A stretch of 64,000 nt of DNA from Clostridiales bacterium (lineage in GTDB: Bacteria; Bacillota; Clostridia; UBA1381): positions 1 to 64,000 of the forward strand of contig JAQXTR010000027.1 of assembly GCA_029219585.1 (NCBI GenBank). Direction: 5' to 3'. Below, one piece after another: positions 1-64,000 of this stretch. The notes below the pieces were generated by a model. That model had not been told where the DNA came from, searched no databases, and was given only the letters and a program-made list of their open reading frames with translations. The position numbers were made by a program, and so were the translations under genes. Numbering within the stretch: the stretch's first letter is position 1; each line of letters begins with the position of its first letter.

Positions 1-433
1 TTACGTTATTGCACTTACATACTATGTAGTTACCGGACTCATCCGTATCCTCCGTTTTTGCCGCAGCTATACTCCAAAGTCCGTGCATATTGCAGTATGC
101 GTATACTTCCTCTAACTCATCATCGGCAGTCATTTCAAACACCGCCGACGGCTTGCTGTCGGGGCTGAGATATTTTATCTGACTACCCTGCTTAGTCAGA
201 ATTGAAATCCATGCAATATGATGTTCCTCCTGCATCGGATGCTCATTCTCCCCTACCTTCACTGTAACCGTGCTGCCGCTTACAGTATAAACAGGCTCAT
301 GCTTCTCCTTTGCCGTACCGATAGGCGCAAGTTCCTCCATCTTTGAACCGCAGCACATGAGCGGTACCGGGCTGTCCTTTAATATAGAAACAATTTTTCC
401 GCAATGTCGACAAATATAGAATTTAGCTTTCAT
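1..433 (-). CDS. Superoxide reductase (desulfoferrodoxin), 3' end cut by window edge
   Basis: Non-haem iron enzyme that reduces superoxide to H2O2 in anaerobes. The visible 144 residues begin MKAKFYICRHCGK. Desulforedoxin-type centre I cysteines are C8, C11, C27 and C28. The catalytic-centre elements follow in order: EKHEPV (residues 43-48), HPMQEEHHIAW, and the C-terminal YCNMHGLW. A normal desulfoferrodoxin ends shortly after that last motif. Here the frame stays open to the window edge, adding an acidic linker and then IVCKCNNV, which looks like the start of a second Cys-rich (possibly BFD-like [2Fe-2S]) domain. The ATG has an AAAGGAG ribosome binding site and a consensus promoter upstream. 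The core call is secure; the extra domain is inference. Confidence 0.93.
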   Translation of the reverse strand, partial: MKAKFYICRHCGKIVSILKDSPVPLMCCGSKMEELAPIGTAKEKHEPVYTVSGSTVTVKVGENEHPMQEEHHIAWISILTKQGSQIKYLSPDSKPSAVFEMTADDELEEVYAYCNMHGLWSIAAAKTEDTDESGNYIVCKCNNV

Positions 434-458
434 ATTAATCGTTAACTCCTTTCAAAAT

Positions 459-482
459 ATACGGTTCTGCTTATAACCGTAT
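459..482 (-). promoter_or_regulatory. Hairpin in 5' leader of superoxide reductase mRNA
   Basis: An 8-bp perfect inverted repeat (atacggtt at 459-466, aaccgtat at 475-482) lies in the leader just upstream of the AAAGGAG ribosome binding site. It could stabilise the mRNA or modulate initiation. No regulator can be named from this alone. Confidence 0.4.
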
Positions 483-498
483 TCGTTAGTATATAAAT

Positions 499-527
499 AT
501 TATATCTCTATTTTATAAGCTTGTCAA
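499..527 (-). promoter_or_regulatory. Promoter of superoxide reductase gene
   Basis: On the minus strand: -35 TTGACA at 522-527, 17-nt spacer, -10 TATAAT at 499-504, a perfect sigma-A consensus. The -10 lies inside an AT-rich near-palindrome at 491-505 (ATATAATATTTATAT) that resembles a PerR box. PerR control of desulfoferrodoxin is known in Clostridium; a site here is only an inference because the region is very AT-rich. Confidence 0.8.
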
Positions 528-579
528 GGTAATATAATCTATATATTTAAAAATAATTTCAATATTTTTTATTTTTTTA

Positions 580-608
580 TTTACAAATTATTAAAAATGT
601 GATAATAT
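580..608 (+). promoter_or_regulatory. Promoter of the hairpin RNA unit
   Basis: -35 TTTACA at 580-585, 17-nt spacer, -10 TAATAT at 603-608. The predicted start falls at about 614, the first base of the long hairpin at 614-744, which supports the RNA being transcribed as its own unit or as a leader. Confidence 0.6.
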
Positions 609-613
609 ATAAG

Positions 614-806
614 TGCGACAAATCATCAATTTCACAATTCAATATTTCACCAAATCGGAGTGTATAATGTTGTAAAAAACGCTTATATGCTTTGTTTGTC
701 ATTATCTGGATTTGGTGAAAGTTATTGATTGATGATGTGTCGCAGCATTAAATCAGAGCAGGCGTTTTTATATGCGCCGACTGTTTTAATGCAGCGGCGC
801 ATTTTT
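614..806 (+). ncRNA. Candidate structured RNA or leader with long imperfect hairpin, ending in a terminator
   Basis: The sequence folds into stacked helices: 614-620 with 738-744 (7 bp), 622-630 with 728-736 (9 bp), 645-656 with 709-720 (12 bp) and 664-669 with 700-705 (6 bp). An asymmetric internal loop lies between the second and third helices. Apical-loop bases 674-682 (AAAAAACGC) can also pair with 762-769 (GCGTTTTT), giving a possible pseudoknot or alternative fold. An intrinsic terminator follows at 772-806 and a promoter ends just upstream. I cannot match it to a named RNA class. It could be a free small RNA, an attenuator for the gene at 837, or a palindromic mobile element that happens to be transcribed. 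Confidence 0.5.
772..806 (+). terminator. Intrinsic terminator between hairpin RNA and secreted-protein gene
   Basis: Stem ATGCGCCG at 772-779 with CGGCGCAT at 795-802, extended inward by CTG/CAG, followed by a T tract to 806. It lies upstream of the gene at 837, so it either ends the small RNA or acts as an attenuator. Confidence 0.8.
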
Positions 807-836
807 TAATTCTAAAATTTTAAGGAGGAATGACAA

Positions 837-1508
837 ATGAAGCAAAGAATGCAGGGATTTGCAGCCGGTATTGTTATCGGCGCAATGGCTGTAGGCAGTG
901 CAGCTTATGCAAGGTCAGGCAGCGAGTGGATTGAGGCTGTATATTCTAACATAAAGCTCTATGTTAATGATGTGCAAATCAACACCTCAGAGAATGAACC
1001 GTTTATTTATAATGGTTCCACTTATCTTCCGGTGCGTGCCGTCGGTGAAGCATTGGGAGAGCCGGTATCATGGGACGGAAATACCAAATCGGTATACATT
1101 GGAAAACATGGAGGAACCAATCTTATGTATGTTTGTCCGCCGTATTCAAGCAGCAACCTCAAGGCATATCCTACAAGCTCCGGTGAGTATTTTACAATGT
1201 CAGGAAGCAAGTATTCCAACGGCTTTGTTTTTACCCATACAATGGGATCTTATGCTTTATGCAATCTTAACGGCAAATATCAAAGCATGACATTGACTTT
1301 AGGTATGATTTCAGAGGATTATCTATATGATGAAGATTTTGTAGTTTCATTTATTGTAGATAATAATGTAGTCGCAACATATACAATGAACAGAAATGTA
1401 ATGGCACAGCAAATAACAGTTCCTTTGAATTACGGCTTGCAATTGAAAATCTGTACATCAGAAAATATGGATATGAAAACAGGTTTTGCCAATATTGTAT
1501 TACAATGA
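837..1508 (+). CDS. Secreted protein with copper-amine-oxidase-like stalk repeat and C-terminal beta-rich domain
   Basis: The 223-residue protein begins with a signal peptide (MKQRMQGFAAGIVIGAMAVG, cleavage near AYA-RS). Residues about 40-90 form one copper-amine-oxidase N-terminal-like stalk unit, shown by YLPVRAVGEALG and VSWDG. The remaining ~130 residues look beta-rich and NPCBM-like (domain call is inference). The ribosome binding site AAGGAGG sits 9 nt before the ATG. The stop overlaps the next ATG by 4 bases (ATGA), so the two genes are probably translationally coupled. Expression may depend on read-through of the terminator at 772-806. Likely an exported surface or wall-associated protein of unknown role. 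Confidence 0.75.
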   Translation: MKQRMQGFAAGIVIGAMAVGSAAYARSGSEWIEAVYSNIKLYVNDVQINTSENEPFIYNGSTYLPVRAVGEALGEPVSWDGNTKSVYIGKHGGTNLMYVCPPYSSSNLKAYPTSSGEYFTMSGSKYSNGFVFTHTMGSYALCNLNGKYQSMTLTLGMISEDYLYDEDFVVSFIVDNNVVATYTMNRNVMAQQITVPLNYGLQLKICTSENMDMKTGFANIVLQ

Positions 1509-1849
1509 AGTTACTTATCGCAGGCTCGCGAAGTATAAATGAATTTGACCTCACCCCATACATACCTGCCGACACAGATATGATAATCAGTGGAGGAGCA
1601 AACGGTATTGATATGCTTGCCGAGGAATTTGCAGACAAGCACAAGCTTTCAAAAACTATATTAAGACCTGATTATGCACATTATAAAAAAGGTGCGCCGC
1701 TGAAACGTAACGATGAAATGGTCGATATGGCTGATGAGGTTCTCGTTGTATGGGACGGAAAAAGCAGAGGAACAAAACATACTATTGATTATGCCGTTAA
1801 AAACGGCAAAAAAGTAAATGTAGTAACACATGACTGTAAATCAAGCTGA
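1505..1849 (+). CDS. SLOG-fold nucleotide-binding protein (YspA / DUF2493-like)
   Basis: The 114-residue protein has the features of the YspA branch of the SLOG Rossmann superfamily: the N-terminal strand-loop LLIAGSRS, the central IISGGANGIDMLAEEFA, and a late LVVWDGKSRGTKHTID. SLOG proteins bind nucleotides or nucleotide-derived ligands, and some act in stress or immune signalling. It is cytoplasmic (no signal peptide) yet overlaps the preceding secreted-protein gene by 4 bases. A second secreted protein follows 47 nt downstream. The family call is good; the ligand and role are unknown. Confidence 0.8.
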   Translation: MKLLIAGSRSINEFDLTPYIPADTDMIISGGANGIDMLAEEFADKHKLSKTILRPDYAHYKKGAPLKRNDEMVDMADEVLVVWDGKSRGTKHTIDYAVKNGKKVNVVTHDCKSS

Positions 1850-1896
1850 TTTGATTTACAACAATCATCTAAATTATTAAAAAGGAGATTTGAATT

Positions 1897-2397
1897 ATGA
1901 AACAGATTATAAAAAAATTATTTTGCTCATTTTTGACAATGACAATATTAACAAGCTTATTCAGTATATCTGCATTCGCAAAAAACACGCGTGATTATGA
2001 TATATTTACTACTAACTCAAAAGGCGTTGTTTCTACCAAAGTAGATTATTTCGACGTTGGCGGGAACAAAACATGCTATATTTATGCACATTCCCATGGC
2101 TATCCTGTAGTTCCTAAAACGGTATACTCCCAAGGTGTAGCCAACGAACTCGCATTATTGAACAAGGCTCTCTACTTTGATTATTGGGTTGCTGACAAAA
2201 ATAATGAGTGGGTATCCGGCGGAACTGTTCGCTTAGGCGGAAAAATAAAAACCCCATCAAAAGGTAAAAGAATTTATATAACCACAAGAATAGAACCCTC
2301 TAAAGGAGACTTTGTCAAGAAAAGTAATGTTTTATATGCTCAGTCTCTTATTGCAAAAAAAGCAGCTATTGATATAAAATATTATGTTAAATATTAA
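1897..2397 (+). CDS. Secreted protein of unknown function
   Basis: The 166-residue product starts with a clear signal peptide (MKQIIKKLFCSFLTMTILTS, cleavage near AFA-KN). The mature part is about 138 residues, basic, rich in Lys, Tyr and Val, with one Cys. The ribosome binding site AAAGGAG precedes the ATG. I do not recognise a family; a small secreted antimicrobial or adhesin-like role is possible but unsupported. It follows the SLOG gene in the same direction and ends at a strong terminator, so it may be the last gene of a three-gene unit. Confidence 0.7.
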   Translation: MKQIIKKLFCSFLTMTILTSLFSISAFAKNTRDYDIFTTNSKGVVSTKVDYFDVGGNKTCYIYAHSHGYPVVPKTVYSQGVANELALLNKALYFDYWVADKNNEWVSGGTVRLGGKIKTPSKGKRIYITTRIEPSKGDFVKKSNVLYAQSLIAKKAAIDIKYYVKY

Positions 2398-2424
2398 ATA
2401 TAAGTAATAAATAACCGGCAAACA

Positions 2425-2466
2425 AGGGCGGTTCTCTTGTGTTTTCGCAGGAGAACCGCCCTTTTT
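2425..2466. terminator. Bidirectional terminator between convergent genes
   Basis: A perfect 12-bp stem (AGGGCGGTTCTC at 2425-2436, GAGAACCGCCCT at 2451-2462) runs into a T tract on the plus strand. The minus strand has fewer T residues. It separates the secreted-protein gene from the convergent hypF. Confidence 0.85.
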
Positions 2467-2477
2467 GCGTTTTATGT

Positions 2478-4628
2478 TTATCCGTTAAGTGCATACCACG
2501 CCTGCCCCAGGGCAATACCGCCGTCATTGCACGGTATCTGCTCATTGATATACACATTATAACCTGATTTCGTAAGTCTGTCAAAACACAATTCCGTGAG
2601 CAGCCGGTTTGAGAATACGCCGCCGGAAAGAATTATATTTTTTTCTTCTTGATTTTCCGCATAATCACACACGGCATCCGCTACCGCCTTATGGAAGCCG
2701 AGGGCAAGACTGTCTTTATCCGTACCGCTGTCGTATGCCGCGGCAATATCACGTATTAACCGTGATGTGTGCCATTTTCCGTTTTTCAGCGAAAGAGTCA
2801 ATGAGTATGTGTTTTTTGCCCTTGCTGCGGCAGCTTCAAGCAATATTGCGCTTTCTCCCTCATAGGAATTATATCCGCTTATGCCCAGCAGTGCGGAAAC
2901 AGCGTCAAAAAGTCTGCCCATGCCGGAGGATTTTACCGTATTGATATGATTTTTCAGTGCCGCTTCTATCAGTGCGGCGTTTTCAGAACGCGGCTTCAGT
3001 CCTGCCGAAATCAGAAAGCAGTCGAGTGTCATTTCTGATGATTTTGCAGCCTCATCTCCGCCAAGCAGCTCCGTATATTCAAGAGAGGCAATCCTCTTAA
3101 AGCCGTTATCATACGATATGACCTCCCCGCCCCATACACAGCCGTCTGTGCCGTAGCCGGTTCCGTCAAAAATAAAGCCGAGTGCGCTCCCTTGCAGCTT
3201 ATGCTCTGCCATAACCGATGCCATATGCGCAAAATGGTGCTGTAAGGTGTTTCCCTTTGCATATACGGCGCTGTAATAGCCTGGGTGCATATCCGATATA
3301 AAAACTGCGTCATGTATTCCGAGCAGTCTGCCGAGTCTTTCGATATTATTCTTCCATACCTCATATATCTCGGCATTTTCCAAATCACCGAAATACTGGC
3401 TCATGTACGCTCTGCCGTCTGCTGCATAGCAGAACGCGGCTTTCAGGTCGCCTCCGGCGGCAAGCACATTTATGTCACGGCTTGAATTAATCTCTAACGG
3501 CAGAGGCGTATATCCCCTTGCGCGCCGTATCAGCTGAACCTTTCCGCATATTACACGGCACACCGAATCATCAAGCGGAGTAAGGATATTTCGGTTGTGA
3601 CTGAGTATCTCAAAGCCGCCCGTCTGCTCCCTCAGCTTAAACATAGTATCATTATCCGTTATTATCGGAGAACCGGAAATATTCGCGCTTGTCATAACAA
3701 GCGGTCCGCATTCGCGCGTAAGATAATGCTGAACCGGATTGCACGGCATAAACGCGCCGATATAATCACTTTTACCGCATACTGACGGGGCAAAACCACG
3801 CTTTTTCTTAAGCAGCACCACCGGGCGGGCGGCAGACGTCAAAAGGTCACGCTCCGTTTCCGAAACATATGCGTATGAGTAAATCTCATCTAAAGAATTA
3901 AACATCACCGCAAACGGCTTATTTTCTCTCTGCTTGATTCTGCGCACCTCCGCAGCCGCACCTTCAGATGAGGCGCTGCACGCAAAATGATAGCCGCCTA
4001 TATCCTTTACGGCAGCAATTCCGCCTCCGTCTATTGTCTTTACCGCTTCCGTGAGCGGATCGCCGCATACGGTATATGACAGTACCGGACCGCAGTCATT
4101 ACACGCTATTGTCTGAGCATGGCAGCGAATATTTTTAATATCCCTGTATTCACGCTCACACTCACCGCACATTCCAAAATCAGACATCGTAATATTACAC
4201 CTGTCATAAGGTACATCCTGCAGAATTGAGTATCTCGGGCCGCAGCTTGTACAGCTTATAAACGGGTGCATAAACCGCCGATTGTCCGACTCTGAAAATT
4301 CTGATATACACCTGTCGCATACGGCAATATCCGGCGCAAGCATCGGCAGCTGAGTGCGTATACTGCCGCTTTGTATAATCTCAAAGCCGCAGAAATACGA
4401 GTCCTCCGTCCGCTCAGCGGTAAATTCGGTTATAACTGCCTGCGGAATCTTTCTGATCTCTGCTTTAAACTTTTCCAGCGCAGCATCATCCCCCTGCGCC
4501 AGTATCTCTACATCACCGCCGGTATTTTTCACAGTACCTTTGATACCTAAATTCTGCGCAGCACGTTTTACGGACGGACGAAAACCTATTCCCTGGACAA
4601 GTCCGTTTATTAAATATTTTTCAGTCAT
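2478..4628 (-). CDS. hypF: HypF carbamoyltransferase for [NiFe]-hydrogenase maturation
   Basis: HypF uses carbamoyl phosphate and ATP to carbamoylate HypE, starting cyanide-ligand synthesis for the NiFe(CN)2CO centre. Domains in order: acylphosphatase (1-90, VQGIGFRPSVKR), two zinc motifs (C104/C107 with C126/C129, C154/C157 with C176/C179), a YrdC-like domain, and a Kae1-like C-terminal domain with HHFAHMASVMAEH. The length of 716 residues is normal or slightly short. I chose the ATG at 4628; a TTG 12 codons upstream is less convincing. It lies 60 nt after echF in the same direction, so it is probably the last gene of the Ech operon. Other hyp genes are not in the window. Confidence 0.95.
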   Translation of the reverse strand: MTEKYLINGLVQGIGFRPSVKRAAQNLGIKGTVKNTGGDVEILAQGDDAALEKFKAEIRKIPQAVITEFTAERTEDSYFCGFEIIQSGSIRTQLPMLAPDIAVCDRCISEFSESDNRRFMHPFISCTSCGPRYSILQDVPYDRCNITMSDFGMCGECEREYRDIKNIRCHAQTIACNDCGPVLSYTVCGDPLTEAVKTIDGGGIAAVKDIGGYHFACSASSEGAAAEVRRIKQRENKPFAVMFNSLDEIYSYAYVSETERDLLTSAARPVVLLKKKRGFAPSVCGKSDYIGAFMPCNPVQHYLTRECGPLVMTSANISGSPIITDNDTMFKLREQTGGFEILSHNRNILTPLDDSVCRVICGKVQLIRRARGYTPLPLEINSSRDINVLAAGGDLKAAFCYAADGRAYMSQYFGDLENAEIYEVWKNNIERLGRLLGIHDAVFISDMHPGYYSAVYAKGNTLQHHFAHMASVMAEHKLQGSALGFIFDGTGYGTDGCVWGGEVISYDNGFKRIASLEYTELLGGDEAAKSSEMTLDCFLISAGLKPRSENAALIEAALKNHINTVKSSGMGRLFDAVSALLGISGYNSYEGESAILLEAAAARAKNTYSLTLSLKNGKWHTSRLIRDIAAAYDSGTDKDSLALGFHKAVADAVCDYAENQEEKNIILSGGVFSNRLLTELCFDRLTKSGYNVYINEQIPCNDGGIALGQAWYALNG

Positions 4629-4688
4629 AATATTTCCATATAAAACACGGTCCGCACCCGACAAAGCCGCTGTGCAGACCTGTATCCG

Positions 4689-5135
4689 TTATTCCTTTGT
4701 TTGCGCCGCCTTTGCCGCAGCCGCTTTCTTTGCCGCAGCTGCCGCCTTGAGAGCCGCAAGCTTCTCCGGATCCATTGCAGGCTTCGGAGGAGGCGGTGCG
4801 CCCCGGAAGGTATCCGTTTTCTTATCGTAACCCGGCTCGGTATACATGACATCTGTATGCAGACACTTTTTCGGACAGGTATTTACACAGTTCTCGCACT
4901 GCACACATCCCATCCTGTCTATGCTCCAGGTTCTTTCCGCACGGTCTACCGTAATTGCGCCTGAAGGACATCTTTTTGCGCACATGCCACAGAAAAGACA
5001 GTCATCAATATTTATCTGAACGCTTCCGCGTGTTCTCTCGGGATACTCACGCGGCTGCATAGGATAATTCTTTGTTACGGGCTTTGAAAACAGATTTTTT
5101 AACGCAAATTTTGTAAATTTCATTATAACAGCCAT
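4689..5135 (-). CDS. echF: Ech hydrogenase ferredoxin-type subunit with Ala/Lys-rich tail
   Basis: Two [4Fe-4S] motifs carry electrons into the complex: C46-x2-C49-x2-C52-x3-C56 and C77-x2-C80-x2-C83-x3-C87 (CPSGA and CPKKC contexts). The N terminus (MKFTKFALKNLFSKPVT) matches NuoI/EchF-type anchors. Residues about 112-148 form an unusual tail, PPPPK followed by Ala/Lys-rich repeats, making the protein longer than a typical EchF. It lies 11 nt after echE. The tail could contact acidic partners such as ferredoxin, or be a low-complexity drift product. Confidence 0.92.
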   Translation of the reverse strand: MAVIMKFTKFALKNLFSKPVTKNYPMQPREYPERTRGSVQINIDDCLFCGMCAKRCPSGAITVDRAERTWSIDRMGCVQCENCVNTCPKKCLHTDVMYTEPGYDKKTDTFRGAPPPPKPAMDPEKLAALKAAAAAKKAAAAKAAQTKE

Positions 5136-5146
5136 TATTCAATCCC

Positions 5147-6226
5147 TTACCTTTCTGTGCAGCTTATGCACGGGTCAATGGTGAGAATAAGAAGCGGCAC
5201 ATCCGCAAACTCCGCGCCCTTCAGAGTGTGTATCATAGGCGTGAGATTTGTGAATGTAGGCGTTCTGACTCTTGTACGCTCAAGGAACTTGCTTCCGTTG
5301 GCACGGCAATAATAAATAGCTTCGCCTCTGGGCTGCTCCATTCTTGCAAAAGCTTCTCCGTTCGGATTTCCCTTTATCGCAACGGACAGCTCTCCTTGAG
5401 GAATCTTTGCCACTGCCTGGCGAATCAGGTCAATCGACTGGAATATTTCCTTTATACGCACCTCACACCGTGCATAGCAGTCACACTCATTACTTGTAAT
5501 AATATTGACATCAAGGTCTGAGTATGCGGCATAGCCAAGTGTTCTTGTGTCGATTTCAATACCGCTTGCCCTCATCATCGGACCCACAGCGCCTAACTCA
5601 ATCGCCTCGTCCTTTGTAAGAAGTCCTACGCCGCGAAGACGTGATTCTACCGTATAATCCGAAAGAAATACATCTGTAAGCTTTTTAAGCTCTTTTTCCA
5701 TTTCATTAAAGTTATTCACAAATCCGGCAAGCATTTCTGTCGGCATATCCTTCATAACGCCGCCGATCTTGTTTACGGAAAAAATCACGCGTCCTCCCGT
5801 TGATTCCTCAAACATATCAAGAACATGCTCTCTCATCCGCCAGCACTGATAGAATAACGCTTCAAAGCCAAACGCATCCGCAAGCAGTCCGAGCCAGAGA
5901 AGATGCGAATGGATTCTTGACATCTCCGCCCAGATTGTGCGCAGATATTTCGCGCGATCCGGTATTTCAGTATCAAAGATACGCTCCATTGCCTCAACAT
6001 ATCCCATACCATGCATGAACGAGCAGATTCCGCAGGTTCTTTCTATAACGTATACGTAATCATTGAAATCACGCTTTTCAACCAGCTTTTCAAGTCCGCG
6101 GTGAACATAACCTATCTTTGGTATGGCTTCAACCACCTTCTCATCCTCCAGGACAAGATCGAGATGAACCGGCTCCGGAAGAACCGGATGCTGCGGTCCG
6201 AACGGGACAATAGTTCTGTTAGCCAT
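5147..6226 (-). CDS. echE: Ech hydrogenase large subunit (catalytic NiFe subunit)
   Basis: NuoD-like group 4 [NiFe] hydrogenase large subunit, 359 residues. The nickel-binding pairs are C65/C68 (RTCGICSFMH) and C353/C356 (DPCISC). The chain ends only three residues after the last Cys, so there is no C-terminal extension for an endopeptidase to remove. I chose the ATG at 6226 because AAAGGAGG lies 9 nt upstream and it overlaps the echD stop by 8 bases; a longer frame to 6274 lacks this support. With EchC it forms the H2-producing module. Confidence 0.96.
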   Translation of the reverse strand: MANRTIVPFGPQHPVLPEPVHLDLVLEDEKVVEAIPKIGYVHRGLEKLVEKRDFNDYVYVIERTCGICSFMHGMGYVEAMERIFDTEIPDRAKYLRTIWAEMSRIHSHLLWLGLLADAFGFEALFYQCWRMREHVLDMFEESTGGRVIFSVNKIGGVMKDMPTEMLAGFVNNFNEMEKELKKLTDVFLSDYTVESRLRGVGLLTKDEAIELGAVGPMMRASGIEIDTRTLGYAAYSDLDVNIITSNECDCYARCEVRIKEIFQSIDLIRQAVAKIPQGELSVAIKGNPNGEAFARMEQPRGEAIYYCRANGSKFLERTRVRTPTFTNLTPMIHTLKGAEFADVPLLILTIDPCISCTER

Positions 6227-6587
6227 TGACATCAGCCTCCTTTTGCTCCGGTCTGAACGGAGTTTTTTCATCAATAGTATATAGCTTATTATGATAGTTA
6301 AGCTTCATGTATTTTACATTAACACCGAAAAGCTCACGCATTTCGTTTTCGTACAGTGATGAAGACGGGTATATATCCGAAATACTGGGTACTTCCTCAT
6401 CCTTTGACACCGCCACCTTATATGTAACAAAGTGATAGCCTGTCGCAAATGAGTACAGCAAATCATAGCCCGTTTCGGTATTTACCGCACATATCTGAAC
6501 AAGACGCGCCTTATTGTTTTTCGCCTTAACCGCCTTCAGCGGCAGAAGCTCCGACGGCAAATCAACATAAACATAATTTTCTCTCAT
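6219..6587 (-). CDS. echD: Ech hydrogenase subunit D (NuoC-like)
   Basis: The 122-residue soluble subunit is homologous to the 30-kDa subunit (NuoC) of complex I. The diagnostic motif is YENEMRELFGVNV near the middle, preceded by ISDIYPSSSLY. It supports assembly of the peripheral arm rather than catalysis. Its start touches the echC stop (TAATG) and its end overlaps echE by 8 bases, so translation is tightly coupled. Confidence 0.92.
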   Translation of the reverse strand: MRENYVYVDLPSELLPLKAVKAKNNKARLVQICAVNTETGYDLLYSFATGYHFVTYKVAVSKDEEVPSISDIYPSSSLYENEMRELFGVNVKYMKLNYHNKLYTIDEKTPFRPEQKEADVNG

Positions 6588-7030
6588 TACTTATTACCTC
6601 CCTCTGCCTTCATCTGCTCCCTTTTCTTATCAAGGAGCGCCACAGCTTTCACAACACCGTCTATAATTGCGTTAGGTCTTGCCGCACAGCCCGGCACATA
6701 TACATCTACCGGCAGAACCTTGTCAACACCCCCGATGATATTGTAGCAGTCCTTGAATACTCCGCCGTTACAAGCGCATATTCCTACCGCGCATACCACT
6801 TTAGGTTCAGGCATCTGAGAGTAAAGCTGCTCAACAACCGACTTATTCTGTGTGTTAATGCCTCCGGTTATAAGCAGTATATCCGCATGCTTCGGATTAC
6901 CGGTATTTATTACACCAAAACGCTCAACGTCATATACCGGTGTAAGACACGCGAGCACTTCTATGTCACATCCGTTGCAGCTTGAACCGTCATAGTGCAG
7001 CAGCCACGGAGATTTTGATACTTTTGCCAT
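6587..7030 (-). CDS. echC: Ech hydrogenase small subunit (NuoB-like)
   Basis: Carries the proximal [4Fe-4S] cluster next to the NiFe site. NuoB-type cysteines are visible at C18 and C21 (SSCNGCDIE), in the GICACNGG region (C85), and C115 (PGCAARP). The length of 147 residues is typical of group 4 small subunits, which lack the extra domains of uptake hydrogenases. The ATG has GGAGG 9 nt upstream. It lies 16 nt after echB. Confidence 0.95.
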   Translation of the reverse strand: MAKVSKSPWLLHYDGSSCNGCDIEVLACLTPVYDVERFGVINTGNPKHADILLITGGINTQNKSVVEQLYSQMPEPKVVCAVGICACNGGVFKDCYNIIGGVDKVLPVDVYVPGCAARPNAIIDGVVKAVALLDKKREQMKAEGGNK

Positions 7031-7046
7031 AGTTACATTCCTCCCA

Positions 7047-7931
7047 TCAGATAAGCTGTAAAATGAAGATATTTACAGCACCGAATATCATGGTAATTGC
7101 CCATGCTGATTTAAACATCTTATCCCATTTCACACGCGCACTTGTGTTATCAATAAGTATTTCCAGGAAGAATGCCGCTGCAACAACCACAATTGCAAGC
7201 GGAATACTCCACCACTTTGAGCATACAATAAACAGCGAGATAACTCCGAGCAGAAAGACATTCTCGTACCAGTGCGATATTTCTATAATCGCAAGCATTC
7301 CACCGGAAAGCTCGGTTGTTATACCCTTTACCATTTCCTGATGAGCATGATGCGACATGGAAATATCAAACGGTGATTTTCGGAGCTTTATCGTAAGGAT
7401 ATATAAAAATCCTATAAACACTCCCGGCAGATACACAATATTGGGTATCTGCGATTCAGATACGATTTTTGATATTGTAAATGTACCGTCACCGAAAGCT
7501 ATCTGTGTCGCCAGATAGAATCCCACTGCGGTGAGAAGCACCATAGGCTCATACGAGAGCATCTGTATCATTTCACGGTTTGCTCCCATAACGGAATACG
7601 GCGAGTTTGTCGTTGCGGCTTCAAGCACCAGAAACATTGCTGCCGTTGTGAGTACAAAGAACACAAGGAGCAGGTTTGTTCCGCCGAAGAATAAAGCGCC
7701 CGTAAAGACAACAAATATTATAAAGCACCATGCAAAGAGGTACTGCATATTATTAATCAGTAATATCTCTTTGTTTATAAGCTTGCTCACGTCATAGAAC
7801 GGCTGCAGAAGCGGCGGTCCTATTCTTCCCTGCATACGCGCTGTAAGCTTGCGGTCAAGTCCCGCAAGCAGACCTCCGATAATCGGAGCGCATATAATAT
7901 ATAATATAATTCCGATTGCAGATCTAAGCAT
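7047..7931 (-). CDS. echB: Ech hydrogenase membrane subunit B (NuoH-like)
   Basis: An integral membrane subunit that joins the hydrogenase arm to the ion-pumping arm. About eight hydrophobic segments are visible. The N-terminal loop ARMQGRIGPPLLQPFYD is the conserved NuoH/EchB signature, and SPFDIS appears centrally. The start at 7931 is fixed by GGAGG 7 nt upstream and by the TAATG overlap with echA; the frame runs further upstream but inside echA. The length of 295 residues fits EchB. Confidence 0.94.
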   Translation of the reverse strand: MLRSAIGIILYIICAPIIGGLLAGLDRKLTARMQGRIGPPLLQPFYDVSKLINKEILLINNMQYLFAWCFIIFVVFTGALFFGGTNLLLVFFVLTTAAMFLVLEAATTNSPYSVMGANREMIQMLSYEPMVLLTAVGFYLATQIAFGDGTFTISKIVSESQIPNIVYLPGVFIGFLYILTIKLRKSPFDISMSHHAHQEMVKGITTELSGGMLAIIEISHWYENVFLLGVISLFIVCSKWWSIPLAIVVVAAAFFLEILIDNTSARVKWDKMFKSAWAITMIFGAVNIFILQLI

Positions 7932-9865
7932 TAGAATACACCTCCGCTCATAGTTAATACCATTCCCATACATACAATTGTTACACCCACAGATATAGCC
8001 ACAGATATATTCCATATCTTCTTTTCGCCGAAATAGTCAACCATATACCAGTTTGAAAGGTACATGTTCTTTGACTGCTCAAATGAGTCTCTGAAATGGC
8101 GGTTATCGCCCTCGTTGATACCTGACATATACTCAATATTCGGTGTTGCCTTCATTCTGCGCAGAATAAATCTTGCCACCAGCGGTATAAGGAATACCAT
8201 AATAAGCATTATGACCATTATAACAAGATCCTCCGGCGTAAGAACTGAAACACTCTCAACATTAAAGAGCTGTGCAAGCAGCGGCTCTACAAGCTGTACC
8301 GATATTATCGGAAGCAGCACGCATAGCAATATCATGAGGAAGCCATGTCCGAACATTGAGAACCACTGTCCAACTGATGGTTTCTTCTCAACCTTATGTG
8401 ATAATGCCTTGCAGGCAAGAATCTTTGCAAGCCACTTTGTCCAGTACAGCATGGTTGTTGCGCTGCCGAATGCGATAAACAGTATCAAAACAGTATTTCC
8501 CGCATCAACAAACGCTTTAAGCGCAGCCCATTTCGAAATAAGCATTCCGAACGGCGCAAGGAACATTCCTGCTATACCGATTACCATAATAAAGCCCATC
8601 ATAGGCATACTCATAATCAAGCCGTGCATATCCTCAATATCCCGACTTCCCGTAGCGTTTTCTATAGCTCCCACTGCCTGGAACATCATCGATTTTGACA
8701 CCGCGTGGAACATCAGTAGCAGAACACCCGCCCACACGGTTTCCTCCGTGCCCACACCGGCGCAGGCTGTAATCAGCCCGAGGTTTGAAATTGTAGAATA
8801 AGCAAGAACCTTTTTTCCGTCACTTACCGTTATCGCAAGCATACTTGCAACAAGGAAGGTGAATCCGCCTATAAGCGACACCATGAGTCCGGCATGATTC
8901 CCACCAAGCATCGGGGAAAGTCTCAACAGCAGATAAACTCCGGCTTTTACCATCGTCGCACTGTGAAGCAATGCAGATGTCGGAGTAGGCGCAACCATAG
9001 CTCCCAGAAGCCATTTTGAAAACGGAAGCTGCGCCGACTTTGTGAGTGCCGCAAAGGCTAATAATATGACCGGGATAAGCACCGCTGCACCCTGCGGTGA
9101 TGTACTTACAAGCTCCTGAAGCGTTGTAACATCAAGCTTTAACGCGCAATAAACGATAGCCATTGCAAAGCCTAAGCCGCCAAGCAGGTTCATCCAGAGA
9201 GCGCGGAAGGAATTATTAACAGCCTCCTCTGTCCTCGTGTATCCGATAAGCAGGAAGGAGGACACGCTTGTGATTTCCCAGAAGAAATAAATCCAGATAA
9301 GATTTGACGATGTAACAAGCCCGAACATTGCTCCCAAAAACACAAACAGCATTGGGAAGAAAAATGTTCTTCTGTCCTTAAACTCGGTGTGATGCTTGTG
9401 ATAATCCGTCATATACCCGACCGCATAAATACAGATAAGCGAGCCGACTACTGCGATTATCAGACACATTACAACCGTAAGCTTGTCACAATAAATATGA
9501 TTTGCAGCCGAAGCCGCGCCGCCTGTCAGTTCAAGCCATGCCATAACGACTGTTCCCGCAACCGAAAGCAATGCGGCATGGTACTTTTTATATTTGAAGC
9601 TTAAAACGACTATAAGCACTGTCAGAAACAGCTCTGCCGCAAGCATCATATAATCAATAATATGTATCACGCCGGATTCGCCCAGGTACTTTACCGGAGC
9701 TCCGCCGGAACCGACAAAATAAGATACCGCAAATACCAGTGCCGCCGTGATGACAATTCCGCTGCAGGTATAAACAATACCTTTTCTCAGATTGTTGTTT
9801 TTTGTGAATACCAAAACTGCTGCCGCAATAAACGGAAACAGAATCAGAAAAGATATAAATTCCAC
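7931..9865 (-). CDS. echA: Ech hydrogenase antiporter-like subunit A (NuoL/MrpA-like)
   Basis: A proton- or sodium-translocating subunit, 644 residues with about 14-16 hydrophobic segments. It shows the antiporter core FFFWEITSVSSFLLIGY, then KSAQLPFSKWLLGAMVAPTP and the lysine-bearing transmembrane segments typical of the family. The start is GTG with AAGGAG 8 nt upstream. It is the first gene of echABCDEF-hypF, in the same order as the methanosarcinal ech operon, and has a clear promoter. Confidence 0.95.
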   Translation of the reverse strand: MEFISFLILFPFIAAAVLVFTKNNNLRKGIVYTCSGIVITAALVFAVSYFVGSGGAPVKYLGESGVIHIIDYMMLAAELFLTVLIVVLSFKYKKYHAALLSVAGTVVMAWLELTGGAASAANHIYCDKLTVVMCLIIAVVGSLICIYAVGYMTDYHKHHTEFKDRRTFFFPMLFVFLGAMFGLVTSSNLIWIYFFWEITSVSSFLLIGYTRTEEAVNNSFRALWMNLLGGLGFAMAIVYCALKLDVTTLQELVSTSPQGAAVLIPVILLAFAALTKSAQLPFSKWLLGAMVAPTPTSALLHSATMVKAGVYLLLRLSPMLGGNHAGLMVSLIGGFTFLVASMLAITVSDGKKVLAYSTISNLGLITACAGVGTEETVWAGVLLLMFHAVSKSMMFQAVGAIENATGSRDIEDMHGLIMSMPMMGFIMVIGIAGMFLAPFGMLISKWAALKAFVDAGNTVLILFIAFGSATTMLYWTKWLAKILACKALSHKVEKKPSVGQWFSMFGHGFLMILLCVLLPIISVQLVEPLLAQLFNVESVSVLTPEDLVIMVIMLIMVFLIPLVARFILRRMKATPNIEYMSGINEGDNRHFRDSFEQSKNMYLSNWYMVDYFGEKKIWNISVAISVGVTIVCMGMVLTMSGGVF

Positions 9866-9898
9866 AATCTCATCTCCTTGTATAAAAATATCTAATCT

Positions 9899-9927
9899 AT
9901 TGTACCATATTTTCCGACAAAAATCAA
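9899..9927 (-). promoter_or_regulatory. Promoter of the ech-hypF operon
   Basis: Minus strand: -35 TTGATT at 9922-9927, 17-nt spacer, -10 TACAAT at 9899-9904. The leader to the GTG of echA is short, about 27 nt, leaving little room for leader-based control. Confidence 0.8.
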
Positions 9928-9962
9928 TATTTATCCAATAAAATTATGAACTATATACGACT

Positions 9963-9989
9963 ATAAAAAGGAGCCGTATTCACGACTCC
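9963..9989 (-). terminator. Terminator after the CapA-like gene
   Basis: On the minus strand the stem GGAGTCGT/ACGGCTCC (9970-9989, one G-U pair, 4-nt loop) is followed by a U-rich tract read from 9969 to 9963. It insulates the upstream gene from the ech promoter. Confidence 0.8.
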
Positions 9990-9998
9990 CAAAATATA

Positions 9999-11087
9999 TT
10001 ATCTGAATTTTAAATCCGATGTACCAAGCGCCTGCGAATATTCAGTGAGCCTTGCCTCAATGCGCGCTTTTGCATCGCCCTGCGCGGGGGTGGGCTGATA
10101 ATCATTATACCCGTCGGATTCCGAAATCCTGCACGGTATTATCTCATAATTATCATCATCAATAAGCTCATTGCCATTAAATGTAAATTTTATACGGAAT
10201 ATTGCGCTGTCCTTATCAGACGGATTGCTGTTTCCGCCGAAGCAGAAATTACCAAGACTATACCAGATATATTTGCCGTTATACTTCTCAACCCCCTCAA
10301 GGACGTGCGGATGAGTTCCGATTACAAGGTCTGCTCCGCAGTCTATCGCGCGGTGTGCCGCCTCTATCTGCTCATCATTGGGTGCCGCAGCCTTTTCTAC
10401 GCCCCAGTGGATTGAAAGTATCACAAGCTCTGCGCCCATGCTTTTAGCCTTTGAAATTGCCGCTTCAAGCTCCGTTTTCATCTGATCGTTAAGATAGTTT
10501 ATGCCTACAAGCCCGACCTTGATTCCGTTTATTTCGCTCACAGAAACATTCTCCTCACCGCGGCAGTTCAGGATTCCTGCCTGATCAAGATACATTTTTG
10601 TGTCTGTCAGAGATATTGCTCCGTAGTCTGCGGAATGGTTATTAGCAAGATTTGCCGCCTCAACACTTGAGCCTGTCAGAATATTTACATATGATGGATT
10701 ACCCCTGAATGCGAACTGCTTTGCCTCTCTTGCACCCTGAGTTGACATAGTGCCTTCAAAATTTATAATTGTCAGATCATCCTCTGCAAATATATCTCTG
10801 ACATTTTCAAAGAAATAGTCCGCACCGTATTTTTCTGCATATGCGTCAAAGCTTGTTTCCCTTGCAAAGCTTTCATCTCTTGCAAATGTACAGTCACCCG
10901 CTGCCGTTACACTGAGCGAGCGTTCCGGCGCAGCCGCTTCTGCCATCTCTGTCGCCTGCGCTGACGGCTGCTGCATCGGTTCTGCCTCTGTAGTGCCTTT
11001 CTTATGGGCACAGCTCATCGGCGTCATTATAAGTATTGCCGCGATACATACCGCCGTAACAATATGATGTGATTTAAGTTCATTCAT
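9999..11087 (-). CDS. CapA-family (poly-gamma-glutamate biosynthesis-type) metallophosphatase-fold lipoprotein
   Basis: The 362-residue protein has the CapA/PgsA motifs in order: TAAGDCTFARD, IINFEGTMS, AANLANNHSADYG, LSIHWGVE, IGTHPHVLEG and WYSLGNFCFGG. The N terminus is a membrane or lipoprotein signal with MTPMSC as a weak lipobox. CapA proteins act in export or attachment of poly-glutamate capsules, but many homologues stand alone with unknown substrates. No pgsB or pgsC lies nearby, so the capsule role is not supported by context. It follows the terminator of the upstream lipoprotein gene by only 25 nt and I see no promoter of its own. Confidence 0.88.
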   Translation of the reverse strand: MNELKSHHIVTAVCIAAILIMTPMSCAHKKGTTEAEPMQQPSAQATEMAEAAAPERSLSVTAAGDCTFARDESFARETSFDAYAEKYGADYFFENVRDIFAEDDLTIINFEGTMSTQGAREAKQFAFRGNPSYVNILTGSSVEAANLANNHSADYGAISLTDTKMYLDQAGILNCRGEENVSVSEINGIKVGLVGINYLNDQMKTELEAAISKAKSMGAELVILSIHWGVEKAAAPNDEQIEAAHRAIDCGADLVIGTHPHVLEGVEKYNGKYIWYSLGNFCFGGNSNPSDKDSAIFRIKFTFNGNELIDDDNYEIIPCRISESDGYNDYQPTPAQGDAKARIEARLTEYSQALGTSDLKFR

Positions 11088-11112
11088 GTGCTTTCTCCTT
11101 TACGGTTATGGT

Positions 11113-11151
11113 ACGAAAAACACACCACCCGGTTATGAATGGTGCGTTTTG
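11113..11151 (-). terminator. Terminator after the lipoprotein gene
   Basis: Minus strand stem ACGCACC/GGTGTGT (11120-11126 with 11141-11147, one G-U pair), followed by a TTTTT tract. It ends the cysS-mrnC-tkt-lipoprotein unit, with possible read-through into the CapA-like gene. Confidence 0.7.
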
Positions 11152-11155
11152 TATA

Positions 11156-11716
11156 TTACTGAATAACATTATCCGACGCCGCTTCCGCCTGCTCCGGTGT
11201 AATTGACGCTTCAAGCTGCGCCACAGCCTGTGACGCCAGACTTATAAGAACCTGCTTCTGCGCATCATTATTTCCCGAACCGGCACTTATGCGTATATAG
11301 CAGCCTCTGTCATATATGCAAATATACGGAAATGCAATATAGCAGTCCTGACCGATACCATCAATAAACTGCATATCTTCTCTCGTAAGACGCTCATTCT
11401 CGTAATCAGTCCATATCTGAGAGGATGAAAGAGAGCTGCTGAACTGCTCCAGTGAAATTGATACGGTATCAACCGAGCCTAAAGGTACTCCTACATATGT
11501 CGCAGTAAGCTTATTGCCCTCCGCAACCACACCGTCCGAAGACAGCTCCATAGTTCCGCCGTTTGAATTTGCCGCCATTTCGACTGTCAGAATATTTTCC
11601 GGGCTGAGCTGCGGCGGCATTCTTGCCGAAGCTCCTCCACCTGCCTTATTCCCTCCGCAGGCTGTCAGCGATACGGCAAGCGCCGCGCCCGATATTATTG
11701 CAAGTATCTTTTTCAT
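11156..11716 (-). CDS. Small lipoprotein of unknown function
   Basis: The 186-residue product starts MKKILAIISGAALAVSLTAC, with lipobox L-T-A-C followed by a Gly/Ala-rich linker. I chose the ATG at 11716 because GGAGAG sits 9 nt upstream; an ATG three codons earlier is too close to it. The mature part contains a ~120-residue globular region with paired Tyr/Cys patches (DCYIAFPYICIYDRGCYIRI) and an acidic C terminus. I do not recognise a family. It follows transketolase by 30 nt, which may simply reflect shared transcription. Confidence 0.7.
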   Translation of the reverse strand: MKKILAIISGAALAVSLTACGGNKAGGGASARMPPQLSPENILTVEMAANSNGGTMELSSDGVVAEGNKLTATYVGVPLGSVDTVSISLEQFSSSLSSSQIWTDYENERLTREDMQFIDGIGQDCYIAFPYICIYDRGCYIRISAGSGNNDAQKQVLISLASQAVAQLEASITPEQAEAASDNVIQ

Positions 11717-11746
11717 AGCTTTCATCTCTCCATAAATATCTGTTAA

Positions 11747-12679
11747 TTATTTCTTTAACGCGATTACAGCCTTAGCCTGCGCAGCCATATTTTCGGCTGT
11801 GAGACCGTACTCAACAAAGAGCTCTGACGGCTTGCCCGACTTACCGTAACGATCTGTTCCGATAATCTTGACCGGACACGGAGCGTTTGCGCATACAACC
11901 TCTGTTACTGCGCTGCCAAGACCGCCCATAATGTAATGCTCCTCTGCTGTTACTATAGCGCCTGTTTCCTTTGCCGCCTTTGTGATAATTTCCTCATCAA
12001 TCGGCTTAATTGTATGAATGTTGATTACTCTGGCATCAATTCCGTCTGCCGCCAGCATATCCGCTGCCTTTAATGCCTCCTGAACCATAAGTCCTGTTGC
12101 AACTAATGTAACGTCCTTTCCGTCTCTAAGCTGAACACCCTTACCAAGCTCAAACTTATAATCCGCCGGATTAACGTCCTCAACCGCAAGTCTGCCGAAA
12201 CGCATATAAACCGGTCCGTCATGATCTATCGCAGCTTTTACCGCAAGCTGAGCTTCTATATCATCCGCAGGGTTAATAATAACCATACCCGGGATGGTTC
12301 TCATGAGCGCTATGTCCTCAAGACACTGATGCGATGCTCCGTCCTCTCCGACAGAGATGCCCGCATGTGTCGCGCCAATCTTTACATTAAGCTTTGTATA
12401 TCCTATTGAGTTTCTTATCTGCTCATACGCTCTTCCTGCCGCAAACATCGCGAAGGTCGAAGCAAAAGCTATCTTGCCGCAAGCTGCGAGACCTGCCGCA
12501 ACACACATCATATCCGCTTCTGCAATACCGCAGTTTACAAATCTTTCGGGATATACCTGTTTAAACATATCCGTCTTTGTTGACTTTGAAAGGTCGGCGT
12601 CAAGAACTACGATCTTTTCATCCTTACCATATTTCACCAACGCTTCACCGTATGATACTCTTGTAGCCTGCTTTGCCAT
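11747..12679 (-). CDS. Transketolase, C-terminal subunit
   Basis: Carries the pyrimidine-binding and C-terminal domains of a split transketolase, 310 residues. Visible motifs are AEADMMCVAAGLAACGKI, the FASTFAMFA strand-helix, GATHAGISVGEDGASHQ with its conserved His, and a late EEHYIMGGLGSAV. With the N-terminal subunit it would transfer two-carbon units in the non-oxidative pentose phosphate pathway. The ATG shares its last base with the upstream stop, so the halves are translated together in a fixed ratio. Confidence 0.94.
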   Translation of the reverse strand: MAKQATRVSYGEALVKYGKDEKIVVLDADLSKSTKTDMFKQVYPERFVNCGIAEADMMCVAAGLAACGKIAFASTFAMFAAGRAYEQIRNSIGYTKLNVKIGATHAGISVGEDGASHQCLEDIALMRTIPGMVIINPADDIEAQLAVKAAIDHDGPVYMRFGRLAVEDVNPADYKFELGKGVQLRDGKDVTLVATGLMVQEALKAADMLAADGIDARVINIHTIKPIDEEIITKAAKETGAIVTAEEHYIMGGLGSAVTEVVCANAPCPVKIIGTDRYGKSGKPSELFVEYGLTAENMAAQAKAVIALKK

Positions 12680-13527
12680 TATAAACTCGCCTCCAATTCC
12701 GCAATCTTTGCATCAAGCTCTGCGATAGCCTTGTTATACTGCTCCTCGTTGGGTGCAACACCGTGCCATCCCGCCTGATTTTCCATGAATGATACATTCT
12801 TGCCCTTAACGGATTTCATAATAACCGCTGTCGGCTTGTCCTTGCATGCCTTTGCAGCATTAACGGCAGCCTCAAGGCTGTTGAAATCGTGCGCGTCCGC
12901 AAGAACAACATTCCACCCGAATGCTTCAAACTTCTTATCAATAGGCTTCGGGTTCATTACCTCTGTAATGTCGCCGTCGATCTGAAGACCGTTGTTATCT
13001 ACGAAAATTGTGAGGTTGTCCAGCTTATAGTGAGGAGCGAACATAGCCTGCTCCCATACCTGACCCTCTTCAAGCTCTCCGTCACCAAGAATTGAATAAA
13101 CTCTGTAATCCTTGTTGTCAATCTTTGCTGCAATAGCCATACCGCCCGCAGCGCACACGCCCTGACCGAGCGAACCGGTTGACATATCAACACCCGGCAC
13201 CTTATTCATATCAGGGTGTCCCTGAAGATAGCTGTTAATATTTCTGAATGTTTTACAATCCTCAACCGGGAAAAATCCCTTTTCTGCAAGTGTGCCGTAC
13301 AGTGCCGGAGCTGTGTGTCCCTTTGAAAGAACAAATCTGTCTCTGTCCGGATCCTTCGGATTCTCCGCATTGACGTTCATAACCTCAAAATAGAGGTATG
13401 TAAGAACGTCGGCAATCGAAAGTGACCCTCCGGGGTGACCCGCCTGCGCCGTATACACGCCTTCAAGCGCATGCTTACGCACCTTGTTTGCGATAATAGC
13501 TAATTCTATCGCTCTTTTTGCATCCAT
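12679..13527 (-). CDS. Transketolase, N-terminal (ThDP-binding) subunit
   Basis: The 282-residue subunit binds the diphosphate of ThDP: GHTAPALYG, DMSTGSLGQG and the GDGELEEGQ...NNGLQ motif (the GDG-x(n)-N metal/ThDP signature) are all present. Split transketolases of this type are common in Clostridia, so the split itself is not a frameshift. A strong AAGGAGG-type site precedes the ATG. It is preceded by mrnC with a 78-nt gap. Confidence 0.94.
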   Translation of the reverse strand: MDAKRAIELAIIANKVRKHALEGVYTAQAGHPGGSLSIADVLTYLYFEVMNVNAENPKDPDRDRFVLSKGHTAPALYGTLAEKGFFPVEDCKTFRNINSYLQGHPDMNKVPGVDMSTGSLGQGVCAAGGMAIAAKIDNKDYRVYSILGDGELEEGQVWEQAMFAPHYKLDNLTIFVDNNGLQIDGDITEVMNPKPIDKKFEAFGWNVVLADAHDFNSLEAAVNAAKACKDKPTAVIMKSVKGKNVSFMENQAGWHGVAPNEEQYNKAIAELDAKIAELEASL

Positions 13528-13605
13528 TGTTTTGTTTCCTCCTTGGATTAGTTATCTATGCCAACAGCCTCCGGCACGCTTTTCCGGTACTGTCGTTAAC
13601 AAAAT

Positions 13606-14025
13606 TTAATTGTTCTGCGCCTTAAGGATCGCATCATATGACATTCTTGCAAGCTCCTCCAAGCGTTCTGTCTGACCGCCAACATACAGCCAGCCCAGCA
13701 ATGCCTCAAAGCCGGTTGCGCGGCGGTATTCACCTACATCCGCATTCTTCGGCACCGTATAGGATTTTGTGTTTCTTCCCCGCTTATAGGCGGCAAGCTC
13801 CTGTTCGGTGAGGTGTTCCTCAATATACTTCACTGCCTCGCTTTGACCATGCGCACAGACAAATTTAATTGCCGTCCTGTGCAGCTTGTTTGCATCCATA
13901 CCCGGATGCTGCGCAATATTGCGTGAACGCACGTAAAGATCATACAATGTATCGCCTATATATGCAAGCACCAATGAATTGTATTCGTTAGGCTTCTTTT
14001 CAAATTCAATGCCTAGATCTATCAT
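13606..14025 (-). CDS. mrnC: Mini-ribonuclease 3
   Basis: An RNase III catalytic domain without a dsRNA-binding domain, 139 residues, which in Bacillus matures 23S rRNA ends. The signature [19 protein letters not shown] gives the catalytic acidic cluster, and [13 protein letters not shown] supplies the second one. The ATG at 14025 overlaps the cysS stop (ATGA), an arrangement shared with other Firmicutes; a longer start at 14040 is less likely. Confidence 0.92.
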
Positions 14026-15413
14026 TGAGCAATACTCCACTTGACGCCGTCCTTGGTGTCCTTAAGAATGATATTCATCGCCTTGAGCTGATCACGTATT
14101 GCATCTGCGGTTGCCCAATCCTTTGCGGCTCTTGCCTCATTACGCTTTTTGATAAGCTCCTCAACCTCTGCATCAAGGGATTTCTTCTGCTCCTTAACAA
14201 ACAGTCCCAGCACACCGCCAAGCTCACGGATGAGCGACAACGCAAGCTCTATTGCAGCCTTACCCGAAGCGCTCTCTATTTCCGTATTGGCAATATATAC
14301 TATATCAAATATTGCAGCAATGGCATCCGCAGTGTTAAGATCATCGTCCATTGCAGCCTTAAATCTGTCACGGCACGCCTCCAGCTTGCTTTTAAGCGCC
14401 TCATCGCAAGCCTTTTCCTCTGCATTTCCGAGAAGAAATTCAAGGTTCTCAATACATGTATAGACTCTTTCAACAGCTGACTTTGCCTGCTCCATAAGAG
14501 TATCCGCAAAATTAATCGGGCTTCTGTAATGTGCTGAAAGCATGAAAAAGCGGATAATCTCGCCGTCGTATTCTTTAAGAATATCCCTTACGGTAAAGAA
14601 GTTGCCCAGTGACTTGCTCATCTTCTTACCGTCAATATTAATATATCCGTTGTGCATCCAGTAATTTGCAAACGGCTTGCAGTTAGCGCATTCGCTCTGT
14701 GCAATCTCATTTTCATGATGCGGGAAAATAAGATCCTGTCCGCCGGAATGAATATCTATTGTTTCACCCAGGTACTTATTTGCCATGGCGCTGCATTCAA
14801 TATGCCACCCCGGACGTCCCTCGCCCCACGGGCTCGACCATGACGGCTCGCCCTCCTTCTTTGCCTTCCACAAAGCAAAATCCATCGGATCATTCTTTTT
14901 TTCGTTTACGTCAATTCTTGCGCCCGCTTCAAGATCCTCCAGCGGCTGCTTTGAAAGCTTTCCGTACTCACCGAACTTCTTTGTTGAGAAGTAAACATTA
15001 CCGTCTATGTTATAAGCATATCCGTTATCAACAAGCCTTTTAACCGTGTCGATAATCGCATCAATATTCTCGGTGGCTTTTGGATGAACTGTAGCTCTGT
15101 TGACTCCGATCGCCTCAGCATCCTTAAAATACTCGGCGATAAATCTGTCTCCAAGCTCCTTTACCGTAATACCCTCTGCATTTGCGCGCTTTATCATCTT
15201 GTCATCGATATCAGTGAAATTCTGTACAAAGGTTACCTTATATCCTATGTATTCAAGGTAACGGCGCATTGTATCAAATACAATAAACGGTCTTGCATTA
15301 CCTATATGGAAGTAATCATATACGGTAGGACCGCATGAATACATTTTTACGTTATCCTTATCCATAGGAATAAATTCTTCTTTTTGCCTTGTTAAAGTAT
15401 TATATATCTTCAT
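14022..15413 (-). CDS. cysS: Cysteinyl-tRNA synthetase
   Basis: A class I synthetase of 463 residues. It shows the zinc-ligand start [20 protein letters not shown] (HIGH variant HIGN), the zinc-binding GWHIECSAM and [10 protein letters not shown] motifs, and KMSKSLGN. The start at 15413 matches the family N terminus ([14 protein letters not shown]); the upstream in-frame extension lies in promoter sequence. The leader is only about 30 nt, so there is no T-box riboswitch, unlike many Firmicute synthetase genes. Confidence 0.97.
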
Positions 15414-15446
15414 TTCACATTCCTCATAAATTCCATAGTTACTATT

Positions 15447-15475
15447 ATTATACCATCTGCAAATAAAAAAAACAA
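15447..15475 (-). promoter_or_regulatory. Promoter of cysS-mrnC-tkt unit
   Basis: Minus strand: -35 TTGTTT at 15470-15475, 17-nt spacer, -10 TATAAT at 15447-15452. Confidence 0.7.
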
Positions 15476-15641
15476 CACTTTTATTAAAAAAAATCAATTC
15501 ACGGCTTGACTTTGTTAAATTCCCCAAAAATTCGAACTAATTTATTAAATACTCTTGCATTTTGCGTTAGTATATGCTAAAATGTATTAAATAATCTTAT
15601 CACAGTTTCGTTTGGAAACTAAAGTTCAAGAGGTGAACAGA

Positions 15642-16013
15642 ATGAAATTATTGGAATCCGGAGAAATGTATCTAGAAACAATACTTGTTCTAAAAAACAA
15701 ATACGGCTATGTGCGTTCAATCGACATTGCCCGCGAAATGAATTTTTCAAAGCCCAGTGTTTCAAGAGCGGTTGCTCTCCTTAAGGAGGACGGTTATATC
15801 GAAAACGATCCCCACGGAATGATTCTGCTTACAGATAAAGGAATGTCAGTTGCCGAAAAGATTTATGACAGGCACAAAACCCTTACAAAATATCTCGTAT
15901 GGCTCGGCGTGAGCGAAGAAACTGCCCAGCATGACGCGTGCCGAATTGAGCATATTATAAGTCAAGAAAGCTTTGATAAAATCAAAGAGCAGCTTCCGGA
16001 GTCACTAAGATAA
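15642..16013 (+). CDS. DtxR/MntR-family metal-dependent transcriptional regulator
   Basis: The 123-residue repressor has a winged HTH (IDIAREMNFSKPSVSRAVALL) and a dimerisation/metal domain (DRHKTLTKYL and DACRIEHIIS supply His/Glu ligands). It lacks the SH3-like third domain, as in MntR. The residue aligned to MntR Asp8 appears to be Met (GEMYLET), as in iron-sensing DtxR/IdeR, which suggests Fe rather than Mn sensing (inference). The ATG at 15642 has AAGAGGTG upstream; an in-frame TTG at 15612 is less likely. No target gene is adjacent in the same direction. Confidence 0.9.
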   Translation: MKLLESGEMYLETILVLKNKYGYVRSIDIAREMNFSKPSVSRAVALLKEDGYIENDPHGMILLTDKGMSVAEKIYDRHKTLTKYLVWLGVSEETAQHDACRIEHIISQESFDKIKEQLPESLR

Positions 16014-16019
16014 TACAAA

Positions 16020-16060
16020 TGCCGATACCGAGGTTTTCCGCTTCGATACCGGCATATTTT
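16020..16060. terminator. Terminator between convergent genes
   Basis: Inverted repeat 16020-16054 (TGCCG outer arms). The minus-strand transcript pairs throughout with two G-U pairs, and the plus strand is followed by TATTTTATT. It separates the DtxR-type regulator from the convergent 16059-16448 gene. Confidence 0.7.
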
Positions 16061-16448
16061 ATTTCACATATATTTCCTCTGTTATTTTCTCATGGGAATA
16101 TCCCTTGAAATCTTTACTCGCAATTAATCTCCAATCGCTTAAGTCAAGATCAAAATACATATCGGCAGGGTAATCCCTGTTCCACTTGTAGAGTATTATT
16201 CTTTCTATTTTATCCGCCAAGGGTTTTTCGTTTTCCGTAAAGCAGAACTCTCCCTCTGCCGCCTTGTTCTGAAAGTCCTCATCAATACATATCCCTCCGT
16301 CAAAAAGCGGTGCTGAATAGGCGTTCATCCAAAGCTTATTACCTGCGGTTATGCTTTTAATCCTTTCAATAAGAATACGGTCGCGGCTCTGCCGCCGATT
16401 GTTGAACATCATTCCGTTCTTATTGTCTACACACACTATAAGTATCAT
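16059..16448 (-). CDS. Small conserved protein, DHFR-like in appearance
   Basis: The 129-residue protein starts MILIVCVDNKNGMMFNNRRQ and contains LWMNAYSAPLF and EKITEEIYVK. The opening strand followed by a glycine-rich turn resembles dihydrofolate reductase, but family catalytic residues cannot be confirmed. Similar Clostridia proteins carry unsupported names such as ribonuclease Z; no metallo-beta-lactamase HxHxDH motif is present. It overlaps the upstream nuclease gene by 4 bases, so it is translationally coupled to it. Function unknown. Confidence 0.65.
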   Translation of the reverse strand: MILIVCVDNKNGMMFNNRRQSRDRILIERIKSITAGNKLWMNAYSAPLFDGGICIDEDFQNKAAEGEFCFTENEKPLADKIERIILYKWNRDYPADMYFDLDLSDWRLIASKDFKGYSHEKITEEIYVK

Positions 16449-17479
16449 TCCGCCCGACTCTCACCCGTCGCATAGTCTATCACAACTCCCGGCTGCACAT
16501 TATAGCAGAATACATTAAAGCTTATACCCTCGCCGTTATCCTCCACTGATTCAGCCTCCATAAGAACACCGTCCGCAACAAGATTATCCCCTTCAAAAAC
16601 GGGCGTAACCCTGTACAATACATGGTTATCTGTTTCCTTAACATAATCTGCAACCATATCTTCAAAAGGCAGCATACCTTTAACATTCAGGTATCTTGTA
16701 CCCGTTATAAGATTTCTTTTGTTGGCATTCTCTCCGGCAAGCTGAAAACCTATGAGATGGCATCTGTTGTACAAATATTTACCTTCCACAAAATCATATT
16801 TCACAGCGCGCCAGCCCGTCGGCTTCACCGAACCTATAGAACCCCTCTCCTCCGAGGGCATCAGTTCTTTGCAGATATTGGCATATGCCGGTCCGCACCT
16901 TCCAAGCTCATCCAGATCGCTGTAATCTTCAAACGGCTCCGTTGTCAGCTCCGACGGATCAAAATACGCTTTGTTGCCGTTGATGACTATGTACGGCTCA
17001 CCCGCATACGGCGGTATTTCATCTTTATCATTTTCTATTCCGGTTGTAATTCTGACAGTTCTTGTACTGTCGCTCCAGCTTACAGTGCAGTCAAAGGCCT
17101 CTGACACCGCCCGAACCGGAACAAGCGTCCGTCCGTCTATCAACGCCGCAGGAACGTCAAGTGTAATTGCCGTATCATTCTTATAAAGCTTATTACTGCC
17201 TATACCGATAATTACAACCGTGCTGTCCTTAATGCCTGTTGCCGTATTGGATATGCTGTCCCAGTACACATCGGCGCCAAGCGCTTCAAATATAGCTCTC
17301 ATAGGAACCATTGTCCTATCCTGTATTATCTGCGGCTTTACATCAAAGTCCAGAGCCGCTCCGTCGACTGTTACCGATATATCATCAGCAGCCCTTATTG
17401 TATTTATGCCGTATGTAATACCCATTGCCGCCGACAACATACTTATCGTACAGCAGATTTTTATTATTGCTTTTTTCAC
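16445..17479 (-). CDS. Secreted DNA/RNA non-specific endonuclease with stalk repeats
   Basis: The 344-residue protein has a signal peptide (MKKAIIKICCTISMLSAAMG) and two copper-amine-oxidase-like stalk units (about 30-145: MVPMRAIFEALG and LVPVRAVSEAFD). A C-terminal nuclease domain of the streptodornase/NucA type follows, with YNRCHLIGFQLAGENANKRN containing the catalytic His and metal-binding Asn. It would degrade extracellular nucleic acid for nutrition or defence. Its start lies 11 nt after xthA, and its end overlaps a small conserved gene. Confidence 0.86.
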   Translation of the reverse strand: MKKAIIKICCTISMLSAAMGITYGINTIRAADDISVTVDGAALDFDVKPQIIQDRTMVPMRAIFEALGADVYWDSISNTATGIKDSTVVIIGIGSNKLYKNDTAITLDVPAALIDGRTLVPVRAVSEAFDCTVSWSDSTRTVRITTGIENDKDEIPPYAGEPYIVINGNKAYFDPSELTTEPFEDYSDLDELGRCGPAYANICKELMPSEERGSIGSVKPTGWRAVKYDFVEGKYLYNRCHLIGFQLAGENANKRNLITGTRYLNVKGMLPFEDMVADYVKETDNHVLYRVTPVFEGDNLVADGVLMEAESVEDNGEGISFNVFCYNVQPGVVIDYATGESRAE

Positions 17480-17490
17480 GTTATCCGCTC

Positions 17491-18243
17491 CTATTTAATA
17501 ATAAGCTCCACCGGACAATGATCCGATCCCATTACGTCATGATGAATATCAGCGCTCACAAGTCTGTCTTTTAATACCTCCGATGTAATAAAATAATCTA
17601 TACGCCATCCCGCATTCTTCTCACGCGCCTTAAACTGATAAGACCACCATGTATATCTTCCCGTTGCATCAGGGTAGAAATATCTGAAGGTATCAATAAA
17701 TCCGCTGTCCAGAAGAACAGTCATTTTATTGCGCTCCTCATCGGTGAAGCCCGCATTTTTACGGTTCGTTTTAGGATTTTTCAGGTCAATCTCCGTATGC
17801 GCTACATTCAGATCTCCGCACATAATCACAGGCTTCTTTGTTTCAAGTCCTTTCAGGTATTCCCTGAAATCATCCTCCCATTTCATCCGATAATCAAGGC
17901 GTTCCAGTTCACGCTTCGAATTGGGTGTATAGCATGTTACCACATAGAAATCCTCAAATTCTGCGGTTATAACACGTCCCTCATGGTCATGCTCATCTAT
18001 TCCTATCCCATACGAAACTGACAGCGGTTCTGTTTTTGTGAACATTGCCGTCCCCGAATATCCCTTCTTGTCTGCATAGCACCAATACTTGTGATAACCC
18101 TGCAGTTCCAGTTCAATCTGCCCTTCCTGCAGCTTTGTTTCCTGAACGCAGAAAACATCCGCATCAACCGCATTAAAATAATCAAGAAAGCCTTTTGTTA
18201 CACAGGCTCTTAACCCGTTTACATTCCATGATATAAGCTTCAT
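17491..18243 (-). CDS. xthA: Exodeoxyribonuclease III / AP endonuclease
   Basis: A 250-residue EEP-family repair enzyme acting at abasic sites. Motifs in order: [20 protein letters not shown] (metal-binding Glu), [20 protein letters not shown] (catalytic Asp/Asn), [21 protein letters not shown] and GSDHCPV (catalytic Asp-His). I chose the ATG at 18243 for its GGAGG site; another ATG lies 6 codons upstream. A strong promoter sits just upstream. Confidence 0.95.
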
Positions 18244-18286
18244 TATATATCCTCCGTTCATAAATATCTGATAATCTTACTCTTAT

Positions 18287-18315
18287 ATTATAATATAAAA
18301 CTGATAATAAAGCAA
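18287..18315 (-). promoter_or_regulatory. Promoter of xthA
   Basis: Minus strand: -35 TTGCTT at 18310-18315, 17-nt spacer, -10 TATAAT at 18287-18292. Confidence 0.7.
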
Positions 18316-18382
18316 GAAAAAGTTATTCATTCACATGATATGCTCTATCGGCAAATCAAGCAAAAATCTCCCGAAAATGCAG

Positions 18383-18411
18383 CTGCCGCACAGCTTAATG
18401 CTGCGCGGCAG
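18383..18411 (-). terminator. Probable terminator after the parvulin gene
   Basis: A strong stem (CTGCCGC/GCGGCAG with an inner GCAGC/AGCTGT extension) lies 60-90 nt after the parvulin stop. The U tract after it is short and interrupted (CTGCATTTTC), so efficiency is uncertain. Confidence 0.5.
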
Positions 18412-18470
18412 AAAAACTACTCATTTTTTATTGCGCCCATGCTCACGCGCGCTTTATGTCGGCGCTTAAA

Positions 18471-19556
18471 TTAGTTCGCGCTGTCTGAGCTTGTAGGAAT
18501 GGGGGTCGGCATTACAACCGCGTTATCCTCTGTAAGCTTTGCGATTGTTTCATCATCACGCTCAACAGTAATTCCGTACTGCTCGCAGTATTCGTCAAGC
18601 TTATCCTCAACGCGCTTCTGTTCATATGCAGACTTTACAGCGTCCTTGTTATTCTCAAACCACTCATTGAACTTCTCGTCATCTTCCGAAAGTGAAAGTC
18701 TCTCAATGATGTGATAGCCATAGTCTGACTCAGCAATCGTAAACTCTCCCGGCTCAATGCTCTTTACGCCCTCATAGAACGGGTCAACCATATCGCCCTC
18801 TTTAAACACATAGCCATCCGGATTTGATTCCGAGCCCGGATCTGTGGAGTACTTCTTAATCATTTCATCAAAGTTCTCGCCGCCCTTCGCTCTCTCCAGA
18901 AGCGCATTTGCTGATTCCTCGCCGTAAAGCGGCTCCTCTGTCGGCTCTGCAGCAGTATCGGCAGCCTCTGTAGCCTCTGTAGCCTCTGCATCTTCAGCTG
19001 TATCCTCTTCCGCTGTGTCCTCTTCTGTTGCCTCCGGGGCTTCCTTCTCTATAAGTATATGCTTTGCGCGGTAATAATTCTCCTTGAAATATTGCTTCAG
19101 CTCTTCATCTGTTGGCTCCGCATCGCCCAGCTCCTCGTCAATCTTCTCCTGAACCTTTGTCTGATATGCACTCGCCTCAAACAAATTGTTAAGGAAATCA
19201 ATGCTTGTTCCGCACTTTGCAAGGAACTTCTTGTATGCCTTAAGGCCGCCTGCCTGCTGCGCATAGTACGCTGTCATCTGCGTAACCTGGGACTGTGCCT
19301 CCTCTTCAAGCTCAATCTCCATTGCCTTACCTACAGCACCGTACTTGAGTGTTGACTCGATCTGATCCGCCATTGTATCTCTTGCCTTATCAAATCCGTA
19401 ATTGGATGCCATACTTCCGGCAAGAACATTGATCTCACCTAATGTTACCTGCGTATCCCCGATCTTCATCGCTACCTTCTTTGAATTGCCGCCCGCACAG
19501 CCTGAGAACATCATTGCACCGGCTGCAAGAATTGCTATTAAACCTGTTTTTTTCAT
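18471..19556 (-). CDS. PrsA-like peptidyl-prolyl isomerase lipoprotein (parvulin foldase)
   Basis: An extracytoplasmic foldase for secreted proteins, 361 residues. The signal ends in the lipobox FSGC (Cys20). A helical SurA-like N-terminal chaperone region is followed by the parvulin domain: YYRAKHILIE at 161-170, FDEMIKKYSTDPGS, and YGYHIIERL near 290. Residues about 171-209 are an acidic Glu/Thr/Ala-rich insertion between the first parvulin strand and helix, not part of the normal fold. A repeat element lies just upstream of the gene. Confidence 0.9.
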   Translation of the reverse strand: MKKTGLIAILAAGAMMFSGCAGGNSKKVAMKIGDTQVTLGEINVLAGSMASNYGFDKARDTMADQIESTLKYGAVGKAMEIELEEEAQSQVTQMTAYYAQQAGGLKAYKKFLAKCGTSIDFLNNLFEASAYQTKVQEKIDEELGDAEPTDEELKQYFKENYYRAKHILIEKEAPEATEEDTAEEDTAEDAEATEATEAADTAAEPTEEPLYGEESANALLERAKGGENFDEMIKKYSTDPGSESNPDGYVFKEGDMVDPFYEGVKSIEPGEFTIAESDYGYHIIERLSLSEDDEKFNEWFENNKDAVKSAYEQKRVEDKLDEYCEQYGITVERDDETIAKLTEDNAVVMPTPIPTSSDSAN

Positions 19557-19588
19557 TTCTATTTCCCTTCCTTTTGTGAAATTTAGTC

Positions 19589-19666
19589 TATATGCTTTTG
19601 ACTAAGTTGTCTATAGTCAATATAATCAAGAAAACTTAGTCAAAAGAGGTCTTAATTGCTTGCATT
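19589..19666. repeat. Inverted-repeat element, copy 1
   Basis: Perfect 14-bp inverted repeats (CTTTTGACTAAGTT at 19595-19608, its complement at 19633-19646) enclose a 24-nt spacer with TCTATAGTCAA. The flanks TATATGC on the left and GAGGTCTTAATTGCTTGCATT on the right are shared with the second copy at 63627-63693, which is in inverse orientation. It lies in the leader region of the parvulin gene. It has no coding capacity, so it may be a REP- or MITE-like element. Confidence 0.75.
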
Positions 19667-19700
19667 AAGTGCGACTAAAATACAGATTACTTAATGCAAG
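19659..19700. repeat. Second hairpin adjoining repeat copy 1
   Basis: A perfect 12-bp inverted repeat (CTTGCATTAAGT at 19659-19670, its complement at 19689-19700) with an 18-nt loop. Its left arm overlaps the shared edge of the repeat element. No T tract follows, so it is probably not a terminator. Confidence 0.6.
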
Positions 19701-19784
19701 ACATATAACAGAATACATTATACATCAATTTTTTAAATTTTGCAACTATTTTATTAAAATTAACAACTTATTAATAAATCACTG

Positions 19785-19813
19785 TTGAAAAAAAACCTGA
19801 TATTTGTTATAAT
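19785..19813 (+). promoter_or_regulatory. Promoter of DUF4250-CYTH pair
   Basis: -35 TTGAAA at 19785-19790, 17-nt spacer, -10 TATAAT at 19808-19813, about 27 nt upstream of the first ATG. Confidence 0.75.
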
Positions 19814-19846
19814 GGATTAAAAAAGGAAAGCAGAGGCGTTAATATT

Positions 19847-20023
19847 ATGAATTTACCCAACGATCCGGCAATGCTGGTAAGTGTTTTAAATACAAAGCTC
19901 CGTGATTTTTATCCATCACTTGATACGCTGTGTGATGATCTGCATACAGACAAGGCTGAGCTTGAAAAAAAATGCAGCGCTGTAGGCTATGTATACAGTG
20001 CCGAACGAAATCAGTTTATATAA
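19847..20023 (+). CDS. Small DUF4250-like protein
   Basis: A 58-residue open frame starting MNLPNDPAMLVSVLNTKLRD, preceded by AAAGGAAAGCAGAGG and a strong promoter. The sequence continues FYPSLDTLCDDL and DKAELEKKCSAVGYVY. It resembles the short DUF4250 family of Firmicutes, whose function is unknown; the second half looks like a small helical DNA-binding-type fold. It ends 14 nt before the CYTH gene, so the two are probably co-transcribed. Confidence 0.75.
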   Translation: MNLPNDPAMLVSVLNTKLRDFYPSLDTLCDDLHTDKAELEKKCSAVGYVYSAERNQFI

Positions 20024-20037
20024 GGAGAGCGAACACG

Positions 20038-20598
20038 ATGCTTGAAACCGAATTAAAATGTATGCTTGATAAGCAGACATATCTTGAATTAGAAAAAATG
20101 TTTAAATGGGATCGGATTAAGGAGCAAACCAACAACTACTATACCGATCCATGCAATGAGCTCAAAAAAAACGGTATTACTCTCCGTGTCCGCACAAAGG
20201 ATAATATCAACAAGCTTCAGATTAAGGTGCATAAAAACGCAGACAGCCCTTTGCAGATATGCGAGGAGGCCGAATATGACATCGCCGATATTCCGGACAA
20301 CCTTTCGCCGCAGATGGTTAAGGACGTGACAGGACTTGAAGTGCCTGCCGCTCGGCTCGGCTCACTCACCACGCTCCGTCACAGTCTTATGTATACAGAC
20401 GGTGTTGAAATCTGCCTTGATGAAAATAATTATCTTGACAAAACGGATTACGAAATTGAAGTGGAATACACCCGCGAAATACCGGCAGAGCTTATGGAAA
20501 AGCTTTCCTCAGCCGGAGTCCGTTTTGAAACGGCAGCAGTCGGAAAATGCACAAGATTTATGCAGCGGCTTGCGGCGATACTGCGCGGAGAAGAATAA
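20038..20598 (+). CDS. CYTH-domain protein
   Basis: The 186-residue protein has the CYTH (adenylate cyclase class IV / thiamine triphosphatase) layout. It begins with an acidic ETELK motif (ExExK), then NNYYTDP, TLRVRTKD with paired basic residues, KLQIKVHK, and a late DYEIEVEYT metal-binding strand. Members hydrolyse or bind organic or inorganic triphosphates. I chose the ATG at 20038 (AAGGAGAG 10 nt upstream). The substrate cannot be assigned. Confidence 0.85.
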   Translation: MLETELKCMLDKQTYLELEKMFKWDRIKEQTNNYYTDPCNELKKNGITLRVRTKDNINKLQIKVHKNADSPLQICEEAEYDIADIPDNLSPQMVKDVTGLEVPAARLGSLTTLRHSLMYTDGVEICLDENNYLDKTDYEIEVEYTREIPAELMEKLSSAGVRFETAAVGKCTRFMQRLAAILRGEE

Positions 20599-20618
20599 CA
20601 TAATCGTGCCAATAATTT

Positions 20619-20662
20619 AAATGGGATACTTCGGCTTTGATGAGTCGGAATATCCCATTTTA
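20619..20662. terminator. Bidirectional terminator between CYTH and RNase J genes
   Basis: Arms AAATGGGATA (20619-20628) and TATCCCATTT (20651-20660) form a 10-bp stem with A/T-rich flanks on both sides, placed between convergent genes. Confidence 0.75.
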
Positions 20663-20664
20663 CT

Positions 20665-22332
20665 TTAAACCTCTTCAATTATCGGCAGAATCATCGGATT
20701 TCTCTTTGTTCTTTCAAATATATATCTTGCAACGCCCGACTTAACGGTGTTCTTCATCATCGCCCAGTCAACATTACGCCGCGAAAGACAGGTTGAAACA
20801 GCGTCCTCAGATATTGTCTTAACCTCATCAATAAGCTGCTCCGCTTCACGGACATATACAAAGCCTCGGGAAATAACATCCGGTCTTGATACCATAGTGC
20901 GTGTTTCCTGGTCAATAGTTATCACTATAATTATAAGACCGTCCTGAGCAAGATGCTTTCTGTCTCGCAGAACAATGTTTCCTACATCTCCTACGCCCAG
21001 TCCGTCAACCAAGACCTGTCCCGCAGGAATCGTTCCGCTGACCTTTGCACTGCTTTCATCCATCTCAAGAACCGTTCCGTTACTTAATACAAATGAACGT
21101 GACGGCGGTATTCCCACCTGCTCCGCAAGCTTTTTATGCAGAACAAGATGACGGTGCTCGCCGTGTACCGGAATAAAGAATTTCGGCTTTGTAATAGCCA
21201 GCATGAGCTTAAGCTCCTCCTGACACGCATGTCCCGAAACATGGACATCCATAAGCGATTTGTAAATAACCTCCGCTCCGATTTTGAAAAGCTCATTTAT
21301 TACATTTGATACCGGCTTTTCATTGCCCGGAATAGGTGATGCGGAAATTATTATGAGATCGTCCTTTGTAACCTCAACCTTGCGATGATCTGAAAATGCC
21401 ATTCTGGTGAGTGCGCTCATCGGCTCGCCCTGTGAGCCTGTTGTAATTATTACTACTTGATTCGGTCTGTATTTCTTGATGTTGTCTATATTTATGAGCA
21501 CACCCTCAGGTACTTTCATGTATCCCAGAAGTATTGAAATCTCTACTATATTCTCCATGCTGCGGCCCGAAACAGCCACCTTACGCTTGTTCTTGGCTGC
21601 GGCGTCAATTATCTGCTGCACTCTGTGTACATTTGACGCAAATGTAGCTACAATTATACGCTTGTCACAGCCCTGAAAAATCATATCAAACTTATCACCG
21701 ACTGTTCTCTCACTCATTGCATAGCCCGGACGCTCAACATTCGTTGAATCCGACATCAGCGCGAGAACGCCCTCATTGCCCAGCTCACCCAGTCTTGTAA
21801 GGTCAATCGGCTCACCTACAATAGGGGTGGAATCTATTTTCCAGTCACCTGTATGAATTATTGTTCCTACAGGCGTTTTAATTGCCAGCGCCACAGAATC
21901 GGCAATAGAGTGATTTGTCCTTATAAATTCTATGGAAAAATACTTTCCTGTGTCTACAATCTGTCCGGCACGAGTACGTATAAGCTGCACTCTTGAAAGC
22001 ATATTATGCTCCTTGAGCTTATGCTCAACCAAGCCGAGTGTAAGTCTTGTTCCGTAAACCGGAACATTTATCTCCTTAAGGAAATACGGAAGCCCTCCTA
22101 TATGATCCTCATGTCCGTGGGTAAGAAATATACCCTTAATTTTTTGAGCATTCTTAATAAGATATGTTATATCGTTGATTACCATATCAACACCGGGCAT
22201 ATCATTATCCGGGAACGCCATACCGCAATCCACAATGACTATCTCATTGCTGTACTCAAAAGCGGTCAAATTCTTTCCGATCTCATCAAGGCCGCCAATG
22301 GGTATGATCCTTAATTTTTTAGTTTTCGCCAT
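20665..22332 (-). CDS. rnj: Ribonuclease J
   Basis: A 555-residue beta-CASP metallo-beta-lactamase with 5'-3' exo- and endoribonuclease activity in mRNA decay and rRNA maturation. Metal-binding motif THGHEDHIGG (H72, H74, D76, H77), MSDSTNVERPG, and the beta-CASP motifs with HVSGHACQEEL and PVHGEHRHL are visible. I chose the ATG at 22332 because GGAGG lies 6 nt upstream and the family N terminus (KLRIIPIGGLDEIG) follows. Paralogue J1 or J2 status cannot be decided here. Confidence 0.95.
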   Translation of the reverse strand: MAKTKKLRIIPIGGLDEIGKNLTAFEYSNEIVIVDCGMAFPDNDMPGVDMVINDITYLIKNAQKIKGIFLTHGHEDHIGGLPYFLKEINVPVYGTRLTLGLVEHKLKEHNMLSRVQLIRTRAGQIVDTGKYFSIEFIRTNHSIADSVALAIKTPVGTIIHTGDWKIDSTPIVGEPIDLTRLGELGNEGVLALMSDSTNVERPGYAMSERTVGDKFDMIFQGCDKRIIVATFASNVHRVQQIIDAAAKNKRKVAVSGRSMENIVEISILLGYMKVPEGVLINIDNIKKYRPNQVVIITTGSQGEPMSALTRMAFSDHRKVEVTKDDLIIISASPIPGNEKPVSNVINELFKIGAEVIYKSLMDVHVSGHACQEELKLMLAITKPKFFIPVHGEHRHLVLHKKLAEQVGIPPSRSFVLSNGTVLEMDESSAKVSGTIPAGQVLVDGLGVGDVGNIVLRDRKHLAQDGLIIIVITIDQETRTMVSRPDVISRGFVYVREAEQLIDEVKTISEDAVSTCLSRRNVDWAMMKNTVKSGVARYIFERTKRNPMILPIIEEV

Positions 22333-22381
22333 TATATCCTCCTTATATAAATTTCCGATCAAAGCAATAAATACTTATTAT

Positions 22382-22411
22382 ATTATACCACAATCTATCC
22401 ATATTAGTCAA
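22382..22411 (-). promoter_or_regulatory. Promoter of RNase J gene
   Basis: Minus strand: -35 TTGACT at 22406-22411, 18-nt spacer, -10 TATAAT at 22382-22387. Confidence 0.75.
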
Positions 22412-22432
22412 GTGATTTTCATTATAAAAAAT

Positions 22433-22474
22433 GAGACCTCTTTAAAACCGCCTGAGCAATTCTAAAGAGATCCT
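22433..22474 (-). terminator. Terminator after DHHW gene
   Basis: On the minus strand, ATCTCTTTA pairs with TAAAGAGGT (one G-U pair) around a loop, and CTCATTTTTT follows. It ends the pfkA-pyk-thioesterase-DHHW run. Confidence 0.65.
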
Positions 22475-22484
22475 GTTAATCTGT

Positions 22485-24206
22485 TTATTTTATCAGATTC
22501 GCTATGTTCTGCCTCAGACTTGATGTCGTGGAATTCGGATAGCTTATTACTATAAGATCATCAAACTGAGCAACCTCATCATAGAATTTTCGTAGATTGA
22601 ACTCCTCGTTATGTCCTCCGAAGCCGTTAAAGTTACGCGGATCAATAATATATATGTCCCGATAATTATTAAGCAGCCACGGCGCAAATGCGTTTCCGAA
22701 CGACTCCTTTATTACAACAACGCTTCTGTTGTTATTGAGATTTGTCTGAAAATGTATTAAAGGCATATCTCCGCCAAGAAAAGTCGTGTACGCATTATCA
22801 TCCGTTTTTATAGCAGGCCAGTTATCCGCAGCCTCCTTCTGCATACGCATATCATCATATACATATCCTGTATACTCAGTCTTCGGCATGAATCTTTCCA
22901 GCAGCTCCGAATGCGCGCCCAGTATATCCGCACCGGGCGTTCCTTTCAGCTCGTTTAGCCATGAGCCAAGGAATCCGTCATAATTCTGAGTTTCAAACGA
23001 TTCCAGCGGATCAGCTTCCCAGCCCTTATTTTCAACAAATGCCTTATATGCATAATAAGCGCCGCGCTGCGTCCAGTGATGATCGGTGTTAAAGAACAGC
23101 TTTTCATCAGCATGCTGCCACATTTCTTCTACCGCATTTATAGGCATAACAGACTGATCAAGCTTTTGGTAGATTGATTTTATCCCCGAAATCTGATCAG
23201 TATATAGCTTAGGCGGTCCGTAAAATTCCGCCATGGACGGAATAGCGATATTATACACCTGCACTTCAGGAAGTGCCGCAGCAATAGAATTTATCACTGA
23301 GGCATATTCGCTGCTGTTGGCATCGGTATATGCCAGCATCTCCATTGCCGTATCCTCACCAACGAGATATACATCATTATATTTTACCGGCTCTGCACTC
23401 AGCCTGTATTCATCGGTAATTGATGTCGTTTCAAGCGTGTCGCGGAAAGGACGCTTTACAACCTTAAAATCGCCGTCCGTACTTATTGTATCCTCTGTAA
23501 ACTGAGTAAGCATTGTTACCGGCATGAACACTATGTCATTATGAATCATTGTGGGACTTTTAAACTGATAATCCTGACCGTCATAGTTCACAATATCACT
23601 CTGCGGATAAATATATGAAACTTTTCTTTTCTCCGCAACGGAAAATGCATTCATATCCGCATTCCATGATACCTCATATCCGAACTGTCTCAGAATATCC
23701 TCTGCGGGAACATATACCGCACCGTCACAGCTATAAGGCTCCTGACTGAGCGTAAACTGCTCCTCGCCTATCGAATATGCCGTGCTGCCGCCGGTAAAGC
23801 TTATCTTCCGAGTTTTACCACCGCAAAGAATGAGGATAAATATGATTATCGCCAGAACAATTGCCGCTGCCAAGCCTATAACAGCCAGCTTTTCTTTTCT
23901 GTCCTCATATGTTCCTCTCAGCTTAAGCCTGTATTGTATCTCATCTGCAATATCGAGAAACAGATCCTTTACACGATCCGCTCCACTGTATCCCCTGCTC
24001 CTTACTTGCGGAGTCTTTGTATTTCTCCTCTGTGTTTCTTCCTTTGTAACAACGACAGTTTTCCGGGGAGGCTTATTTCTGTTTTCCTGCTCCTCCTTTA
24101 ACTCCTTCTGATATTCCGCAAAACGCTCTCTTGCGCTTTTTCTGGGCGGTTCATCATATGAGTATCTGTCCCTTATATTTCTTGTTTCAGTACGTCTGTC
24201 AGTCAT
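22485..24206 (-). CDS. Membrane-anchored DHHW-family (AlgJ/AlgX-like) protein with stalk repeats
   Basis: The 573-residue protein has a charged cytoplasmic N terminus (1-105, Arg/Glu-rich) and one transmembrane segment at about 107-129. Two copper-amine-oxidase-like stalk units follow (about 140-250; YVPAEDILRQFGYEVSWNAD and FMPVTMLTQF). The C-terminal domain carries the DHHW motif TDHHWTQRGAYYAYKAF (D375-W378) and VVIKESFGNAF. DHHW/AlgJ proteins are SGNH-hydrolase-related and linked to O-acylation of extracellular polysaccharides. No MBOAT acyltransferase partner lies in the window, so its acyl donor route is unknown. Confidence 0.82.
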   Translation of the reverse strand: MTDRRTETRNIRDRYSYDEPPRKSARERFAEYQKELKEEQENRNKPPRKTVVVTKEETQRRNTKTPQVRSRGYSGADRVKDLFLDIADEIQYRLKLRGTYEDRKEKLAVIGLAAAIVLAIIIFILILCGGKTRKISFTGGSTAYSIGEEQFTLSQEPYSCDGAVYVPAEDILRQFGYEVSWNADMNAFSVAEKRKVSYIYPQSDIVNYDGQDYQFKSPTMIHNDIVFMPVTMLTQFTEDTISTDGDFKVVKRPFRDTLETTSITDEYRLSAEPVKYNDVYLVGEDTAMEMLAYTDANSSEYASVINSIAAALPEVQVYNIAIPSMAEFYGPPKLYTDQISGIKSIYQKLDQSVMPINAVEEMWQHADEKLFFNTDHHWTQRGAYYAYKAFVENKGWEADPLESFETQNYDGFLGSWLNELKGTPGADILGAHSELLERFMPKTEYTGYVYDDMRMQKEAADNWPAIKTDDNAYTTFLGGDMPLIHFQTNLNNNRSVVVIKESFGNAFAPWLLNNYRDIYIIDPRNFNGFGGHNEEFNLRKFYDEVAQFDDLIVISYPNSTTSSLRQNIANLIK

Positions 24207-24247
24207 ACCCGATTAATACCCTTTCTAAAAGCACCCCTACTCAGGTG

Positions 24248-24670
24248 TCAGTGTTCCGTAAGCTCTGTAAGTCTTTCCCAGACCTCAGGGAACTTCTTTT
24301 TAAGATTAATAGGTCTGAAATCGGAATCGGCAAAGCCATGCTGCGTCCGCCCTTCCGACATCAGCTTTCTCTCAGGCAGCTTATAGACTTCATATGAAAA
24401 CTCAATTCTTGCCACTGTAAGCTTTTCTGCCCTACAGGTTACAAGCACCTCGTCCTCATACTTCAATCCGTAATGATAACGGCAATGCGTTTCGGTAAGC
24501 GGAAGCATAATTCCCATTTGCTCCATAGCCGAATACGTAATTCCCGTTTTCTTTATCCAATCGGTTCTTGCCTGCTCGAACCACGGATAATATCTTGAAT
24601 GATGAACTATACCCATCATATCTGTCTCGGCATAGCGCACTGTGAGATATGTTTCACTTATATATGGCAT
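24248..24670 (-). CDS. YbgC/FadM-like acyl-CoA thioesterase (hotdog fold)
   Basis: The 140-residue hotdog protein has the 4-hydroxybenzoyl-CoA thioesterase-type motif ETDMMGIVHHSRYYPWFE, with its catalytic Asp and adjacent His, and a terminal RPINLKKKFPEVW. It would hydrolyse acyl-CoA thioesters. The substrate is not predictable. It follows pyk by 17 nt in the same direction and precedes the DHHW gene. Confidence 0.88.
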   Translation of the reverse strand: MPYISETYLTVRYAETDMMGIVHHSRYYPWFEQARTDWIKKTGITYSAMEQMGIMLPLTETHCRYHYGLKYEDEVLVTCRAEKLTVARIEFSYEVYKLPERKLMSEGRTQHGFADSDFRPINLKKKFPEVWERLTELTEH

Positions 24671-24687
24671 ATAAATGTCTCCTTATC

Positions 24688-26448
24688 TTAATTGAACTCC
24701 GCTGTTTTATGACCTGCATATACCATTCCGCTTGACGCGTCAACGGTAATTGATGTGCCGGTCTTGAGTATCTTCGTTGCGCCCGCCGCTCCGACTATCA
24801 CCGGAATATCAAGCGCCATTGCGAGGATCTTGAGATCATCAATATGCTCCTTTGACTCCACAATAAGACCCGTAGCGCTTTTAAGCATAGGTATCATATC
24901 TCTCGAAAGTCTGTCCAGAACAGCGATATCGCCCTCATTGAACTTTGCATCAAGCTCTTTCTTTCCGCGGCATACACATACCGAGCCTGTTGAGTGAACA
25001 TTGGAAAGTCCTTCGCCCTTTACCAGAATATGACCTACAAGATGAACCTTCATTATGTTTGTCGTTCCCGCCACTCCGAGAGGGACACCTCCGGTTATGA
25101 CAACCAGATCACCGTTCTTAACAAGATTCATTTTTTCCGCATCATCAACCGAGCTGTCAAAAAGCTCATCGGAATTTGCCGCTACCTTTGACATCACCGG
25201 AATAACACCCCATGAAAGATTAAGCTGTCTTCTTGCCTTTTCACTCAGTGTCGGAGCAATAATCGGACAGTTCGGACGGAAACGCGAAATCTGCCTTGCA
25301 GTACCTCCCGAATATGTCAGAGCAATAATTGCGGCAGCACCGAGATCATGCGCTGTTGTACAGGTTGCATGAGAAATAGCGTTTGTTACATCAAAGCCGC
25401 TTGTGAAGTCCATCTGCTTCAAACGGTGAATATAATCTATATCATTCTCTGTTCTTTCGGCAATTGAAGCCATTGTCTTAACCGATTCCACCGGGTATTT
25501 GCCCATTGCCGTCTCTCCCGACAGCATTATTGCAGAAGTACCGTCGTAAATGGCGTTTGCCACGTCGCTGACCTCCGCTCTTGTCGGACGAGGATTGCGT
25601 ATCATTGAGTCCAGCATCTGAGTTGCCGTTATAACTCTTTTTCCCGCTCTGTATGTCTTTTTGATAAGATCCTTCTGTATAACAGGAAGATCCTGCATAT
25701 CGATCTCGACACCCATATCGCCGCGCGCTACCATAATACCGTCGGCGACATTGAGTATCTCGTCAATATTATTAACACCCTGCGCGTTTTCTATCTTTGC
25801 GATAAGGTTTATATCCCGTCCTCCGTTACGCTCAAGGAGCTGCTTTATTTCCAGCGCATCCTCCGCTGTGCGGCAGAACGAAGCTGCTATAAAATCAAAA
25901 TCCTGTTCTATACCGAAAAGAATATCGCTTTTGTCCTTTTCACTCATGTACGGCATAGAAAGCTCGACATTGGGTACATTTACGCCCTTGTTATCCGAAA
26001 TTGTTCCGCCGTTTTCAACAACGCACACAATTTTGTCATTTTTTACGGACGTAACATGAAGCTCAATTAGTCCGTCGTCAATAAGAATTCTCGAACCAAC
26101 CGCAACATCCTTAGGGAGATCCTCATAGGTTATGGAAACCATTTTTTCATCGCCCTCCACGTCATGCGTGCAGAGCGTAAATGTCTGTCCCTCCTTAAGC
26201 ACCGCCTTGCCGTTTTTAAACTTTTTGAGCCGTATTTCGGGACCTTTTGTATCAAGAAGAATAGCAACAGGAAGATCAAGCTCTTTACGAACCTTTTTGA
26301 TTCTGTCCGCTATCTCCTTTGCAGCTTCATGTGTGCCGTGCGAAAAATTTATTCTGGCTACATCCATGCCCGCAAGCATCAGCTCACGCAGCATAGTCTC
26401 GTCATTTGTTGCAGGACCTATTGTACATACAATCTTTGTTTTTCTCAT
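24688..26448 (-). CDS. pyk: Pyruvate kinase
   Basis: Converts PEP and ADP to pyruvate and ATP. The N-terminal barrel begins KIVCTIGPATND and includes INFSHGTHE and the active-site Lys/Asp strand IAKIENAQGVNN with ARGDMGVE. The middle contains ITATQMLDSMI and GTSAIMLSGETA. Residues about 480-586 add the PEP-utiliser-like C-terminal domain (THSTGSVCVCRGK and GMVYAGHKTAEF) common in Firmicute enzymes, giving 586 residues. It lies 69 nt after pfkA. Confidence 0.97.
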   Translation of the reverse strand: MRKTKIVCTIGPATNDETMLRELMLAGMDVARINFSHGTHEAAKEIADRIKKVRKELDLPVAILLDTKGPEIRLKKFKNGKAVLKEGQTFTLCTHDVEGDEKMVSITYEDLPKDVAVGSRILIDDGLIELHVTSVKNDKIVCVVENGGTISDNKGVNVPNVELSMPYMSEKDKSDILFGIEQDFDFIAASFCRTAEDALEIKQLLERNGGRDINLIAKIENAQGVNNIDEILNVADGIMVARGDMGVEIDMQDLPVIQKDLIKKTYRAGKRVITATQMLDSMIRNPRPTRAEVSDVANAIYDGTSAIMLSGETAMGKYPVESVKTMASIAERTENDIDYIHRLKQMDFTSGFDVTNAISHATCTTAHDLGAAAIIALTYSGGTARQISRFRPNCPIIAPTLSEKARRQLNLSWGVIPVMSKVAANSDELFDSSVDDAEKMNLVKNGDLVVITGGVPLGVAGTTNIMKVHLVGHILVKGEGLSNVHSTGSVCVCRGKKELDAKFNEGDIAVLDRLSRDMIPMLKSATGLIVESKEHIDDLKILAMALDIPVIVGAAGATKILKTGTSITVDASSGMVYAGHKTAEFN

Positions 26449-26517
26449 AGCATTACTCCATTACTGTGCCGAACAACAATATTATTACAGCTTTTTCAAT
26501 ATTATTATTTTAAAAAA

Positions 26518-27495
26518 TCAGGTTGAAAGCTTGCGTGCCAGATCCACAAGTTCATCCGGGATTGCCTTTTTCATCTCAAGACCTTCATTTATATCCACAT
26601 CTGTGATCTGTCCGCCTCTTTCGCATACTATTCTGTTTGCCTTTCCTTCAAGGAGAAGCTCAACGCATCTTGCACCCATACGGCTTGCCGTAACTCTGTC
26701 TCTTACCGTAGGCGAGCCTCCGCGCTGCACATGACCGAGAATTGTCGCTCTTGATTCGATACCTGTAGCCTTTTCGATGTCCTTAGCCATATCGATAACT
26801 CCGCCTACACCCTCAGCAACAACTACAATCGCATGCTTTTTGCCTCTCGACTTCGCCTCAAGGATCGGACGGAGAACATCTTCATCAAAATCATACTTTC
26901 TCTCAGGGATAAGCACAACATCCGCGCCGCAGGCAATTCCTGCCTCAAGAGCTATATAGCCCGCCGCACGTCCCATAACCTCGATTACGGAGCAGCGCTC
27001 ATGAGATGAGGCTGTATCTCTTATCTTATCGACAGCGTCTTTAACAGTGTTAAGACAGGTGTCATAACCTATTGTATATTCCGAGCAGCTTATATCATTA
27101 TCAATTGTACCCGGCATAGCGATCGTCGGAAGTCCGTTATTTGAAAGATCACGCGCACCTCTGAAAGAGCCGTCTCCGCCTACAACAATAAGTCCGTCAA
27201 GACCGAACACTCTTGCAATCTGTATTGCACGGTTAATACCTGCCTGCTCCTTAAACTCAAGGCATCTCGCTGTCATAAGACATGTGCCTCCGCGCTGCAG
27301 TACGTCCGAAACAGCTCTTGCGGACATTTCTTCTATTTCACCGTTGATAAGTCCGTTATAGCCGCGCTTCACACCGCATACCTTAATACCATAATACGCA
27401 CCCGTTCTCACAACCGCACGTATTGCTGCGTTCATACCCGGGGCATCGCCTCCGCTTGTGAGAACGCCTATTGTTCTTATGCTTTTGTTTTCCAT
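26518..27495 (-). CDS. pfkA: 6-phosphofructokinase (ATP-type)
   Basis: The committed step of glycolysis: fructose-6-phosphate to fructose-1,6-bisphosphate. The 325-residue PfkA has GVLTSGGDAPGMNAAIR, GGDGSFRGA (ATP-site Gly as in ATP-dependent enzymes), PGTIDNDIS (catalytic Asp), VIEVMGRAAGYIAL and LGHVQRGGSP. The pfkA-pyk pairing is standard in Firmicutes. A TRAP homologue lies two genes upstream in the same direction. Confidence 0.97.
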   Translation of the reverse strand: MENKSIRTIGVLTSGGDAPGMNAAIRAVVRTGAYYGIKVCGVKRGYNGLINGEIEEMSARAVSDVLQRGGTCLMTARCLEFKEQAGINRAIQIARVFGLDGLIVVGGDGSFRGARDLSNNGLPTIAMPGTIDNDISCSEYTIGYDTCLNTVKDAVDKIRDTASSHERCSVIEVMGRAAGYIALEAGIACGADVVLIPERKYDFDEDVLRPILEAKSRGKKHAIVVVAEGVGGVIDMAKDIEKATGIESRATILGHVQRGGSPTVRDRVTASRMGARCVELLLEGKANRIVCERGGQITDVDINEGLEMKKAIPDELVDLARKLST

Positions 27496-27570
27496 TTTAA
27501 TGCCTCCCGCAATTTTATTATTTTTGTTTTACGACAACCATCAAAGCCTAACGACTCTTGACAGATTGCA

Positions 27571-27771
27571 TTATATTATTTCCGATTCGAAAATAATATC
27601 CTGAGCTGATTCCAGCTCAGTCTGAGGTACGAGAACCTCATAAGCGATTTCAGTGCCGAAATCATCTTCACGTGAAACCTTCATTCTGGTCATTATTCCG
27701 TTCTCTCCCAAGATTCCGACAAGCCTGCTTGTCTTTTCCCCATCCTGCGAAACAAAAATCACTGTCCACAT
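27571..27771 (-). CDS. Small conserved protein, DUF2007-like
   Basis: The 66-residue protein starts MWTVIFVSQDGEKTSRLVGI and ends DIIFESEII. The strand-helix-strand layout with a late GTEIAYEVLVP resembles the DUF2007 group of putative signal-transducing proteins (inference). I chose the ATG at 27771 because GGAG lies 6 nt upstream; a TTG four codons earlier is possible. It sits between mtrB and pfkA, 25 nt after mtrB, so co-transcription is likely. Confidence 0.6.
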   Translation of the reverse strand: MWTVIFVSQDGEKTSRLVGILGENGIMTRMKVSREDDFGTEIAYEVLVPQTELESAQDIIFESEII

Positions 27772-27796
27772 ATTCTTCTCCAAATATACAGCAGTC

Positions 27797-28018
27797 TTAT
27801 TCGGAAAGGATTTTACCGTGCTTGGTATAAACCTCTGCTTTTCCGCAGATTTTCATCGCCGAAGTCATTTCGGTGAATTGTGCGGCATATACCTGCCCTT
27901 TGTCCAGCCGCTCGGTATGATGAAACTTTGTATCCTTACCTCTTGTGAGTCCGATAATGCTTACGCCATCCTCAAGCGCTTTGACTGTGATATAATCAAA
28001 AGCCGAATAATCTTCCAT
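27797..28018 (-). CDS. mtrB: trp RNA-binding attenuation protein (TRAP) homologue
   Basis: TRAP forms an 11-mer ring that binds tryptophan and wraps (G/U)AG-repeat RNA. This 73-residue protein aligns with Bacillus TRAP along its length without gaps: VKALEDGVSIIGLTRGKDTK, FHHTERLDKG, and AAQFTEMTSAMKICGKA. The ligand-pocket motifs TRGxDT and QFTExTSA are kept. Of three key RNA-contact residues (Bacillus K37, K56, R58), K37 is Arg, K56 is kept and R58 is Cys. I chose the ATG at 28018 (GGAGG, 6 nt). No trp genes are in the window, and the gene has its own promoter ahead of pfkA-pyk. Confidence 0.9.
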   Translation of the reverse strand: MEDYSAFDYITVKALEDGVSIIGLTRGKDTKFHHTERLDKGQVYAAQFTEMTSAMKICGKAEVYTKHGKILSE

Positions 28019-28058
28019 ATTATTCCTCCATGACTTATGTCCAAAATATCTCTTATAT

Positions 28059-28087
28059 ATAATATAACATTTACGCTGAAATTGCAA
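28059..28087 (-). promoter_or_regulatory. Promoter of mtrB-pfkA-pyk unit
   Basis: Minus strand: -35 TTGCAA at 28082-28087, 17-nt spacer, -10 TATTAT at 28059-28064. It gives glycolytic genes a start separate from upstream dnaE. Confidence 0.7.
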
Positions 28088-28161
28088 GCGTTAATTACTA
28101 TGATATTATATTTTTTTCACTTACGGTATTTTGTTGAATTTCACAAAAGACATATCCTTTG

Positions 28162-31100
28162 TTATTTAACAACAACATTGTCATCACCGAATTCAAATTT
28201 AAGCTCTCTTATTGCCGATGCAGAGCCGTTAAAATACAACTCCCGCGGCACTCTTACCACCTTACGGGTATCCTTAAAGAACACTCTTACCTCAAAATCA
28301 CCCCGGAACGGCAGGAGCGCCTCCCGTACCCGTCCGAAAAGCTCAGGATTGTTCTCATTGACTCTGATGTAAAGCACCGGGCCTGCTTCCTGCCGCTTTG
28401 CCGTCGTGCTGTCACGTTTGCCTGCAACAGCGGTTTTACCGATACTCCGATCCGGATGCTTCATAGCCTCGTCAAGTATTTCGGCATGATTGAGAAGAAG
28501 CTTCGGCGCCTCGTCCTCTCTCAGACTCAGCGTACCCTGCACGAGAAGCATATTTCCCTCCTGAAGTATTCCCGAATACTTCATCAATATCTTGGGGAAC
28601 ACCAGACATTCAACCGATCCGTAGGAATCCTCCAGAGTGAGAAATGCCATCTGCGTCCTGTTTTTTGTTGTCTTATTTTTTCTTGCTTCTATTATGCAGC
28701 CGAGAACTATGCTGTCACCGTCATTGAATCCGCTTCCGGTGTTTACATATTCTCCTTCCTCATTCTTCGTCACACTTTCATTTATCATAAATGTACTGTG
28801 CGGAGTAAATTCCCTAAGCTTTGATATATACTCCTCCATAGGATGACCTGAAAAATACATTCCTGTCGACTGCTTCTCCATTCTCAGCAGCTCACGCTTC
28901 GGAAATTCTTCAATATCCGGCAATGCAATTTCAGGTGTTTCTTCAAAATCGTCAAACAGCGATACCTGACCCGCAATGTTATTATGCATTCGCTCCGACG
29001 TACCCTTCATTACCGCCTCATACACCTGCATAAGCTGCGAACGCCTGATATTCATTGAATCAAATGCCCCGCTGAAGATAAGCCCCTCAACGGCACGCCT
29101 GTTCATATCCGTTCCCGTCATTCTGTCGATAAAATCAGAGAAGTTTTTATATTCTCCGTTGGCTTCCCGCTCAGCGACAAGATGCTCAATAAACGACCGT
29201 CCAACATTTTTTATCGCAGATAAACCGAAGCGTATTTTTCCGTCCTCAACCGTGAAGTCTATACCGCTTTTGTTCACATCCGGCGGCAGTCTGTCAATAC
29301 CCATCTCTTTACAATTCATAATGTAATGATTTATCTTATCCGAATCGTCTATCGTAGAAATCAGTGCCGCCATATATTCTACAGTATAGAACGTCTTAAG
29401 ATACGCGGTCTGGTAAGCTACGAAAGCATATGCAGCCGCATGAGATTTATTGAAGCCGTAATTCGCAAACTCGTTTATCTCGTCAAAAATGGAAATTGCA
29501 GTCTGTTCATCAATACCCATATTGATACAGCCCGGTATTCCCTCATCCTCGTTTCCGTAAATGAAATTCTGCCGCTCTATCTTCATCTGAGCCGCCTTCT
29601 TCTTTGATATTGTACGCCGCATCTGATCCGCCTTGCCCAGTGAATAGCCCGCGAGTGACCGCACAATCTCAATAACCTGCTCCTGATATACCATACATCC
29701 GTAGGTCACGTCCAGTATAGGCTCCAGCTTCGGATGCTTATAGGTTATCCTTTCCGGATTTTTCTTGTTGCTTATATATCTCGGTATCTGTTCCATCGGT
29801 CCGGGGCGGTACAAAGCGATTCCCGCTATAATATCCTCCAGACTGTCCGGGTGCAGCTCGATCATGAAATTCTGCATCCCCGTATTCTCAAGCTGAAATA
29901 CCCCGTCATCATTACCCGATGCAATAAGTTCAAACACCTTTTTCTCGTTATAATCTATCTTATCAAGGTCTATATCAACGCCGTGTATCTCCTTTATTAG
30001 CCTCAGTGCGTTTTTCAGAACCGTAAGATTTCGCAGCCCCAGAAAATCCATTTTAAGAAGTCCGAGATTCTCCACGGTATCCTTCGGAAACTGCGTTGTT
30101 ATAAAATTATCTTCGTTTAAGGTAAGCGGGACATAGCCGACAATCGGCTCTCCCGTGATAACCACCCCGGCAGCATGGGTTCCCGCCTGACGCGGCAGTC
30201 CCTCTATCGCCCTTGATGTATCTATAAGGCTTTTCACTGCGCTGTCGCTGTCATAAAGTGCTTTCAGCTCAGGCGCATTTTCAAGCGCGGTATCTATTGT
30301 TATATTAAGATCCCTCGGCACAAGCTTTGAAATCCTGTCAACATCCGCGTAAGGCATCCCCAAAACGCGCCCTACATCACGAATCGCCTGCTTAGCTTTA
30401 AGTGTTCCGAAGGTTACAATCTGCGCAACATTTTCCGCACCGTACTTTTCAACCACATACCGTATTACCTTTGCTCTGCCCTCCGGTTCAAAATCTATAT
30501 CAATATCCGGCATACTCACACGCTCGGGGTTAAGAAATCTTTCAAAGATAAGTCCGTATTTTATAGGGTCTACGCTTGTTATGCCCAATGTATATGAAAC
30601 TATGCTTCCCGCAGCGCTGCCACGCCCCGGACCAACCTCCACATCATGCGTTCTTGCAAAATGAATAAAGTCACGGACAATAAGAAAGTAATCCGTAAAG
30701 CCCATCTTCTTTATTACGCTCAGCTCATAATCAAGCCGTTCTCTGAGCTCTTTCGGCGCCGGGTCGCCGTATCGTTCTGCCAGCCCGTCCCCACACAGCT
30801 CGCAAAGATACTCGAATGCCTCCTTGCCGTCGGGCACATCAAATTTAGGCAGATGACGCGTATTAAAATCGAAATCCACGTTACAGCGCTCCGCGATTTT
30901 TGCGGTATTTTCTATCGCTTCAGGAACATACGAAAACAGCTCCCGCATCTGTTCTTCGGACTTGATATAAAACTCGCTTGTTTCAAAGCGCATCCTGTCC
31001 GTGTCCTCAACCGTCTTTTTCATTGCAATACACATCAGCACGTCCTGATAAAACGCATCATCTCTTGTAAGATAATGTATATCATTCGTAGCAACCACTC

Positions 31101-31695
31101 CGATACCAAGCTTATTTGCAATTTCCATAAGCTCCGGCAGAATCTGCTTCTGCTCTGCAAGCCCGTGATCCTGAAGCTCAATGAAATAGTTATCTCTGCC
31201 GAATATATCCATATACTCTCTTGCCGTATTTTCCGCCGCCTCGCGTTCGCCGTTAAGCAGCAGTCTGGGAACCTCCCCGGCAATACAAGCACTGAGAGCT
31301 ATTATCCCCTCACTGTGTTCCCGCAGCAGTTCTTTATCTACACGCGGTTTATAATAGAGTCCTTCTATAAAGCCCATGCTTACAAGGTAAATGAGATTTT
31401 TATAGCCTGTTTGGTTTTCGGCAAGCAAAATAAGATGCGAATATTTATTATCCACACCGTGCACCTTATCAAAGCGTGAGCCGGGCGCAACATATACCTC
31501 ACAACCTATAATCGGCTTTATTCCGTTGGCTTTACATTCCCTGTAAAAATCCACTGCGCCATACATAGTACCGTGATCCGTAATTGCGCAGCTGTCCATG
31601 CCCAGCTCCTTAACCCGCGCAACCAGCTTTTTTATGCCTGCCTCACCGTCAAGCAGGCTGTATTCGGTATGCGTATGAAGATGACAGAAAGTCAT
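28162..31695 (-). CDS. dnaE: DNA polymerase III alpha subunit (DnaE type)
   Basis: The 1177-residue replicative polymerase has an N-terminal PHP domain (FCHLHTHTEYSLLDG, AITDHGTMYG), a palm with the catalytic PDIDIDFEP, VGPGRGSAAGSIVSY, the Gly-rich QAGTHAAGVVI, and helix-hairpin-helix and OB regions toward the end (GCIIEARKNKTTKN). Length is standard for DnaE; PolC-type exonuclease motifs are absent. Its ATG overlaps the whiA stop by 4 bases. Confidence 0.97.
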   Translation of the reverse strand: MTFCHLHTHTEYSLLDGEAGIKKLVARVKELGMDSCAITDHGTMYGAVDFYRECKANGIKPIIGCEVYVAPGSRFDKVHGVDNKYSHLILLAENQTGYKNLIYLVSMGFIEGLYYKPRVDKELLREHSEGIIALSACIAGEVPRLLLNGEREAAENTAREYMDIFGRDNYFIELQDHGLAEQKQILPELMEIANKLGIGVVATNDIHYLTRDDAFYQDVLMCIAMKKTVEDTDRMRFETSEFYIKSEEQMRELFSYVPEAIENTAKIAERCNVDFDFNTRHLPKFDVPDGKEAFEYLCELCGDGLAERYGDPAPKELRERLDYELSVIKKMGFTDYFLIVRDFIHFARTHDVEVGPGRGSAAGSIVSYTLGITSVDPIKYGLIFERFLNPERVSMPDIDIDFEPEGRAKVIRYVVEKYGAENVAQIVTFGTLKAKQAIRDVGRVLGMPYADVDRISKLVPRDLNITIDTALENAPELKALYDSDSAVKSLIDTSRAIEGLPRQAGTHAAGVVITGEPIVGYVPLTLNEDNFITTQFPKDTVENLGLLKMDFLGLRNLTVLKNALRLIKEIHGVDIDLDKIDYNEKKVFELIASGNDDGVFQLENTGMQNFMIELHPDSLEDIIAGIALYRPGPMEQIPRYISNKKNPERITYKHPKLEPILDVTYGCMVYQEQVIEIVRSLAGYSLGKADQMRRTISKKKAAQMKIERQNFIYGNEDEGIPGCINMGIDEQTAISIFDEINEFANYGFNKSHAAAYAFVAYQTAYLKTFYTVEYMAALISTIDDSDKINHYIMNCKEMGIDRLPPDVNKSGIDFTVEDGKIRFGLSAIKNVGRSFIEHLVAEREANGEYKNFSDFIDRMTGTDMNRRAVEGLIFSGAFDSMNIRRSQLMQVYEAVMKGTSERMHNNIAGQVSLFDDFEETPEIALPDIEEFPKRELLRMEKQSTGMYFSGHPMEEYISKLREFTPHSTFMINESVTKNEEGEYVNTGSGFNDGDSIVLGCIIEARKNKTTKNRTQMAFLTLEDSYGSVECLVFPKILMKYSGILQEGNMLLVQGTLSLREDEAPKLLLNHAEILDEAMKHPDRSIGKTAVAGKRDSTTAKRQEAGPVLYIRVNENNPELFGRVREALLPFRGDFEVRVFFKDTRKVVRVPRELYFNGSASAIRELKFEFGDDNVVVK

Positions 31696-32543
31696 TTCCG
31701 CTCCTCCCCCTTTCCGCTAAGCCCCTCCGCAAAGGCTATAATTCTGTTCAGCCGGTGATTTACACCGGATTTACCTATTCCCTGCTCAGTCATTGTTCCC
31801 AGCTCTTCAAGACTCACGTCCGGATATTTCAGTCTCAGCTCCCCGATCTCCCTAAGAACATCAGGCATCGCAGACCACTTTCTCGCCGCCTTTATCCTCT
31901 TGATTGCCTTAATATGCTTTGAGCTTGCTTTTGCCTGCTTGTTAAGATTTGCACTGTCACAGTTTACCTTTCGCTGTATTTCACCCTTGACCGATTTTTC
32001 AATCTGTACGGAAAAAATCTCAAGCCCTGCCATGCCTTCACTTATATAGCCTATAAGCTCGGCAATCTGTGAGCTTTCTTTTATGTAAACCACAGTCTTT
32101 TCGCGCCTTTTTGTCAGCTTCGGCTTGAATCCTGATTCTTCAAGCATTTCTTTAAAACGAAGGGCCTCTCCTTCTTCTCTGGTATCAAACTCAAGATGAT
32201 ATTCCTTTTCCGGATCGCTTACCGAGCCGCCGCCAAGAAATGCTCCGCGGATATACGCAATCCGGCAGCATCTTCTAATTGGTCGAAAGCTGCAAAGCTC
32301 ACGTGCGAGCTTTGCGGAATCCGACTCCGAGAGAATATTATTATCGGCTGATATACCGTATTCCGCTCTCAGCCCCTCTGCTATTTTCTGTCTGACTGCA
32401 TCAGTACCGGAGCCCGGTTTAATGTGTCTGCCTCCAAGCCGTCCCGGAAACACAAAAAAACCGGCAAGCTCTGCTTTTCGGCACTCTGAACACTCGTATC
32501 CGGTTTTGCATAAAATCTGTTTTATATCTGATGAAAATGACAT
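31692..32543 (-). CDS. whiA: WhiA-family DNA-binding protein
   Basis: The 283-residue protein joins an N-terminal LAGLIDADG-homing-endonuclease-derived domain (IAYIRGAFLGGGSVSDPEK, LEFDTREEGEALRFKEML) to a C-terminal HTH (EELGTMTEQGIGKSGVNHRL). In Firmicutes it affects cell division and metabolism. I chose the ATG at 32543, where family similarity begins (MSFSSDIKQILC); the longer frame overlaps yvcK. It is in the standard rapZ-yvcK-whiA order. Confidence 0.95.
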   Translation of the reverse strand: MSFSSDIKQILCKTGYECSECRKAELAGFFVFPGRLGGRHIKPGSGTDAVRQKIAEGLRAEYGISADNNILSESDSAKLARELCSFRPIRRCCRIAYIRGAFLGGGSVSDPEKEYHLEFDTREEGEALRFKEMLEESGFKPKLTKRREKTVVYIKESSQIAELIGYISEGMAGLEIFSVQIEKSVKGEIQRKVNCDSANLNKQAKASSKHIKAIKRIKAARKWSAMPDVLREIGELRLKYPDVSLEELGTMTEQGIGKSGVNHRLNRIIAFAEGLSGKGEERK

Positions 32544-32580
32544 TTTCGTTATCCTTTTTATGGACGGCGGCAAGCCGCCG

Positions 32581-33537
32581 TCATATATTTCTGCCAAGCC
32601 TTACAATACCCCGCGCAAGTCTGCTGAAATTGTGCCGCACCTGTCCGTCCCGTACAAGGAACAGATTGCCGTGAAGCACATTCACCCTTCCTTCAAGCTT
32701 ATCGTTATCAAAAACCACCTGAGCCGCATTTTCTGCCGCATAAAGCTCTTTAACACTGTCCGGTATAACCGCATCATTAACCACAATATAATCAACAATC
32801 CCTTTTACGCTGTGCTTTTCCAGCGCATCAAGGTGCATTGAGGCGGTATAATTATCGGTTTCTCCGGGCTGAGTCATAATATTGCATACATATACCTTTT
32901 TGGCTCTGCTGCTTGATATTGCATCTGCCATACCGTCCACAAGCAGATTCGGTATCACGCTTGTGTACAAGCTGCCGGGTCCGAGAACTATTATATCCGC
33001 ACTGTAAACAGCGTCAAGCGCACTCTGCACCGGTTTCGCCATAACGGGTGTTATAAAAACCCTGTCAATCCCTATTTCTGTATTTAATCTTTTTCCGATA
33101 TTGGATTCACCCTCTATAACTTCACCGTTTTCAAGCTTTGCATTCAGCGTTATGTAATCATTTGACACCGGCACAACATTTGCCGAAGCACCGACAAGAT
33201 TACAAAAGGTTTTTACCGCCTCGTCGAAATTCTCCGACATATCATTAATTGCGGCAAGGAACATATTACCCAGCGTATGCCCCTTGAAAATTCCGTCAGC
33301 AAAACGATAATTAAGCAGCTCCCCAAACATCGGCTGAACATCTGTAAGTGCAGCAACGCAGTTTCTTATATCTCCCGGCGGCAGCATTCCTCGGTCGCTT
33401 CGCAGAACACCCGACGAACCGCCGTCATCCGCAACAGAAACAATTGCAGTTATGTCATCGGTATGCAGCTTCAGACCGCGGAGCATAGTAGAAAGTCCCG
33501 TACCGCCGCCAAGCGCTGCTATCTTCAGCTTATTCAT
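32581..33537 (-). CDS. yvcK: YvcK/CofD-like gluconeogenesis factor
   Basis: The 318-residue CofD-fold protein binds UDP-GlcNAc in Bacillus and links carbon metabolism to cell-wall synthesis. The N terminus has GGGTGLSTMLRGLK; VSVADDGGSSGVLR and MLPPGDIRNC follow, and the centre has IVLGPGSLYTSVIPNLL. It lies between whiA and rapZ. Confidence 0.95.
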   Translation of the reverse strand: MNKLKIAALGGGTGLSTMLRGLKLHTDDITAIVSVADDGGSSGVLRSDRGMLPPGDIRNCVAALTDVQPMFGELLNYRFADGIFKGHTLGNMFLAAINDMSENFDEAVKTFCNLVGASANVVPVSNDYITLNAKLENGEVIEGESNIGKRLNTEIGIDRVFITPVMAKPVQSALDAVYSADIIVLGPGSLYTSVIPNLLVDGMADAISSSRAKKVYVCNIMTQPGETDNYTASMHLDALEKHSVKGIVDYIVVNDAVIPDSVKELYAAENAAQVVFDNDKLEGRVNVLHGNLFLVRDGQVRHNFSRLARGIVRLGRNI

Positions 33538-33579
33538 ATTCTACTCCTTTCACAAGAGCTGTTTGGGGAAAAATGCTCT

Positions 33580-34446
33580 TTATTCATGAGCTGCATATAT
33601 ACTTATATCTCTGTGTACTGTTCTGGCATTATAGCCAAGGTCCTTCAGATAATCCGCGAGCATATTCGAAAAGGTTACACTTCTATGATGTCCGCCGGTA
33701 CAACCGATGGCAATGACAAGGGAGCTTCTTCCCTCCTCAACATAAAGGGGGACAAGAAACTTCACCATATCTCTCAGCTTTTCAAAAAAGCTGACAGCTT
33801 CGGGAAAGCTCATAACATAGTCACGGACCTCCGGGTCATTACCCGTTTTTCTTTTCAGCTCAGGAATATAAAACGGATTGGGGAAGCAGCGGACATCAAA
33901 TACAAGGTCTGCATCCACGGGGATTCCGTGTTTATATCCAAAGGATTCGATCTTAATCTCAAACATAGAATTGACCGATGTGAGATTATATATTTCCATA
34001 AATTTTTCACGCAGCTTATTGTTTGAAAAATTGGAGGTGTCTATTACATAATCTGCCGCCTTACGCAGCTTATAGAGCATCACACGTTCCTCCTTGATCG
34101 AAGCGAGAAGCCCGTCAGGATTGTTAAGCGGGTGATTTCTGCGTGTCTCCTTGTATCTGTGCACAAGAGTATTGTCGTTTGTATCAAGAAAAATGAGCCG
34201 TACCTCATATTTCTCCTTAAGCTTATCCACCTGCCCGAGAAGCTCATTTATCATTTCTCCGACACGTATATCTATAACAAGGGCAACATTTCTGAATTTA
34301 TCCTTAACGGTACCCATCATATTCGCAAGCATAGGAATAAGCGCAGGCGGCATATTATCTATGCAGAAATATCCCATATCCTCAAAAAAACGGATTGCCT
34401 GTGTTTTTCCCGATCCGGACATACCGGTTAAAATTGTAAAATCCAT
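33580..34446 (-). CDS. rapZ: RapZ-family nucleotide-binding protein (YvcJ)
   Basis: The 288-residue P-loop ATPase/GTPase begins FTILTGMSGSGKTQAIRFFE and contains YFCIDNMPP, a Walker B-like strand, and CTGGHHRSVTFSN near the C terminus. In Enterobacteria it controls glucosamine-6-phosphate synthase through a small RNA; in Firmicutes (YvcJ) the role is less defined. It ends 42 nt before yvcK and starts 2 nt after murB. Confidence 0.95.
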   Translation of the reverse strand: MDFTILTGMSGSGKTQAIRFFEDMGYFCIDNMPPALIPMLANMMGTVKDKFRNVALVIDIRVGEMINELLGQVDKLKEKYEVRLIFLDTNDNTLVHRYKETRRNHPLNNPDGLLASIKEERVMLYKLRKAADYVIDTSNFSNNKLREKFMEIYNLTSVNSMFEIKIESFGYKHGIPVDADLVFDVRCFPNPFYIPELKRKTGNDPEVRDYVMSFPEAVSFFEKLRDMVKFLVPLYVEEGRSSLVIAIGCTGGHHRSVTFSNMLADYLKDLGYNARTVHRDISIYAAHE

Positions 34447-34448
34447 TA

Positions 34449-35342
34449 TTACTCATCCCCTATCAGCCTTACCTCAGGCTCCAAAACAACATCAAACTTT
34501 TCCTTTACGGTCTTCTTTACGTACTCAATCAGCTCAAGCACATCCGCCGCCGAAGCACCTCCCTTATTAACAATAAAACCGGCATGCTTGCAGCTCACCT
34601 GCGCTCCGCCAATCGAATATCCCATAAGCCCTGCATCCTGTATCAGCTTTCCTGCAAAATGTCCCTCCGGACGCTTAAAGGTGCTGCCTGCCGACGGCAT
34701 AGAAAGCGGCTGCTTATCATTTCTGCGCTTGTTATAATCCGCCATTGCCGCCTTTATATCCTCATAGCTGCCCTTTTCAAGCTCCAATACCGCAGAAACA
34801 ATATATTTCCCGCCATCGGTAAAAACACTTTTTCTGTATCCGAACCGGCAGTCCTCACCGCTTATTTCATGTAAGCTGCCATCCTCATCCAGATATGTTA
34901 CCGACTTAATCACGTTTTTTATCTCTCCGCCGTATGCTCCGGCATTCATAAATATTCCTCCGCCAAGAGTTCCGGGGATTCCCGACAAGGCTTCAAATCC
35001 CGTCAGCTCTGCCTTTAACAGCTCTGCCGCAAGCTTTGACATCAGAATACCGGCCTGTGCAATAGCGGTTGCTCCGTTTATCTCACAGCCCGTCATTGAC
35101 GAGCCGATCTGAATTACAAGTCCGCGGATTCCCTTATCACTGATAAGCATATTTGATCCGTTTCCCATGACCATATACGGGATTTCAATTTCCTTTGCAA
35201 GTCTTATAAGCTCCGATGCCTCCTCCGCACTTCTCACACTTACGAACATATCAGCAGGACCTCCGATTCTGAAGGTTGTGTGACGGCTCATCGGTTCATT
35301 TTCCATAAGCTGCGGCGAAACCGCTCTGAATTTTTCAGTCAT
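34449..35342 (-). CDS. murB: UDP-N-acetylenolpyruvylglucosamine reductase
   Basis: The second committed step of peptidoglycan precursor synthesis, FAD- and NADPH-dependent. The 297-residue type II MurB shows HTTFRIGGPADMFV, GNGSNMLISDKGI, GIPGTLGGGIFMNAGAYGGE (FAD-binding), the catalytic SAGSTFKRPEG and VLEPEVRLIG. MurA, the preceding step, lies on the opposite strand at 37.8 kb. Confidence 0.96.
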   Translation of the reverse strand: MTEKFRAVSPQLMENEPMSRHTTFRIGGPADMFVSVRSAEEASELIRLAKEIEIPYMVMGNGSNMLISDKGIRGLVIQIGSSMTGCEINGATAIAQAGILMSKLAAELLKAELTGFEALSGIPGTLGGGIFMNAGAYGGEIKNVIKSVTYLDEDGSLHEISGEDCRFGYRKSVFTDGGKYIVSAVLELEKGSYEDIKAAMADYNKRRNDKQPLSMPSAGSTFKRPEGHFAGKLIQDAGLMGYSIGGAQVSCKHAGFIVNKGGASAADVLELIEYVKKTVKEKFDVVLEPEVRLIGDE

Positions 35343-35376
35343 AAAAATATATATCCTTTCCGCATAAAAACTGTCC

Positions 35377-36117
35377 TCAGGCCTCCAGCTTCCAGGACAT
35401 CATCTCTTTATTGCGTACATCCTTCATATATGCCGCAAACTTCTCATAGGAAGTATTCATAACCAGTTCCTCGGGAAAGCCGATTTCTTCAAGCATTCCC
35501 AGAGCCTGTGTATAATCACCTATATCCGTGAACATATGCGCATCAGATGACACAACAATACCTACCTCATGCTTTTTGCACAGCTCCGCAATTTTTCTGC
35601 AGTTTGTAATGCTTCCCTTTCTGACAAAAAATGTGTGATTATTTATCTCTATGAGCTTACCGTTCTTTTTAGCAAGCTTTATAATATATTCGTAATCATA
35701 CGGAAACGCCGGGGATCCGCTGTGACATATAATGTCAATAAGCGGATTTTCCACTGCCGACTCATAAGCGCCCGTACAGTCTGCCCCTGCTTTTCCCTTA
35801 TATGCAGGAGCATGAATACTCGCATTGACAACATCCATAAGTCCAAGCAGCTCATCATCAAGATCCACATTTCCTTCAGGATCAAGTATATTAAGCTCAG
35901 CGCCCACAAGTATTTTTTGTCCGTACAAATTTCTCGGAACATTTTTCAGATTGTGAAAATGCCAGTCATTCGGAGCATCCGGCAGCGCCGGTGCATGATC
36001 TGTTACGGCAAATCCGTCCATACCGATTTTTGCCGCATATGTCGCATTCTCTGAAAGCGTTGAATATGCGTGTGTACTTGCAAGTGTATGTGTATGCGTG
36101 TCAAATTTTATTTTCAC
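35377..36117 (-). CDS. PHP-domain phosphatase (YcdX-like)
   Basis: The 246-residue PHP protein has the metal-binding pattern DTHTHTLASTHAYS at the start, AVTDHAPALPD, NASIHAP, ICHSGSP and SSDAHM. The family hydrolyses phosphoesters; some members are 3'-phosphatases or histidinol-phosphatase-like. It lies between murB and hprK, a common Clostridia order. Substrate unknown. Confidence 0.9.
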   Translation of the reverse strand: MKIKFDTHTHTLASTHAYSTLSENATYAAKIGMDGFAVTDHAPALPDAPNDWHFHNLKNVPRNLYGQKILVGAELNILDPEGNVDLDDELLGLMDVVNASIHAPAYKGKAGADCTGAYESAVENPLIDIICHSGSPAFPYDYEYIIKLAKKNGKLIEINNHTFFVRKGSITNCRKIAELCKKHEVGIVVSSDAHMFTDIGDYTQALGMLEEIGFPEELVMNTSYEKFAAYMKDVRNKEMMSWKLEA

Positions 36118-36144
36118 GGCTGTATATCCTTTCCTAGTTAAAGT

Positions 36145-37089
36145 TTACTGAAGATTGAGCTCCTCCTCCATCTGACGCATCAGACGGTTGTTAAGCTCAA
36201 CTGCCGCGTTATAACCCATTTTCTTCTGCCTGTTATTCATTGCGGCAACCTCGACGATTACGGCAATATTTCTTCCCAGCTTTACCGGGATCGTAATCGA
36301 CGGGATATTTATTCCCATTATATTTGTATATTCATCAACCATTCCCAGACGGTCATACTGCCTGTTCTTATCCCATGCCTCAAGATGGATAACCATATCT
36401 ATCGACTGCTCATCCTTGATCGCACCCATACCGAAAATTTCCTTGACATCAATTATACCTATGCCGCGCACCTCAACAAAGTGACGGATGATCTCAGGCG
36501 ACGAGCCGACAAGAGCCGAGTCCGAAATCTTTTTTATCTCAACCGCATCATCGGCAACAAGACGGTGTCCGCGTTTCACAAGCTCAATGGCAGCCTCACT
36601 TTTTCCGACTCCGCTCTCACCCATGATGAGTATACCTTCTCCGTAAATCTCGCATAATACGCCGTGGCGTGTTCTGCGAGGTGCAAGCTGTACATTCAGA
36701 TACCTTATTATCATACTCATAAACTGCGAGGTGCCGTACTCGGTACGCAGAAGCGGTATTTCATACTTTTCCGCAAACTCTGTCATCTCAGGAAAAATCT
36801 GCTGACCTCTTGTTATAACAAGTGCAGGAAAGCCAAGTTCAAAAAAGTCTTCAAGACGTTTTTCACGTTCATCTGTCTGGAATTGTTCAAGGAATGAAAA
36901 CTCCACCTTTCCCATAATCTGAATACGGCTGCTATCGAAAAGTTTGGCAAATCCTGCCATTTGCAGCCCGGGTCTGTTGATATCCGATTTGGTAACAAAT
37001 AATGAGTCCATATTCTGCGGTTCATACAGAACCTCAAGCTGAAATTTTTCTATTAATTTACTCAGAGGTAACTTTGCAACATTTTCCAT
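36145..37089 (-). CDS. hprK: HPr kinase/phosphorylase
   Basis: Phosphorylates and dephosphorylates HPr Ser46 to set carbon catabolite control. The 314-residue protein has an N-terminal MurF-like domain, the P-loop GESGVGKSEAAIELVKRGHR, LVADDAVEI, and the signature VEVRGIGIIDVKEIFGMGAI followed by IPVKLGRNIAVIVEVAAMN. It heads the long leftward block containing murB, rapZ, yvcK, whiA and dnaE. Confidence 0.97.
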   Translation of the reverse strand: MENVAKLPLSKLIEKFQLEVLYEPQNMDSLFVTKSDINRPGLQMAGFAKLFDSSRIQIMGKVEFSFLEQFQTDEREKRLEDFFELGFPALVITRGQQIFPEMTEFAEKYEIPLLRTEYGTSQFMSMIIRYLNVQLAPRRTRHGVLCEIYGEGILIMGESGVGKSEAAIELVKRGHRLVADDAVEIKKISDSALVGSSPEIIRHFVEVRGIGIIDVKEIFGMGAIKDEQSIDMVIHLEAWDKNRQYDRLGMVDEYTNIMGINIPSITIPVKLGRNIAVIVEVAAMNNRQKKMGYNAAVELNNRLMRQMEEELNLQ

Positions 37090-37173
37090 AAAACGGATGT
37101 CCTCCTTTTATTTTGTTCATATATTACGGCTTCCGTGCCGAATGGTGCTGTCACATATTATTGTATGTTATTA

Positions 37174-37202
37174 ATTATAACACATTTTTTTTGTTATTTC
37201 AA
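37174..37202 (-). promoter_or_regulatory. Promoter of hprK block
   Basis: Minus strand: -35 TTGAAA at 37197-37202, 17-nt spacer, -10 TATAAT at 37174-37179. It is divergent from the rpmB promoter. The 288-nt region from 37090 to 37377 holds these two promoters and otherwise AT-rich DNA. Confidence 0.75.
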
Positions 37203-37305
37203 TATCAATTTACTCAATATTATATAACAAATAAACAAGAAATCTTTTGATTTTCATTGCTTTTTTAAGAAATTTGAAAAATTTTAAAAAAATCATATAA
37301 AAGAC

Positions 37306-37334
37306 TTGAAAAATAATAAGAAATATGTTAGAAT
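37306..37334 (+). promoter_or_regulatory. Promoter of rpmB
   Basis: -35 TTGAAA at 37306-37311, 17-nt spacer, -10 TAGAAT at 37329-37334. Confidence 0.75.
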
Positions 37335-37377
37335 TATTGCTGATGTTTATTTAATGCTGTTATAGGAGGTGTTATTA

Positions 37378-37566
37378 ATGGCAAAATGTGATGTATGCGG
37401 CAAGGGCGTAAGCTTTGGTATAAAGGTTTCTCACTCACACAGACGTGCAAACAGAATGTGGAAGCCGAACGTTAAGAAAGTAAAGGCTATCGTAAACGGT
37501 ACACCTAAGACTGTTCATGTTTGTACACGCTGCCTTCGTTCAGGAAAGGTACAGCGCGCCGTTTAA
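37378..37566 (+). CDS. rpmB: 50S ribosomal protein L28
   Basis: The 62-residue L28 starts MAKCDVCGKGVSFG, with SHSHRRANRMWKPNVKKV and VCTRCLRSGKV. Two CxxC pairs (CDVC and CTRC) mark the zinc-binding (C+) form. The ATG at 37378 has TAGGAGGTG 8 nt upstream. It is a single-gene unit with its own promoter and terminator. Confidence 0.97.
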   Translation: MAKCDVCGKGVSFGIKVSHSHRRANRMWKPNVKKVKAIVNGTPKTVHVCTRCLRSGKVQRAV

Positions 37567-37580
37567 TCAGAATGAATCCG

Positions 37581-37613
37581 AACAGCTTGTCCAAAAGGTT
37601 CAAGCTGTTTTTT
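37581..37613 (+). terminator. rpmB terminator
   Basis: Stem AACAGCTTG (37581-37589) with CAAGCTGTT (37601-37609), followed by TTTTT. Confidence 0.85.
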
Positions 37614-37687
37614 CATGTCAGATGTTACAAAATGATTATTATAATATTACATTTTAAATAAAATGTATATATACATAAAAATTTGTT

Positions 37688-37716
37688 TTGCATTTCAGTG
37701 AATTATATGTTATACT
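37688..37716 (+). promoter_or_regulatory. Promoter of murA
   Basis: -35 TTGCAT at 37688-37693, 17-nt spacer, -10 TATACT at 37711-37716. Confidence 0.7.
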
Positions 37717-37791
37717 ATTAATAATGACAAAACTAATAACAGTTAATGTGTACTATACATATATATGATAATAAATGAAAGGGTGTACTTG

Positions 37792-39072
37792 TTGGAGAAA
37801 CTCTTAATTAAAGGCGGCAATAGGCTTTGCGGAGATGTTGTAATCAGCGGCGCAAAAAATGCAGCTGTTGCTATTCTCCCCGCATGTCTCCTCGTTCCGG
37901 ACACATGCAGAATTGAAAACCTGCCGGATATAAAGGATGTAAAGCTATTTCTGAAAATACTTGAAAACCTCGGTGCAGAGGTGAATTATGTTGATAAAAA
38001 TACAGTTGAAATAAATTGCTCAAACGTGCGTTCATACGAGCCTTTGGGCGAGCTTACAAGACGTATGAGAGGCTCAAGCTATCTTATGGGAGCGCTTTTG
38101 GGACGTTTCCATAAATTCAGAGTTGATCCTCCCGGCGGCTGCGATTTCGGCACTCGCCCGATTGATATGCACATCAAGAGCTTCCGGCTTATGGGAGCCG
38201 AAATTGATACCTCCCGCGGTATTGTTGCGGCAGATGCAGCCGAGCTTCACGGTTCGCAGATATTCTTTGATATTGTATCCGTAGGAGCAACGGTCAACGC
38301 AATCCTCGCCGCAGTCCTTGCAAACGGCACCACCATTATAGAAAATGCAGCCAAGGAACCGCATGTGGTGGATCTTGCAAACTTCTTAAATGCATGCGGC
38401 GCCCAGATACGAGGCGCAGGTACGGCAACAATAAGAATAAAGGGTGTTTCATCACTCCATGGCGTTTCATATACGGTTATTCCCGATCAGATTGAGGCAG
38501 GAACATTTATGATTGCGGCTGCTGCAACAAAGGGAGATATTACACTCCATAATGTTATACCGCGTCATCTTGAGATTATCGGTTCAAAGCTTGTGGAATC
38601 CGGAGTCAAGGTGGAATATAATTCCGACACGGTAAGAGTTTGGGTGGAGGAAGAAACTGAACTGCACAGTATAAGCTTTACTGCGCTGCCGTATCCGGGC
38701 TATCCCACAGATATGCAGCCTCAGCTTGTAACCTTTCTTACAACCATACCCGGTCAGAGCATTGCCCGTGAAGGCGTGTGGGATGACAGATTCCGATACA
38801 CCTCTCAGCTAAAAAGAATGGGCGCTAATATACATGTTGAAGGAAAGCTTGCGATAATAAACGGTGTTGAAAAGCTCATAGGAGCAGAGGTCAAGGCAAC
38901 CGACCTTAGAGCAGGTGCCGCAATGATAATTGCCGGGCTTATGGCAGAGGGAATCACCGAGATACGTGATATATATCATATAGACCGCGGATATGAAAGC
39001 TTTGAGGAAAAATTCATCGCTCTCGGCGGAGATATACAGCGTATCCACGTTATAGAGGATGACTACATCTGA
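37792..39072 (+). CDS. murA: UDP-N-acetylglucosamine 1-carboxyvinyltransferase
   Basis: The first committed step of peptidoglycan synthesis; the target of fosfomycin. The protein has ISGAKNAAVAILPACLL, MRGSSYLMGALLGRF and GGCDFGTRPIDMHI, with the PEP-binding Cys kept, so fosfomycin sensitivity is not excluded. YPGYPTDMQPQ lies near the end. A TTG start at 37792 (426 residues) has AAAGGGTG 7 nt upstream and matches the family N terminus (MEKLLIKGGNRLCG); an ATG at 37765 would add nine atypical residues, so the start is uncertain. Confidence 0.95.
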   Translation: MEKLLIKGGNRLCGDVVISGAKNAAVAILPACLLVPDTCRIENLPDIKDVKLFLKILENLGAEVNYVDKNTVEINCSNVRSYEPLGELTRRMRGSSYLMGALLGRFHKFRVDPPGGCDFGTRPIDMHIKSFRLMGAEIDTSRGIVAADAAELHGSQIFFDIVSVGATVNAILAAVLANGTTIIENAAKEPHVVDLANFLNACGAQIRGAGTATIRIKGVSSLHGVSYTVIPDQIEAGTFMIAAAATKGDITLHNVIPRHLEIIGSKLVESGVKVEYNSDTVRVWVEEETELHSISFTALPYPGYPTDMQPQLVTFLTTIPGQSIAREGVWDDRFRYTSQLKRMGANIHVEGKLAIINGVEKLIGAEVKATDLRAGAAMIIAGLMAEGITEIRDIYHIDRGYESFEEKFIALGGDIQRIHVIEDDYI

Positions 39073-39143
39073 AATAATATTGCAAAGGGCTGAATGAGAG
39101 ACTGCAGCCCTTTACTTATGCGTAATATTGAGAGGAAATACAT

Positions 39144-39953
39144 ATGATAGAACTACACTCAATTATAAGCGGTTCTTCAGGCAACTGCTCACTTGTAACC
39201 GACGGCGAAACAAATATTCTTATTGACTGCGGCTCGTCCGGCAAACGCATTCTTAACTCACTTCAACAGCTTGATGTGGCGCCTGAGGACATATCGGCAA
39301 TTGTCGTAACCCATGAGCACACAGACCATACCAAAGGAGTGGGAGTGCTTGCAAGAAAGCTCAAAATCCCGGTTTTTGCCACAGCCGGAACGCATTCGGC
39401 AATGGAGGTGGGTAAGCTCACCGATGAACAATGCCGCATAGTTACCGCTGATACTCAATACAGCTTCGGCAACATAGGCTTTACCCCGTTTTCTATTCCT
39501 CATGATGCGGCTGAGCCATGCGGCTATACCTTTACCGACGGAGAAACTAAGGTCGCAGTGGCCACAGACATGGGATGTATGACCAAAGATCTGTTTTCTC
39601 ATATATCAGGAAGCAAAAGTATTATACTTGAATCCAATCATGATATAGAAATGCTTAAGGTAGGACCGTATCCGTACAAACTGAAGCGCAGAATTCTCGG
39701 TAACTACGGTCATCTTTCAAACAGAATCGCAGCTATTACAACTCTGCGCCTTATACAGACGGGAACCGAGCATATTATGCTGGGACATCTGAGCGAACAC
39801 AATAACATGCCGGGTCTTGCTCTGCTTGAAACAACTAACCATCTAAGAAAGCATGATGTAGATGTAGACCGTGATGCAACAATTCAGGTTGCGGACAGAT
39901 ATAAAATCACATCTTTTTCAAAAGGGGGCACAGGCAAATGCATATATCAATAA
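39144..39953 (+). CDS. Metallo-beta-lactamase-fold hydrolase (WalJ/YycJ-like)
   Basis: The 269-residue protein begins IELHSIISGSSGNCSLV and has the metal-binding THEHTDHTKGVGVL, SIPHDAAEPCGYTF, ATDMGCMT, and LGHLSEHNN. WalJ affects cell-wall and DNA-related phenotypes in Firmicutes; its substrate is debated. It overlaps rlmH by 16 bases, and the walJ-rlmH pairing supports the call. Confidence 0.9.
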   Translation: MIELHSIISGSSGNCSLVTDGETNILIDCGSSGKRILNSLQQLDVAPEDISAIVVTHEHTDHTKGVGVLARKLKIPVFATAGTHSAMEVGKLTDEQCRIVTADTQYSFGNIGFTPFSIPHDAAEPCGYTFTDGETKVAVATDMGCMTKDLFSHISGSKSIILESNHDIEMLKVGPYPYKLKRRILGNYGHLSNRIAAITTLRLIQTGTEHIMLGHLSEHNNMPGLALLETTNHLRKHDVDVDRDATIQVADRYKITSFSKGGTGKCIYQ

Positions 39954-40414
39954 TATGTGTCGGAAAAATCTCGGAAAGGTTTTATACCGATGCCGTAAAG
40001 GAATACGCAAAACGTATGAGCCGATTTGCCGATTTTGAAGTCATTGAGGTTGCAGATGAGAAAATACCTGCTAACGCCTCGGAAAAGGAGATTGAACAGA
40101 TAAAAATCAAGGAAGGAAAAAAAATCCTTTCTAAGCTGAAGCCCCAGAGCTGTATCATTTCTCTCTGTATTGAAGGCAAAACCCTCGACAGTATTGAGCT
40201 GGCTAATACTATTAGTGAAGCATGTCAGCGTACCAGTCATATAAGCTTTATAATAGGAGGCTCATGTGGTCTTTCCGATGAGGTTAAGGAGCGTTCAGAC
40301 CTCAGGCTTTCCTTCGGAAGAATGACTCTCCCCCATCAGCTTATGCGTGTTGTTCTTTCAGAACAGATTTATCGTGCATTCATGATAAACTCCGGTGCCG
40401 CATACCATAAATAA
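39938..40414 (+). CDS. rlmH: 23S rRNA (pseudouridine1915-N3)-methyltransferase
   Basis: The 158-residue SPOUT methyltransferase, SAM-dependent, acts on helix 69 of 23S rRNA. IIGGSCGLSDEV and LSFGRMTLPHQLMRVVLSEQ form the knot, and the C terminus ends AAYHK. It overlaps the upstream gene by 16 bases. Confidence 0.95.
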   Translation: MHISIICVGKISERFYTDAVKEYAKRMSRFADFEVIEVADEKIPANASEKEIEQIKIKEGKKILSKLKPQSCIISLCIEGKTLDSIELANTISEACQRTSHISFIIGGSCGLSDEVKERSDLRLSFGRMTLPHQLMRVVLSEQIYRAFMINSGAAYHK

Positions 40415-40510
40415 ACCGTAAATGCAGAACATTTATTGAATTATATATTGACAGCATCAATAATTAATGTTAAAATTAACTATAACACTTTTTCGAAAAG
40501 AGGTATCCAT

Positions 40511-41845
40511 ATGAAAAAATTAATATCGCTGCTTTTGTGTGCAGCAATGTCCATGTCATCGGTTATAGCATTTGCAGAGCAGGACACAGTTGAACAGGCA
40601 TCTCAGACCGCCGCTGACGAATCGACTGAAGTCAGCGCAGCGGAGAATACTCCGGAAGCAGTGGAGCAACTTCCGGTCGAACCGCAGGCAGAGGAAACGA
40701 TTGATCCTGCAATGATCCGAAACCAAGTAACGCTTCATGTTGATATTACTGACGTTCCCAACATCGAAGCCGCAGATGTATGCTTTGAGCTTTACAGCAT
40801 TGATGACCGACTCCTCTCTTCCCAGAGTCAAAGAGTTGACACCGGAACAAAATTACTCGAATATACCTTTACCGTTCCTGAATATACAATAGGCGAAGCA
40901 TTCAAGCTGCGATGTATATCAGGGCTCAAGAGCATAAGATATTATTCGGACACATACTATCCGGGGCAGGATATTATCTTCTATACATATTCATTTGCAG
41001 ATGACGGCGGAAACCGTGTTATTTCGGACGGAATATCAATAAGCGGAACTCCGAACTTTACAAAAAACATTGTAATAAGCTATAACGGTGTTACATTGAG
41101 TCTATACCCCGCACCCAGACTGATTAACGGTGTTACCATGGTACCAATCAGGCAGCTTGCAGAATACATAGGCTTCAGTGTGGAATACAATGCAGATTAC
41201 AATGTGGAAATTGTTTCGCTTGGAACGAATAAAATCTACTTCAATATCGGAACGGCATATACAACAGTATTCGGAAATGATACATATGCATCAGCTCCGA
41301 CTCAGATTATAAATGATACCGTCTATGTATCACTGAGAACCTTTGCCGATGCAATTGAAAGTGACTTTACCTTTACGGAATATTCTACTGCATTCGGTAT
41401 CGTTATGAAGCCTTCGCGTTTTGTAAACGATTACTACACGAAAAACCCGATTAATAAATGGGGTATAGCAAGCAGAACAAACTATCTTGTATGGGTATCA
41501 AAGAGTGAATATAAGGTACGCGTATATAAGGGAAAGCAATATCAGTGGCAGCTGATATACGAGGCTCCATGCGCCATAGGTGCTCCGGGCACACCTACAA
41601 TTACCGGGTCTTACGAATATCAGTACAAGACACAGTGGAACTATAACGGCTATTATGTAGGACCATGCCTTGTTTTCCATGGCGGATATGCGCTTCACTC
41701 AGTCCTTCTGAGATATGATAATACAGAATACGACGGAAGAACAGGTGTTCAGATTTCACATGGATGTATAAGACTTAAGAAAAAGGATATTGACTGGATC
41801 GCCAATACAATACCGATTAAGACAAGAATCTATCTTACAGAATAA
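40511..41845 (+). CDS. L,D-transpeptidase (YkuD domain) with stalk repeats
   Basis: The 445-residue exported enzyme has a signal peptide (MKKLISLLLCAAMSMSSVIA), an acidic linker, and two copper-amine-oxidase-like stalk units (MVPIRQLAEYIGFSVEYNAD, VYVSLRTFADAI). The C-terminal YkuD domain carries the catalytic motif HGGYALHS...ISHGCIRL (the nucleophile is the Cys of SHGCIR). It would form 3-3 crosslinks or other L,D-links in peptidoglycan. The ATG at 40511 has AAGAGG 9 nt upstream. Confidence 0.9.
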   Translation: MKKLISLLLCAAMSMSSVIAFAEQDTVEQASQTAADESTEVSAAENTPEAVEQLPVEPQAEETIDPAMIRNQVTLHVDITDVPNIEAADVCFELYSIDDRLLSSQSQRVDTGTKLLEYTFTVPEYTIGEAFKLRCISGLKSIRYYSDTYYPGQDIIFYTYSFADDGGNRVISDGISISGTPNFTKNIVISYNGVTLSLYPAPRLINGVTMVPIRQLAEYIGFSVEYNADYNVEIVSLGTNKIYFNIGTAYTTVFGNDTYASAPTQIINDTVYVSLRTFADAIESDFTFTEYSTAFGIVMKPSRFVNDYYTKNPINKWGIASRTNYLVWVSKSEYKVRVYKGKQYQWQLIYEAPCAIGAPGTPTITGSYEYQYKTQWNYNGYYVGPCLVFHGGYALHSVLLRYDNTEYDGRTGVQISHGCIRLKKKDIDWIANTIPIKTRIYLTE

Positions 41846-41891
41846 AAAATCTCCGCAAAGGATGATTATAATAATACAGTAACATTGATTT

Positions 41892-41931
41892 GGGGGATGA
41901 CGCAGTTTACGCTGTGCCACTCCCCTTTTTT
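41892..41931 (+). terminator. Terminator after the L,D-transpeptidase gene
   Basis: GGGGG (41892-41896) pairs with CCCC (41922-41925) around an imperfect extended stem, followed by six T residues. Confidence 0.65.
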
Positions 41932-41937
41932 GCGCAC

Positions 41938-41966
41938 TTGAAATTCAGAAAAGAATATGTTATACT
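41938..41966 (+). promoter_or_regulatory. Promoter reading into a degenerate gene
   Basis: -35 TTGAAA at 41938-41943, 17-nt spacer, -10 TATACT at 41961-41966. No intact gene follows; it points into the decayed fragment at 42032-42273. Confidence 0.6.
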
Positions 41967-42031
41967 ATATTTGGGTTTGAGAACTGTATCCACACAATTA
42001 AAAAAGCAATAATAATTGTATAGTTCAGTAA

Positions 42032-42273
42032 TATAATATTGGCGACAATGAGCCTCAAAGGTTTGCCGAAACTCTCGCTGCCGTTGGTGTCATGATACTT
42101 GAAGATGCAGACGGTGCAGTGTTGTTGACGAATGAAGATATTTCATCGGTAACAGCGCAAAAAAAGAAATGTCTAATTTCACCGAAAAATCGGCTAAAGA
42201 ATTTGCTTTATTATTAAACTCAGGAATTATGCCGTTTAAAGCAACCGTGGCTGATGTTACGGTTGAAGGATAA
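42032..42273 (+). pseudogene. Degenerate SecD-like fragment with frameshift
   Basis: Frame one (42032-42165) reads RFAETLAAVGVMILEDADG and ends after the shift at a TAA (42215). Frame two continues MSNFTEKSAKEFALLLNSGI and stops at 42271. The join lies in a run of seven A residues (42159-42165); one extra A would restore a continuous protein. The restored end resembles the SecD P1-type motif (NFT..EAK.LA.LLNSG..P.K). There is no start codon before the in-frame stop at 42029, so it is a 5'-truncated remnant. The rest of the 41846-42432 stretch holds terminators and this fragment. Confidence 0.6.
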
Positions 42274-42305
42274 GAATATTTAAAATTCCGCGGAACAATA
42301 GAAGC

Positions 42306-42346
42306 GAAAAGGCATATCGCAAACTTCTAATGCGATATGCCTTTTC
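42306..42346. terminator. Bidirectional terminator
   Basis: A perfect 16-bp stem (GAAAAGGCATATCGCA at 42306-42321 and its complement at 42331-42346), usable on both strands because the arms start and end with A and T runs. It lies between the remnant and the purine permease. Confidence 0.8.
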
Positions 42347-42432
42347 TGTACCCTTTCTGACAGCCCACCATAAAACTCATTACTTTACTGTGTTATGCTA
42401 AACCGCCAGTCTGCTGAGATTTTTTTCTGTTA

Positions 42433-43800
42433 TCAGCTGGAAACGCCGAGTACCAATGTAATAATTCTTAATACAAATAAGCCGGCTGCAATCCACATTA
42501 CCGGATGAATTTCCTTAATCTTGCCCACGCATATCTTAAGGATTACCCAGAACAGAATACCGAACATGATACCGTTTGCGATTGAGCATGAAAATGCCAT
42601 CATTATTATAGCAACATATCCGCTCATAACATCCGCCATATCACCCTCAAACTTCATCTTTGTTACCGCCGACATCATAAGCGAACCGACAAAGATAAGA
42701 GCCGGAGCAGTTGCAAATGTAGGAATAGCGGTGAAAATCGGTGAAAGAAGAAGCGCAACAACAAACAATGCACCTGTTGTTATTGCCGTAAGACCTGTTC
42801 TGCCGCCCTGTGCAACACCTGCGCTTGATTCAACATAGCTTGTTACTGTTGATGTACCAAGGCACGCACCCGCAACAGTACCTACAGCGTCCGCCATAAG
42901 TGCAGCACCTGCCTTCGGAAGATTGCCGTCCTTGTCAAGAAGATTACCCTTCTGAGCAACACCGATTACAGTGCCGACCGTATCGAAAAGGTCAACAAAG
43001 AGGAATGCAAACACAATTACAATAAACTCTGTAATGTGACCTGTAACATACGCAAAATCGAACTTGAAGAGATTCGGAGCAGCCGGTTTTATACCGTTGC
43101 TGAAATCAGGGAACAGAGAATAAACACCGTTTGCCGGATCTACCTGATACCAACCAATCAGCTGCGCAAACATGCCGATTATCCATGTGGCAAGAATTCC
43201 CCAGAGAATTGCACCCGGAACCTTAAAGTGACTGAATATTGCAATTATGATAAGACCAACCATTGCAAGAACAAACTCCGGTGCAGCTACGTTACCGAGA
43301 GCAATAACGGTCGCATCACTCGCAACCACTATACCGGCACCCTTAAGACCGATAATAGCAATAAAGAGACCGATACCTACCGAAATGCCGTACTTAAGAT
43401 TCTGCGGAACCTTATTAACCAATGTCTCTCTGAACTTAAAGAGTGAAAGTATTATAAATATAATACCCTCAACCAATACGGCTGTAAGAGCAATCTTCCA
43501 TGGATCCTGAATACCGGCCTCTGCCATAGGCAGGCATACCGAATACGCAAAATATGCGTTAAGACCCATACCTGACGCAAGCGCTATAGGATAGTTTGCA
43601 AAAAATCCCATGACCGCACACGCAAATGCGGCAGAAACTGCTGTCGCCGTAAAAACAGCACCCGGTTCCATTCCGGCTGCCGAAAGTATTGACGGATTTA
43701 CCGCCAGAATGTACACCATTGATAGGAACGTAGTAAGACCGGCAAGAATCTCAGTTCTTACAGTGGTGCCGTTAGCTTTGAGTTTGAATAACTTTTCCAT
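42433..43800 (-). CDS. NCS2-family purine permease (AzgA/PbuG-like)
   Basis: The 455-residue transporter has about 12-14 hydrophobic segments, with FLSMVYILAVNPSILSAAGM at the start, the AzgA-type FVDLFDTVGTVIGVA and GTSTVTSYVESSAGVAQGGR. It would import adenine, guanine or hypoxanthine with protons. I see no guanine riboswitch in its leader. Purine synthesis genes lie one gene upstream, consistent with a purine salvage role. Confidence 0.92.
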   Translation of the reverse strand: MEKLFKLKANGTTVRTEILAGLTTFLSMVYILAVNPSILSAAGMEPGAVFTATAVSAAFACAVMGFFANYPIALASGMGLNAYFAYSVCLPMAEAGIQDPWKIALTAVLVEGIIFIILSLFKFRETLVNKVPQNLKYGISVGIGLFIAIIGLKGAGIVVASDATVIALGNVAAPEFVLAMVGLIIIAIFSHFKVPGAILWGILATWIIGMFAQLIGWYQVDPANGVYSLFPDFSNGIKPAAPNLFKFDFAYVTGHITEFIVIVFAFLFVDLFDTVGTVIGVAQKGNLLDKDGNLPKAGAALMADAVGTVAGACLGTSTVTSYVESSAGVAQGGRTGLTAITTGALFVVALLLSPIFTAIPTFATAPALIFVGSLMMSAVTKMKFEGDMADVMSGYVAIIMMAFSCSIANGIMFGILFWVILKICVGKIKEIHPVMWIAAGLFVLRIITLVLGVSS

Positions 43801-43852
43801 GTCATTCTCCTTTGTTATAAAGTATTTAGTATATGTAACATACCATGCCTAT

Positions 43853-43881
43853 ATTTTACAACACTTTTTACTATTTTGCAA
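43853..43881 (-). promoter_or_regulatory. Promoter of purine permease
   Basis: Minus strand: -35 TTGCAA at 43876-43881, 17-nt spacer, -10 TAAAAT at 43853-43858. Confidence 0.6.
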
Positions 43882-43912
43882 TATATTTATTAAAATTTTA
43901 TTCATAAAATAT

Positions 43913-43954
43913 TCAAAAAGACTGCCGTAAAACTTAACTTGTTCTACGGCAGTC
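43913..43954 (-). terminator. Terminator after DUF975-like gene
   Basis: GACTGCCGTA (43920-43929) pairs with TACGGCAGTC (43945-43954). On the minus strand the stem is followed by TTTTTG. It isolates the purine permease from the purCBA region. Confidence 0.8.
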
Positions 43955-43966
43955 CCATACTTTATT

Positions 43967-44887
43967 TTAAGTTCTGATAATTTTCTTATTTCCGCACTGT
44001 TTGCAGAACATCGCATCGCTTTCATTCTGAGTACCGCACTGAGTACAGAACCACTTCTTAGGTTCCTTCACTTCAACGGGCTGCTCCGTCGGTGCAGACT
44101 GCACTTCCGTCTGTACCAATGTTTCTGTAGGCTCTGCGGTCTGAATCGGATTTCCCTCATTTTCAGGTGTCTGATACTGCTGATTGACGTGTTCATCGGC
44201 AGGATTCGGATAACCGACATAATTATGAGGGGAATACCTCTGCTGTGATGCTGCATTCTGAGCCTCCTGGTAGAAGCCTGCCATAACCAGACCCCTAAGA
44301 AGCGGTGTAATAATTACAAGCAATACTGTACCTACCGCACAAACAATCCAACCTAAAACAGGAATGATCGCAGCTGCTATAAACAAAGCAAGAAGCAGGA
44401 CAAATGAAAATGTTATAATAACATCAGCAGCAAACATTAAAAGCTTATAGCCTTTGGTTTCTTTTTTTGACAGAATCAATGCGTCAACAGGTGAAACCTC
44501 CGGACGCGAAAGCAATATGTACGGTGTAAAGCTGTACTGGTATACCTTCACAACCCCCGCAACCGGAACAAACATCCATATTATCGTCCACAGCGAACGC
44601 CAGAGCATTCCCAAAGTAACTCTCGGAAAACACTTGTGTTTTCTGCTGAAGCCTCTGAAAAGCTGCTCCGCTGTTATTTCAACACCGTTGTACCCTTCAA
44701 GATACAACGCAGCCATACCCGCTGAAAGCGTCAGCACGGCAGGTATTGATATAAACGGTGCAAAAGTGAACATGCACTGTATAACTATTGCTATAACAGA
44801 ACAAGCAATTGATGTACTCCATAAAACAATCGGCTTACGCTTCAATATATTAAATGAACGATTAAAAACATTCCCCAACATAATCAT
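43967..44887 (-). CDS. DUF975-like membrane protein with C-terminal zinc ribbon
   Basis: The 306-residue protein has about six hydrophobic segments with RPEVSPVDALILSKKETKGY in the DUF975 style. A ~60-residue Gln/Pro/Glu-rich cytoplasmic linker is followed by a terminal zinc ribbon (WFCTQCGTQNESDAMFCKQC). It may be a membrane-tethered regulatory or stress protein. Function unknown. It follows purA by 24 nt but has its own terminator. Confidence 0.75.
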   Translation of the reverse strand: MIMLGNVFNRSFNILKRKPIVLWSTSIACSVIAIVIQCMFTFAPFISIPAVLTLSAGMAALYLEGYNGVEITAEQLFRGFSRKHKCFPRVTLGMLWRSLWTIIWMFVPVAGVVKVYQYSFTPYILLSRPEVSPVDALILSKKETKGYKLLMFAADVIITFSFVLLLALFIAAAIIPVLGWIVCAVGTVLLVIITPLLRGLVMAGFYQEAQNAASQQRYSPHNYVGYPNPADEHVNQQYQTPENEGNPIQTAEPTETLVQTEVQSAPTEQPVEVKEPKKWFCTQCGTQNESDAMFCKQCGNKKIIRT

Positions 44888-44911
44888 ACCGTCCTTTCTG
44901 AATCTGTTTAA

Positions 44912-46186
44912 TTATCTTCTTATTATATCATGCCTTGCAGGTCCGTTTGAAATTATCTTGATGGGAACCTCAAGCTCATTCTCAATAAACTCAATGTATT
45001 TGCGGCAGTTCTCGGGAAGCTCCTCATAAGTCTTTATGCCTCGAATATCCTGTTTCCAACCCGGGAGCACCTTAAGCACAGGCTTTGCTCTTTCCAGTCT
45101 GGCTGTAGTCGGGAAGTCCTTTGTTACCTCGCCGTCTATCTCATAGCCAACACATACAGGAATCTCATCCAGATAACCAAGTACATCAAGGACCGTAAAT
45201 GCAACCGCTGTTGTACCCTGCACACGGCAACCGTAACGTGAAGCTACACAGTCAAACCAGCCCATTCTGCGCGGACGTCCTGTTGTCGCTCCGTACTCGC
45301 CGCCGTCACCGCCGCGGCGTCTCAGTTCATCAGCTTCTTCGCCGAATATCTCAGAAACAAATGCTCCTGCGCCTACGGCCGACGAATAAGCCTTAACAAC
45401 CGTGATAATCTCCTTTATCTCATACGGCGGTATACAAGCACCGATAGCTCCGTAACCGGCAAGAGTCGATGAAGATGTTGTCATCGGGTAAATACCGAAA
45501 TCAGGATCCTTAAGCGAACCCAGCTGTCCCTCAAGAAGAATGGTCTTGCCCTCCTTAACAGCCTTACTCATAAATGTCACCGAGTCAATAACATACGGCT
45601 TTATCATCTCCGCATACTCTTTACAAGTCGCAAATATTTCCTCTGTCTTCAGCAGCGGCTTGTGATAGATGTGCTCAAGCATGAGATTCTTAACCTCAAG
45701 TACATTCTCAATTTTTTCTTTAAGTCTGTCATCCTCGAAAAGCTCCCACACCTGAAATCCTATTTTTGAGAACTTATCGGAGAAAAACGGCGCAATACCT
45801 GACTTTGTCGAACCGAACTGACGGTCTGAGAGGCGTTCCTCCTCGTATTGGTCAAAAAGCCTGTGATACGGCATGAGCACCTGTGCTCTCTCCGAAACCA
45901 CTATATTCGGACGCGGAACACCCTTTGAAACGACCTCCTCAATCTCACTTACAAGCTGAGGAATATCAAGCGCAACACCGTTGCCGATCATATTGGTTAC
46001 ATTACGGTTAAATGAACCTGACGGAAGAAGATGAAGCGCAAACTTTCCGTAATCGTTTACGATTGTGTGGCCTGCATTTGCCCCGCCCTGAAAACGAACT
46101 ACGATGTCGGCATCCTCTGCGAGCATATCGGTAATCTTACCCTTGCCTTCATCGCCCCAGCATGCTCCTACTACTGCTTTTACCAT
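44912..46186 (-). CDS. purA: Adenylosuccinate synthetase
   Basis: GTP-dependent step from IMP to adenylosuccinate. The 424-residue protein starts VVGACWGDEGKGKITD (GTP P-loop) and has FQGGANAGHTIV, the IMP-binding GSTKSGIAPFFSDK, and TTGRPRRMGWFD. Its ATG lies 15 nt after the purB stop. Confidence 0.97.
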   Translation of the reverse strand: MVKAVVGACWGDEGKGKITDMLAEDADIVVRFQGGANAGHTIVNDYGKFALHLLPSGSFNRNVTNMIGNGVALDIPQLVSEIEEVVSKGVPRPNIVVSERAQVLMPYHRLFDQYEEERLSDRQFGSTKSGIAPFFSDKFSKIGFQVWELFEDDRLKEKIENVLEVKNLMLEHIYHKPLLKTEEIFATCKEYAEMIKPYVIDSVTFMSKAVKEGKTILLEGQLGSLKDPDFGIYPMTTSSSTLAGYGAIGACIPPYEIKEIITVVKAYSSAVGAGAFVSEIFGEEADELRRRGGDGGEYGATTGRPRRMGWFDCVASRYGCRVQGTTAVAFTVLDVLGYLDEIPVCVGYEIDGEVTKDFPTTARLERAKPVLKVLPGWKQDIRGIKTYEELPENCRKYIEFIENELEVPIKIISNGPARHDIIRR

Positions 46187-46201
46187 GTTACCTGCTCCTT
46201 T

Positions 46202-47635
46202 TTAAACATTAATTTCTACTTCTATACCCAACAATTCCTTATTTTCTTCAAGCACCGGGCTTACAACCTCATTCAAAAAGTCCGTTACCTGCTCCGGTGA
46301 ACGTCCCACAAAATTAATCGGCTTCATAACTGAGTTGATTTCTTCAATCGTAAGACCGAATGACGGGTCTGCTGCTATAAGCTCTGCCAGGTTGTTTTCA
46401 AGACCTTCAACCTTCACATGGCGTCCCGCCTCCATTGAATACTGTCTTATCTTTTCATGCAGCTCCTGACGGTCGCCGCCCTTCTTTACAGCATCCATCA
46501 TTATGTTCTCGGTTGCCATAAACGGGATTTCCGCCATAAACTGCTTTGTTATAACCTTGTCATATACTACCAGTCCATCTACTACATTGATGTAAAGGCT
46601 GAGTATAGCGTCAACAGCAAGGAATGCTTCAGGAACACTTATACGCTTATTTGCACTGTCATCCAAGGTTCTCTCAAACCACTGTGTCGAGGCTGTTATG
46701 GCCGGATTCAGAGCATCCACAATAACATATCTGGCAAGCGAGCCGATTCTCTCAGAACGCATCGGGTTACGTTTATATGCCATAGCAGACGAACCTATCT
46801 GACTCTTTTCAAACGGTTCCTCAATCTGCTTTAAGTGCTGAAGCAGTCTTATATCATTTGAGAACTTATATGCGCTCTGCGCAATCCCGCTCAGAACAGC
46901 AAGCATCTGAGTATCCAGCTTTCTCGGATAGGTCTGACCGCTTACCGGGAAGGTTGCCTTATACCCCATCTTAGCCGCAATCTTCCTATCAAGCTCCTTG
47001 CACTTATCATGATCACCGTCAAACAGCTCCATAAAGCTTGCCTGTGTACCCGTTGTTCCCTTGCAGCCAAGCAGCTTAGCCTTGCTGAGCTGGTAATCAA
47101 CATCCTCCAGATCCATTATAAGATCCTCAAGCCAAAGCGTCGCACGCTTACCTACCGTTGTCGGCTGCGCCGGCTGGAAGTGAGTAAACGCAAGACATGG
47201 AAGCGACTTGTTTGCATCGGCAAACTTTGCCAGCTCTCCTATAAGACATACGAGCTTTTTCTTTATCAGCCGCATAGCCTCTGTCATTATAATTATATCA
47301 GTGTTATCGCCTACATAGCAGCTTGTAGCACCGAGGTGAATTATCGGCTTCGCCTTAGGGCACTGCACACCATATGCGTATACGTGCGACATGACATCGT
47401 GACGCACTTCCTTTTCGCGCGCCTTTGCCACATCGTAATTTATATCGTAGATATGCTCCTTCATTTCAGCAATCTGCTCATCCGTTATATTGAGACCCAG
47501 CTCCTGCTCGCTTTCTGCCAGAGCAATCCACAGCTTGCGCCATGTGGAAAACTTCTTGTCGGGCGAGAAAATGTACTGCATCTCCTTAGACGCATACCGC
47601 GAATTTAAAGGGCTTTCATAAGTATCTGTTGCCAT
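46202..47635 (-). CDS. purB: Adenylosuccinate lyase
   Basis: Fumarase-superfamily enzyme of 477 residues, acting at two steps of purine synthesis. Signature loop SSAMAYKRNPMRSE (catalytic Ser), GATSCYVGDN, TTVGKRATLW and KGTTGTQASFMELF are visible. It lies between purC and purA in one operon. Confidence 0.97.
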   Translation of the reverse strand: MATDTYESPLNSRYASKEMQYIFSPDKKFSTWRKLWIALAESEQELGLNITDEQIAEMKEHIYDINYDVAKAREKEVRHDVMSHVYAYGVQCPKAKPIIHLGATSCYVGDNTDIIIMTEAMRLIKKKLVCLIGELAKFADANKSLPCLAFTHFQPAQPTTVGKRATLWLEDLIMDLEDVDYQLSKAKLLGCKGTTGTQASFMELFDGDHDKCKELDRKIAAKMGYKATFPVSGQTYPRKLDTQMLAVLSGIAQSAYKFSNDIRLLQHLKQIEEPFEKSQIGSSAMAYKRNPMRSERIGSLARYVIVDALNPAITASTQWFERTLDDSANKRISVPEAFLAVDAILSLYINVVDGLVVYDKVITKQFMAEIPFMATENIMMDAVKKGGDRQELHEKIRQYSMEAGRHVKVEGLENNLAELIAADPSFGLTIEEINSVMKPINFVGRSPEQVTDFLNEVVSPVLEENKELLGIEVEINV

Positions 47636-47651
47636 ATCCGGTTTTTTCTCC

Positions 47652-48365
47652 TTATTTAATTAATCCCATTCTCTTTGCAACCTCAATGTATGCTTCCTCA
47701 ACATCGCCCAAATCACGACGGAAACGATCCTTATCAAGCTTTGCATGAGTGTCTGCATCCCAGAGACGGCAGGTATCCGGTGAAATCTCATCGGCGAGAA
47801 TAATCTGACCGTCCGGGGTCTTACCGAATTCAATCTTAAAATCAACAAGCTCTATATTCAGCTTAGCAAAATAATTCTTCAAAAATTCATTCACCTTAAA
47901 TGTGAGATCCGCAATCGTTGCAAGATCTTCCTTTGTTGCCGCGCCTATAGCTGTGATATGATAATCATTTATCATCGGATCGTCAAGCTCATCGTCCTTT
48001 AAACAATATTCAAGAGTAGCATTCTTAAGAACCGTTCCCTCCGGAACGCCGAAACGCTTTGAAAAGCTGCCTGCTGCAATATTTCTGATAATTACCTCGA
48101 GAGGCACAATCGTAACCTTCTTAACGACGGTTTCTCTGTCGGAAATCTCCTCAACAAAATGCGTAGGAATCCCTTCCTTTGCCATAAGCGACATAAGATA
48201 GTTTGACATTCTGTTATTGATTACACCCTTACCGGCAATAGTACCCTTTTTCTTACCGTTGAATGCTGTTGCATCATCCTTATAGTCAACGATATACAGG
48301 TTTTCATCATCTGTTGTATAAACCTTTTTAGCTTTGCCTTCATAAAGCATTTCTTTCTTTTCCAT
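47652..48365 (-). CDS. purC: SAICAR synthetase
   Basis: Joins CAIR with aspartate. The 237-residue enzyme has [43 protein letters not shown]-type substrate residues, LVDFKIEFG, and the signature [14 protein letters not shown]. It heads purC-purB-purA, whose order brings the late IMP-to-AMP genes together; other pur genes are not in the window. Confidence 0.97.
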
Positions 48366-48424
48366 TTTAGAGTCAATCCTTTCAAAACTGAATAAATGTA
48401 TTTTAACAAAATACTACATAACAT

Positions 48425-48453
48425 ATTATATAACAAAACACGTGTAAAATCAA
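48425..48453 (-). promoter_or_regulatory. Promoter of purCBA
   Basis: Minus strand: -35 TTGATT at 48448-48453, 17-nt spacer, -10 TATAAT at 48425-48430. It is divergent from the promoter at 48472-48500. I see no purine riboswitch in the ~60-nt leader. Confidence 0.75.
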
Positions 48454-48471
48454 GAAAAATTTAAAAACTTC

Positions 48472-48500
48472 TTTACCTTTATAGTGAATTATGTTAAAAT
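48472..48500 (+). promoter_or_regulatory. Promoter of small Cys protein gene
   Basis: -35 TTTACC at 48472-48477, 17-nt spacer, -10 TAAAAT at 48495-48500. Confidence 0.55.
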
Positions 48501-48541
48501 AGCTATAAAGATACGAAAAAAACGCAAAGGAAGAATGCAAA

Positions 48542-48763
48542 ATGATATACAGTGAAGATATAAACAGGATATGCGCCCTGTGTACCCACGCATCAAAGGC
48601 GGATGCCGATGACGAAATGATGTACTGTGAACTGAAAAAGCAGAATATGCCGTCCGCATCCCCGGACTGCGGCAAATTCAGCTACGATATTTTCAAAAAA
48701 AAGGTGCATCGAAAAAAACGGCTGAAAACCGATTTTTCAGCTGAGGATTTCACTTTGGAATAG
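48542..48763 (+). CDS. Small Cys-containing protein of unknown function
   Basis: The 73-residue protein starts MIYSEDINRICALCTHASKA, with four Cys (C11, C14, C29, C43) spaced like a zinc or iron site, and ends YDIFKKKVHRKKRLKTDFSA plus a short acidic tail. It looks like a small conserved Clostridia protein. The Cys pattern suggests metal binding or redox sensing. An AAGGAAG site precedes the ATG. Function unknown. Confidence 0.7.
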   Translation: MIYSEDINRICALCTHASKADADDEMMYCELKKQNMPSASPDCGKFSYDIFKKKVHRKKRLKTDFSAEDFTLE

Positions 48764-48848
48764 GCTTCTGTCTGTCAGGCTATGAACAAGCAGAAGCATT
48801 GAAGAGAAAATTATTTTTTCAGTATCTAAAAAGCATATAAAAAAGCAG

Positions 48849-48877
48849 TTGACTAAATTATATAAATAATGTATAAT
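48849..48877 (+). promoter_or_regulatory. Promoter of yifB
   Basis: -35 TTGACT at 48849-48854, 17-nt spacer, -10 TATAAT at 48872-48877. Confidence 0.75.
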
Positions 48878-48911
48878 TAATACAGAAATTTTACAAAAGG
48901 GGTTTTCGGTT

Positions 48912-50441
48912 ATGTTCACCAAGATTAATACAGTTTCACTTTCAGGTCTTGACGGATTTATTATTGATGTCCAGACAGATATTTCAAACGGGATGGTAGG
49001 CTCTTCTATTATCGGGCTTCCAAATGCCACTGTACGGGAGTCACTTGAAAGAGCAAAGGCATCAATCCGAAACAGCGGTTCAGACTACCCGAGAAAGAAA
49101 ATAACAATTAATCTGGCTCCTGCCGATATTCCAAAAGAAGGCTCCGGCTTTGACCTTGCCATTACGCTCTCCATACTCCAAGCCTCCGGGCAGATTCATA
49201 TTGACGATCCGGATCATACCGTCTTTTTAGGCGAGCTGGCTCTTGACGGAGCGGTAAATCCCATTCACGGAGTTCTGCCCATGGTAATTTCCGCCTTCGA
49301 GCATGGTTTTACAAAATGCTTTGTTCCTGAAAAGAATGCGAAGGAGGCTGCTGTTATTGAAGGAATTGAAATTTATCCGGTTTCGTCGCTGTCCTCCGTG
49401 CTTGACCATTTTGACGGGGTTTCGCTTATAGAGCCTTTTAAGGCAAACATGAGCGAATACCTCACAGCCTCGGCAATGAGCTTTATTGATATGCAGGAGG
49501 TTAAGGGGCAGGAAACCGCAAAAAGAGCAATGGAGGTCGCCGCAAGCGGCTCACACAATATACTTATGTCCGGCTCGGCAGGTACGGGCAAATCCATGCT
49601 TGCCAGACGTCTCAGCACAATTCTCCCCGATATGACATTTGAGGAAATGCTGGAGGTTACAAAGCTCCACTCAATTGCCGGGGTTCTTCCCATAGATACT
49701 CCTCTTGTCACCCGCCGTCCGTTCAGAAGTCCGCACCATACCGTATCGGCAAACGCATTATCCGGCGGCGGAGCAATACCTCGTCCGGGCGAGCTTTCAC
49801 TCTCCCACTGCGGTGTGCTGTTTCTTGACGAGCTGCCCGAATTCAGACGCGACACCCTTGAGGTGCTGCGCCAGCCGCTTGAAGACGGGGTGATTACTAT
49901 TTCGAGAGTAAATGCAACGCTTACATACCCCTGTAACATAATGCTTGTTGCCGCAATGAATCCATGTCCGTGCGGAAATCTTAATAATCCCAACCGCCAG
50001 TGCACCTGCTCTCAGAATCAGATTCAGCGGTACCGCACTAAGATTTCCGGTCCTCTGCTTGACAGAATAGATATTCAGATAGATCTGCCGGCAATAAAAT
50101 ATAAAGATATTTCTGCTCTTCCGTCCGGAGACTCCAGTGCGACCATAAAGGAACGCGTAAACAAGGCGCGTAAAATCCAGACCGAACGATATAAAGATGA
50201 GAATATAATCTCAAATTCTCAGCTTTCTGCCTCGCTCCTTGACAAATATTGCCGTTTGGGTGAAGCAGAGGACAAGCTCCTTCATGCAGCATACGACCGC
50301 CTCGGTCTCAGCGCAAGAGCTCACAGCAAGATACTTAAGGTTGCAAGGACAATAGCAGACCTTGATGGAAGCGATGATATAAAATCGGTACACCTTGCAG
50401 AAGCAATACAGTACAGAAATATGGACAGAAAAACATCTTAA
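48912..50441 (+). CDS. YifB/ComM-family Mg-chelatase-like AAA+ ATPase
   Basis: The 509-residue protein has an N-terminal Lon-like domain, the Walker A MSGSAGTGKSMLARR, Walker B LFLDELPEF, VLRQPLEDGVITISR, and zinc motif MNPCPCGNLNNPNRQCTCS. ComM in other bacteria is a branch-migration helicase for natural transformation; the role in Clostridia is not certain. A consensus promoter sits ~35 nt upstream and a GC-rich terminator follows. Confidence 0.94.
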   Translation: MFTKINTVSLSGLDGFIIDVQTDISNGMVGSSIIGLPNATVRESLERAKASIRNSGSDYPRKKITINLAPADIPKEGSGFDLAITLSILQASGQIHIDDPDHTVFLGELALDGAVNPIHGVLPMVISAFEHGFTKCFVPEKNAKEAAVIEGIEIYPVSSLSSVLDHFDGVSLIEPFKANMSEYLTASAMSFIDMQEVKGQETAKRAMEVAASGSHNILMSGSAGTGKSMLARRLSTILPDMTFEEMLEVTKLHSIAGVLPIDTPLVTRRPFRSPHHTVSANALSGGGAIPRPGELSLSHCGVLFLDELPEFRRDTLEVLRQPLEDGVITISRVNATLTYPCNIMLVAAMNPCPCGNLNNPNRQCTCSQNQIQRYRTKISGPLLDRIDIQIDLPAIKYKDISALPSGDSSATIKERVNKARKIQTERYKDENIISNSQLSASLLDKYCRLGEAEDKLLHAAYDRLGLSARAHSKILKVARTIADLDGSDDIKSVHLAEAIQYRNMDRKTS

Positions 50442-50450
50442 ATAAAACAG

Positions 50451-50486
50451 ACCCGCGGCATACAATACAGCCGCGGGTCTTATACT
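50451..50486 (+). terminator. yifB terminator
   Basis: AGACCCGCGGC (50451-50461) pairs with GCCGCGGGTCT (50472-50482), followed by a short TAT-rich tract. The stem is strong; the T tract is weak. The minus-strand ABC transporter gene ends just after it, so it probably serves both strands. Confidence 0.7.
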
Positions 50487-50488
50487 GT

Positions 50489-51268
50489 TCAGAGCATTTT
50501 TGATAAAAATGCTTTTGTCCTCTCATTTTTAGGATTATTGATAACCTCGTCCGGAGTTCCGTCCTCCAGCACGATACCCTCATTCATGAAGATAATTCTG
50601 TCTGAAACACTTTTCGCAAATTCAATTTCATGCGTTACAATAATCATAGTCATGTGCTTCTGAGCAAGGCTCTTTATAACCTTAAGAATTTCATTTGTGA
50701 TCTCCGGATCCAGCGCCGATGTAGGCTCGTCAAAGAACAGGATTTTCGGTTCCAGTGCAAGCGCTCTTGCTATTGACACTCTCTGCTGCTGACCGCCGGA
50801 AAGCTCACAAGGATAAGCATCCAGTTTTTCCGCAAGACCCACACGGTCAAGAAGCTCCTCGGCATGCCTATCTATTTCCTCATATATCTGCTGCTTATTC
50901 TGTTTAAAATCCGGTCGTTCCTTTGCCAGAAGCCGCGGAGCAAGAGTAACATTTTTAAGAACATTATACTGCGGGAACAGGTTAAACGACTGGAATACAA
51001 GCCCGAAATTAAGCTGTCTGCGCCGTATCTCCGATGCCGTAAGCTTCCCCTTATAATCCGCATCAAATATACACTCGCCATCAACATAAATCTGACCTTT
51101 GGTTGCGGTCTCCAGAAAATTTATGCATCTTAGCAGAGTTGTTTTTCCGCTTCCCGATGAACCTATGACGGAAATTATCTCGCCTCTGTCCATCGAGAAA
51201 TTTATTCCCTTCAACACCTCGGTATCACCAAAGCTTTTGCAAATATTTTTTACTTCCAGTATTGCCAT
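50489..51268 (-). CDS. Polar amino acid ABC transporter ATP-binding protein
   Basis: The 259-residue ATPase has Walker A GSSGSGKTTLLR, the signature LSGGQQQR, Walker B ILFFDEPTSALDPE and the switch His TMIIVTHEIEF. The sequence type (GlnQ/ArtP-like) indicates import of polar amino acids. It is the last gene of the binding protein-permease-ATPase order. Confidence 0.95.
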   Translation of the reverse strand: MAILEVKNICKSFGDTEVLKGINFSMDRGEIISVIGSSGSGKTTLLRCINFLETATKGQIYVDGECIFDADYKGKLTASEIRRRQLNFGLVFQSFNLFPQYNVLKNVTLAPRLLAKERPDFKQNKQQIYEEIDRHAEELLDRVGLAEKLDAYPCELSGGQQQRVSIARALALEPKILFFDEPTSALDPEITNEILKVIKSLAQKHMTMIIVTHEIEFAKSVSDRIIFMNEGIVLEDGTPDEVINNPKNERTKAFLSKML

Positions 51269-51280
51269 TTCAGCCGCCTC

Positions 51281-51916
51281 CTACGCATGATAATAGTCCA
51301 GCTTCTTCTCAATGAAATTGAAGAGAAGCGTGAGAAGTCCACACATTGCAAGGAAGAACAATGCAGTTGCAAACAGCGGCCATATGACACCCGCCTTTGA
51401 AAAGCGCTCGGCACTCATCATGATTTCAGCTACGGCAATTGTTCTTGCAAGCGAGGTATCCTTGACAAGAGTCATAATCTCATTGCTCATGGGTGCCATA
51501 ATGCGCTTTACTACCTGCATCAGAACAACCCTAATAAACACCTGCAGCTTCGTGAGTCCAAGAACCTGTCCCGCCTCATACTGTCCTCTGGGTATTCCCT
51601 CTATGCCGCCGCGGTATATCTCCGAAAAATAAGCAGCATAATTTATAATAAACGCTACAAATGCAGCAGTCATACGCGACTTCATAGGTGTATGTAACAG
51701 CAGTCCCGGCGCATAAAGCACAACAAAGAGCTGAAGCATAAGCGGTGTTCCCCTTATTATCCACACAAACACCTTAGATACATAAGAAAGCGGCTTGAAC
51801 TTTGACATTGAGCAGAAGCAAATGATAAGTCCCAGAGGCACCGCCGCAATGATAGTGCCGAAAAACAGGATCAGATTAAACTGAAATCCGTCTACAAGCG
51901 ATAGCCATTTATCCAT
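51281..51916 (-). CDS. Amino acid ABC transporter permease
   Basis: The 211-residue HisM-type permease has about five membrane segments and the family signature YFSEIYRGGIEGIPRGQYEA (EAA loop contact with the ATPase). I chose the ATG at 51916 (MDKWLSLVDGFQ), since the upstream 18 residues do not match the family. It forms the channel for the adjacent ATPase and binding protein. Confidence 0.94.
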   Translation of the reverse strand: MDKWLSLVDGFQFNLILFFGTIIAAVPLGLIICFCSMSKFKPLSYVSKVFVWIIRGTPLMLQLFVVLYAPGLLLHTPMKSRMTAAFVAFIINYAAYFSEIYRGGIEGIPRGQYEAGQVLGLTKLQVFIRVVLMQVVKRIMAPMSNEIMTLVKDTSLARTIAVAEIMMSAERFSKAGVIWPLFATALFFLAMCGLLTLLFNFIEKKLDYYHA

Positions 51917-51962
51917 TGACAAAACTCCCGTGATAATATTCTTAAGAAAAACGAAAAACGGG

Positions 51963-52020
51963 CTGCACACGGCAGCTCCCCCACAGAATACCTCAGGGGG
52001 AGCGCCTCAGTGCGCCCCCG
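51963..52020 (-). promoter_or_regulatory. Two competing hairpins between binding-protein and permease genes
   Basis: On the minus strand, GGGGGCGC...GCGCTCCCCC forms one stem and CTCCCCC...GGGGGAG forms a second. They share the CTCCCCC arm, so only one can form at a time. Such intergenic structures often leave more binding protein than permease by protecting or terminating the upstream mRNA; here that is inference. Confidence 0.6.
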
Positions 52021-52030
52021 AATGTTTTCA

Positions 52031-52855
52031 TTATTTAACGAGGAGGAGATCCTCTAAACCATACTTTTCGGCAATCGTCTGAAGTGTACCGTCTGCAGCG
52101 AGCTCCTGCATTACGGTATTTACCTTTTCTGTCACATCCGAACCCGTTCTGAATGCAACACCGTATTCCTCTGACTCAAAATCAAGATCAATGATTGCAA
52201 GGTTTTCAAAGCTTGTACCCTCGCCTACCGAGCCTCCTGCCATTGCATAGTCAATAACAGCAACATCCGATGTACCTGACGAAACCTCAACAAGAGCTGT
52301 AGCCTGTGACTGAACCGCTGTGAATGCAGCGCCTGTGAATGCAGCATCATCTGATGTAGCAAGCTCCTCACCTGCCGAACCCGCCTCAGCGATTACATTA
52401 GCACCTTCAAGGCTTGCGGTATACTTATCAACATCATCTGCTCTTACAACAAGAACCTGTCTGTTTTCAAGATACGGATTTGTAAGTGACATTGCTTCCT
52501 GTCTCTCCGGTGTAATCGTAAGACCGTTCCAGATACAGTCAATATTCTTTGAATTTAACTCAACTTCCTTTGAATCCCAATCTATTTCCTGGAACTCAGG
52601 GGTAAGTCCGAGCTTATCAAATACTGCTGTTGCGAACTCTGTTTCAAAGCCGACAAGCTCGCCGCTGTCATCTGTATAGTTAAGCGGATTGATGATTGTA
52701 TAACCCACCTTAACAGTTCCCTGCTCCTCAAGATATGCAAGATCCGAATCCTTCGCTGTATCTGCCTTATCCGATGTTACCGGAGCGGATGAACCGCAGC
52801 CGGTCATTGCCACTGCCATTAATGCAGCCGCAGCAATTGCCATAATTTTTTTCAT
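52031..52855 (-). CDS. Amino acid ABC transporter substrate-binding lipoprotein
   Basis: The 274-residue lipoprotein starts MKKIMAIAAAALMAVAMTGC (lipid Cys20). The mature protein has GFETEFATAVFDKLGLTPEF, the ligand loop WDSKEVELNSKNIDCIWNGL with TITPERQEAMSLTNPY, and a two-domain type II periplasmic fold. Acidic overall. The ATG at 52855 has AGGAATT upstream. It heads the transporter operon and has the strongest promoter of the set. Confidence 0.93.
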   Translation of the reverse strand: MKKIMAIAAAALMAVAMTGCGSSAPVTSDKADTAKDSDLAYLEEQGTVKVGYTIINPLNYTDDSGELVGFETEFATAVFDKLGLTPEFQEIDWDSKEVELNSKNIDCIWNGLTITPERQEAMSLTNPYLENRQVLVVRADDVDKYTASLEGANVIAEAGSAGEELATSDDAAFTGAAFTAVQSQATALVEVSSGTSDVAVIDYAMAGGSVGEGTSFENLAIIDLDFESEEYGVAFRTGSDVTEKVNTVMQELAADGTLQTIAEKYGLEDLLLVK

Positions 52856-52919
52856 TTTTAAATTCCTCATTCCTTATATATTATTCTTTTTATGTATAAA
52901 AATACATCCATACTGTATT

Positions 52920-52948
52920 ATTATAGCATAACATATGCAATGTGTCAA
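52920..52948 (-). promoter_or_regulatory. Promoter of amino acid transporter operon
   Basis: Minus strand: -35 TTGACA at 52943-52948, 17-nt spacer, -10 TATAAT at 52920-52925, a full consensus match. Confidence 0.85.
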
Positions 52949-52975
52949 GGAGTTTTTCAGAAAAACCACATACCC

Positions 52976-53001
52976 CCGGCATCAGTATTATTCACCGGGT
53001 T
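52976..53001 (-). terminator. Probable terminator after rsmA
   Basis: Minus strand CCCGG/CCGGG stem around a 15-nt loop just after the rsmA stop, with a TTTTT run about 10 nt further. The spacing makes this a weak call. Confidence 0.45.
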
Positions 53002-53858
53002 TACTTAATAAAATCCGTCAATACGTCTGCCAGTGCGGCAAACTCGTCCATAGACAGAGTTTCCCCTCTCCTTCTCGGATCAATTCCGACAGAACTCATA
53101 AGCTCTGTCAGATCAGTCTTGCTTGCAGCGAAATTAGCCGCAAGACAATTAAGCAGCGTTTTTCTCCTTAATGAAAATGCCGCCCTCACTGTCTTAAAAA
53201 ACATTCCTTCATCCTTAACCTCAACCGCCGGGCTCTCTCTGAAACGCATTCTTAACACGGCACTGTCAACCTTCGGTGCAGGCACAAACATACCTGCCGG
53301 AACAATGCGCACAAGCTCCGGTACGGTATAGTACTGACACAGAACGGATATAGAGCCGTAGTCCTTTGTCCCCGGCTGCGCCCGCAGCCTGTCAGCGACC
53401 TCCCTCTGAACCATCACCACCATATTATTCAGAGGCAGCTTTCCCTCCAGAACAGTTGTTATAATAGGGGTTGTTATATAGTAAGGAAGATTTGCCGCTA
53501 TGCTTATCCGCTCATCTCCGAATTCCTCATTTATCAAAGATTTAAGGTCTGTTTTCATAACGTCGCTGTTTATTATCTTTATATTGTCATATTCCGATAA
53601 CGTATCATTCAGAATCGGGATAAGCCTGTCATCAATCTCAAGAGCTGTAACCTTCGACGCACGCTTTGCCAGCTCATTTGTAAGCACACCGAAGCCGGGG
53701 CCTATCTCAAGTACCCCTCCCCCGTCGATCTGCGCAGCATCCGCAATTTCCTCAAGAACCTCCTGGGATGACAGAAAATTCTGTCCCAAGCCCTTCTTGA
53801 ACTGAAAGCCGTATTCTGCCGCAATCCGCTTTATTATTGCCGGTGAAATAAACTCCAT
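53001..53858 (-). CDS. rsmA: 16S rRNA (adenine1518/1519-N6)-dimethyltransferase
   Basis: The 285-residue KsgA-type enzyme has KGLGQNFLSS, VLEIGPGFGVLTNELAKRAS (SAM site), and the catalytic NLPYYITTPII. C-terminal LRRKTLLNCLAANF is typical. I chose the ATG at 53858 for its AAGGAG site. It ends next to the pseudouridine synthase gene in the same direction. Confidence 0.95.
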   Translation of the reverse strand: MEFISPAIIKRIAAEYGFQFKKGLGQNFLSSQEVLEEIADAAQIDGGGVLEIGPGFGVLTNELAKRASKVTALEIDDRLIPILNDTLSEYDNIKIINSDVMKTDLKSLINEEFGDERISIAANLPYYITTPIITTVLEGKLPLNNMVVMVQREVADRLRAQPGTKDYGSISVLCQYYTVPELVRIVPAGMFVPAPKVDSAVLRMRFRESPAVEVKDEGMFFKTVRAAFSLRRKTLLNCLAANFAASKTDLTELMSSVGIDPRRRGETLSMDEFAALADVLTDFIK

Positions 53859-53859
53859 G

Positions 53860-54774
53860 TCAAAACTCCTTTTCAAACGGTGCCTCTACCGCTATTGTTT
53901 TTCCGTTCAGATAGCCCAGTGAGAAATCATTATCCTTAAAGTCAAATTCAAGTCCTACACTCCAAAGGGCCTGACGAAATCTCCCTCCATGTCCTCCATA
54001 CTTTGTGTCGCCCGCCAGAGGGCACCCTGCCGCCGAAAACTGCGCCCGTATCTGATGAGTGCGGCCTGTATGGAGTTCAATCTCTACAAGTGAATATCCG
54101 TTCTTTTGTGAGATTACTCTGTAATCAAGAGAAACAGCACGTGAATTGTCTGATTCATTTGCCGACACGGCTGTAACCTTTCCATTGCGCACTGCAAACC
54201 CTTCAAGATGACCCGACTCGCCGGGATAGCCTTCAACGACAGCCTTATAAAGCTTTCTCACCTCTCTGGTGCGTATACGCTCATTCATATCCCTCAAAGC
54301 ACGCGCATTCTTCGCCGCTATCACAAGTCCTCCCGTGTTTCTGTCAAGACGATTGCACAGAGCAGGTCTGAAAGTCTGTTCCTTATCAGGATCATACTCA
54401 TTATTTTCAAACAGATAGCTTTGCACCATATTAATAAGAGTTATCCCCGTATTCCTCTCATCAGCATGCACAACTATACCTGTCGCTTTATTTATAACAA
54501 GAATATTATCATCCTCATATACAATATCCAGCTTCGGCTTTATATATCTGAATGCAGGCTCATTTTCAAAAAATTCATCTCTGAAATACAGCTGCAGCAC
54601 ATCGCCTTCCTCAATAAAAACAGAACCATCTTTAATATGCTTCCCGTTCAGCTTCACGCATTTTTTTCTGAAACCCTTATACATCATTGATTTAGGCAGC
54701 TTCGGCATCAGCTTTGCGATAAACTTATCTATTCTCTGACCCCCTGAATTTTCATTTATAACAAACTCTTTCAT
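53860..54774 (-). CDS. RluA-family 23S rRNA pseudouridine synthase
   Basis: The 304-residue protein has an N-terminal S4-like region (SGGQRIDKFIAKLMP, MYKGFRKKCVKLN), then the catalytic NRLDRNTGGLVIAAK with its Asp, KLYKAVVEGYPGESG and TGRTHQIRAQFSAAGCPLAGD. It modifies rRNA or tRNA uridines; RluD, RluC and RluB types cannot be separated by eye. The ATG at 54774 has GGAG 8 nt upstream; an in-frame ATG two codons earlier is too close. Confidence 0.92.
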   Translation of the reverse strand: MKEFVINENSGGQRIDKFIAKLMPKLPKSMMYKGFRKKCVKLNGKHIKDGSVFIEEGDVLQLYFRDEFFENEPAFRYIKPKLDIVYEDDNILVINKATGIVVHADERNTGITLINMVQSYLFENNEYDPDKEQTFRPALCNRLDRNTGGLVIAAKNARALRDMNERIRTREVRKLYKAVVEGYPGESGHLEGFAVRNGKVTAVSANESDNSRAVSLDYRVISQKNGYSLVEIELHTGRTHQIRAQFSAAGCPLAGDTKYGGHGGRFRQALWSVGLEFDFKDNDFSLGYLNGKTIAVEAPFEKEF

Positions 54775-54795
54775 GATCATAACTCCTCATGCAGT

Positions 54796-54824
54796 ATTTT
54801 ACCATATCACACATCAAATTGCAA
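54796..54824 (-). promoter_or_regulatory. Promoter of pseudouridine synthase-rsmA unit
   Basis: Minus strand: -35 TTGCAA at 54819-54824, 17-nt spacer, -10 TAAAAT at 54796-54801. Confidence 0.65.
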
Positions 54825-54889
54825 GCAAAAAGATTATATTTATTTTCGACACTTTTCAACATTTTTCTTCACTCTTGTGCAAAAAAATA

Positions 54890-54918
54890 TTGACTTTCGC
54901 ACACTTAGGTGTTATAAT
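54890..54918 (+). promoter_or_regulatory. Promoter with internal palindrome, upstream of LexA/CI-like gene
   Basis: -35 TTGACT at 54890-54895, 17-nt spacer, -10 TATAAT at 54913-54918. The palindrome ACAC-TTAG-GTGT sits between them at 54901-54912, a likely autoregulatory operator for the repressor. Confidence 0.65.
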
Positions 54919-54986
54919 AAATTTGAAAGCAGATAACAAATCATGAATTTTAATATATACAAATTATAATATGAAGGGGAATAAAA

Positions 54987-55703
54987 ATGTATTGGCTTAA
55001 CCGATTAAAGGAGCTGAAGAATGCAGGCAGGGAAACATATAAAAGCATTTCCGAAAAAACAGGCATTCCACAGACTACTATTGAGAAAATTTTCAGCGGA
55101 CGCACCAAAGATCCGAAAATGAATATGATGAATGACATTGTACGTTGTCTGGGATTTTCACTGGATGAATTAATTGAGCACAAGGAATCCGGAAAAAATC
55201 TCACAGAAGATGAAAAGGAAATGATAAATGAATACCGCGAGCTTGACACAGGAGGACGTGAGCACGTCAGACGTACCATTCTCCATGAATTCAATCGTGT
55301 AAAGACTGCAAAGCATAATGCCGCGCAGCGTTGGTACTCGGCTGTGTACTACGACTTCCCGGTATCAGCCGGAACCGGCGAGTTCCTCGACAGTCAGACG
55401 GTGAGCATCGCCGACCTTGAGCACGAGCCTCCGCACGGCACAAGCTTTATTTTAAGAATTGCAGGCGACAGCATGGAGCCCGAATTTCACAGCGGTGATC
55501 ATATATATGTTGAGTCAACAGAATCGGTCGAATACGGAGAAATAGGTGTATTCGTTTATGCGGGCAATGTCTATATGAAAGAATATACACCGGAAGGTCT
55601 TCTCTCACTCAATCCGGAATATAAGCTTATCCCCGGCAATGAGGGAATCAAATGTCTGGGGCGTGTTCTCGGTACAGTTGACGGAAAGATAAGAACCAGA
55701 TAA
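54987..55703 (+). CDS. HTH-S24 (LexA/CI-like) regulator
   Basis: The 238-residue protein has an XRE HTH (YKSISEKTGIPQTTIEKIFS), a linker, and a C-terminal S24 peptidase-type domain: cleavage-site-like SAGTGEF (A128-G129), nucleophile S162 in GDSMEPEF and general base K198 in NVYMKEY. Both catalytic residues are present, so RecA-assisted self-cleavage is possible. Such repressors control SOS genes or phages. No phage genes lie nearby. It is followed 3 nt later by a MITE-like element. Confidence 0.88.
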   Translation: MYWLNRLKELKNAGRETYKSISEKTGIPQTTIEKIFSGRTKDPKMNMMNDIVRCLGFSLDELIEHKESGKNLTEDEKEMINEYRELDTGGREHVRRTILHEFNRVKTAKHNAAQRWYSAVYYDFPVSAGTGEFLDSQTVSIADLEHEPPHGTSFILRIAGDSMEPEFHSGDHIYVESTESVEYGEIGVFVYAGNVYMKEYTPEGLLSLNPEYKLIPGNEGIKCLGRVLGTVDGKIRTR

Positions 55704-55706
55704 CTT

Positions 55707-55865
55707 TAAAGGGGCTGTATCAAAATAGCCTTGCGAAAAAATATTGTACAAAAAATCTCCTAAAACACAGCAAAATCAAGCTGTGTTTCGGGAGATTTTT
55801 CTTGTTTTTAGAGGACTGTTTTGTGCAAATTGATATTTGAAAATTGTTTTGATACAGCCCCTTTA
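55707..55865. mobile_element. MITE-like palindromic element
   Basis: Perfect 19-bp terminal inverted repeats (TAAAGGGGCTGTATCAAAA at 55707-55725 and its complement at 55847-55865) enclose ~120 nt with no gene. The centre holds a second near-perfect hairpin, AATCTCCTAAAACACAGC against GCTGTGTTTCGGGAGATT. The TA at each outer edge could be a target duplication. The GGGGCTGTxTCAAAA end resembles known insertion-sequence termini, so this is probably a non-autonomous derivative (family inference). It sits between convergent genes and its hairpin may also terminate them. Confidence 0.75.
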
Positions 55866-55868
55866 TAT

Positions 55869-56375
55869 TCAGTACAAAATATTCTGTATAACACCAAAGC
55901 TGAGTATCGACATTACCAAGCCGGCGGTGATAACACCTAAGAATATAAATATCAGACTCTTTGCAGGCTTTAATCCAAACAAAACCGCAAGCAGGCTTCC
56001 TGTCCATGCGCCTGTGCCCGGCAAAGGAATTGCAACAAAAAGAAACAGCCCAAAATACCCGTATTTTTCAATCTGCGCAGACTTTTTCATAGCCTTTGCC
56101 TCAATCCAATCCGGAAATTTCTTAATATATTTTATTTTCTTCATCCACTCAAATATCTTTTCAATGAATAATAAAATAAACGGTATCGGGAGCATATTAC
56201 CGATTATCGCAGCTATAAATGTCTGAATAAAGGGCAGCTTTAAAATACCTCCCGCCACTATTATACTTCCTCTCAGTTCAAGAAGAGGAATCATTGAAAT
56301 AAGAAATGTAATTATCTGCGGCGAAACATTATGTGCTTGCAGCGCTCCCACTATTGATTGTACCATTGATTCCAT
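55869..56375 (-). CDS. Small multidrug-export-type membrane protein (COG2426-like)
   Basis: The 168-residue protein has four to five membrane segments. It starts in a ~20-residue amphipathic helix and contains IPLLELRGSIIVAG and FVAIPLPGTGAWTGSLLAVL, a pair typical of the Sm_multidrug_ex family. Substrate unverified. It ends the yqf-era-recO-dagK operon 2 nt after the lipid kinase gene and abuts the MITE-like element. Confidence 0.8.
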   Translation of the reverse strand: MESMVQSIVGALQAHNVSPQIITFLISMIPLLELRGSIIVAGGILKLPFIQTFIAAIIGNMLPIPFILLFIEKIFEWMKKIKYIKKFPDWIEAKAMKKSAQIEKYGYFGLFLFVAIPLPGTGAWTGSLLAVLFGLKPAKSLIFIFLGVITAGLVMSILSFGVIQNILY

Positions 56376-56376
56376 A

Positions 56377-57291
56377 CTAATTAATATTCTCCTTTCCTTT
56401 GTTCAAAATAAATTCTACCGCGTCATGCGCAACGGAAAAGCTTACAGCATCGGTTTCTCCTCCGTATTCTCCGTCCAGTGTCCATCGCACCGGCTTCTCT
56501 GTAATAATCTCCGCTCCTCGTGTGCTTATAACCCTTACACCGTCTGCATCTCGCTTACCGTTCTTTATATCACTAATTACAGCAGCATAATCAATTATAT
56601 TCGGGCTTTTAGGAATGAGCACCAATTCGAATACTCCATCATTTGTATCTATCTGATAGAAATCACCTATCTCTATACCTGCAACGCTTGACGAGTTCAT
56701 TATAAAGCACCATAGCACCTCTTCCTCAAGCTCCTCGCCCTCAATGGTTTTTATTCTGACGTTGATACCTTCTATCTGTGGAATCCTTTTTATTCCCTCT
56801 ATCAGATAAGCAGCCGAACCGAATATATTCTTTTTTGCCTGAGGCGTATCATATGAAACATCCGTAAAAGCTCCAAATGCCGCAACATATATAAACGCGC
56901 ATTCATTGAAAATACCTATATCATATTTTACCGTTTCCCCTCTCACTATAGCCTCGGCAGCAACCTTTGTCGCTTTCGGGATACCGTTCCCGGCCGCAAA
57001 ATCATTCATCGTCCCGGCAGGTATATATCCTATGGGCAAACGTTTATCCTTGTCCATTGAGAGCATTCCCCGTACCGCCTCGTTAAGCGTTCCGTCACCT
57101 CCGGAAACAACCACGAGATCGAAAGCCTCTCCTCGCTGTCTTATTTTATCGGCACAGTCGTTCTTTTCCTGTGTGGGATGTATCGTAACCTCATAATCCG
57201 CCTTGGTGAATATATCCACTATATCAAACAAGGTGTTTCTTATTTTCCCCTTGCCCGAGTGAGGATTAAAAACAAATAAAAGCTTTTTCAT
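56377..57291 (-). CDS. Diacylglycerol kinase-family lipid kinase (YegS/DagK-like)
   Basis: The 304-residue kinase begins LLFVFNPHSGKGKIR (nucleotide loop) and has VVSGGDGTLNEAVRGML and the YIPAGTMNDFA motif. The C-terminal beta-rich region fits the DagK fold. It phosphorylates diacylglycerol or sphingoid-type lipids. It lies 23 nt after recO. Confidence 0.9.
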   Translation of the reverse strand: MKKLLFVFNPHSGKGKIRNTLFDIVDIFTKADYEVTIHPTQEKNDCADKIRQRGEAFDLVVVSGGDGTLNEAVRGMLSMDKDKRLPIGYIPAGTMNDFAAGNGIPKATKVAAEAIVRGETVKYDIGIFNECAFIYVAAFGAFTDVSYDTPQAKKNIFGSAAYLIEGIKRIPQIEGINVRIKTIEGEELEEEVLWCFIMNSSSVAGIEIGDFYQIDTNDGVFELVLIPKSPNIIDYAAVISDIKNGKRDADGVRVISTRGAEIITEKPVRWTLDGEYGGETDAVSFSVAHDAVEFILNKGKENIN

Positions 57292-57314
57292 ACACGACTT
57301 CCTTCCATATTGAA

Positions 57315-58061
57315 TTAATGAAGATCATTTGTTATTGCCTTGAAATAGCTCAGACTCGCAAATTCCTTATCTGCCTGAGCGCTCACATACTTTTCCGTAA
57401 CCGTGCTCAGCTCATTATAATAAGCTTCATCCTTTACTGAAAATGCAAGCATTTTCTTATCCGGGCAGCTCATAATATGCCGCATTATGGCTGCTGCAGC
57501 CGCTGATATTTTAACCGCATCAGCATTTCTGTGCGCCCTGCATACCATACAGCCTCCGTCAGGACTGAAATAATTTGCCTTTTCTCCGCACACGCCGCAT
57601 TCTCCCAGCCGAGGCATGAATCCGACAGCACACATAAGCTTCAGTTCATATACCGTCTTAAGCTTGAGATACGGTTCTTTAAGATATGCCGCCGCATACA
57701 CAGTGTTTAAAAACAGTGACAATATCCTCCTGTCCGGATTGGCTTCACCCAGCATCACATAGGTTATATCCGCAAGATATGACAGCAGCGACAGCTTCAC
57801 AATATCCTCGCTTACAGGATAAAATCCGTCTAATATATCCGCAGACGATGCAGTCATTATATCGCCTCTTGACGGACGCAGCTTGAAATCCCCATAGCAA
57901 AGAAGCTGAAACGCTGCTGCGTTAGAGGTCTTTTTTCCTCTTACACCGTACCGCACCGCCTTAATTATACCATCGCTTTCAGTAAATATAGTCAGCATTC
58001 GGTGCGCATCACCGTAATTACTTTGCTTGATTATTATTCCTCTGAATATTAAATCATCCAT
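57315..58061 (-). CDS. recO: DNA repair protein RecO
   Basis: The 248-residue recombination mediator has an N-terminal OB fold (FRGIIIKQSNYGDAHRMLTI, GIIKAVRYGVRGKK) and a C-terminal zinc site (GECGVCGEKANYFSPDGGC). It loads RecA with RecFR. Its ATG shares a base with the era stop. Confidence 0.94.
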   Translation of the reverse strand: MDDLIFRGIIIKQSNYGDAHRMLTIFTESDGIIKAVRYGVRGKKTSNAAAFQLLCYGDFKLRPSRGDIMTASSADILDGFYPVSEDIVKLSLLSYLADITYVMLGEANPDRRILSLFLNTVYAAAYLKEPYLKLKTVYELKLMCAVGFMPRLGECGVCGEKANYFSPDGGCMVCRAHRNADAVKISAAAAAIMRHIMSCPDKKMLAFSVKDEAYYNELSTVTEKYVSAQADKEFASLSYFKAITNDLH

Positions 58062-58963
58062 CAGATATCATCATCATTCCTGTAACCGAAATTCCTGATC
58101 AGAAAATCGCTGTTTCTCCAGTCGTTCTTAATTCTCACCCACAGCTCAAGATATACCTTTCTGCCAAGCATTTTTTCAATATCTGAGCGTGCAAGTGTGC
58201 CAATCTTTTTAAGCATTTCGCCGTTCTTGCCTATTATAATACCCTTATGACTCTTGCGCTCACAGTATATAGTAGCATTTATAGATGTAAGCTTGTCCTG
58301 CTCCTTCATGCGTGTTATCTCAATCGCTATTCCGTGAGGAACCTCCTTATCCAGCAGCCACAGCATTTTTTCGCGTATAATCTCCGCCGCTATTGCTTTC
58401 TCGGGCTGATCGGTAACCATATCCTCATCATAGAACATCGGACCTTCATCAATATACTGCGTTATCGTTGAAAGCAGCGTCTGAACTCCGTCATTATCCT
58501 TTGCGCTTATCGGAATTATGTCATCAAAATGATTTATACTTGAAAAATCCGCAATCATAGGCAGAAGATTTTCCTTCTTAACCATGTCAATTTTGTTTAT
58601 TACGAGTATGCAGGGAACACCCAGCTTATCAATATTTTCAGCAATCTCGCGTTCCTTGTCCCTTATGCCGCGCGTTGCATCAACCACAAAAATTACAACA
58701 TCCGTATCCCGCATACTTTCGTTTGCTACTCTGACCATGTATTCGCCGAGCTTGTTATGCGGATCGTGGATTCCGGGCGTATCTGTGAATATAATCTGCT
58801 CATGCGGTGTTGAGTACACTGCAAGAATCCTATTTCTCGTTGTCTGCGGCTTATCAGATATTATAGCTATTTTCTGTCCCGCTATAGTATTTAGTAATGT
58901 GGATTTCCCCACGTTGGGCATTCCTATCAATGCGCAGAAGCCCGATTTAAACTTATTTTCCAT
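58061..58963 (-). CDS. era: GTPase Era
   Basis: The 300-residue ribosome-assembly GTPase has GMPNVGKSTLLNTI (G1), TTRNRI (G2), TDTPGIHDP (G3), VINKIDMVK (G4) and SAKDND (G5), then a KH domain with KGIIIGKNGEMLKKIG that binds the 16S rRNA 3' end. It precedes recO and follows ybeY. Confidence 0.97.
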   Translation of the reverse strand: MENKFKSGFCALIGMPNVGKSTLLNTIAGQKIAIISDKPQTTRNRILAVYSTPHEQIIFTDTPGIHDPHNKLGEYMVRVANESMRDTDVVIFVVDATRGIRDKEREIAENIDKLGVPCILVINKIDMVKKENLLPMIADFSSINHFDDIIPISAKDNDGVQTLLSTITQYIDEGPMFYDEDMVTDQPEKAIAAEIIREKMLWLLDKEVPHGIAIEITRMKEQDKLTSINATIYCERKSHKGIIIGKNGEMLKKIGTLARSDIEKMLGRKVYLELWVRIKNDWRNSDFLIRNFGYRNDDDI

Positions 58964-58995
58964 TTGTTTCCTTTCTGCTTTATTCCTTGTTCGGA

Positions 58996-59490
58996 TTAAA
59001 ACTCGTCTATTTCTCTTGTCAGTCCTAATTTTGTTAAAGCATCATTCTGCTTTTTTATCATATATGCTTCACCCTCCGGGTCATCAATATGATCCCTGCC
59101 GAGCAGATGCAGCATTGAATGCGCGGTAAGGAAAGCCAGCTCACGGCGCAGACTGTGATTCAGCTCCCTTGCCTGTTCCCTTGCACGTTCAATTGAAATT
59201 ACTATATCCCCGAGCATTACCAGCCCGTCCTCCGTTTCAAATTCAGCGTCTGTTTCCTCCTCGCCGAATTCCAGCATCGGAAAGGACAGCACATCTGTCG
59301 CGCGGTCTATGCCGCGGTATTCCCTGTTGAGCTCTTGTATGCCGTCATTATCGGTAAATGTAAGGCTTATTTCCGCGTCAAAGTTGCACTCCTCGCCCTC
59401 CATGACCGTTTCACATACACTCTTTAATTCCTCCAGCTGAGCTGCCGGAAGCTTCTCGACCGTTTCATTCTCTAAAACAAATTCAACCAT
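58996..59490 (-). CDS. ybeY: Endoribonuclease YbeY
   Basis: Matures the 16S rRNA 3' end. The 164-residue protein has the metal-binding HSMLHLLGRDH (H-x3-H-x5-H), NREYRGIDRATDVLSFPML and LGDIVIS. I chose the ATG at 59490 (AGAGGAAG site), which overlaps the phoH stop by 8 bases. Confidence 0.95.
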   Translation of the reverse strand: MVEFVLENETVEKLPAAQLEELKSVCETVMEGEECNFDAEISLTFTDNDGIQELNREYRGIDRATDVLSFPMLEFGEEETDAEFETEDGLVMLGDIVISIERAREQARELNHSLRRELAFLTAHSMLHLLGRDHIDDPEGEAYMIKKQNDALTKLGLTREIDEF

Positions 59491-60466
59491 TAGGCTTCCT
59501 CTTTCTTCTTTCCTTTTCCTCGTCGTATTTAGCATAAGCCTTTATAATAGCCTGCACAAGCGGATGACGCACTACATCCTTATCGGTAAACTTGCAGAAT
59601 GCAATACCTTCGATTCCTCCCAGTATCTTCATTGCCTCCTTAAGCCCCGAACGTTTATCTCCCGGCAGATCTATCTGTGTTATATCACCGGTGACAATTG
59701 CGTGAGAACCGTAGCCTATTCTTGTCAGGAACATCTTCATCTGCTCCGGTGTAGTATTCTGAGCCTCATCAAGAATTATAAAAGAATTGTCAAGGGTTCT
59801 GCCTCGCATATACGCAAGCGGCGCAACCTCAATTACTCCACGCTCCTGATACCGCATAAAACCCTCACCGCCGAGCATTTCATACATGCCGTCATAAAGC
59901 GGTCTGAGATACGGATCAACCTTATTCTGCAGATCACCCGGGAGAAATCCGAGCTTCTCTCCCGCCTCAACGGCAGGTCTTGTAAGAATTATTCTGCTCA
60001 CTTCACGACGCTTAAGCGCCATTACAGCCTTCGCAACCGCTAAATATGTCTTACCCGTTCCGGCAGGGCCTATTCCGAATACTATGGTATTTTTGTCAAT
60101 TGCCTCTACATATTTCTTCTGACCAAAGGTCTTTGCCTTTATCGGCTGTCCCTTTATATTTATTGCTATACAGTCCGAGCCCAGCTTTGAAACATCAATT
60201 CCGCCGCCCTCCTGCTGCATAGAAATTGCATATAGAATTTTCTGCTCATCAATTCCCTCGCCGTCACAAAGCATCGTAATAAGCATATGAACAACATCGC
60301 CCGCGCGTTCAACGCTGTCCTCCTCACCTGTAATACGCACCGCATTCTCCCGCAGCGCTACGTTTACCCCGAACGATTTTTCAATAAGCTTCATATTGGA
60401 ATCGAATCTTCCGAAAAGCTCCGCAGCGTCAAGTCTCTCCGGCAGCTCTATCATTCGTTTTATCAA
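59483..60466 (-). CDS. PhoH-family ATPase (YbeZ-type)
   Basis: The 327-residue RNA-associated ATPase has GIGPAGTGKTYLAVAKAV (Walker A), ILTRPAVEAGEKLGFLPGDL, DNSFIILDEAQNTTPEQMKM (Walker B) and TGDITQIDLP. It usually works with YbeY. An internal ATG four codons in is also possible as the start. It ends by overlapping ybeY. Confidence 0.94.
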   Translation of the reverse strand: MIKRMIELPERLDAAELFGRFDSNMKLIEKSFGVNVALRENAVRITGEEDSVERAGDVVHMLITMLCDGEGIDEQKILYAISMQQEGGGIDVSKLGSDCIAINIKGQPIKAKTFGQKKYVEAIDKNTIVFGIGPAGTGKTYLAVAKAVMALKRREVSRIILTRPAVEAGEKLGFLPGDLQNKVDPYLRPLYDGMYEMLGGEGFMRYQERGVIEVAPLAYMRGRTLDNSFIILDEAQNTTPEQMKMFLTRIGYGSHAIVTGDITQIDLPGDKRSGLKEAMKILGGIEGIAFCKFTDKDVVRHPLVQAIIKAYAKYDEEKERRKRKPNG

Positions 60467-60472
60467 ATATTT

Positions 60473-61669
60473 TCACTCCTCCGCAGGTACTTCCATACCT
60501 ATGTTTTCTTTAAAACGCATTCGCAGCTCAACCATATATTTGCCGCCGCTCACGTTGTATGTAAGCTGTTCATTCTGTTTCACAGCTCCCGCGCCCAGCT
60601 TTTTGCATATACGCTCCTCAAGCTGCTCTCTGGCGCGGTTAAGTACCTCACGCTCGCTCAGCTCATGCCGGGTCTCATTTATCTCATAAATTTTATGGAC
60701 CGTAAGTGATATTCCGCTGTAGCCCAGAAAAGGAATATTCCAATCGTATGTCCGCGACACATCATCGCAGTCCTCGAAGCCGCCCTTTTCATCCAGGAAC
60801 AAATCTACTCTCCTGCCGAACAGTGACAGAGAAAGCTGTGTTTTCTGTCTCCCTGTTTTAATTCTCAGTGTTTCCTCAGTCCCGAAGATTCCGCTTTCAT
60901 GCCGCACTGTCTCTGCTTCAATATCAGCCTTGGAATGTACGTACATATATTTCTCCGGGTATCCGTCCATATAAACTGACATCTTTCCCGAAACCAGAAT
61001 ATCTCCGGCGCTCACCGTCATGCCCTTGTTAACACGCCTTTCACCGCTTAAAACATCTGCTCGTTCTATATATCCGTCACAAGCGGCAATAATATCGGTA
61101 GGCGTTATTTTATCCGCTACTGCCGGTTTCGGTGTTTCCTCCTGTATCTGAAGCCGCGCACGCGCTCCCTCGGTATAGAGCCACGCCCAGTTGACACCGT
61201 CCACCCCGTAAATTATCGCCGTTTTGATTTCGTCAAGCTCATCTATCCCGCTTTTCCTTGCCCCGACATACACGCCATGCTCCCGAAGTATTTCCGTTAT
61301 CCTCTCTGTATCGGCAGAATATGCACCGTCAATTTCCACACACCAGATATAATGAGGAATTATAAGAAAAAATATACAGACCGTCAGACCCGACACCACA
61401 AAACCGTACCTGAAACGATAGCCTCTCAGCCATTGTCCCAAGCCATGCTTTGATATGATTCTTACCCTGACACCGCATTTATAAACAAGCCTCGGTATTC
61501 TCAAAAAATCACGTATCTCCATTCTGAGCAGAAACCCGTCACCTTCGGGAACAATGTTATCTATTCTCATAAAATTATGCAGACACATTGAGATAAACTT
61601 CTCTTTATTTTTGCCTGTTATTTCTATTATAACATATCCTGTTATAAATTTAAAGATTTTTTTAAACAT
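60473..61669 (-). CDS. yqfD: Sporulation protein YqfD
   Basis: The ~398-residue protein has a short cytoplasmic N terminus, a membrane segment (FVVSGLTVCIFFLIIPHYIW), and a large extracytoplasmic part. YqfD is a sporulation-stage-IV-type membrane protein found with YqfC. I chose the ATG at 61669, just past the yqfC stop; the first ATG at 61696 lies inside yqfC. It is followed 7 nt later by phoH. Confidence 0.88.
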   Translation of the reverse strand: MFKKIFKFITGYVIIEITGKNKEKFISMCLHNFMRIDNIVPEGDGFLLRMEIRDFLRIPRLVYKCGVRVRIISKHGLGQWLRGYRFRYGFVVSGLTVCIFFLIIPHYIWCVEIDGAYSADTERITEILREHGVYVGARKSGIDELDEIKTAIIYGVDGVNWAWLYTEGARARLQIQEETPKPAVADKITPTDIIAACDGYIERADVLSGERRVNKGMTVSAGDILVSGKMSVYMDGYPEKYMYVHSKADIEAETVRHESGIFGTEETLRIKTGRQKTQLSLSLFGRRVDLFLDEKGGFEDCDDVSRTYDWNIPFLGYSGISLTVHKIYEINETRHELSEREVLNRAREQLEERICKKLGAGAVKQNEQLTYNVSGGKYMVELRMRFKENIGMEVPAEE

Positions 61670-61673
61670 TTTT

Positions 61674-61952
61674 TCATATTCTCCCGATTTTTTCATATTT
61701 AATGCCTGTAAAATTGCCGTTTATAACCATTCTGCCGACATCAATGGCAACTATTCTCAATTTAATACCGCATATATACATTATTCCGTCATTCATTTTC
61801 ACACTGATTTCACTATCGGTATATCCAAGCAGTCCCTTATGGTTTTCTATATATACCTCCTTATCGCCGCATACCGACACCTTTGGGAGATCCATTATAA
61901 CATCCTTGGGTATCCGCATCTTATCCGCAATATACTCACTCAGTTTTTTCAT
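61674..61952 (-). CDS. yqfC: Sporulation protein YqfC
   Basis: The 92-residue YabP/YqfC-family protein starts MKKLSEYIADKMRIPKDVIM and contains VSVCGDKEVYIENHKGLLGY and VGRMVINGNF. It is mother-cell expressed under sigma-E in Bacillus. GGGGGG-rich ribosome binding site. It heads the yqfC-yqfD-phoH-ybeY-era-recO-dagK run, marking the host as a spore former. No sigma-E promoter could be assigned with confidence. Confidence 0.92.
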   Translation of the reverse strand: MKKLSEYIADKMRIPKDVIMDLPKVSVCGDKEVYIENHKGLLGYTDSEISVKMNDGIMYICGIKLRIVAIDVGRMVINGNFTGIKYEKIGRI

Positions 61953-62053
61953 GGTATCCCCCCTTATAATTCATGCCCCTCAATTAACCTTTATAATTCA
62001 TATGCTTATTTTACCCGATAAATGAATATACATGAAATGACTGGGGTGATCTT

Positions 62054-63130
62054 ATGAAAAAAATATTTTTTTATACTGCTGTAATATTGACGATAGTACT
62101 TATACTTCTGCGCGCAGATTCCGTTATACGATATGCAAAGGATGCTATGGAAATGTGCTACTCGCTTATAATACCTACATTATTTCCATTCTTTGTATGC
62201 TCCGGACTGCTTATATATTCCGGCTTCGGATCGGTTCTTGCCCGCGCTGCGCAAAAGATTATGCTTCCCATCTTCAATGTTGCCCCCTCCGGCGCGGCCG
62301 CATTTGTGCTTGGGATAATCAGCGGTTTCCCCCTCGGCGCCGTTACGGCATGCCAGCTCTATCGGTGCGGAAGTCTGTCCAAATCAGAATCTGAACGGCT
62401 TCTTGCCTTCTGCAACAATTCCGGTCCACTCTTTATAATCGGCTCGGTAGGAACAGCGATTTACGCAAAGCCGTCATACGGAGTAATACTCTATGTTATT
62501 CATATAGTATCCTCCTTAACAGTCGGGATTGTGTTTCGCTTTTACGGCCGCAGCAGACATAATTCTCCCTCAATGCGGCTTGACACCGCCGAAATGCCGC
62601 TCGGAGAGGTGTTCTCCACAGCACTTTCGGGCGCATCACGGAATATATTGACAGTATGCTTTTCCATAATATTTTTCTCCGCAATCTCCCGCGCGCTGCT
62701 CGATCTGCTGCCGCTTCCACCCCTGATGTATTCTCTCGCAGCGGGGATATGCGAATTTTCAACCGGTACTCTGCGGATTTCCGTACTTGACATAAGCATG
62801 TATGAAAAACTCATTATGACATCCTTCATTGTCGGTTTTTCCGGCATAAGCGTACATCTTCAGGTAATGGCGGTAACTGCCGGCTCAGGCTTAAGCCTTA
62901 AGCCTTATATTCTGGGTAAGCTGCTCCACAGCATAATTGCAGCAGTAATAACTGCCGCAATACTGTACGTATTTCCGGTTTCGGCATATGTATTCTCCGA
63001 CAAGGCGAGTGTCCTCTCCCTCTCCTGTACTGTTATACCTCTCATGCTTGCGTCAAGCGCCGCTGTAATATTTATACTGTGGTGCTGCTGCCGTATTAAC
63101 TCAAAATACAACAATAATACTTCATATTGA
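62054..63130 (+). CDS. ylbJ: Sporulation integral membrane protein YlbJ
   Basis: The 358-residue protein has about 8-9 hydrophobic segments with two Gate/nucleoside-transporter-type motifs: PTLFPFFVCSGLL and GIISGFPLGAVTACQLY. A second GFSGISVHLQVMAV follows. It is required for spore-cortex formation in Bacillus. The ATG has TGGGGTGA upstream. It is divergent from yqfC, so both strands carry sporulation genes here. Confidence 0.93.
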   Translation: MKKIFFYTAVILTIVLILLRADSVIRYAKDAMEMCYSLIIPTLFPFFVCSGLLIYSGFGSVLARAAQKIMLPIFNVAPSGAAAFVLGIISGFPLGAVTACQLYRCGSLSKSESERLLAFCNNSGPLFIIGSVGTAIYAKPSYGVILYVIHIVSSLTVGIVFRFYGRSRHNSPSMRLDTAEMPLGEVFSTALSGASRNILTVCFSIIFFSAISRALLDLLPLPPLMYSLAAGICEFSTGTLRISVLDISMYEKLIMTSFIVGFSGISVHLQVMAVTAGSGLSLKPYILGKLLHSIIAAVITAAILYVFPVSAYVFSDKASVLSLSCTVIPLMLASSAAVIFILWCCCRINSKYNNNTSY

Positions 63131-63167
63131 ACAAACCCAAAAAGTAATACTGCTATAATACAAATAA

Positions 63168-63203
63168 CAGACCTGCAGTTGACGGCCTGCTGCAAGTCTG
63201 TTA
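63168..63203. terminator. Hairpin after ylbJ
   Basis: AATAACAGAC (63165-63174 region) pairs with GTCTGTTATT downstream around an inner CTGCAG-type stem. The stem is strong but neither strand has a good T tract, so its terminator role is uncertain. The 63131-63253 stretch holds only this hairpin. Confidence 0.45.
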
Positions 63204-63253
63204 TTCACTTCTTTAACCGCGTTCAGTGATTCTTAAGTGTATTGACTTTCTTT

Positions 63254-63637
63254 TTATAAATAACCATTAAGCAACGCTCCCGTAATCATGGCGATAGTGG
63301 AATAAAGTGATAGTCCTGTTGCTTGCAGGAGCTTTTCAAATACAGCAAAAAACACATTGCCCATTGATATTATACAGCAAACCTTGAGATAGCTCACAGC
63401 CATATTAAATATAACGGGATTACTCGTCTGAGAGGCGATATACGACTTTACGCCGAATAATCCAAACAGCAGGATCAACACATAAATTACTATTCCCATA
63501 AAAATCGAATTTCCGCAGGTGTAATTCGCCTTTGTTTTGTTACCCATACCAAGACTTCTTGACAGTAATGCGTTAGCTCCCACGCCTGTTCCGATACCAA
63601 CCGCAATCATAAGCACTTGTATCGGAAATGCAAGCGG
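63254..63637 (-). pseudogene. MATE-family efflux fragment, truncated at both ends
   Basis: The open frame reads [34 protein letters not shown] and later [14 protein letters not shown] and GALLN, which is the MATE N-half region (around TM2 to TM5). Upstream it meets an in-frame TAA at 63638 inside the repeat element. Downstream it stops after GALLNGYL, where the family would continue NIILDP. So it lacks the N terminus and about the last 60 percent. It is an insertion and deletion remnant of a multidrug efflux gene. Confidence 0.75.
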
Positions 63638-63693
63638 TTAAGGCCTCTTTTGACTAAGTTTTTGACTATAGAAAACTTAGTCAAAAGCATATA
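63627..63693. repeat. Inverted-repeat element, copy 2
   Basis: Inverse orientation to copy 1. Arms CTTTTGACTAAGTT (63647-63660) and its complement (63674-63687) are perfect, with a 13-nt spacer containing TTGACTATAGA. Flanks match copy 1: GCTTGCATT on one side, TATATGC on the other. It breaks the MATE reading frame at 63638. It lacks the second hairpin seen at copy 1. Confidence 0.75.
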
Positions 63694-63720
63694 TCAAGGG
63701 AGCTGCCATAACCTAATCGT

Positions 63721-63758
63721 AAAAAAAGCGTAAATCCGAAATTAATCCGGACTTACGC
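63721..63758 (-). terminator. Terminator of small RNA candidate
   Basis: Minus strand stem GCGTAAGTCCG/CGGATTTACGC (63748-63758 with 63728-63738, one G-U pair) followed by seven T residues. A near-ideal intrinsic terminator. Confidence 0.85.
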
Positions 63759-63836
63759 TCTGAACGGCACTTGTTTTTGTATTACCAAAACATGCCTGCA
63801 ATTTGTTGTACAAATCGTTCTTTTCGCTACTCGATT
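63721..63836 (-). ncRNA. Candidate small RNA or orphan leader
   Basis: A consensus promoter at 63843-63871 and the strong terminator at 63721-63758 bound a ~115-nt leftward transcript. It has no convincing ORF. It may be a free-standing small RNA, or the leader and attenuator of a MATE gene whose start was lost to the repeat insertion just downstream (the fragment is in the same orientation). No known riboswitch class is recognised. Confidence 0.5.
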
Positions 63837-63842
63837 GATGTT

Positions 63843-63871
63843 ATTATAACACATCTTTAAAGAAATTTCAA
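63843..63871 (-). promoter_or_regulatory. Promoter of small RNA candidate
   Basis: Minus strand: -35 TTGAAA at 63866-63871, 17-nt spacer, -10 TATAAT at 63843-63848. The 63872-64000 stretch holds nothing else I can support, apart from an 17-codon minus frame that runs off the edge. Confidence 0.8.
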
Positions 63872-64000
63872 GCAATTTTTTATACAGAAATTTGTCTGTA
63901 CACCTCAATGTTTTTTCAAAAAAACAAATTTAAAGCTGCTTTGCTTCAATATTCCTGCACAATTATACCATTCTTATTGTCTTTATTACCTGCGGCACGA

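Follow-up and report, generated by a model that had tools for sequence, protein, structure and literature searches.

A hairpin RNA in front of mostly secreted-protein genes of Clostridia, outside Rfam, is probably a riboswitch-like transcription attenuator

Why would a bacterium place a promoter, a long hairpin, and an intrinsic terminator directly in front of a gene, such that transcription could end before the start codon is reached? In the window (the whole stretch of 64,000 nucleotides of Clostridiales DNA analyzed here), positions 580-837 hold, in this order, a sigma-70-type promoter, a 131-nt imperfect hairpin, a linker (27 nt between hairpin and terminator in this copy), an intrinsic terminator, a Shine-Dalgarno sequence, and an ATG, the latter 29 nt beyond the terminator. 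An earlier note, made from the sequence alone, had described a promoter, a long hairpin, and a terminator preceding a secreted-protein gene at 837; all of these elements were found, and the encoded protein indeed has a signal-peptide-like N-terminus and a stalk domain. The features of the locus are as follows.

580-608, + strand: promoter, with −35 TTTACA (580-585), 17-nt spacer, TG (600-601), and −10 TAATAT (603-608); a consensus match
614-620, + strand: P1 5′ strand (UGCGACA), pairing with 738-744; 98% paired, with changes on both sides in alignments A3 and A4
622-656, + strand: P1 extension and P2 5′ strand, variable in sequence and conserved in pairing; longest arms 622-630 and 645-656
660-690, + strand: P3 apical stem-loop, with stem 660-667/683-690 and an A-rich loop; P3 covaries across the family
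675-682, + strand: pseudoknot segment 2, AAAAACGC, complementary to 762-769; near-invariant in the family
690-697, + strand: pseudoknot segment 1, the 3′ bulge CUUUGUUU, 7 of 8 positions pairing with linker 751-758; swap tests 0/5,000 in two sets, and covariation
709-744, + strand: P2 and P1 3′ strands, as placed by folding
745-769, + strand: linker GCAUUAAAUCAGAGCAGGCGUUUUU, antiterminator 5′ strand and 3′ partner of both pseudoknot segments
772-807, + strand: intrinsic terminator, with stem 772-779/795-802 and U-tract 802-807 (T(6)); stem 99-100% paired, with covariation in the family
822-828, + strand: Shine-Dalgarno sequence AAGGAGG, read from the sequence
837-1508, + strand: putative regulated gene for a 223-aa protein with a signal-peptide-like N-terminus and a Cu_amine_oxidN1 (stalk) domain (PF07833, 2e-12)

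The hairpin (614-744) folds with −46.1 kcal/mol, compared with −24.0 ± 3.1 kcal/mol for dinucleotide shuffles (z −7.1; 0 of 200). Against shuffles, the z-score was −5.0 for the terminator (−19.9 kcal/mol; dinucleotide shuffles) and −6.5 for the entire segment 614-806. P1 begins at 614, ∼5 nt past the −10 box, and its 5′ strand (614-620) is probably at, or adjoins, the transcription start. A −10 box lies upstream of P1 in 180 of 185 examined copies of the RNA (see below), in 127 at a spacing of 5 nt; from this placement, P1 probably forms the 5′ end of the transcript. All promoters were called as consensus matches, and the family-wide logo reads TTTACA-N17-TGnTATAAT.

Several neighboring features were observed at the same locus. 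The divergent gene at 2-433 (− strand), desulfoferrodoxin-like by eye, has a perfect TTGACA-17-TATAAT promoter (499-527, − strand), which points away from the RNA. A SLOG-family gene (1505-1849, + strand; PF02481, PF10686) overlaps the stop codon of the stalk-domain gene by 4 nt; its N-terminus resembles that of genes found directly after the RNA at locus L100 and behind a tandem pair of copies at L079. A very strong 18-bp terminator hairpin (2424-2463, + strand) is situated between the third gene and a convergent hydrogenase-maturation-like gene.

In weak DNA matches from related genomes, the promoter, P1, the apical motif, the linker, and the terminator recurred, while the sequence of P2 was replaced. 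A covariance model (R1) was built after MAFFT alignment of 15 copies, and another (R2) from 86 copies; pseudoknot and antiterminator are absent from both. With R1, 56 of the 70 genomes from the bacterial family gave a match. R2 detected the RNA at the level of the order (78 of 95 genomes) and in a class-wide sample (96 of 391 genomes), there spanning 20 bacterial families; in a phylum-wide sample of 299 genomes, R2 matched the window's own genome only. These genome counts rest on filtered searches and incomplete genomes. Copy number reached up to 29 per genome. A pattern scan of named genomes yielded 43 matches, two of which (in an alphaproteobacterium and a member of the Cyclobacteriaceae) may have arisen by chance. 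A near-constant P1/linker variant (TGCCAAACA..TGTTTGGCGACAATCGG) was seen in several bacterial families (L242, L248, L251, L254, L257, and L260).

The window hairpin belongs to a structured RNA family outside Rfam, of which at least 185 copies were examined. The earlier note had matched it to no RNA class, and neither does Rfam 15: no gathering match was obtained in the whole window, and permissive scans, run on the window copy as well as on sets of 14, 19, and 16 related loci, gave nothing at gathering level at the RNA, with tRNA and tmRNA at these loci being detected. A known Rfam family was rejected on these grounds. Leader RNAs likewise left unnamed and derived from covariation are among the structured candidates reported from human microbiomes (PMC8040213) and from sets of 26 and 50 bacterial genomes (PMC8632094 and PMC11109978, respectively). 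The passages located in these three reports, like the text of the other papers searched, describe no such motif, and overlap with an unnamed HMP2 model (PMC8040213) is possible.

The earlier note had proposed compensatory changes across relatives as the mark of a genuine RNA structure, and the signal proved very strong, including at the long-range contact. In the MAFFT alignment of 15 copies, which is not fitted to any structure, 83.8% of cells were paired and 19 of 35 pairs had changed on both sides, a result reached by no shuffle. In the model-fitted alignments, which lean towards the model as the MAFFT alignment does not, 94.5% (A3) and 96.2% (A4) of cells were paired, with 35 of 37 pairs covarying in each; P2 was 95-97% paired and showed changes on both sides at each of its pairs. 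Covariation is thus strong in all hairpin helices and in the terminator.

Two long-range pairings connect the hairpin to the linker. For the one in the earlier note, between the apical loop and the bases before the terminator, AAAAACGC (675-682) can pair along its full length with GCGTTTTT (762-769). Beside it, a second pairing was found between the bulge (690-697) and the linker (751-758). It is at this 3′ bulge, beside the apical stem, that the proposed contact of the loop with the terminator shoulder covaries; the part formed by the A-run of the loop and the U-run of the linker is complementary, with both sides near-invariant across the family. Judging from the anatomy, the linker may pass the 8-bp apical stem via 4-5 nt, which would put one pseudoknot segment on either side of that stem.

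The linker has yet another partner. The 3′ strand of a potential antiterminator is provided by the 5′ arm and loop of the terminator (775-778 and 785-792). In the window, this antiterminator (745-752/785-792 plus 761-764/775-778) amounts to −18.8 kcal/mol versus −19.9 kcal/mol for the terminator, and it excludes both the pseudoknot and the terminator. The family averages (−17.8 kcal/mol for the terminator and −15.7 kcal/mol for the antiterminator) are close as well. Both pairings of the linker were assessed by swapping partners between copies in two sets: one comprised 83 copies with pairwise identity below 75%, the other 64 copies from a second fetch, drawn almost entirely from other bacterial families. 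The bulge-linker duplex was more stable with its own than with swapped partners (−5.62 versus −4.49 in the 83 copies, and −6.86 versus −4.86 in the 64 copies), as was that of the linker with the 5′ arm of the terminator (−16.9 versus −12.2 and −15.7 versus −11.2, respectively); in each of the four cases, 0 of 5,000 swaps reached the observed value. Control pairings of the same segments (the bulge with either terminator arm, and the linker with the 3′ arm) showed no excess in either set. Bulge-linker cells changed on both sides numbered 28 versus 10.5 when shuffled, and 66 versus 24 when shuffled; a single pseudoknot pair is U-A in 29 copies and C-G in 28. The column counts for the antiterminator agreed with the swap tests in both sets. 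Because both pairings covary, the linker has two conserved partners, the bulge and the terminator arm, which cannot be used together. Helices, pseudoknot, and antiterminator are evolutionarily constrained, and the order of promoter, terminator, and gene is fixed.

Mutual exclusion of pseudoknot and antiterminator points to an attenuation switch, a reading the earlier note had called plausible and which gains support from the covariation of the helices and of the long-range contact. We consider the RNA probably to be a riboswitch-like attenuator that controls transcription in cis and belongs to a family outside Rfam. Transcription would begin at or beside P1, and the long hairpin would fold first, exposing its 3′ bulge at the side of the apical stem. 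In one state, the linker would pair back with this bulge, probably also with the apical A-loop, and form the pseudoknot; the 5′ arm of the terminator would then be free, the terminator would form, and transcription would stop before the gene. In the other, the linker and the 5′ arm of the terminator would form the antiterminator, allowing polymerase to read through into the gene. A signal for or against the pseudoknot (a metabolite, an ion, a protein, an RNA, or the rate of folding) could then set expression of a candidate regulon of secreted, surface, and small proteins. That the two pairings exclude each other in the cell, that control runs in this direction, and that a signal exists is what we infer. 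The intrinsic terminator between promoter and gene is conserved, and so is the antiterminator that excludes it; judged by sequence comparison, the RNA probably switches transcription of mostly secreted-protein genes on or off.

Other leader RNAs are built in a comparable way. In the fluoride (crcB) and ZTP (pfl) riboswitches, a linker pseudoknot and an antiterminator compete ahead of an intrinsic terminator, early in the mRNA. The likeness lies in this competition; in contrast to crcB and pfl, the present family is unmatched by those Rfam models, has a long variable hairpin at the 5′ end of the transcript, lacks an evident conserved ligand core, and precedes genes for secreted and small proteins rather than those of one pathway. 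Terminator and antiterminator are also mutually exclusive in the amino-acid attenuators (trp and ilvB leaders), which is the feature shared. However, no sense leader peptide of at least 40 aa was found in the window hairpin, for which reason a leader-peptide attenuator was rejected, and it is the pseudoknot that would control the linker. In type III toxin-antitoxin leaders (ToxI-ToxN), promoter, pseudoknotted RNA, terminator, and gene follow each other as they do here, but the RNA of the present family is one long hairpin, not short repeats, and its genes mostly encode secreted or other proteins. Such a system was rejected, as the downstream proteins do not fit it; no ToxN family was among the commonest 25 of 55 Pfam families in 109 downstream proteins.

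In 115 of 183 copies, an open reading frame of at least 60 aa with a Shine-Dalgarno sequence began on the same strand no more than 150 nt downstream, versus 16 of 172 looking outward on the other strand (Fisher 2e-27). By a looser definition, 149 of 185 copies had a downstream gene, with a median of 33 nt from terminator to start. At two loci (L047 and L073), the larger gap is explained by a palindrome (..GGCTCCCCTTGAGGGGAGC..) that separates the terminator from the open reading frame. Signal-peptide-like N-termini, as called by a simple and crude hydrophobicity rule, were found in 84 of 149 downstream proteins versus 60 of 291 other genes at the same loci. Among the 109 downstream proteins searched against Pfam, LRR_5 (29), the stalk domain (12), SLH (6), DUF6273 (5), and CHAP (4) were recorded; the set includes BspA-type LRR proteins as well as small proteins, for instance DUF6809. 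Where a genome has one to three copies, the genes following the RNA again mostly encode secreted, lipoprotein, or envelope proteins; single-copy genomes, examined for one core target gene, had mixed downstream genes, mostly for envelope proteins.

Two further groups of small proteins were observed after the RNA. A Cys-rich protein (IDITGIELIPGNxGKDCxGNGE..ECCCDECxY) follows it in several bacterial families (L195, L196, L202, L205, L207, L222, and L225); the sole member scanned, that of L195, had no Pfam match. A family of 77-86 aa (MxLKLELLxxxIxDxI...) follows it at L025 (2271-2501), L052 (1692-1949), L218 (2545-2781), and L219 (2549-2782) and also adjoins one RNA copy in the window's genome; the two members scanned had no Pfam match.

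Around homologs of the window protein, the RNA was just upstream at 7 of 30 loci fetched, the window's own counted, and is therefore gained or lost faster than the gene. This count, like the very mixed nature of the downstream genes, weighs against an attenuator, and the presence of the RNA beside some homologs of one gene and not others would suit a transcribed palindromic mobile element (MITE or REP-like), the main alternative in the earlier note. So would the many dispersed copies per genome and a small number of recent duplicates whose flanks differ (L074, 97% identity). However, within-genome identity among copies has a median of ∼60% in most genomes (0.83 in G076), promoter spacing is rigid, copies stand in the sense direction before genes with a strong bias in side and strand, and helices, pseudoknot, and antiterminator covary. 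The exact pattern had no match in viral contigs, nor had the window copy any by blastn in plasmid records, both searches reaching close relatives only; within that reach, phage or plasmid origin was rejected as well. The copies are ancient paralogs, each with its own promoter, and a mobile element, disfavored by covariation, copy divergence, and orientation, is highly improbable.

Tandem arrays of two to three copies, mostly spaced by 40-130 nt, occur at L228, L239, L205, L200, L109, L116, L096, L079, and L095, and each tandem copy inspected has its own promoter, which a pure leader would not need. Moreover, 21 of 185 copies (∼11%) have neither an open reading frame with a Shine-Dalgarno sequence within 150 nt nor a further copy close behind. 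Both observations count against the attenuator reading and would permit the terminated RNA a further role. Taken further, the terminated RNA of ∼190 nt could itself be the product, a multicopy small RNA whose copies act in trans on one another's or on other mRNAs via the shared bulge and linker, with read-through being secondary; the strong terminator and the similarity of bulge and linker sequences between copies agree with this, as do tandem copies complete with promoter and terminator. However, bulge and linker covary inside each copy, something that pairing in trans with an unvarying sequence would not require, the conserved antiterminator would serve no purpose in a small RNA, and most copies are ∼33 nt before a gene, without room for another promoter. 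We regard a small RNA as main product as unlikely.

What, then, might the attenuator sense? The consensus consists of conserved pseudoknot bases and an A-rich loop. As few unpaired nucleotides are conserved, most of them belonging to the pseudoknot, no clear ligand pocket is obvious. Put and EAR RNAs are examples of RNAs read by the transcription machinery itself, and the hairpin could similarly be read by that machinery, by an RNA-binding antiterminator, or by an envelope-stress factor instead of binding a small molecule. The position of the RNA at the 5′ end of the transcript, the scarcity of conserved loop bases, and a regulon of envelope and secreted proteins all fit a protein-bound leader. 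Yet the covarying antiterminator indicates a folding switch, with which a protein signal is compatible but which does not require one, and we consider such a leader quite unlikely compared with the riboswitch-like attenuator.

We tentatively suggest that a widespread riboswitch-like class with its own signal may coordinate secreted, surface, and small proteins at up to 29 places per genome in many gut Clostridia. If true, the RNA would govern a global cell-surface regulon for which no transcription factor is known. Few leader RNAs are known to occur at 20-29 copies per genome, and the present one, in approximately a quarter of the Clostridia-class genomes sampled, appears to have been missed by the Rfam catalog. 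It groups secreted proteins with many genes of unknown function into a single candidate regulon, and opens to test which signal gut Clostridia use in setting their surface.
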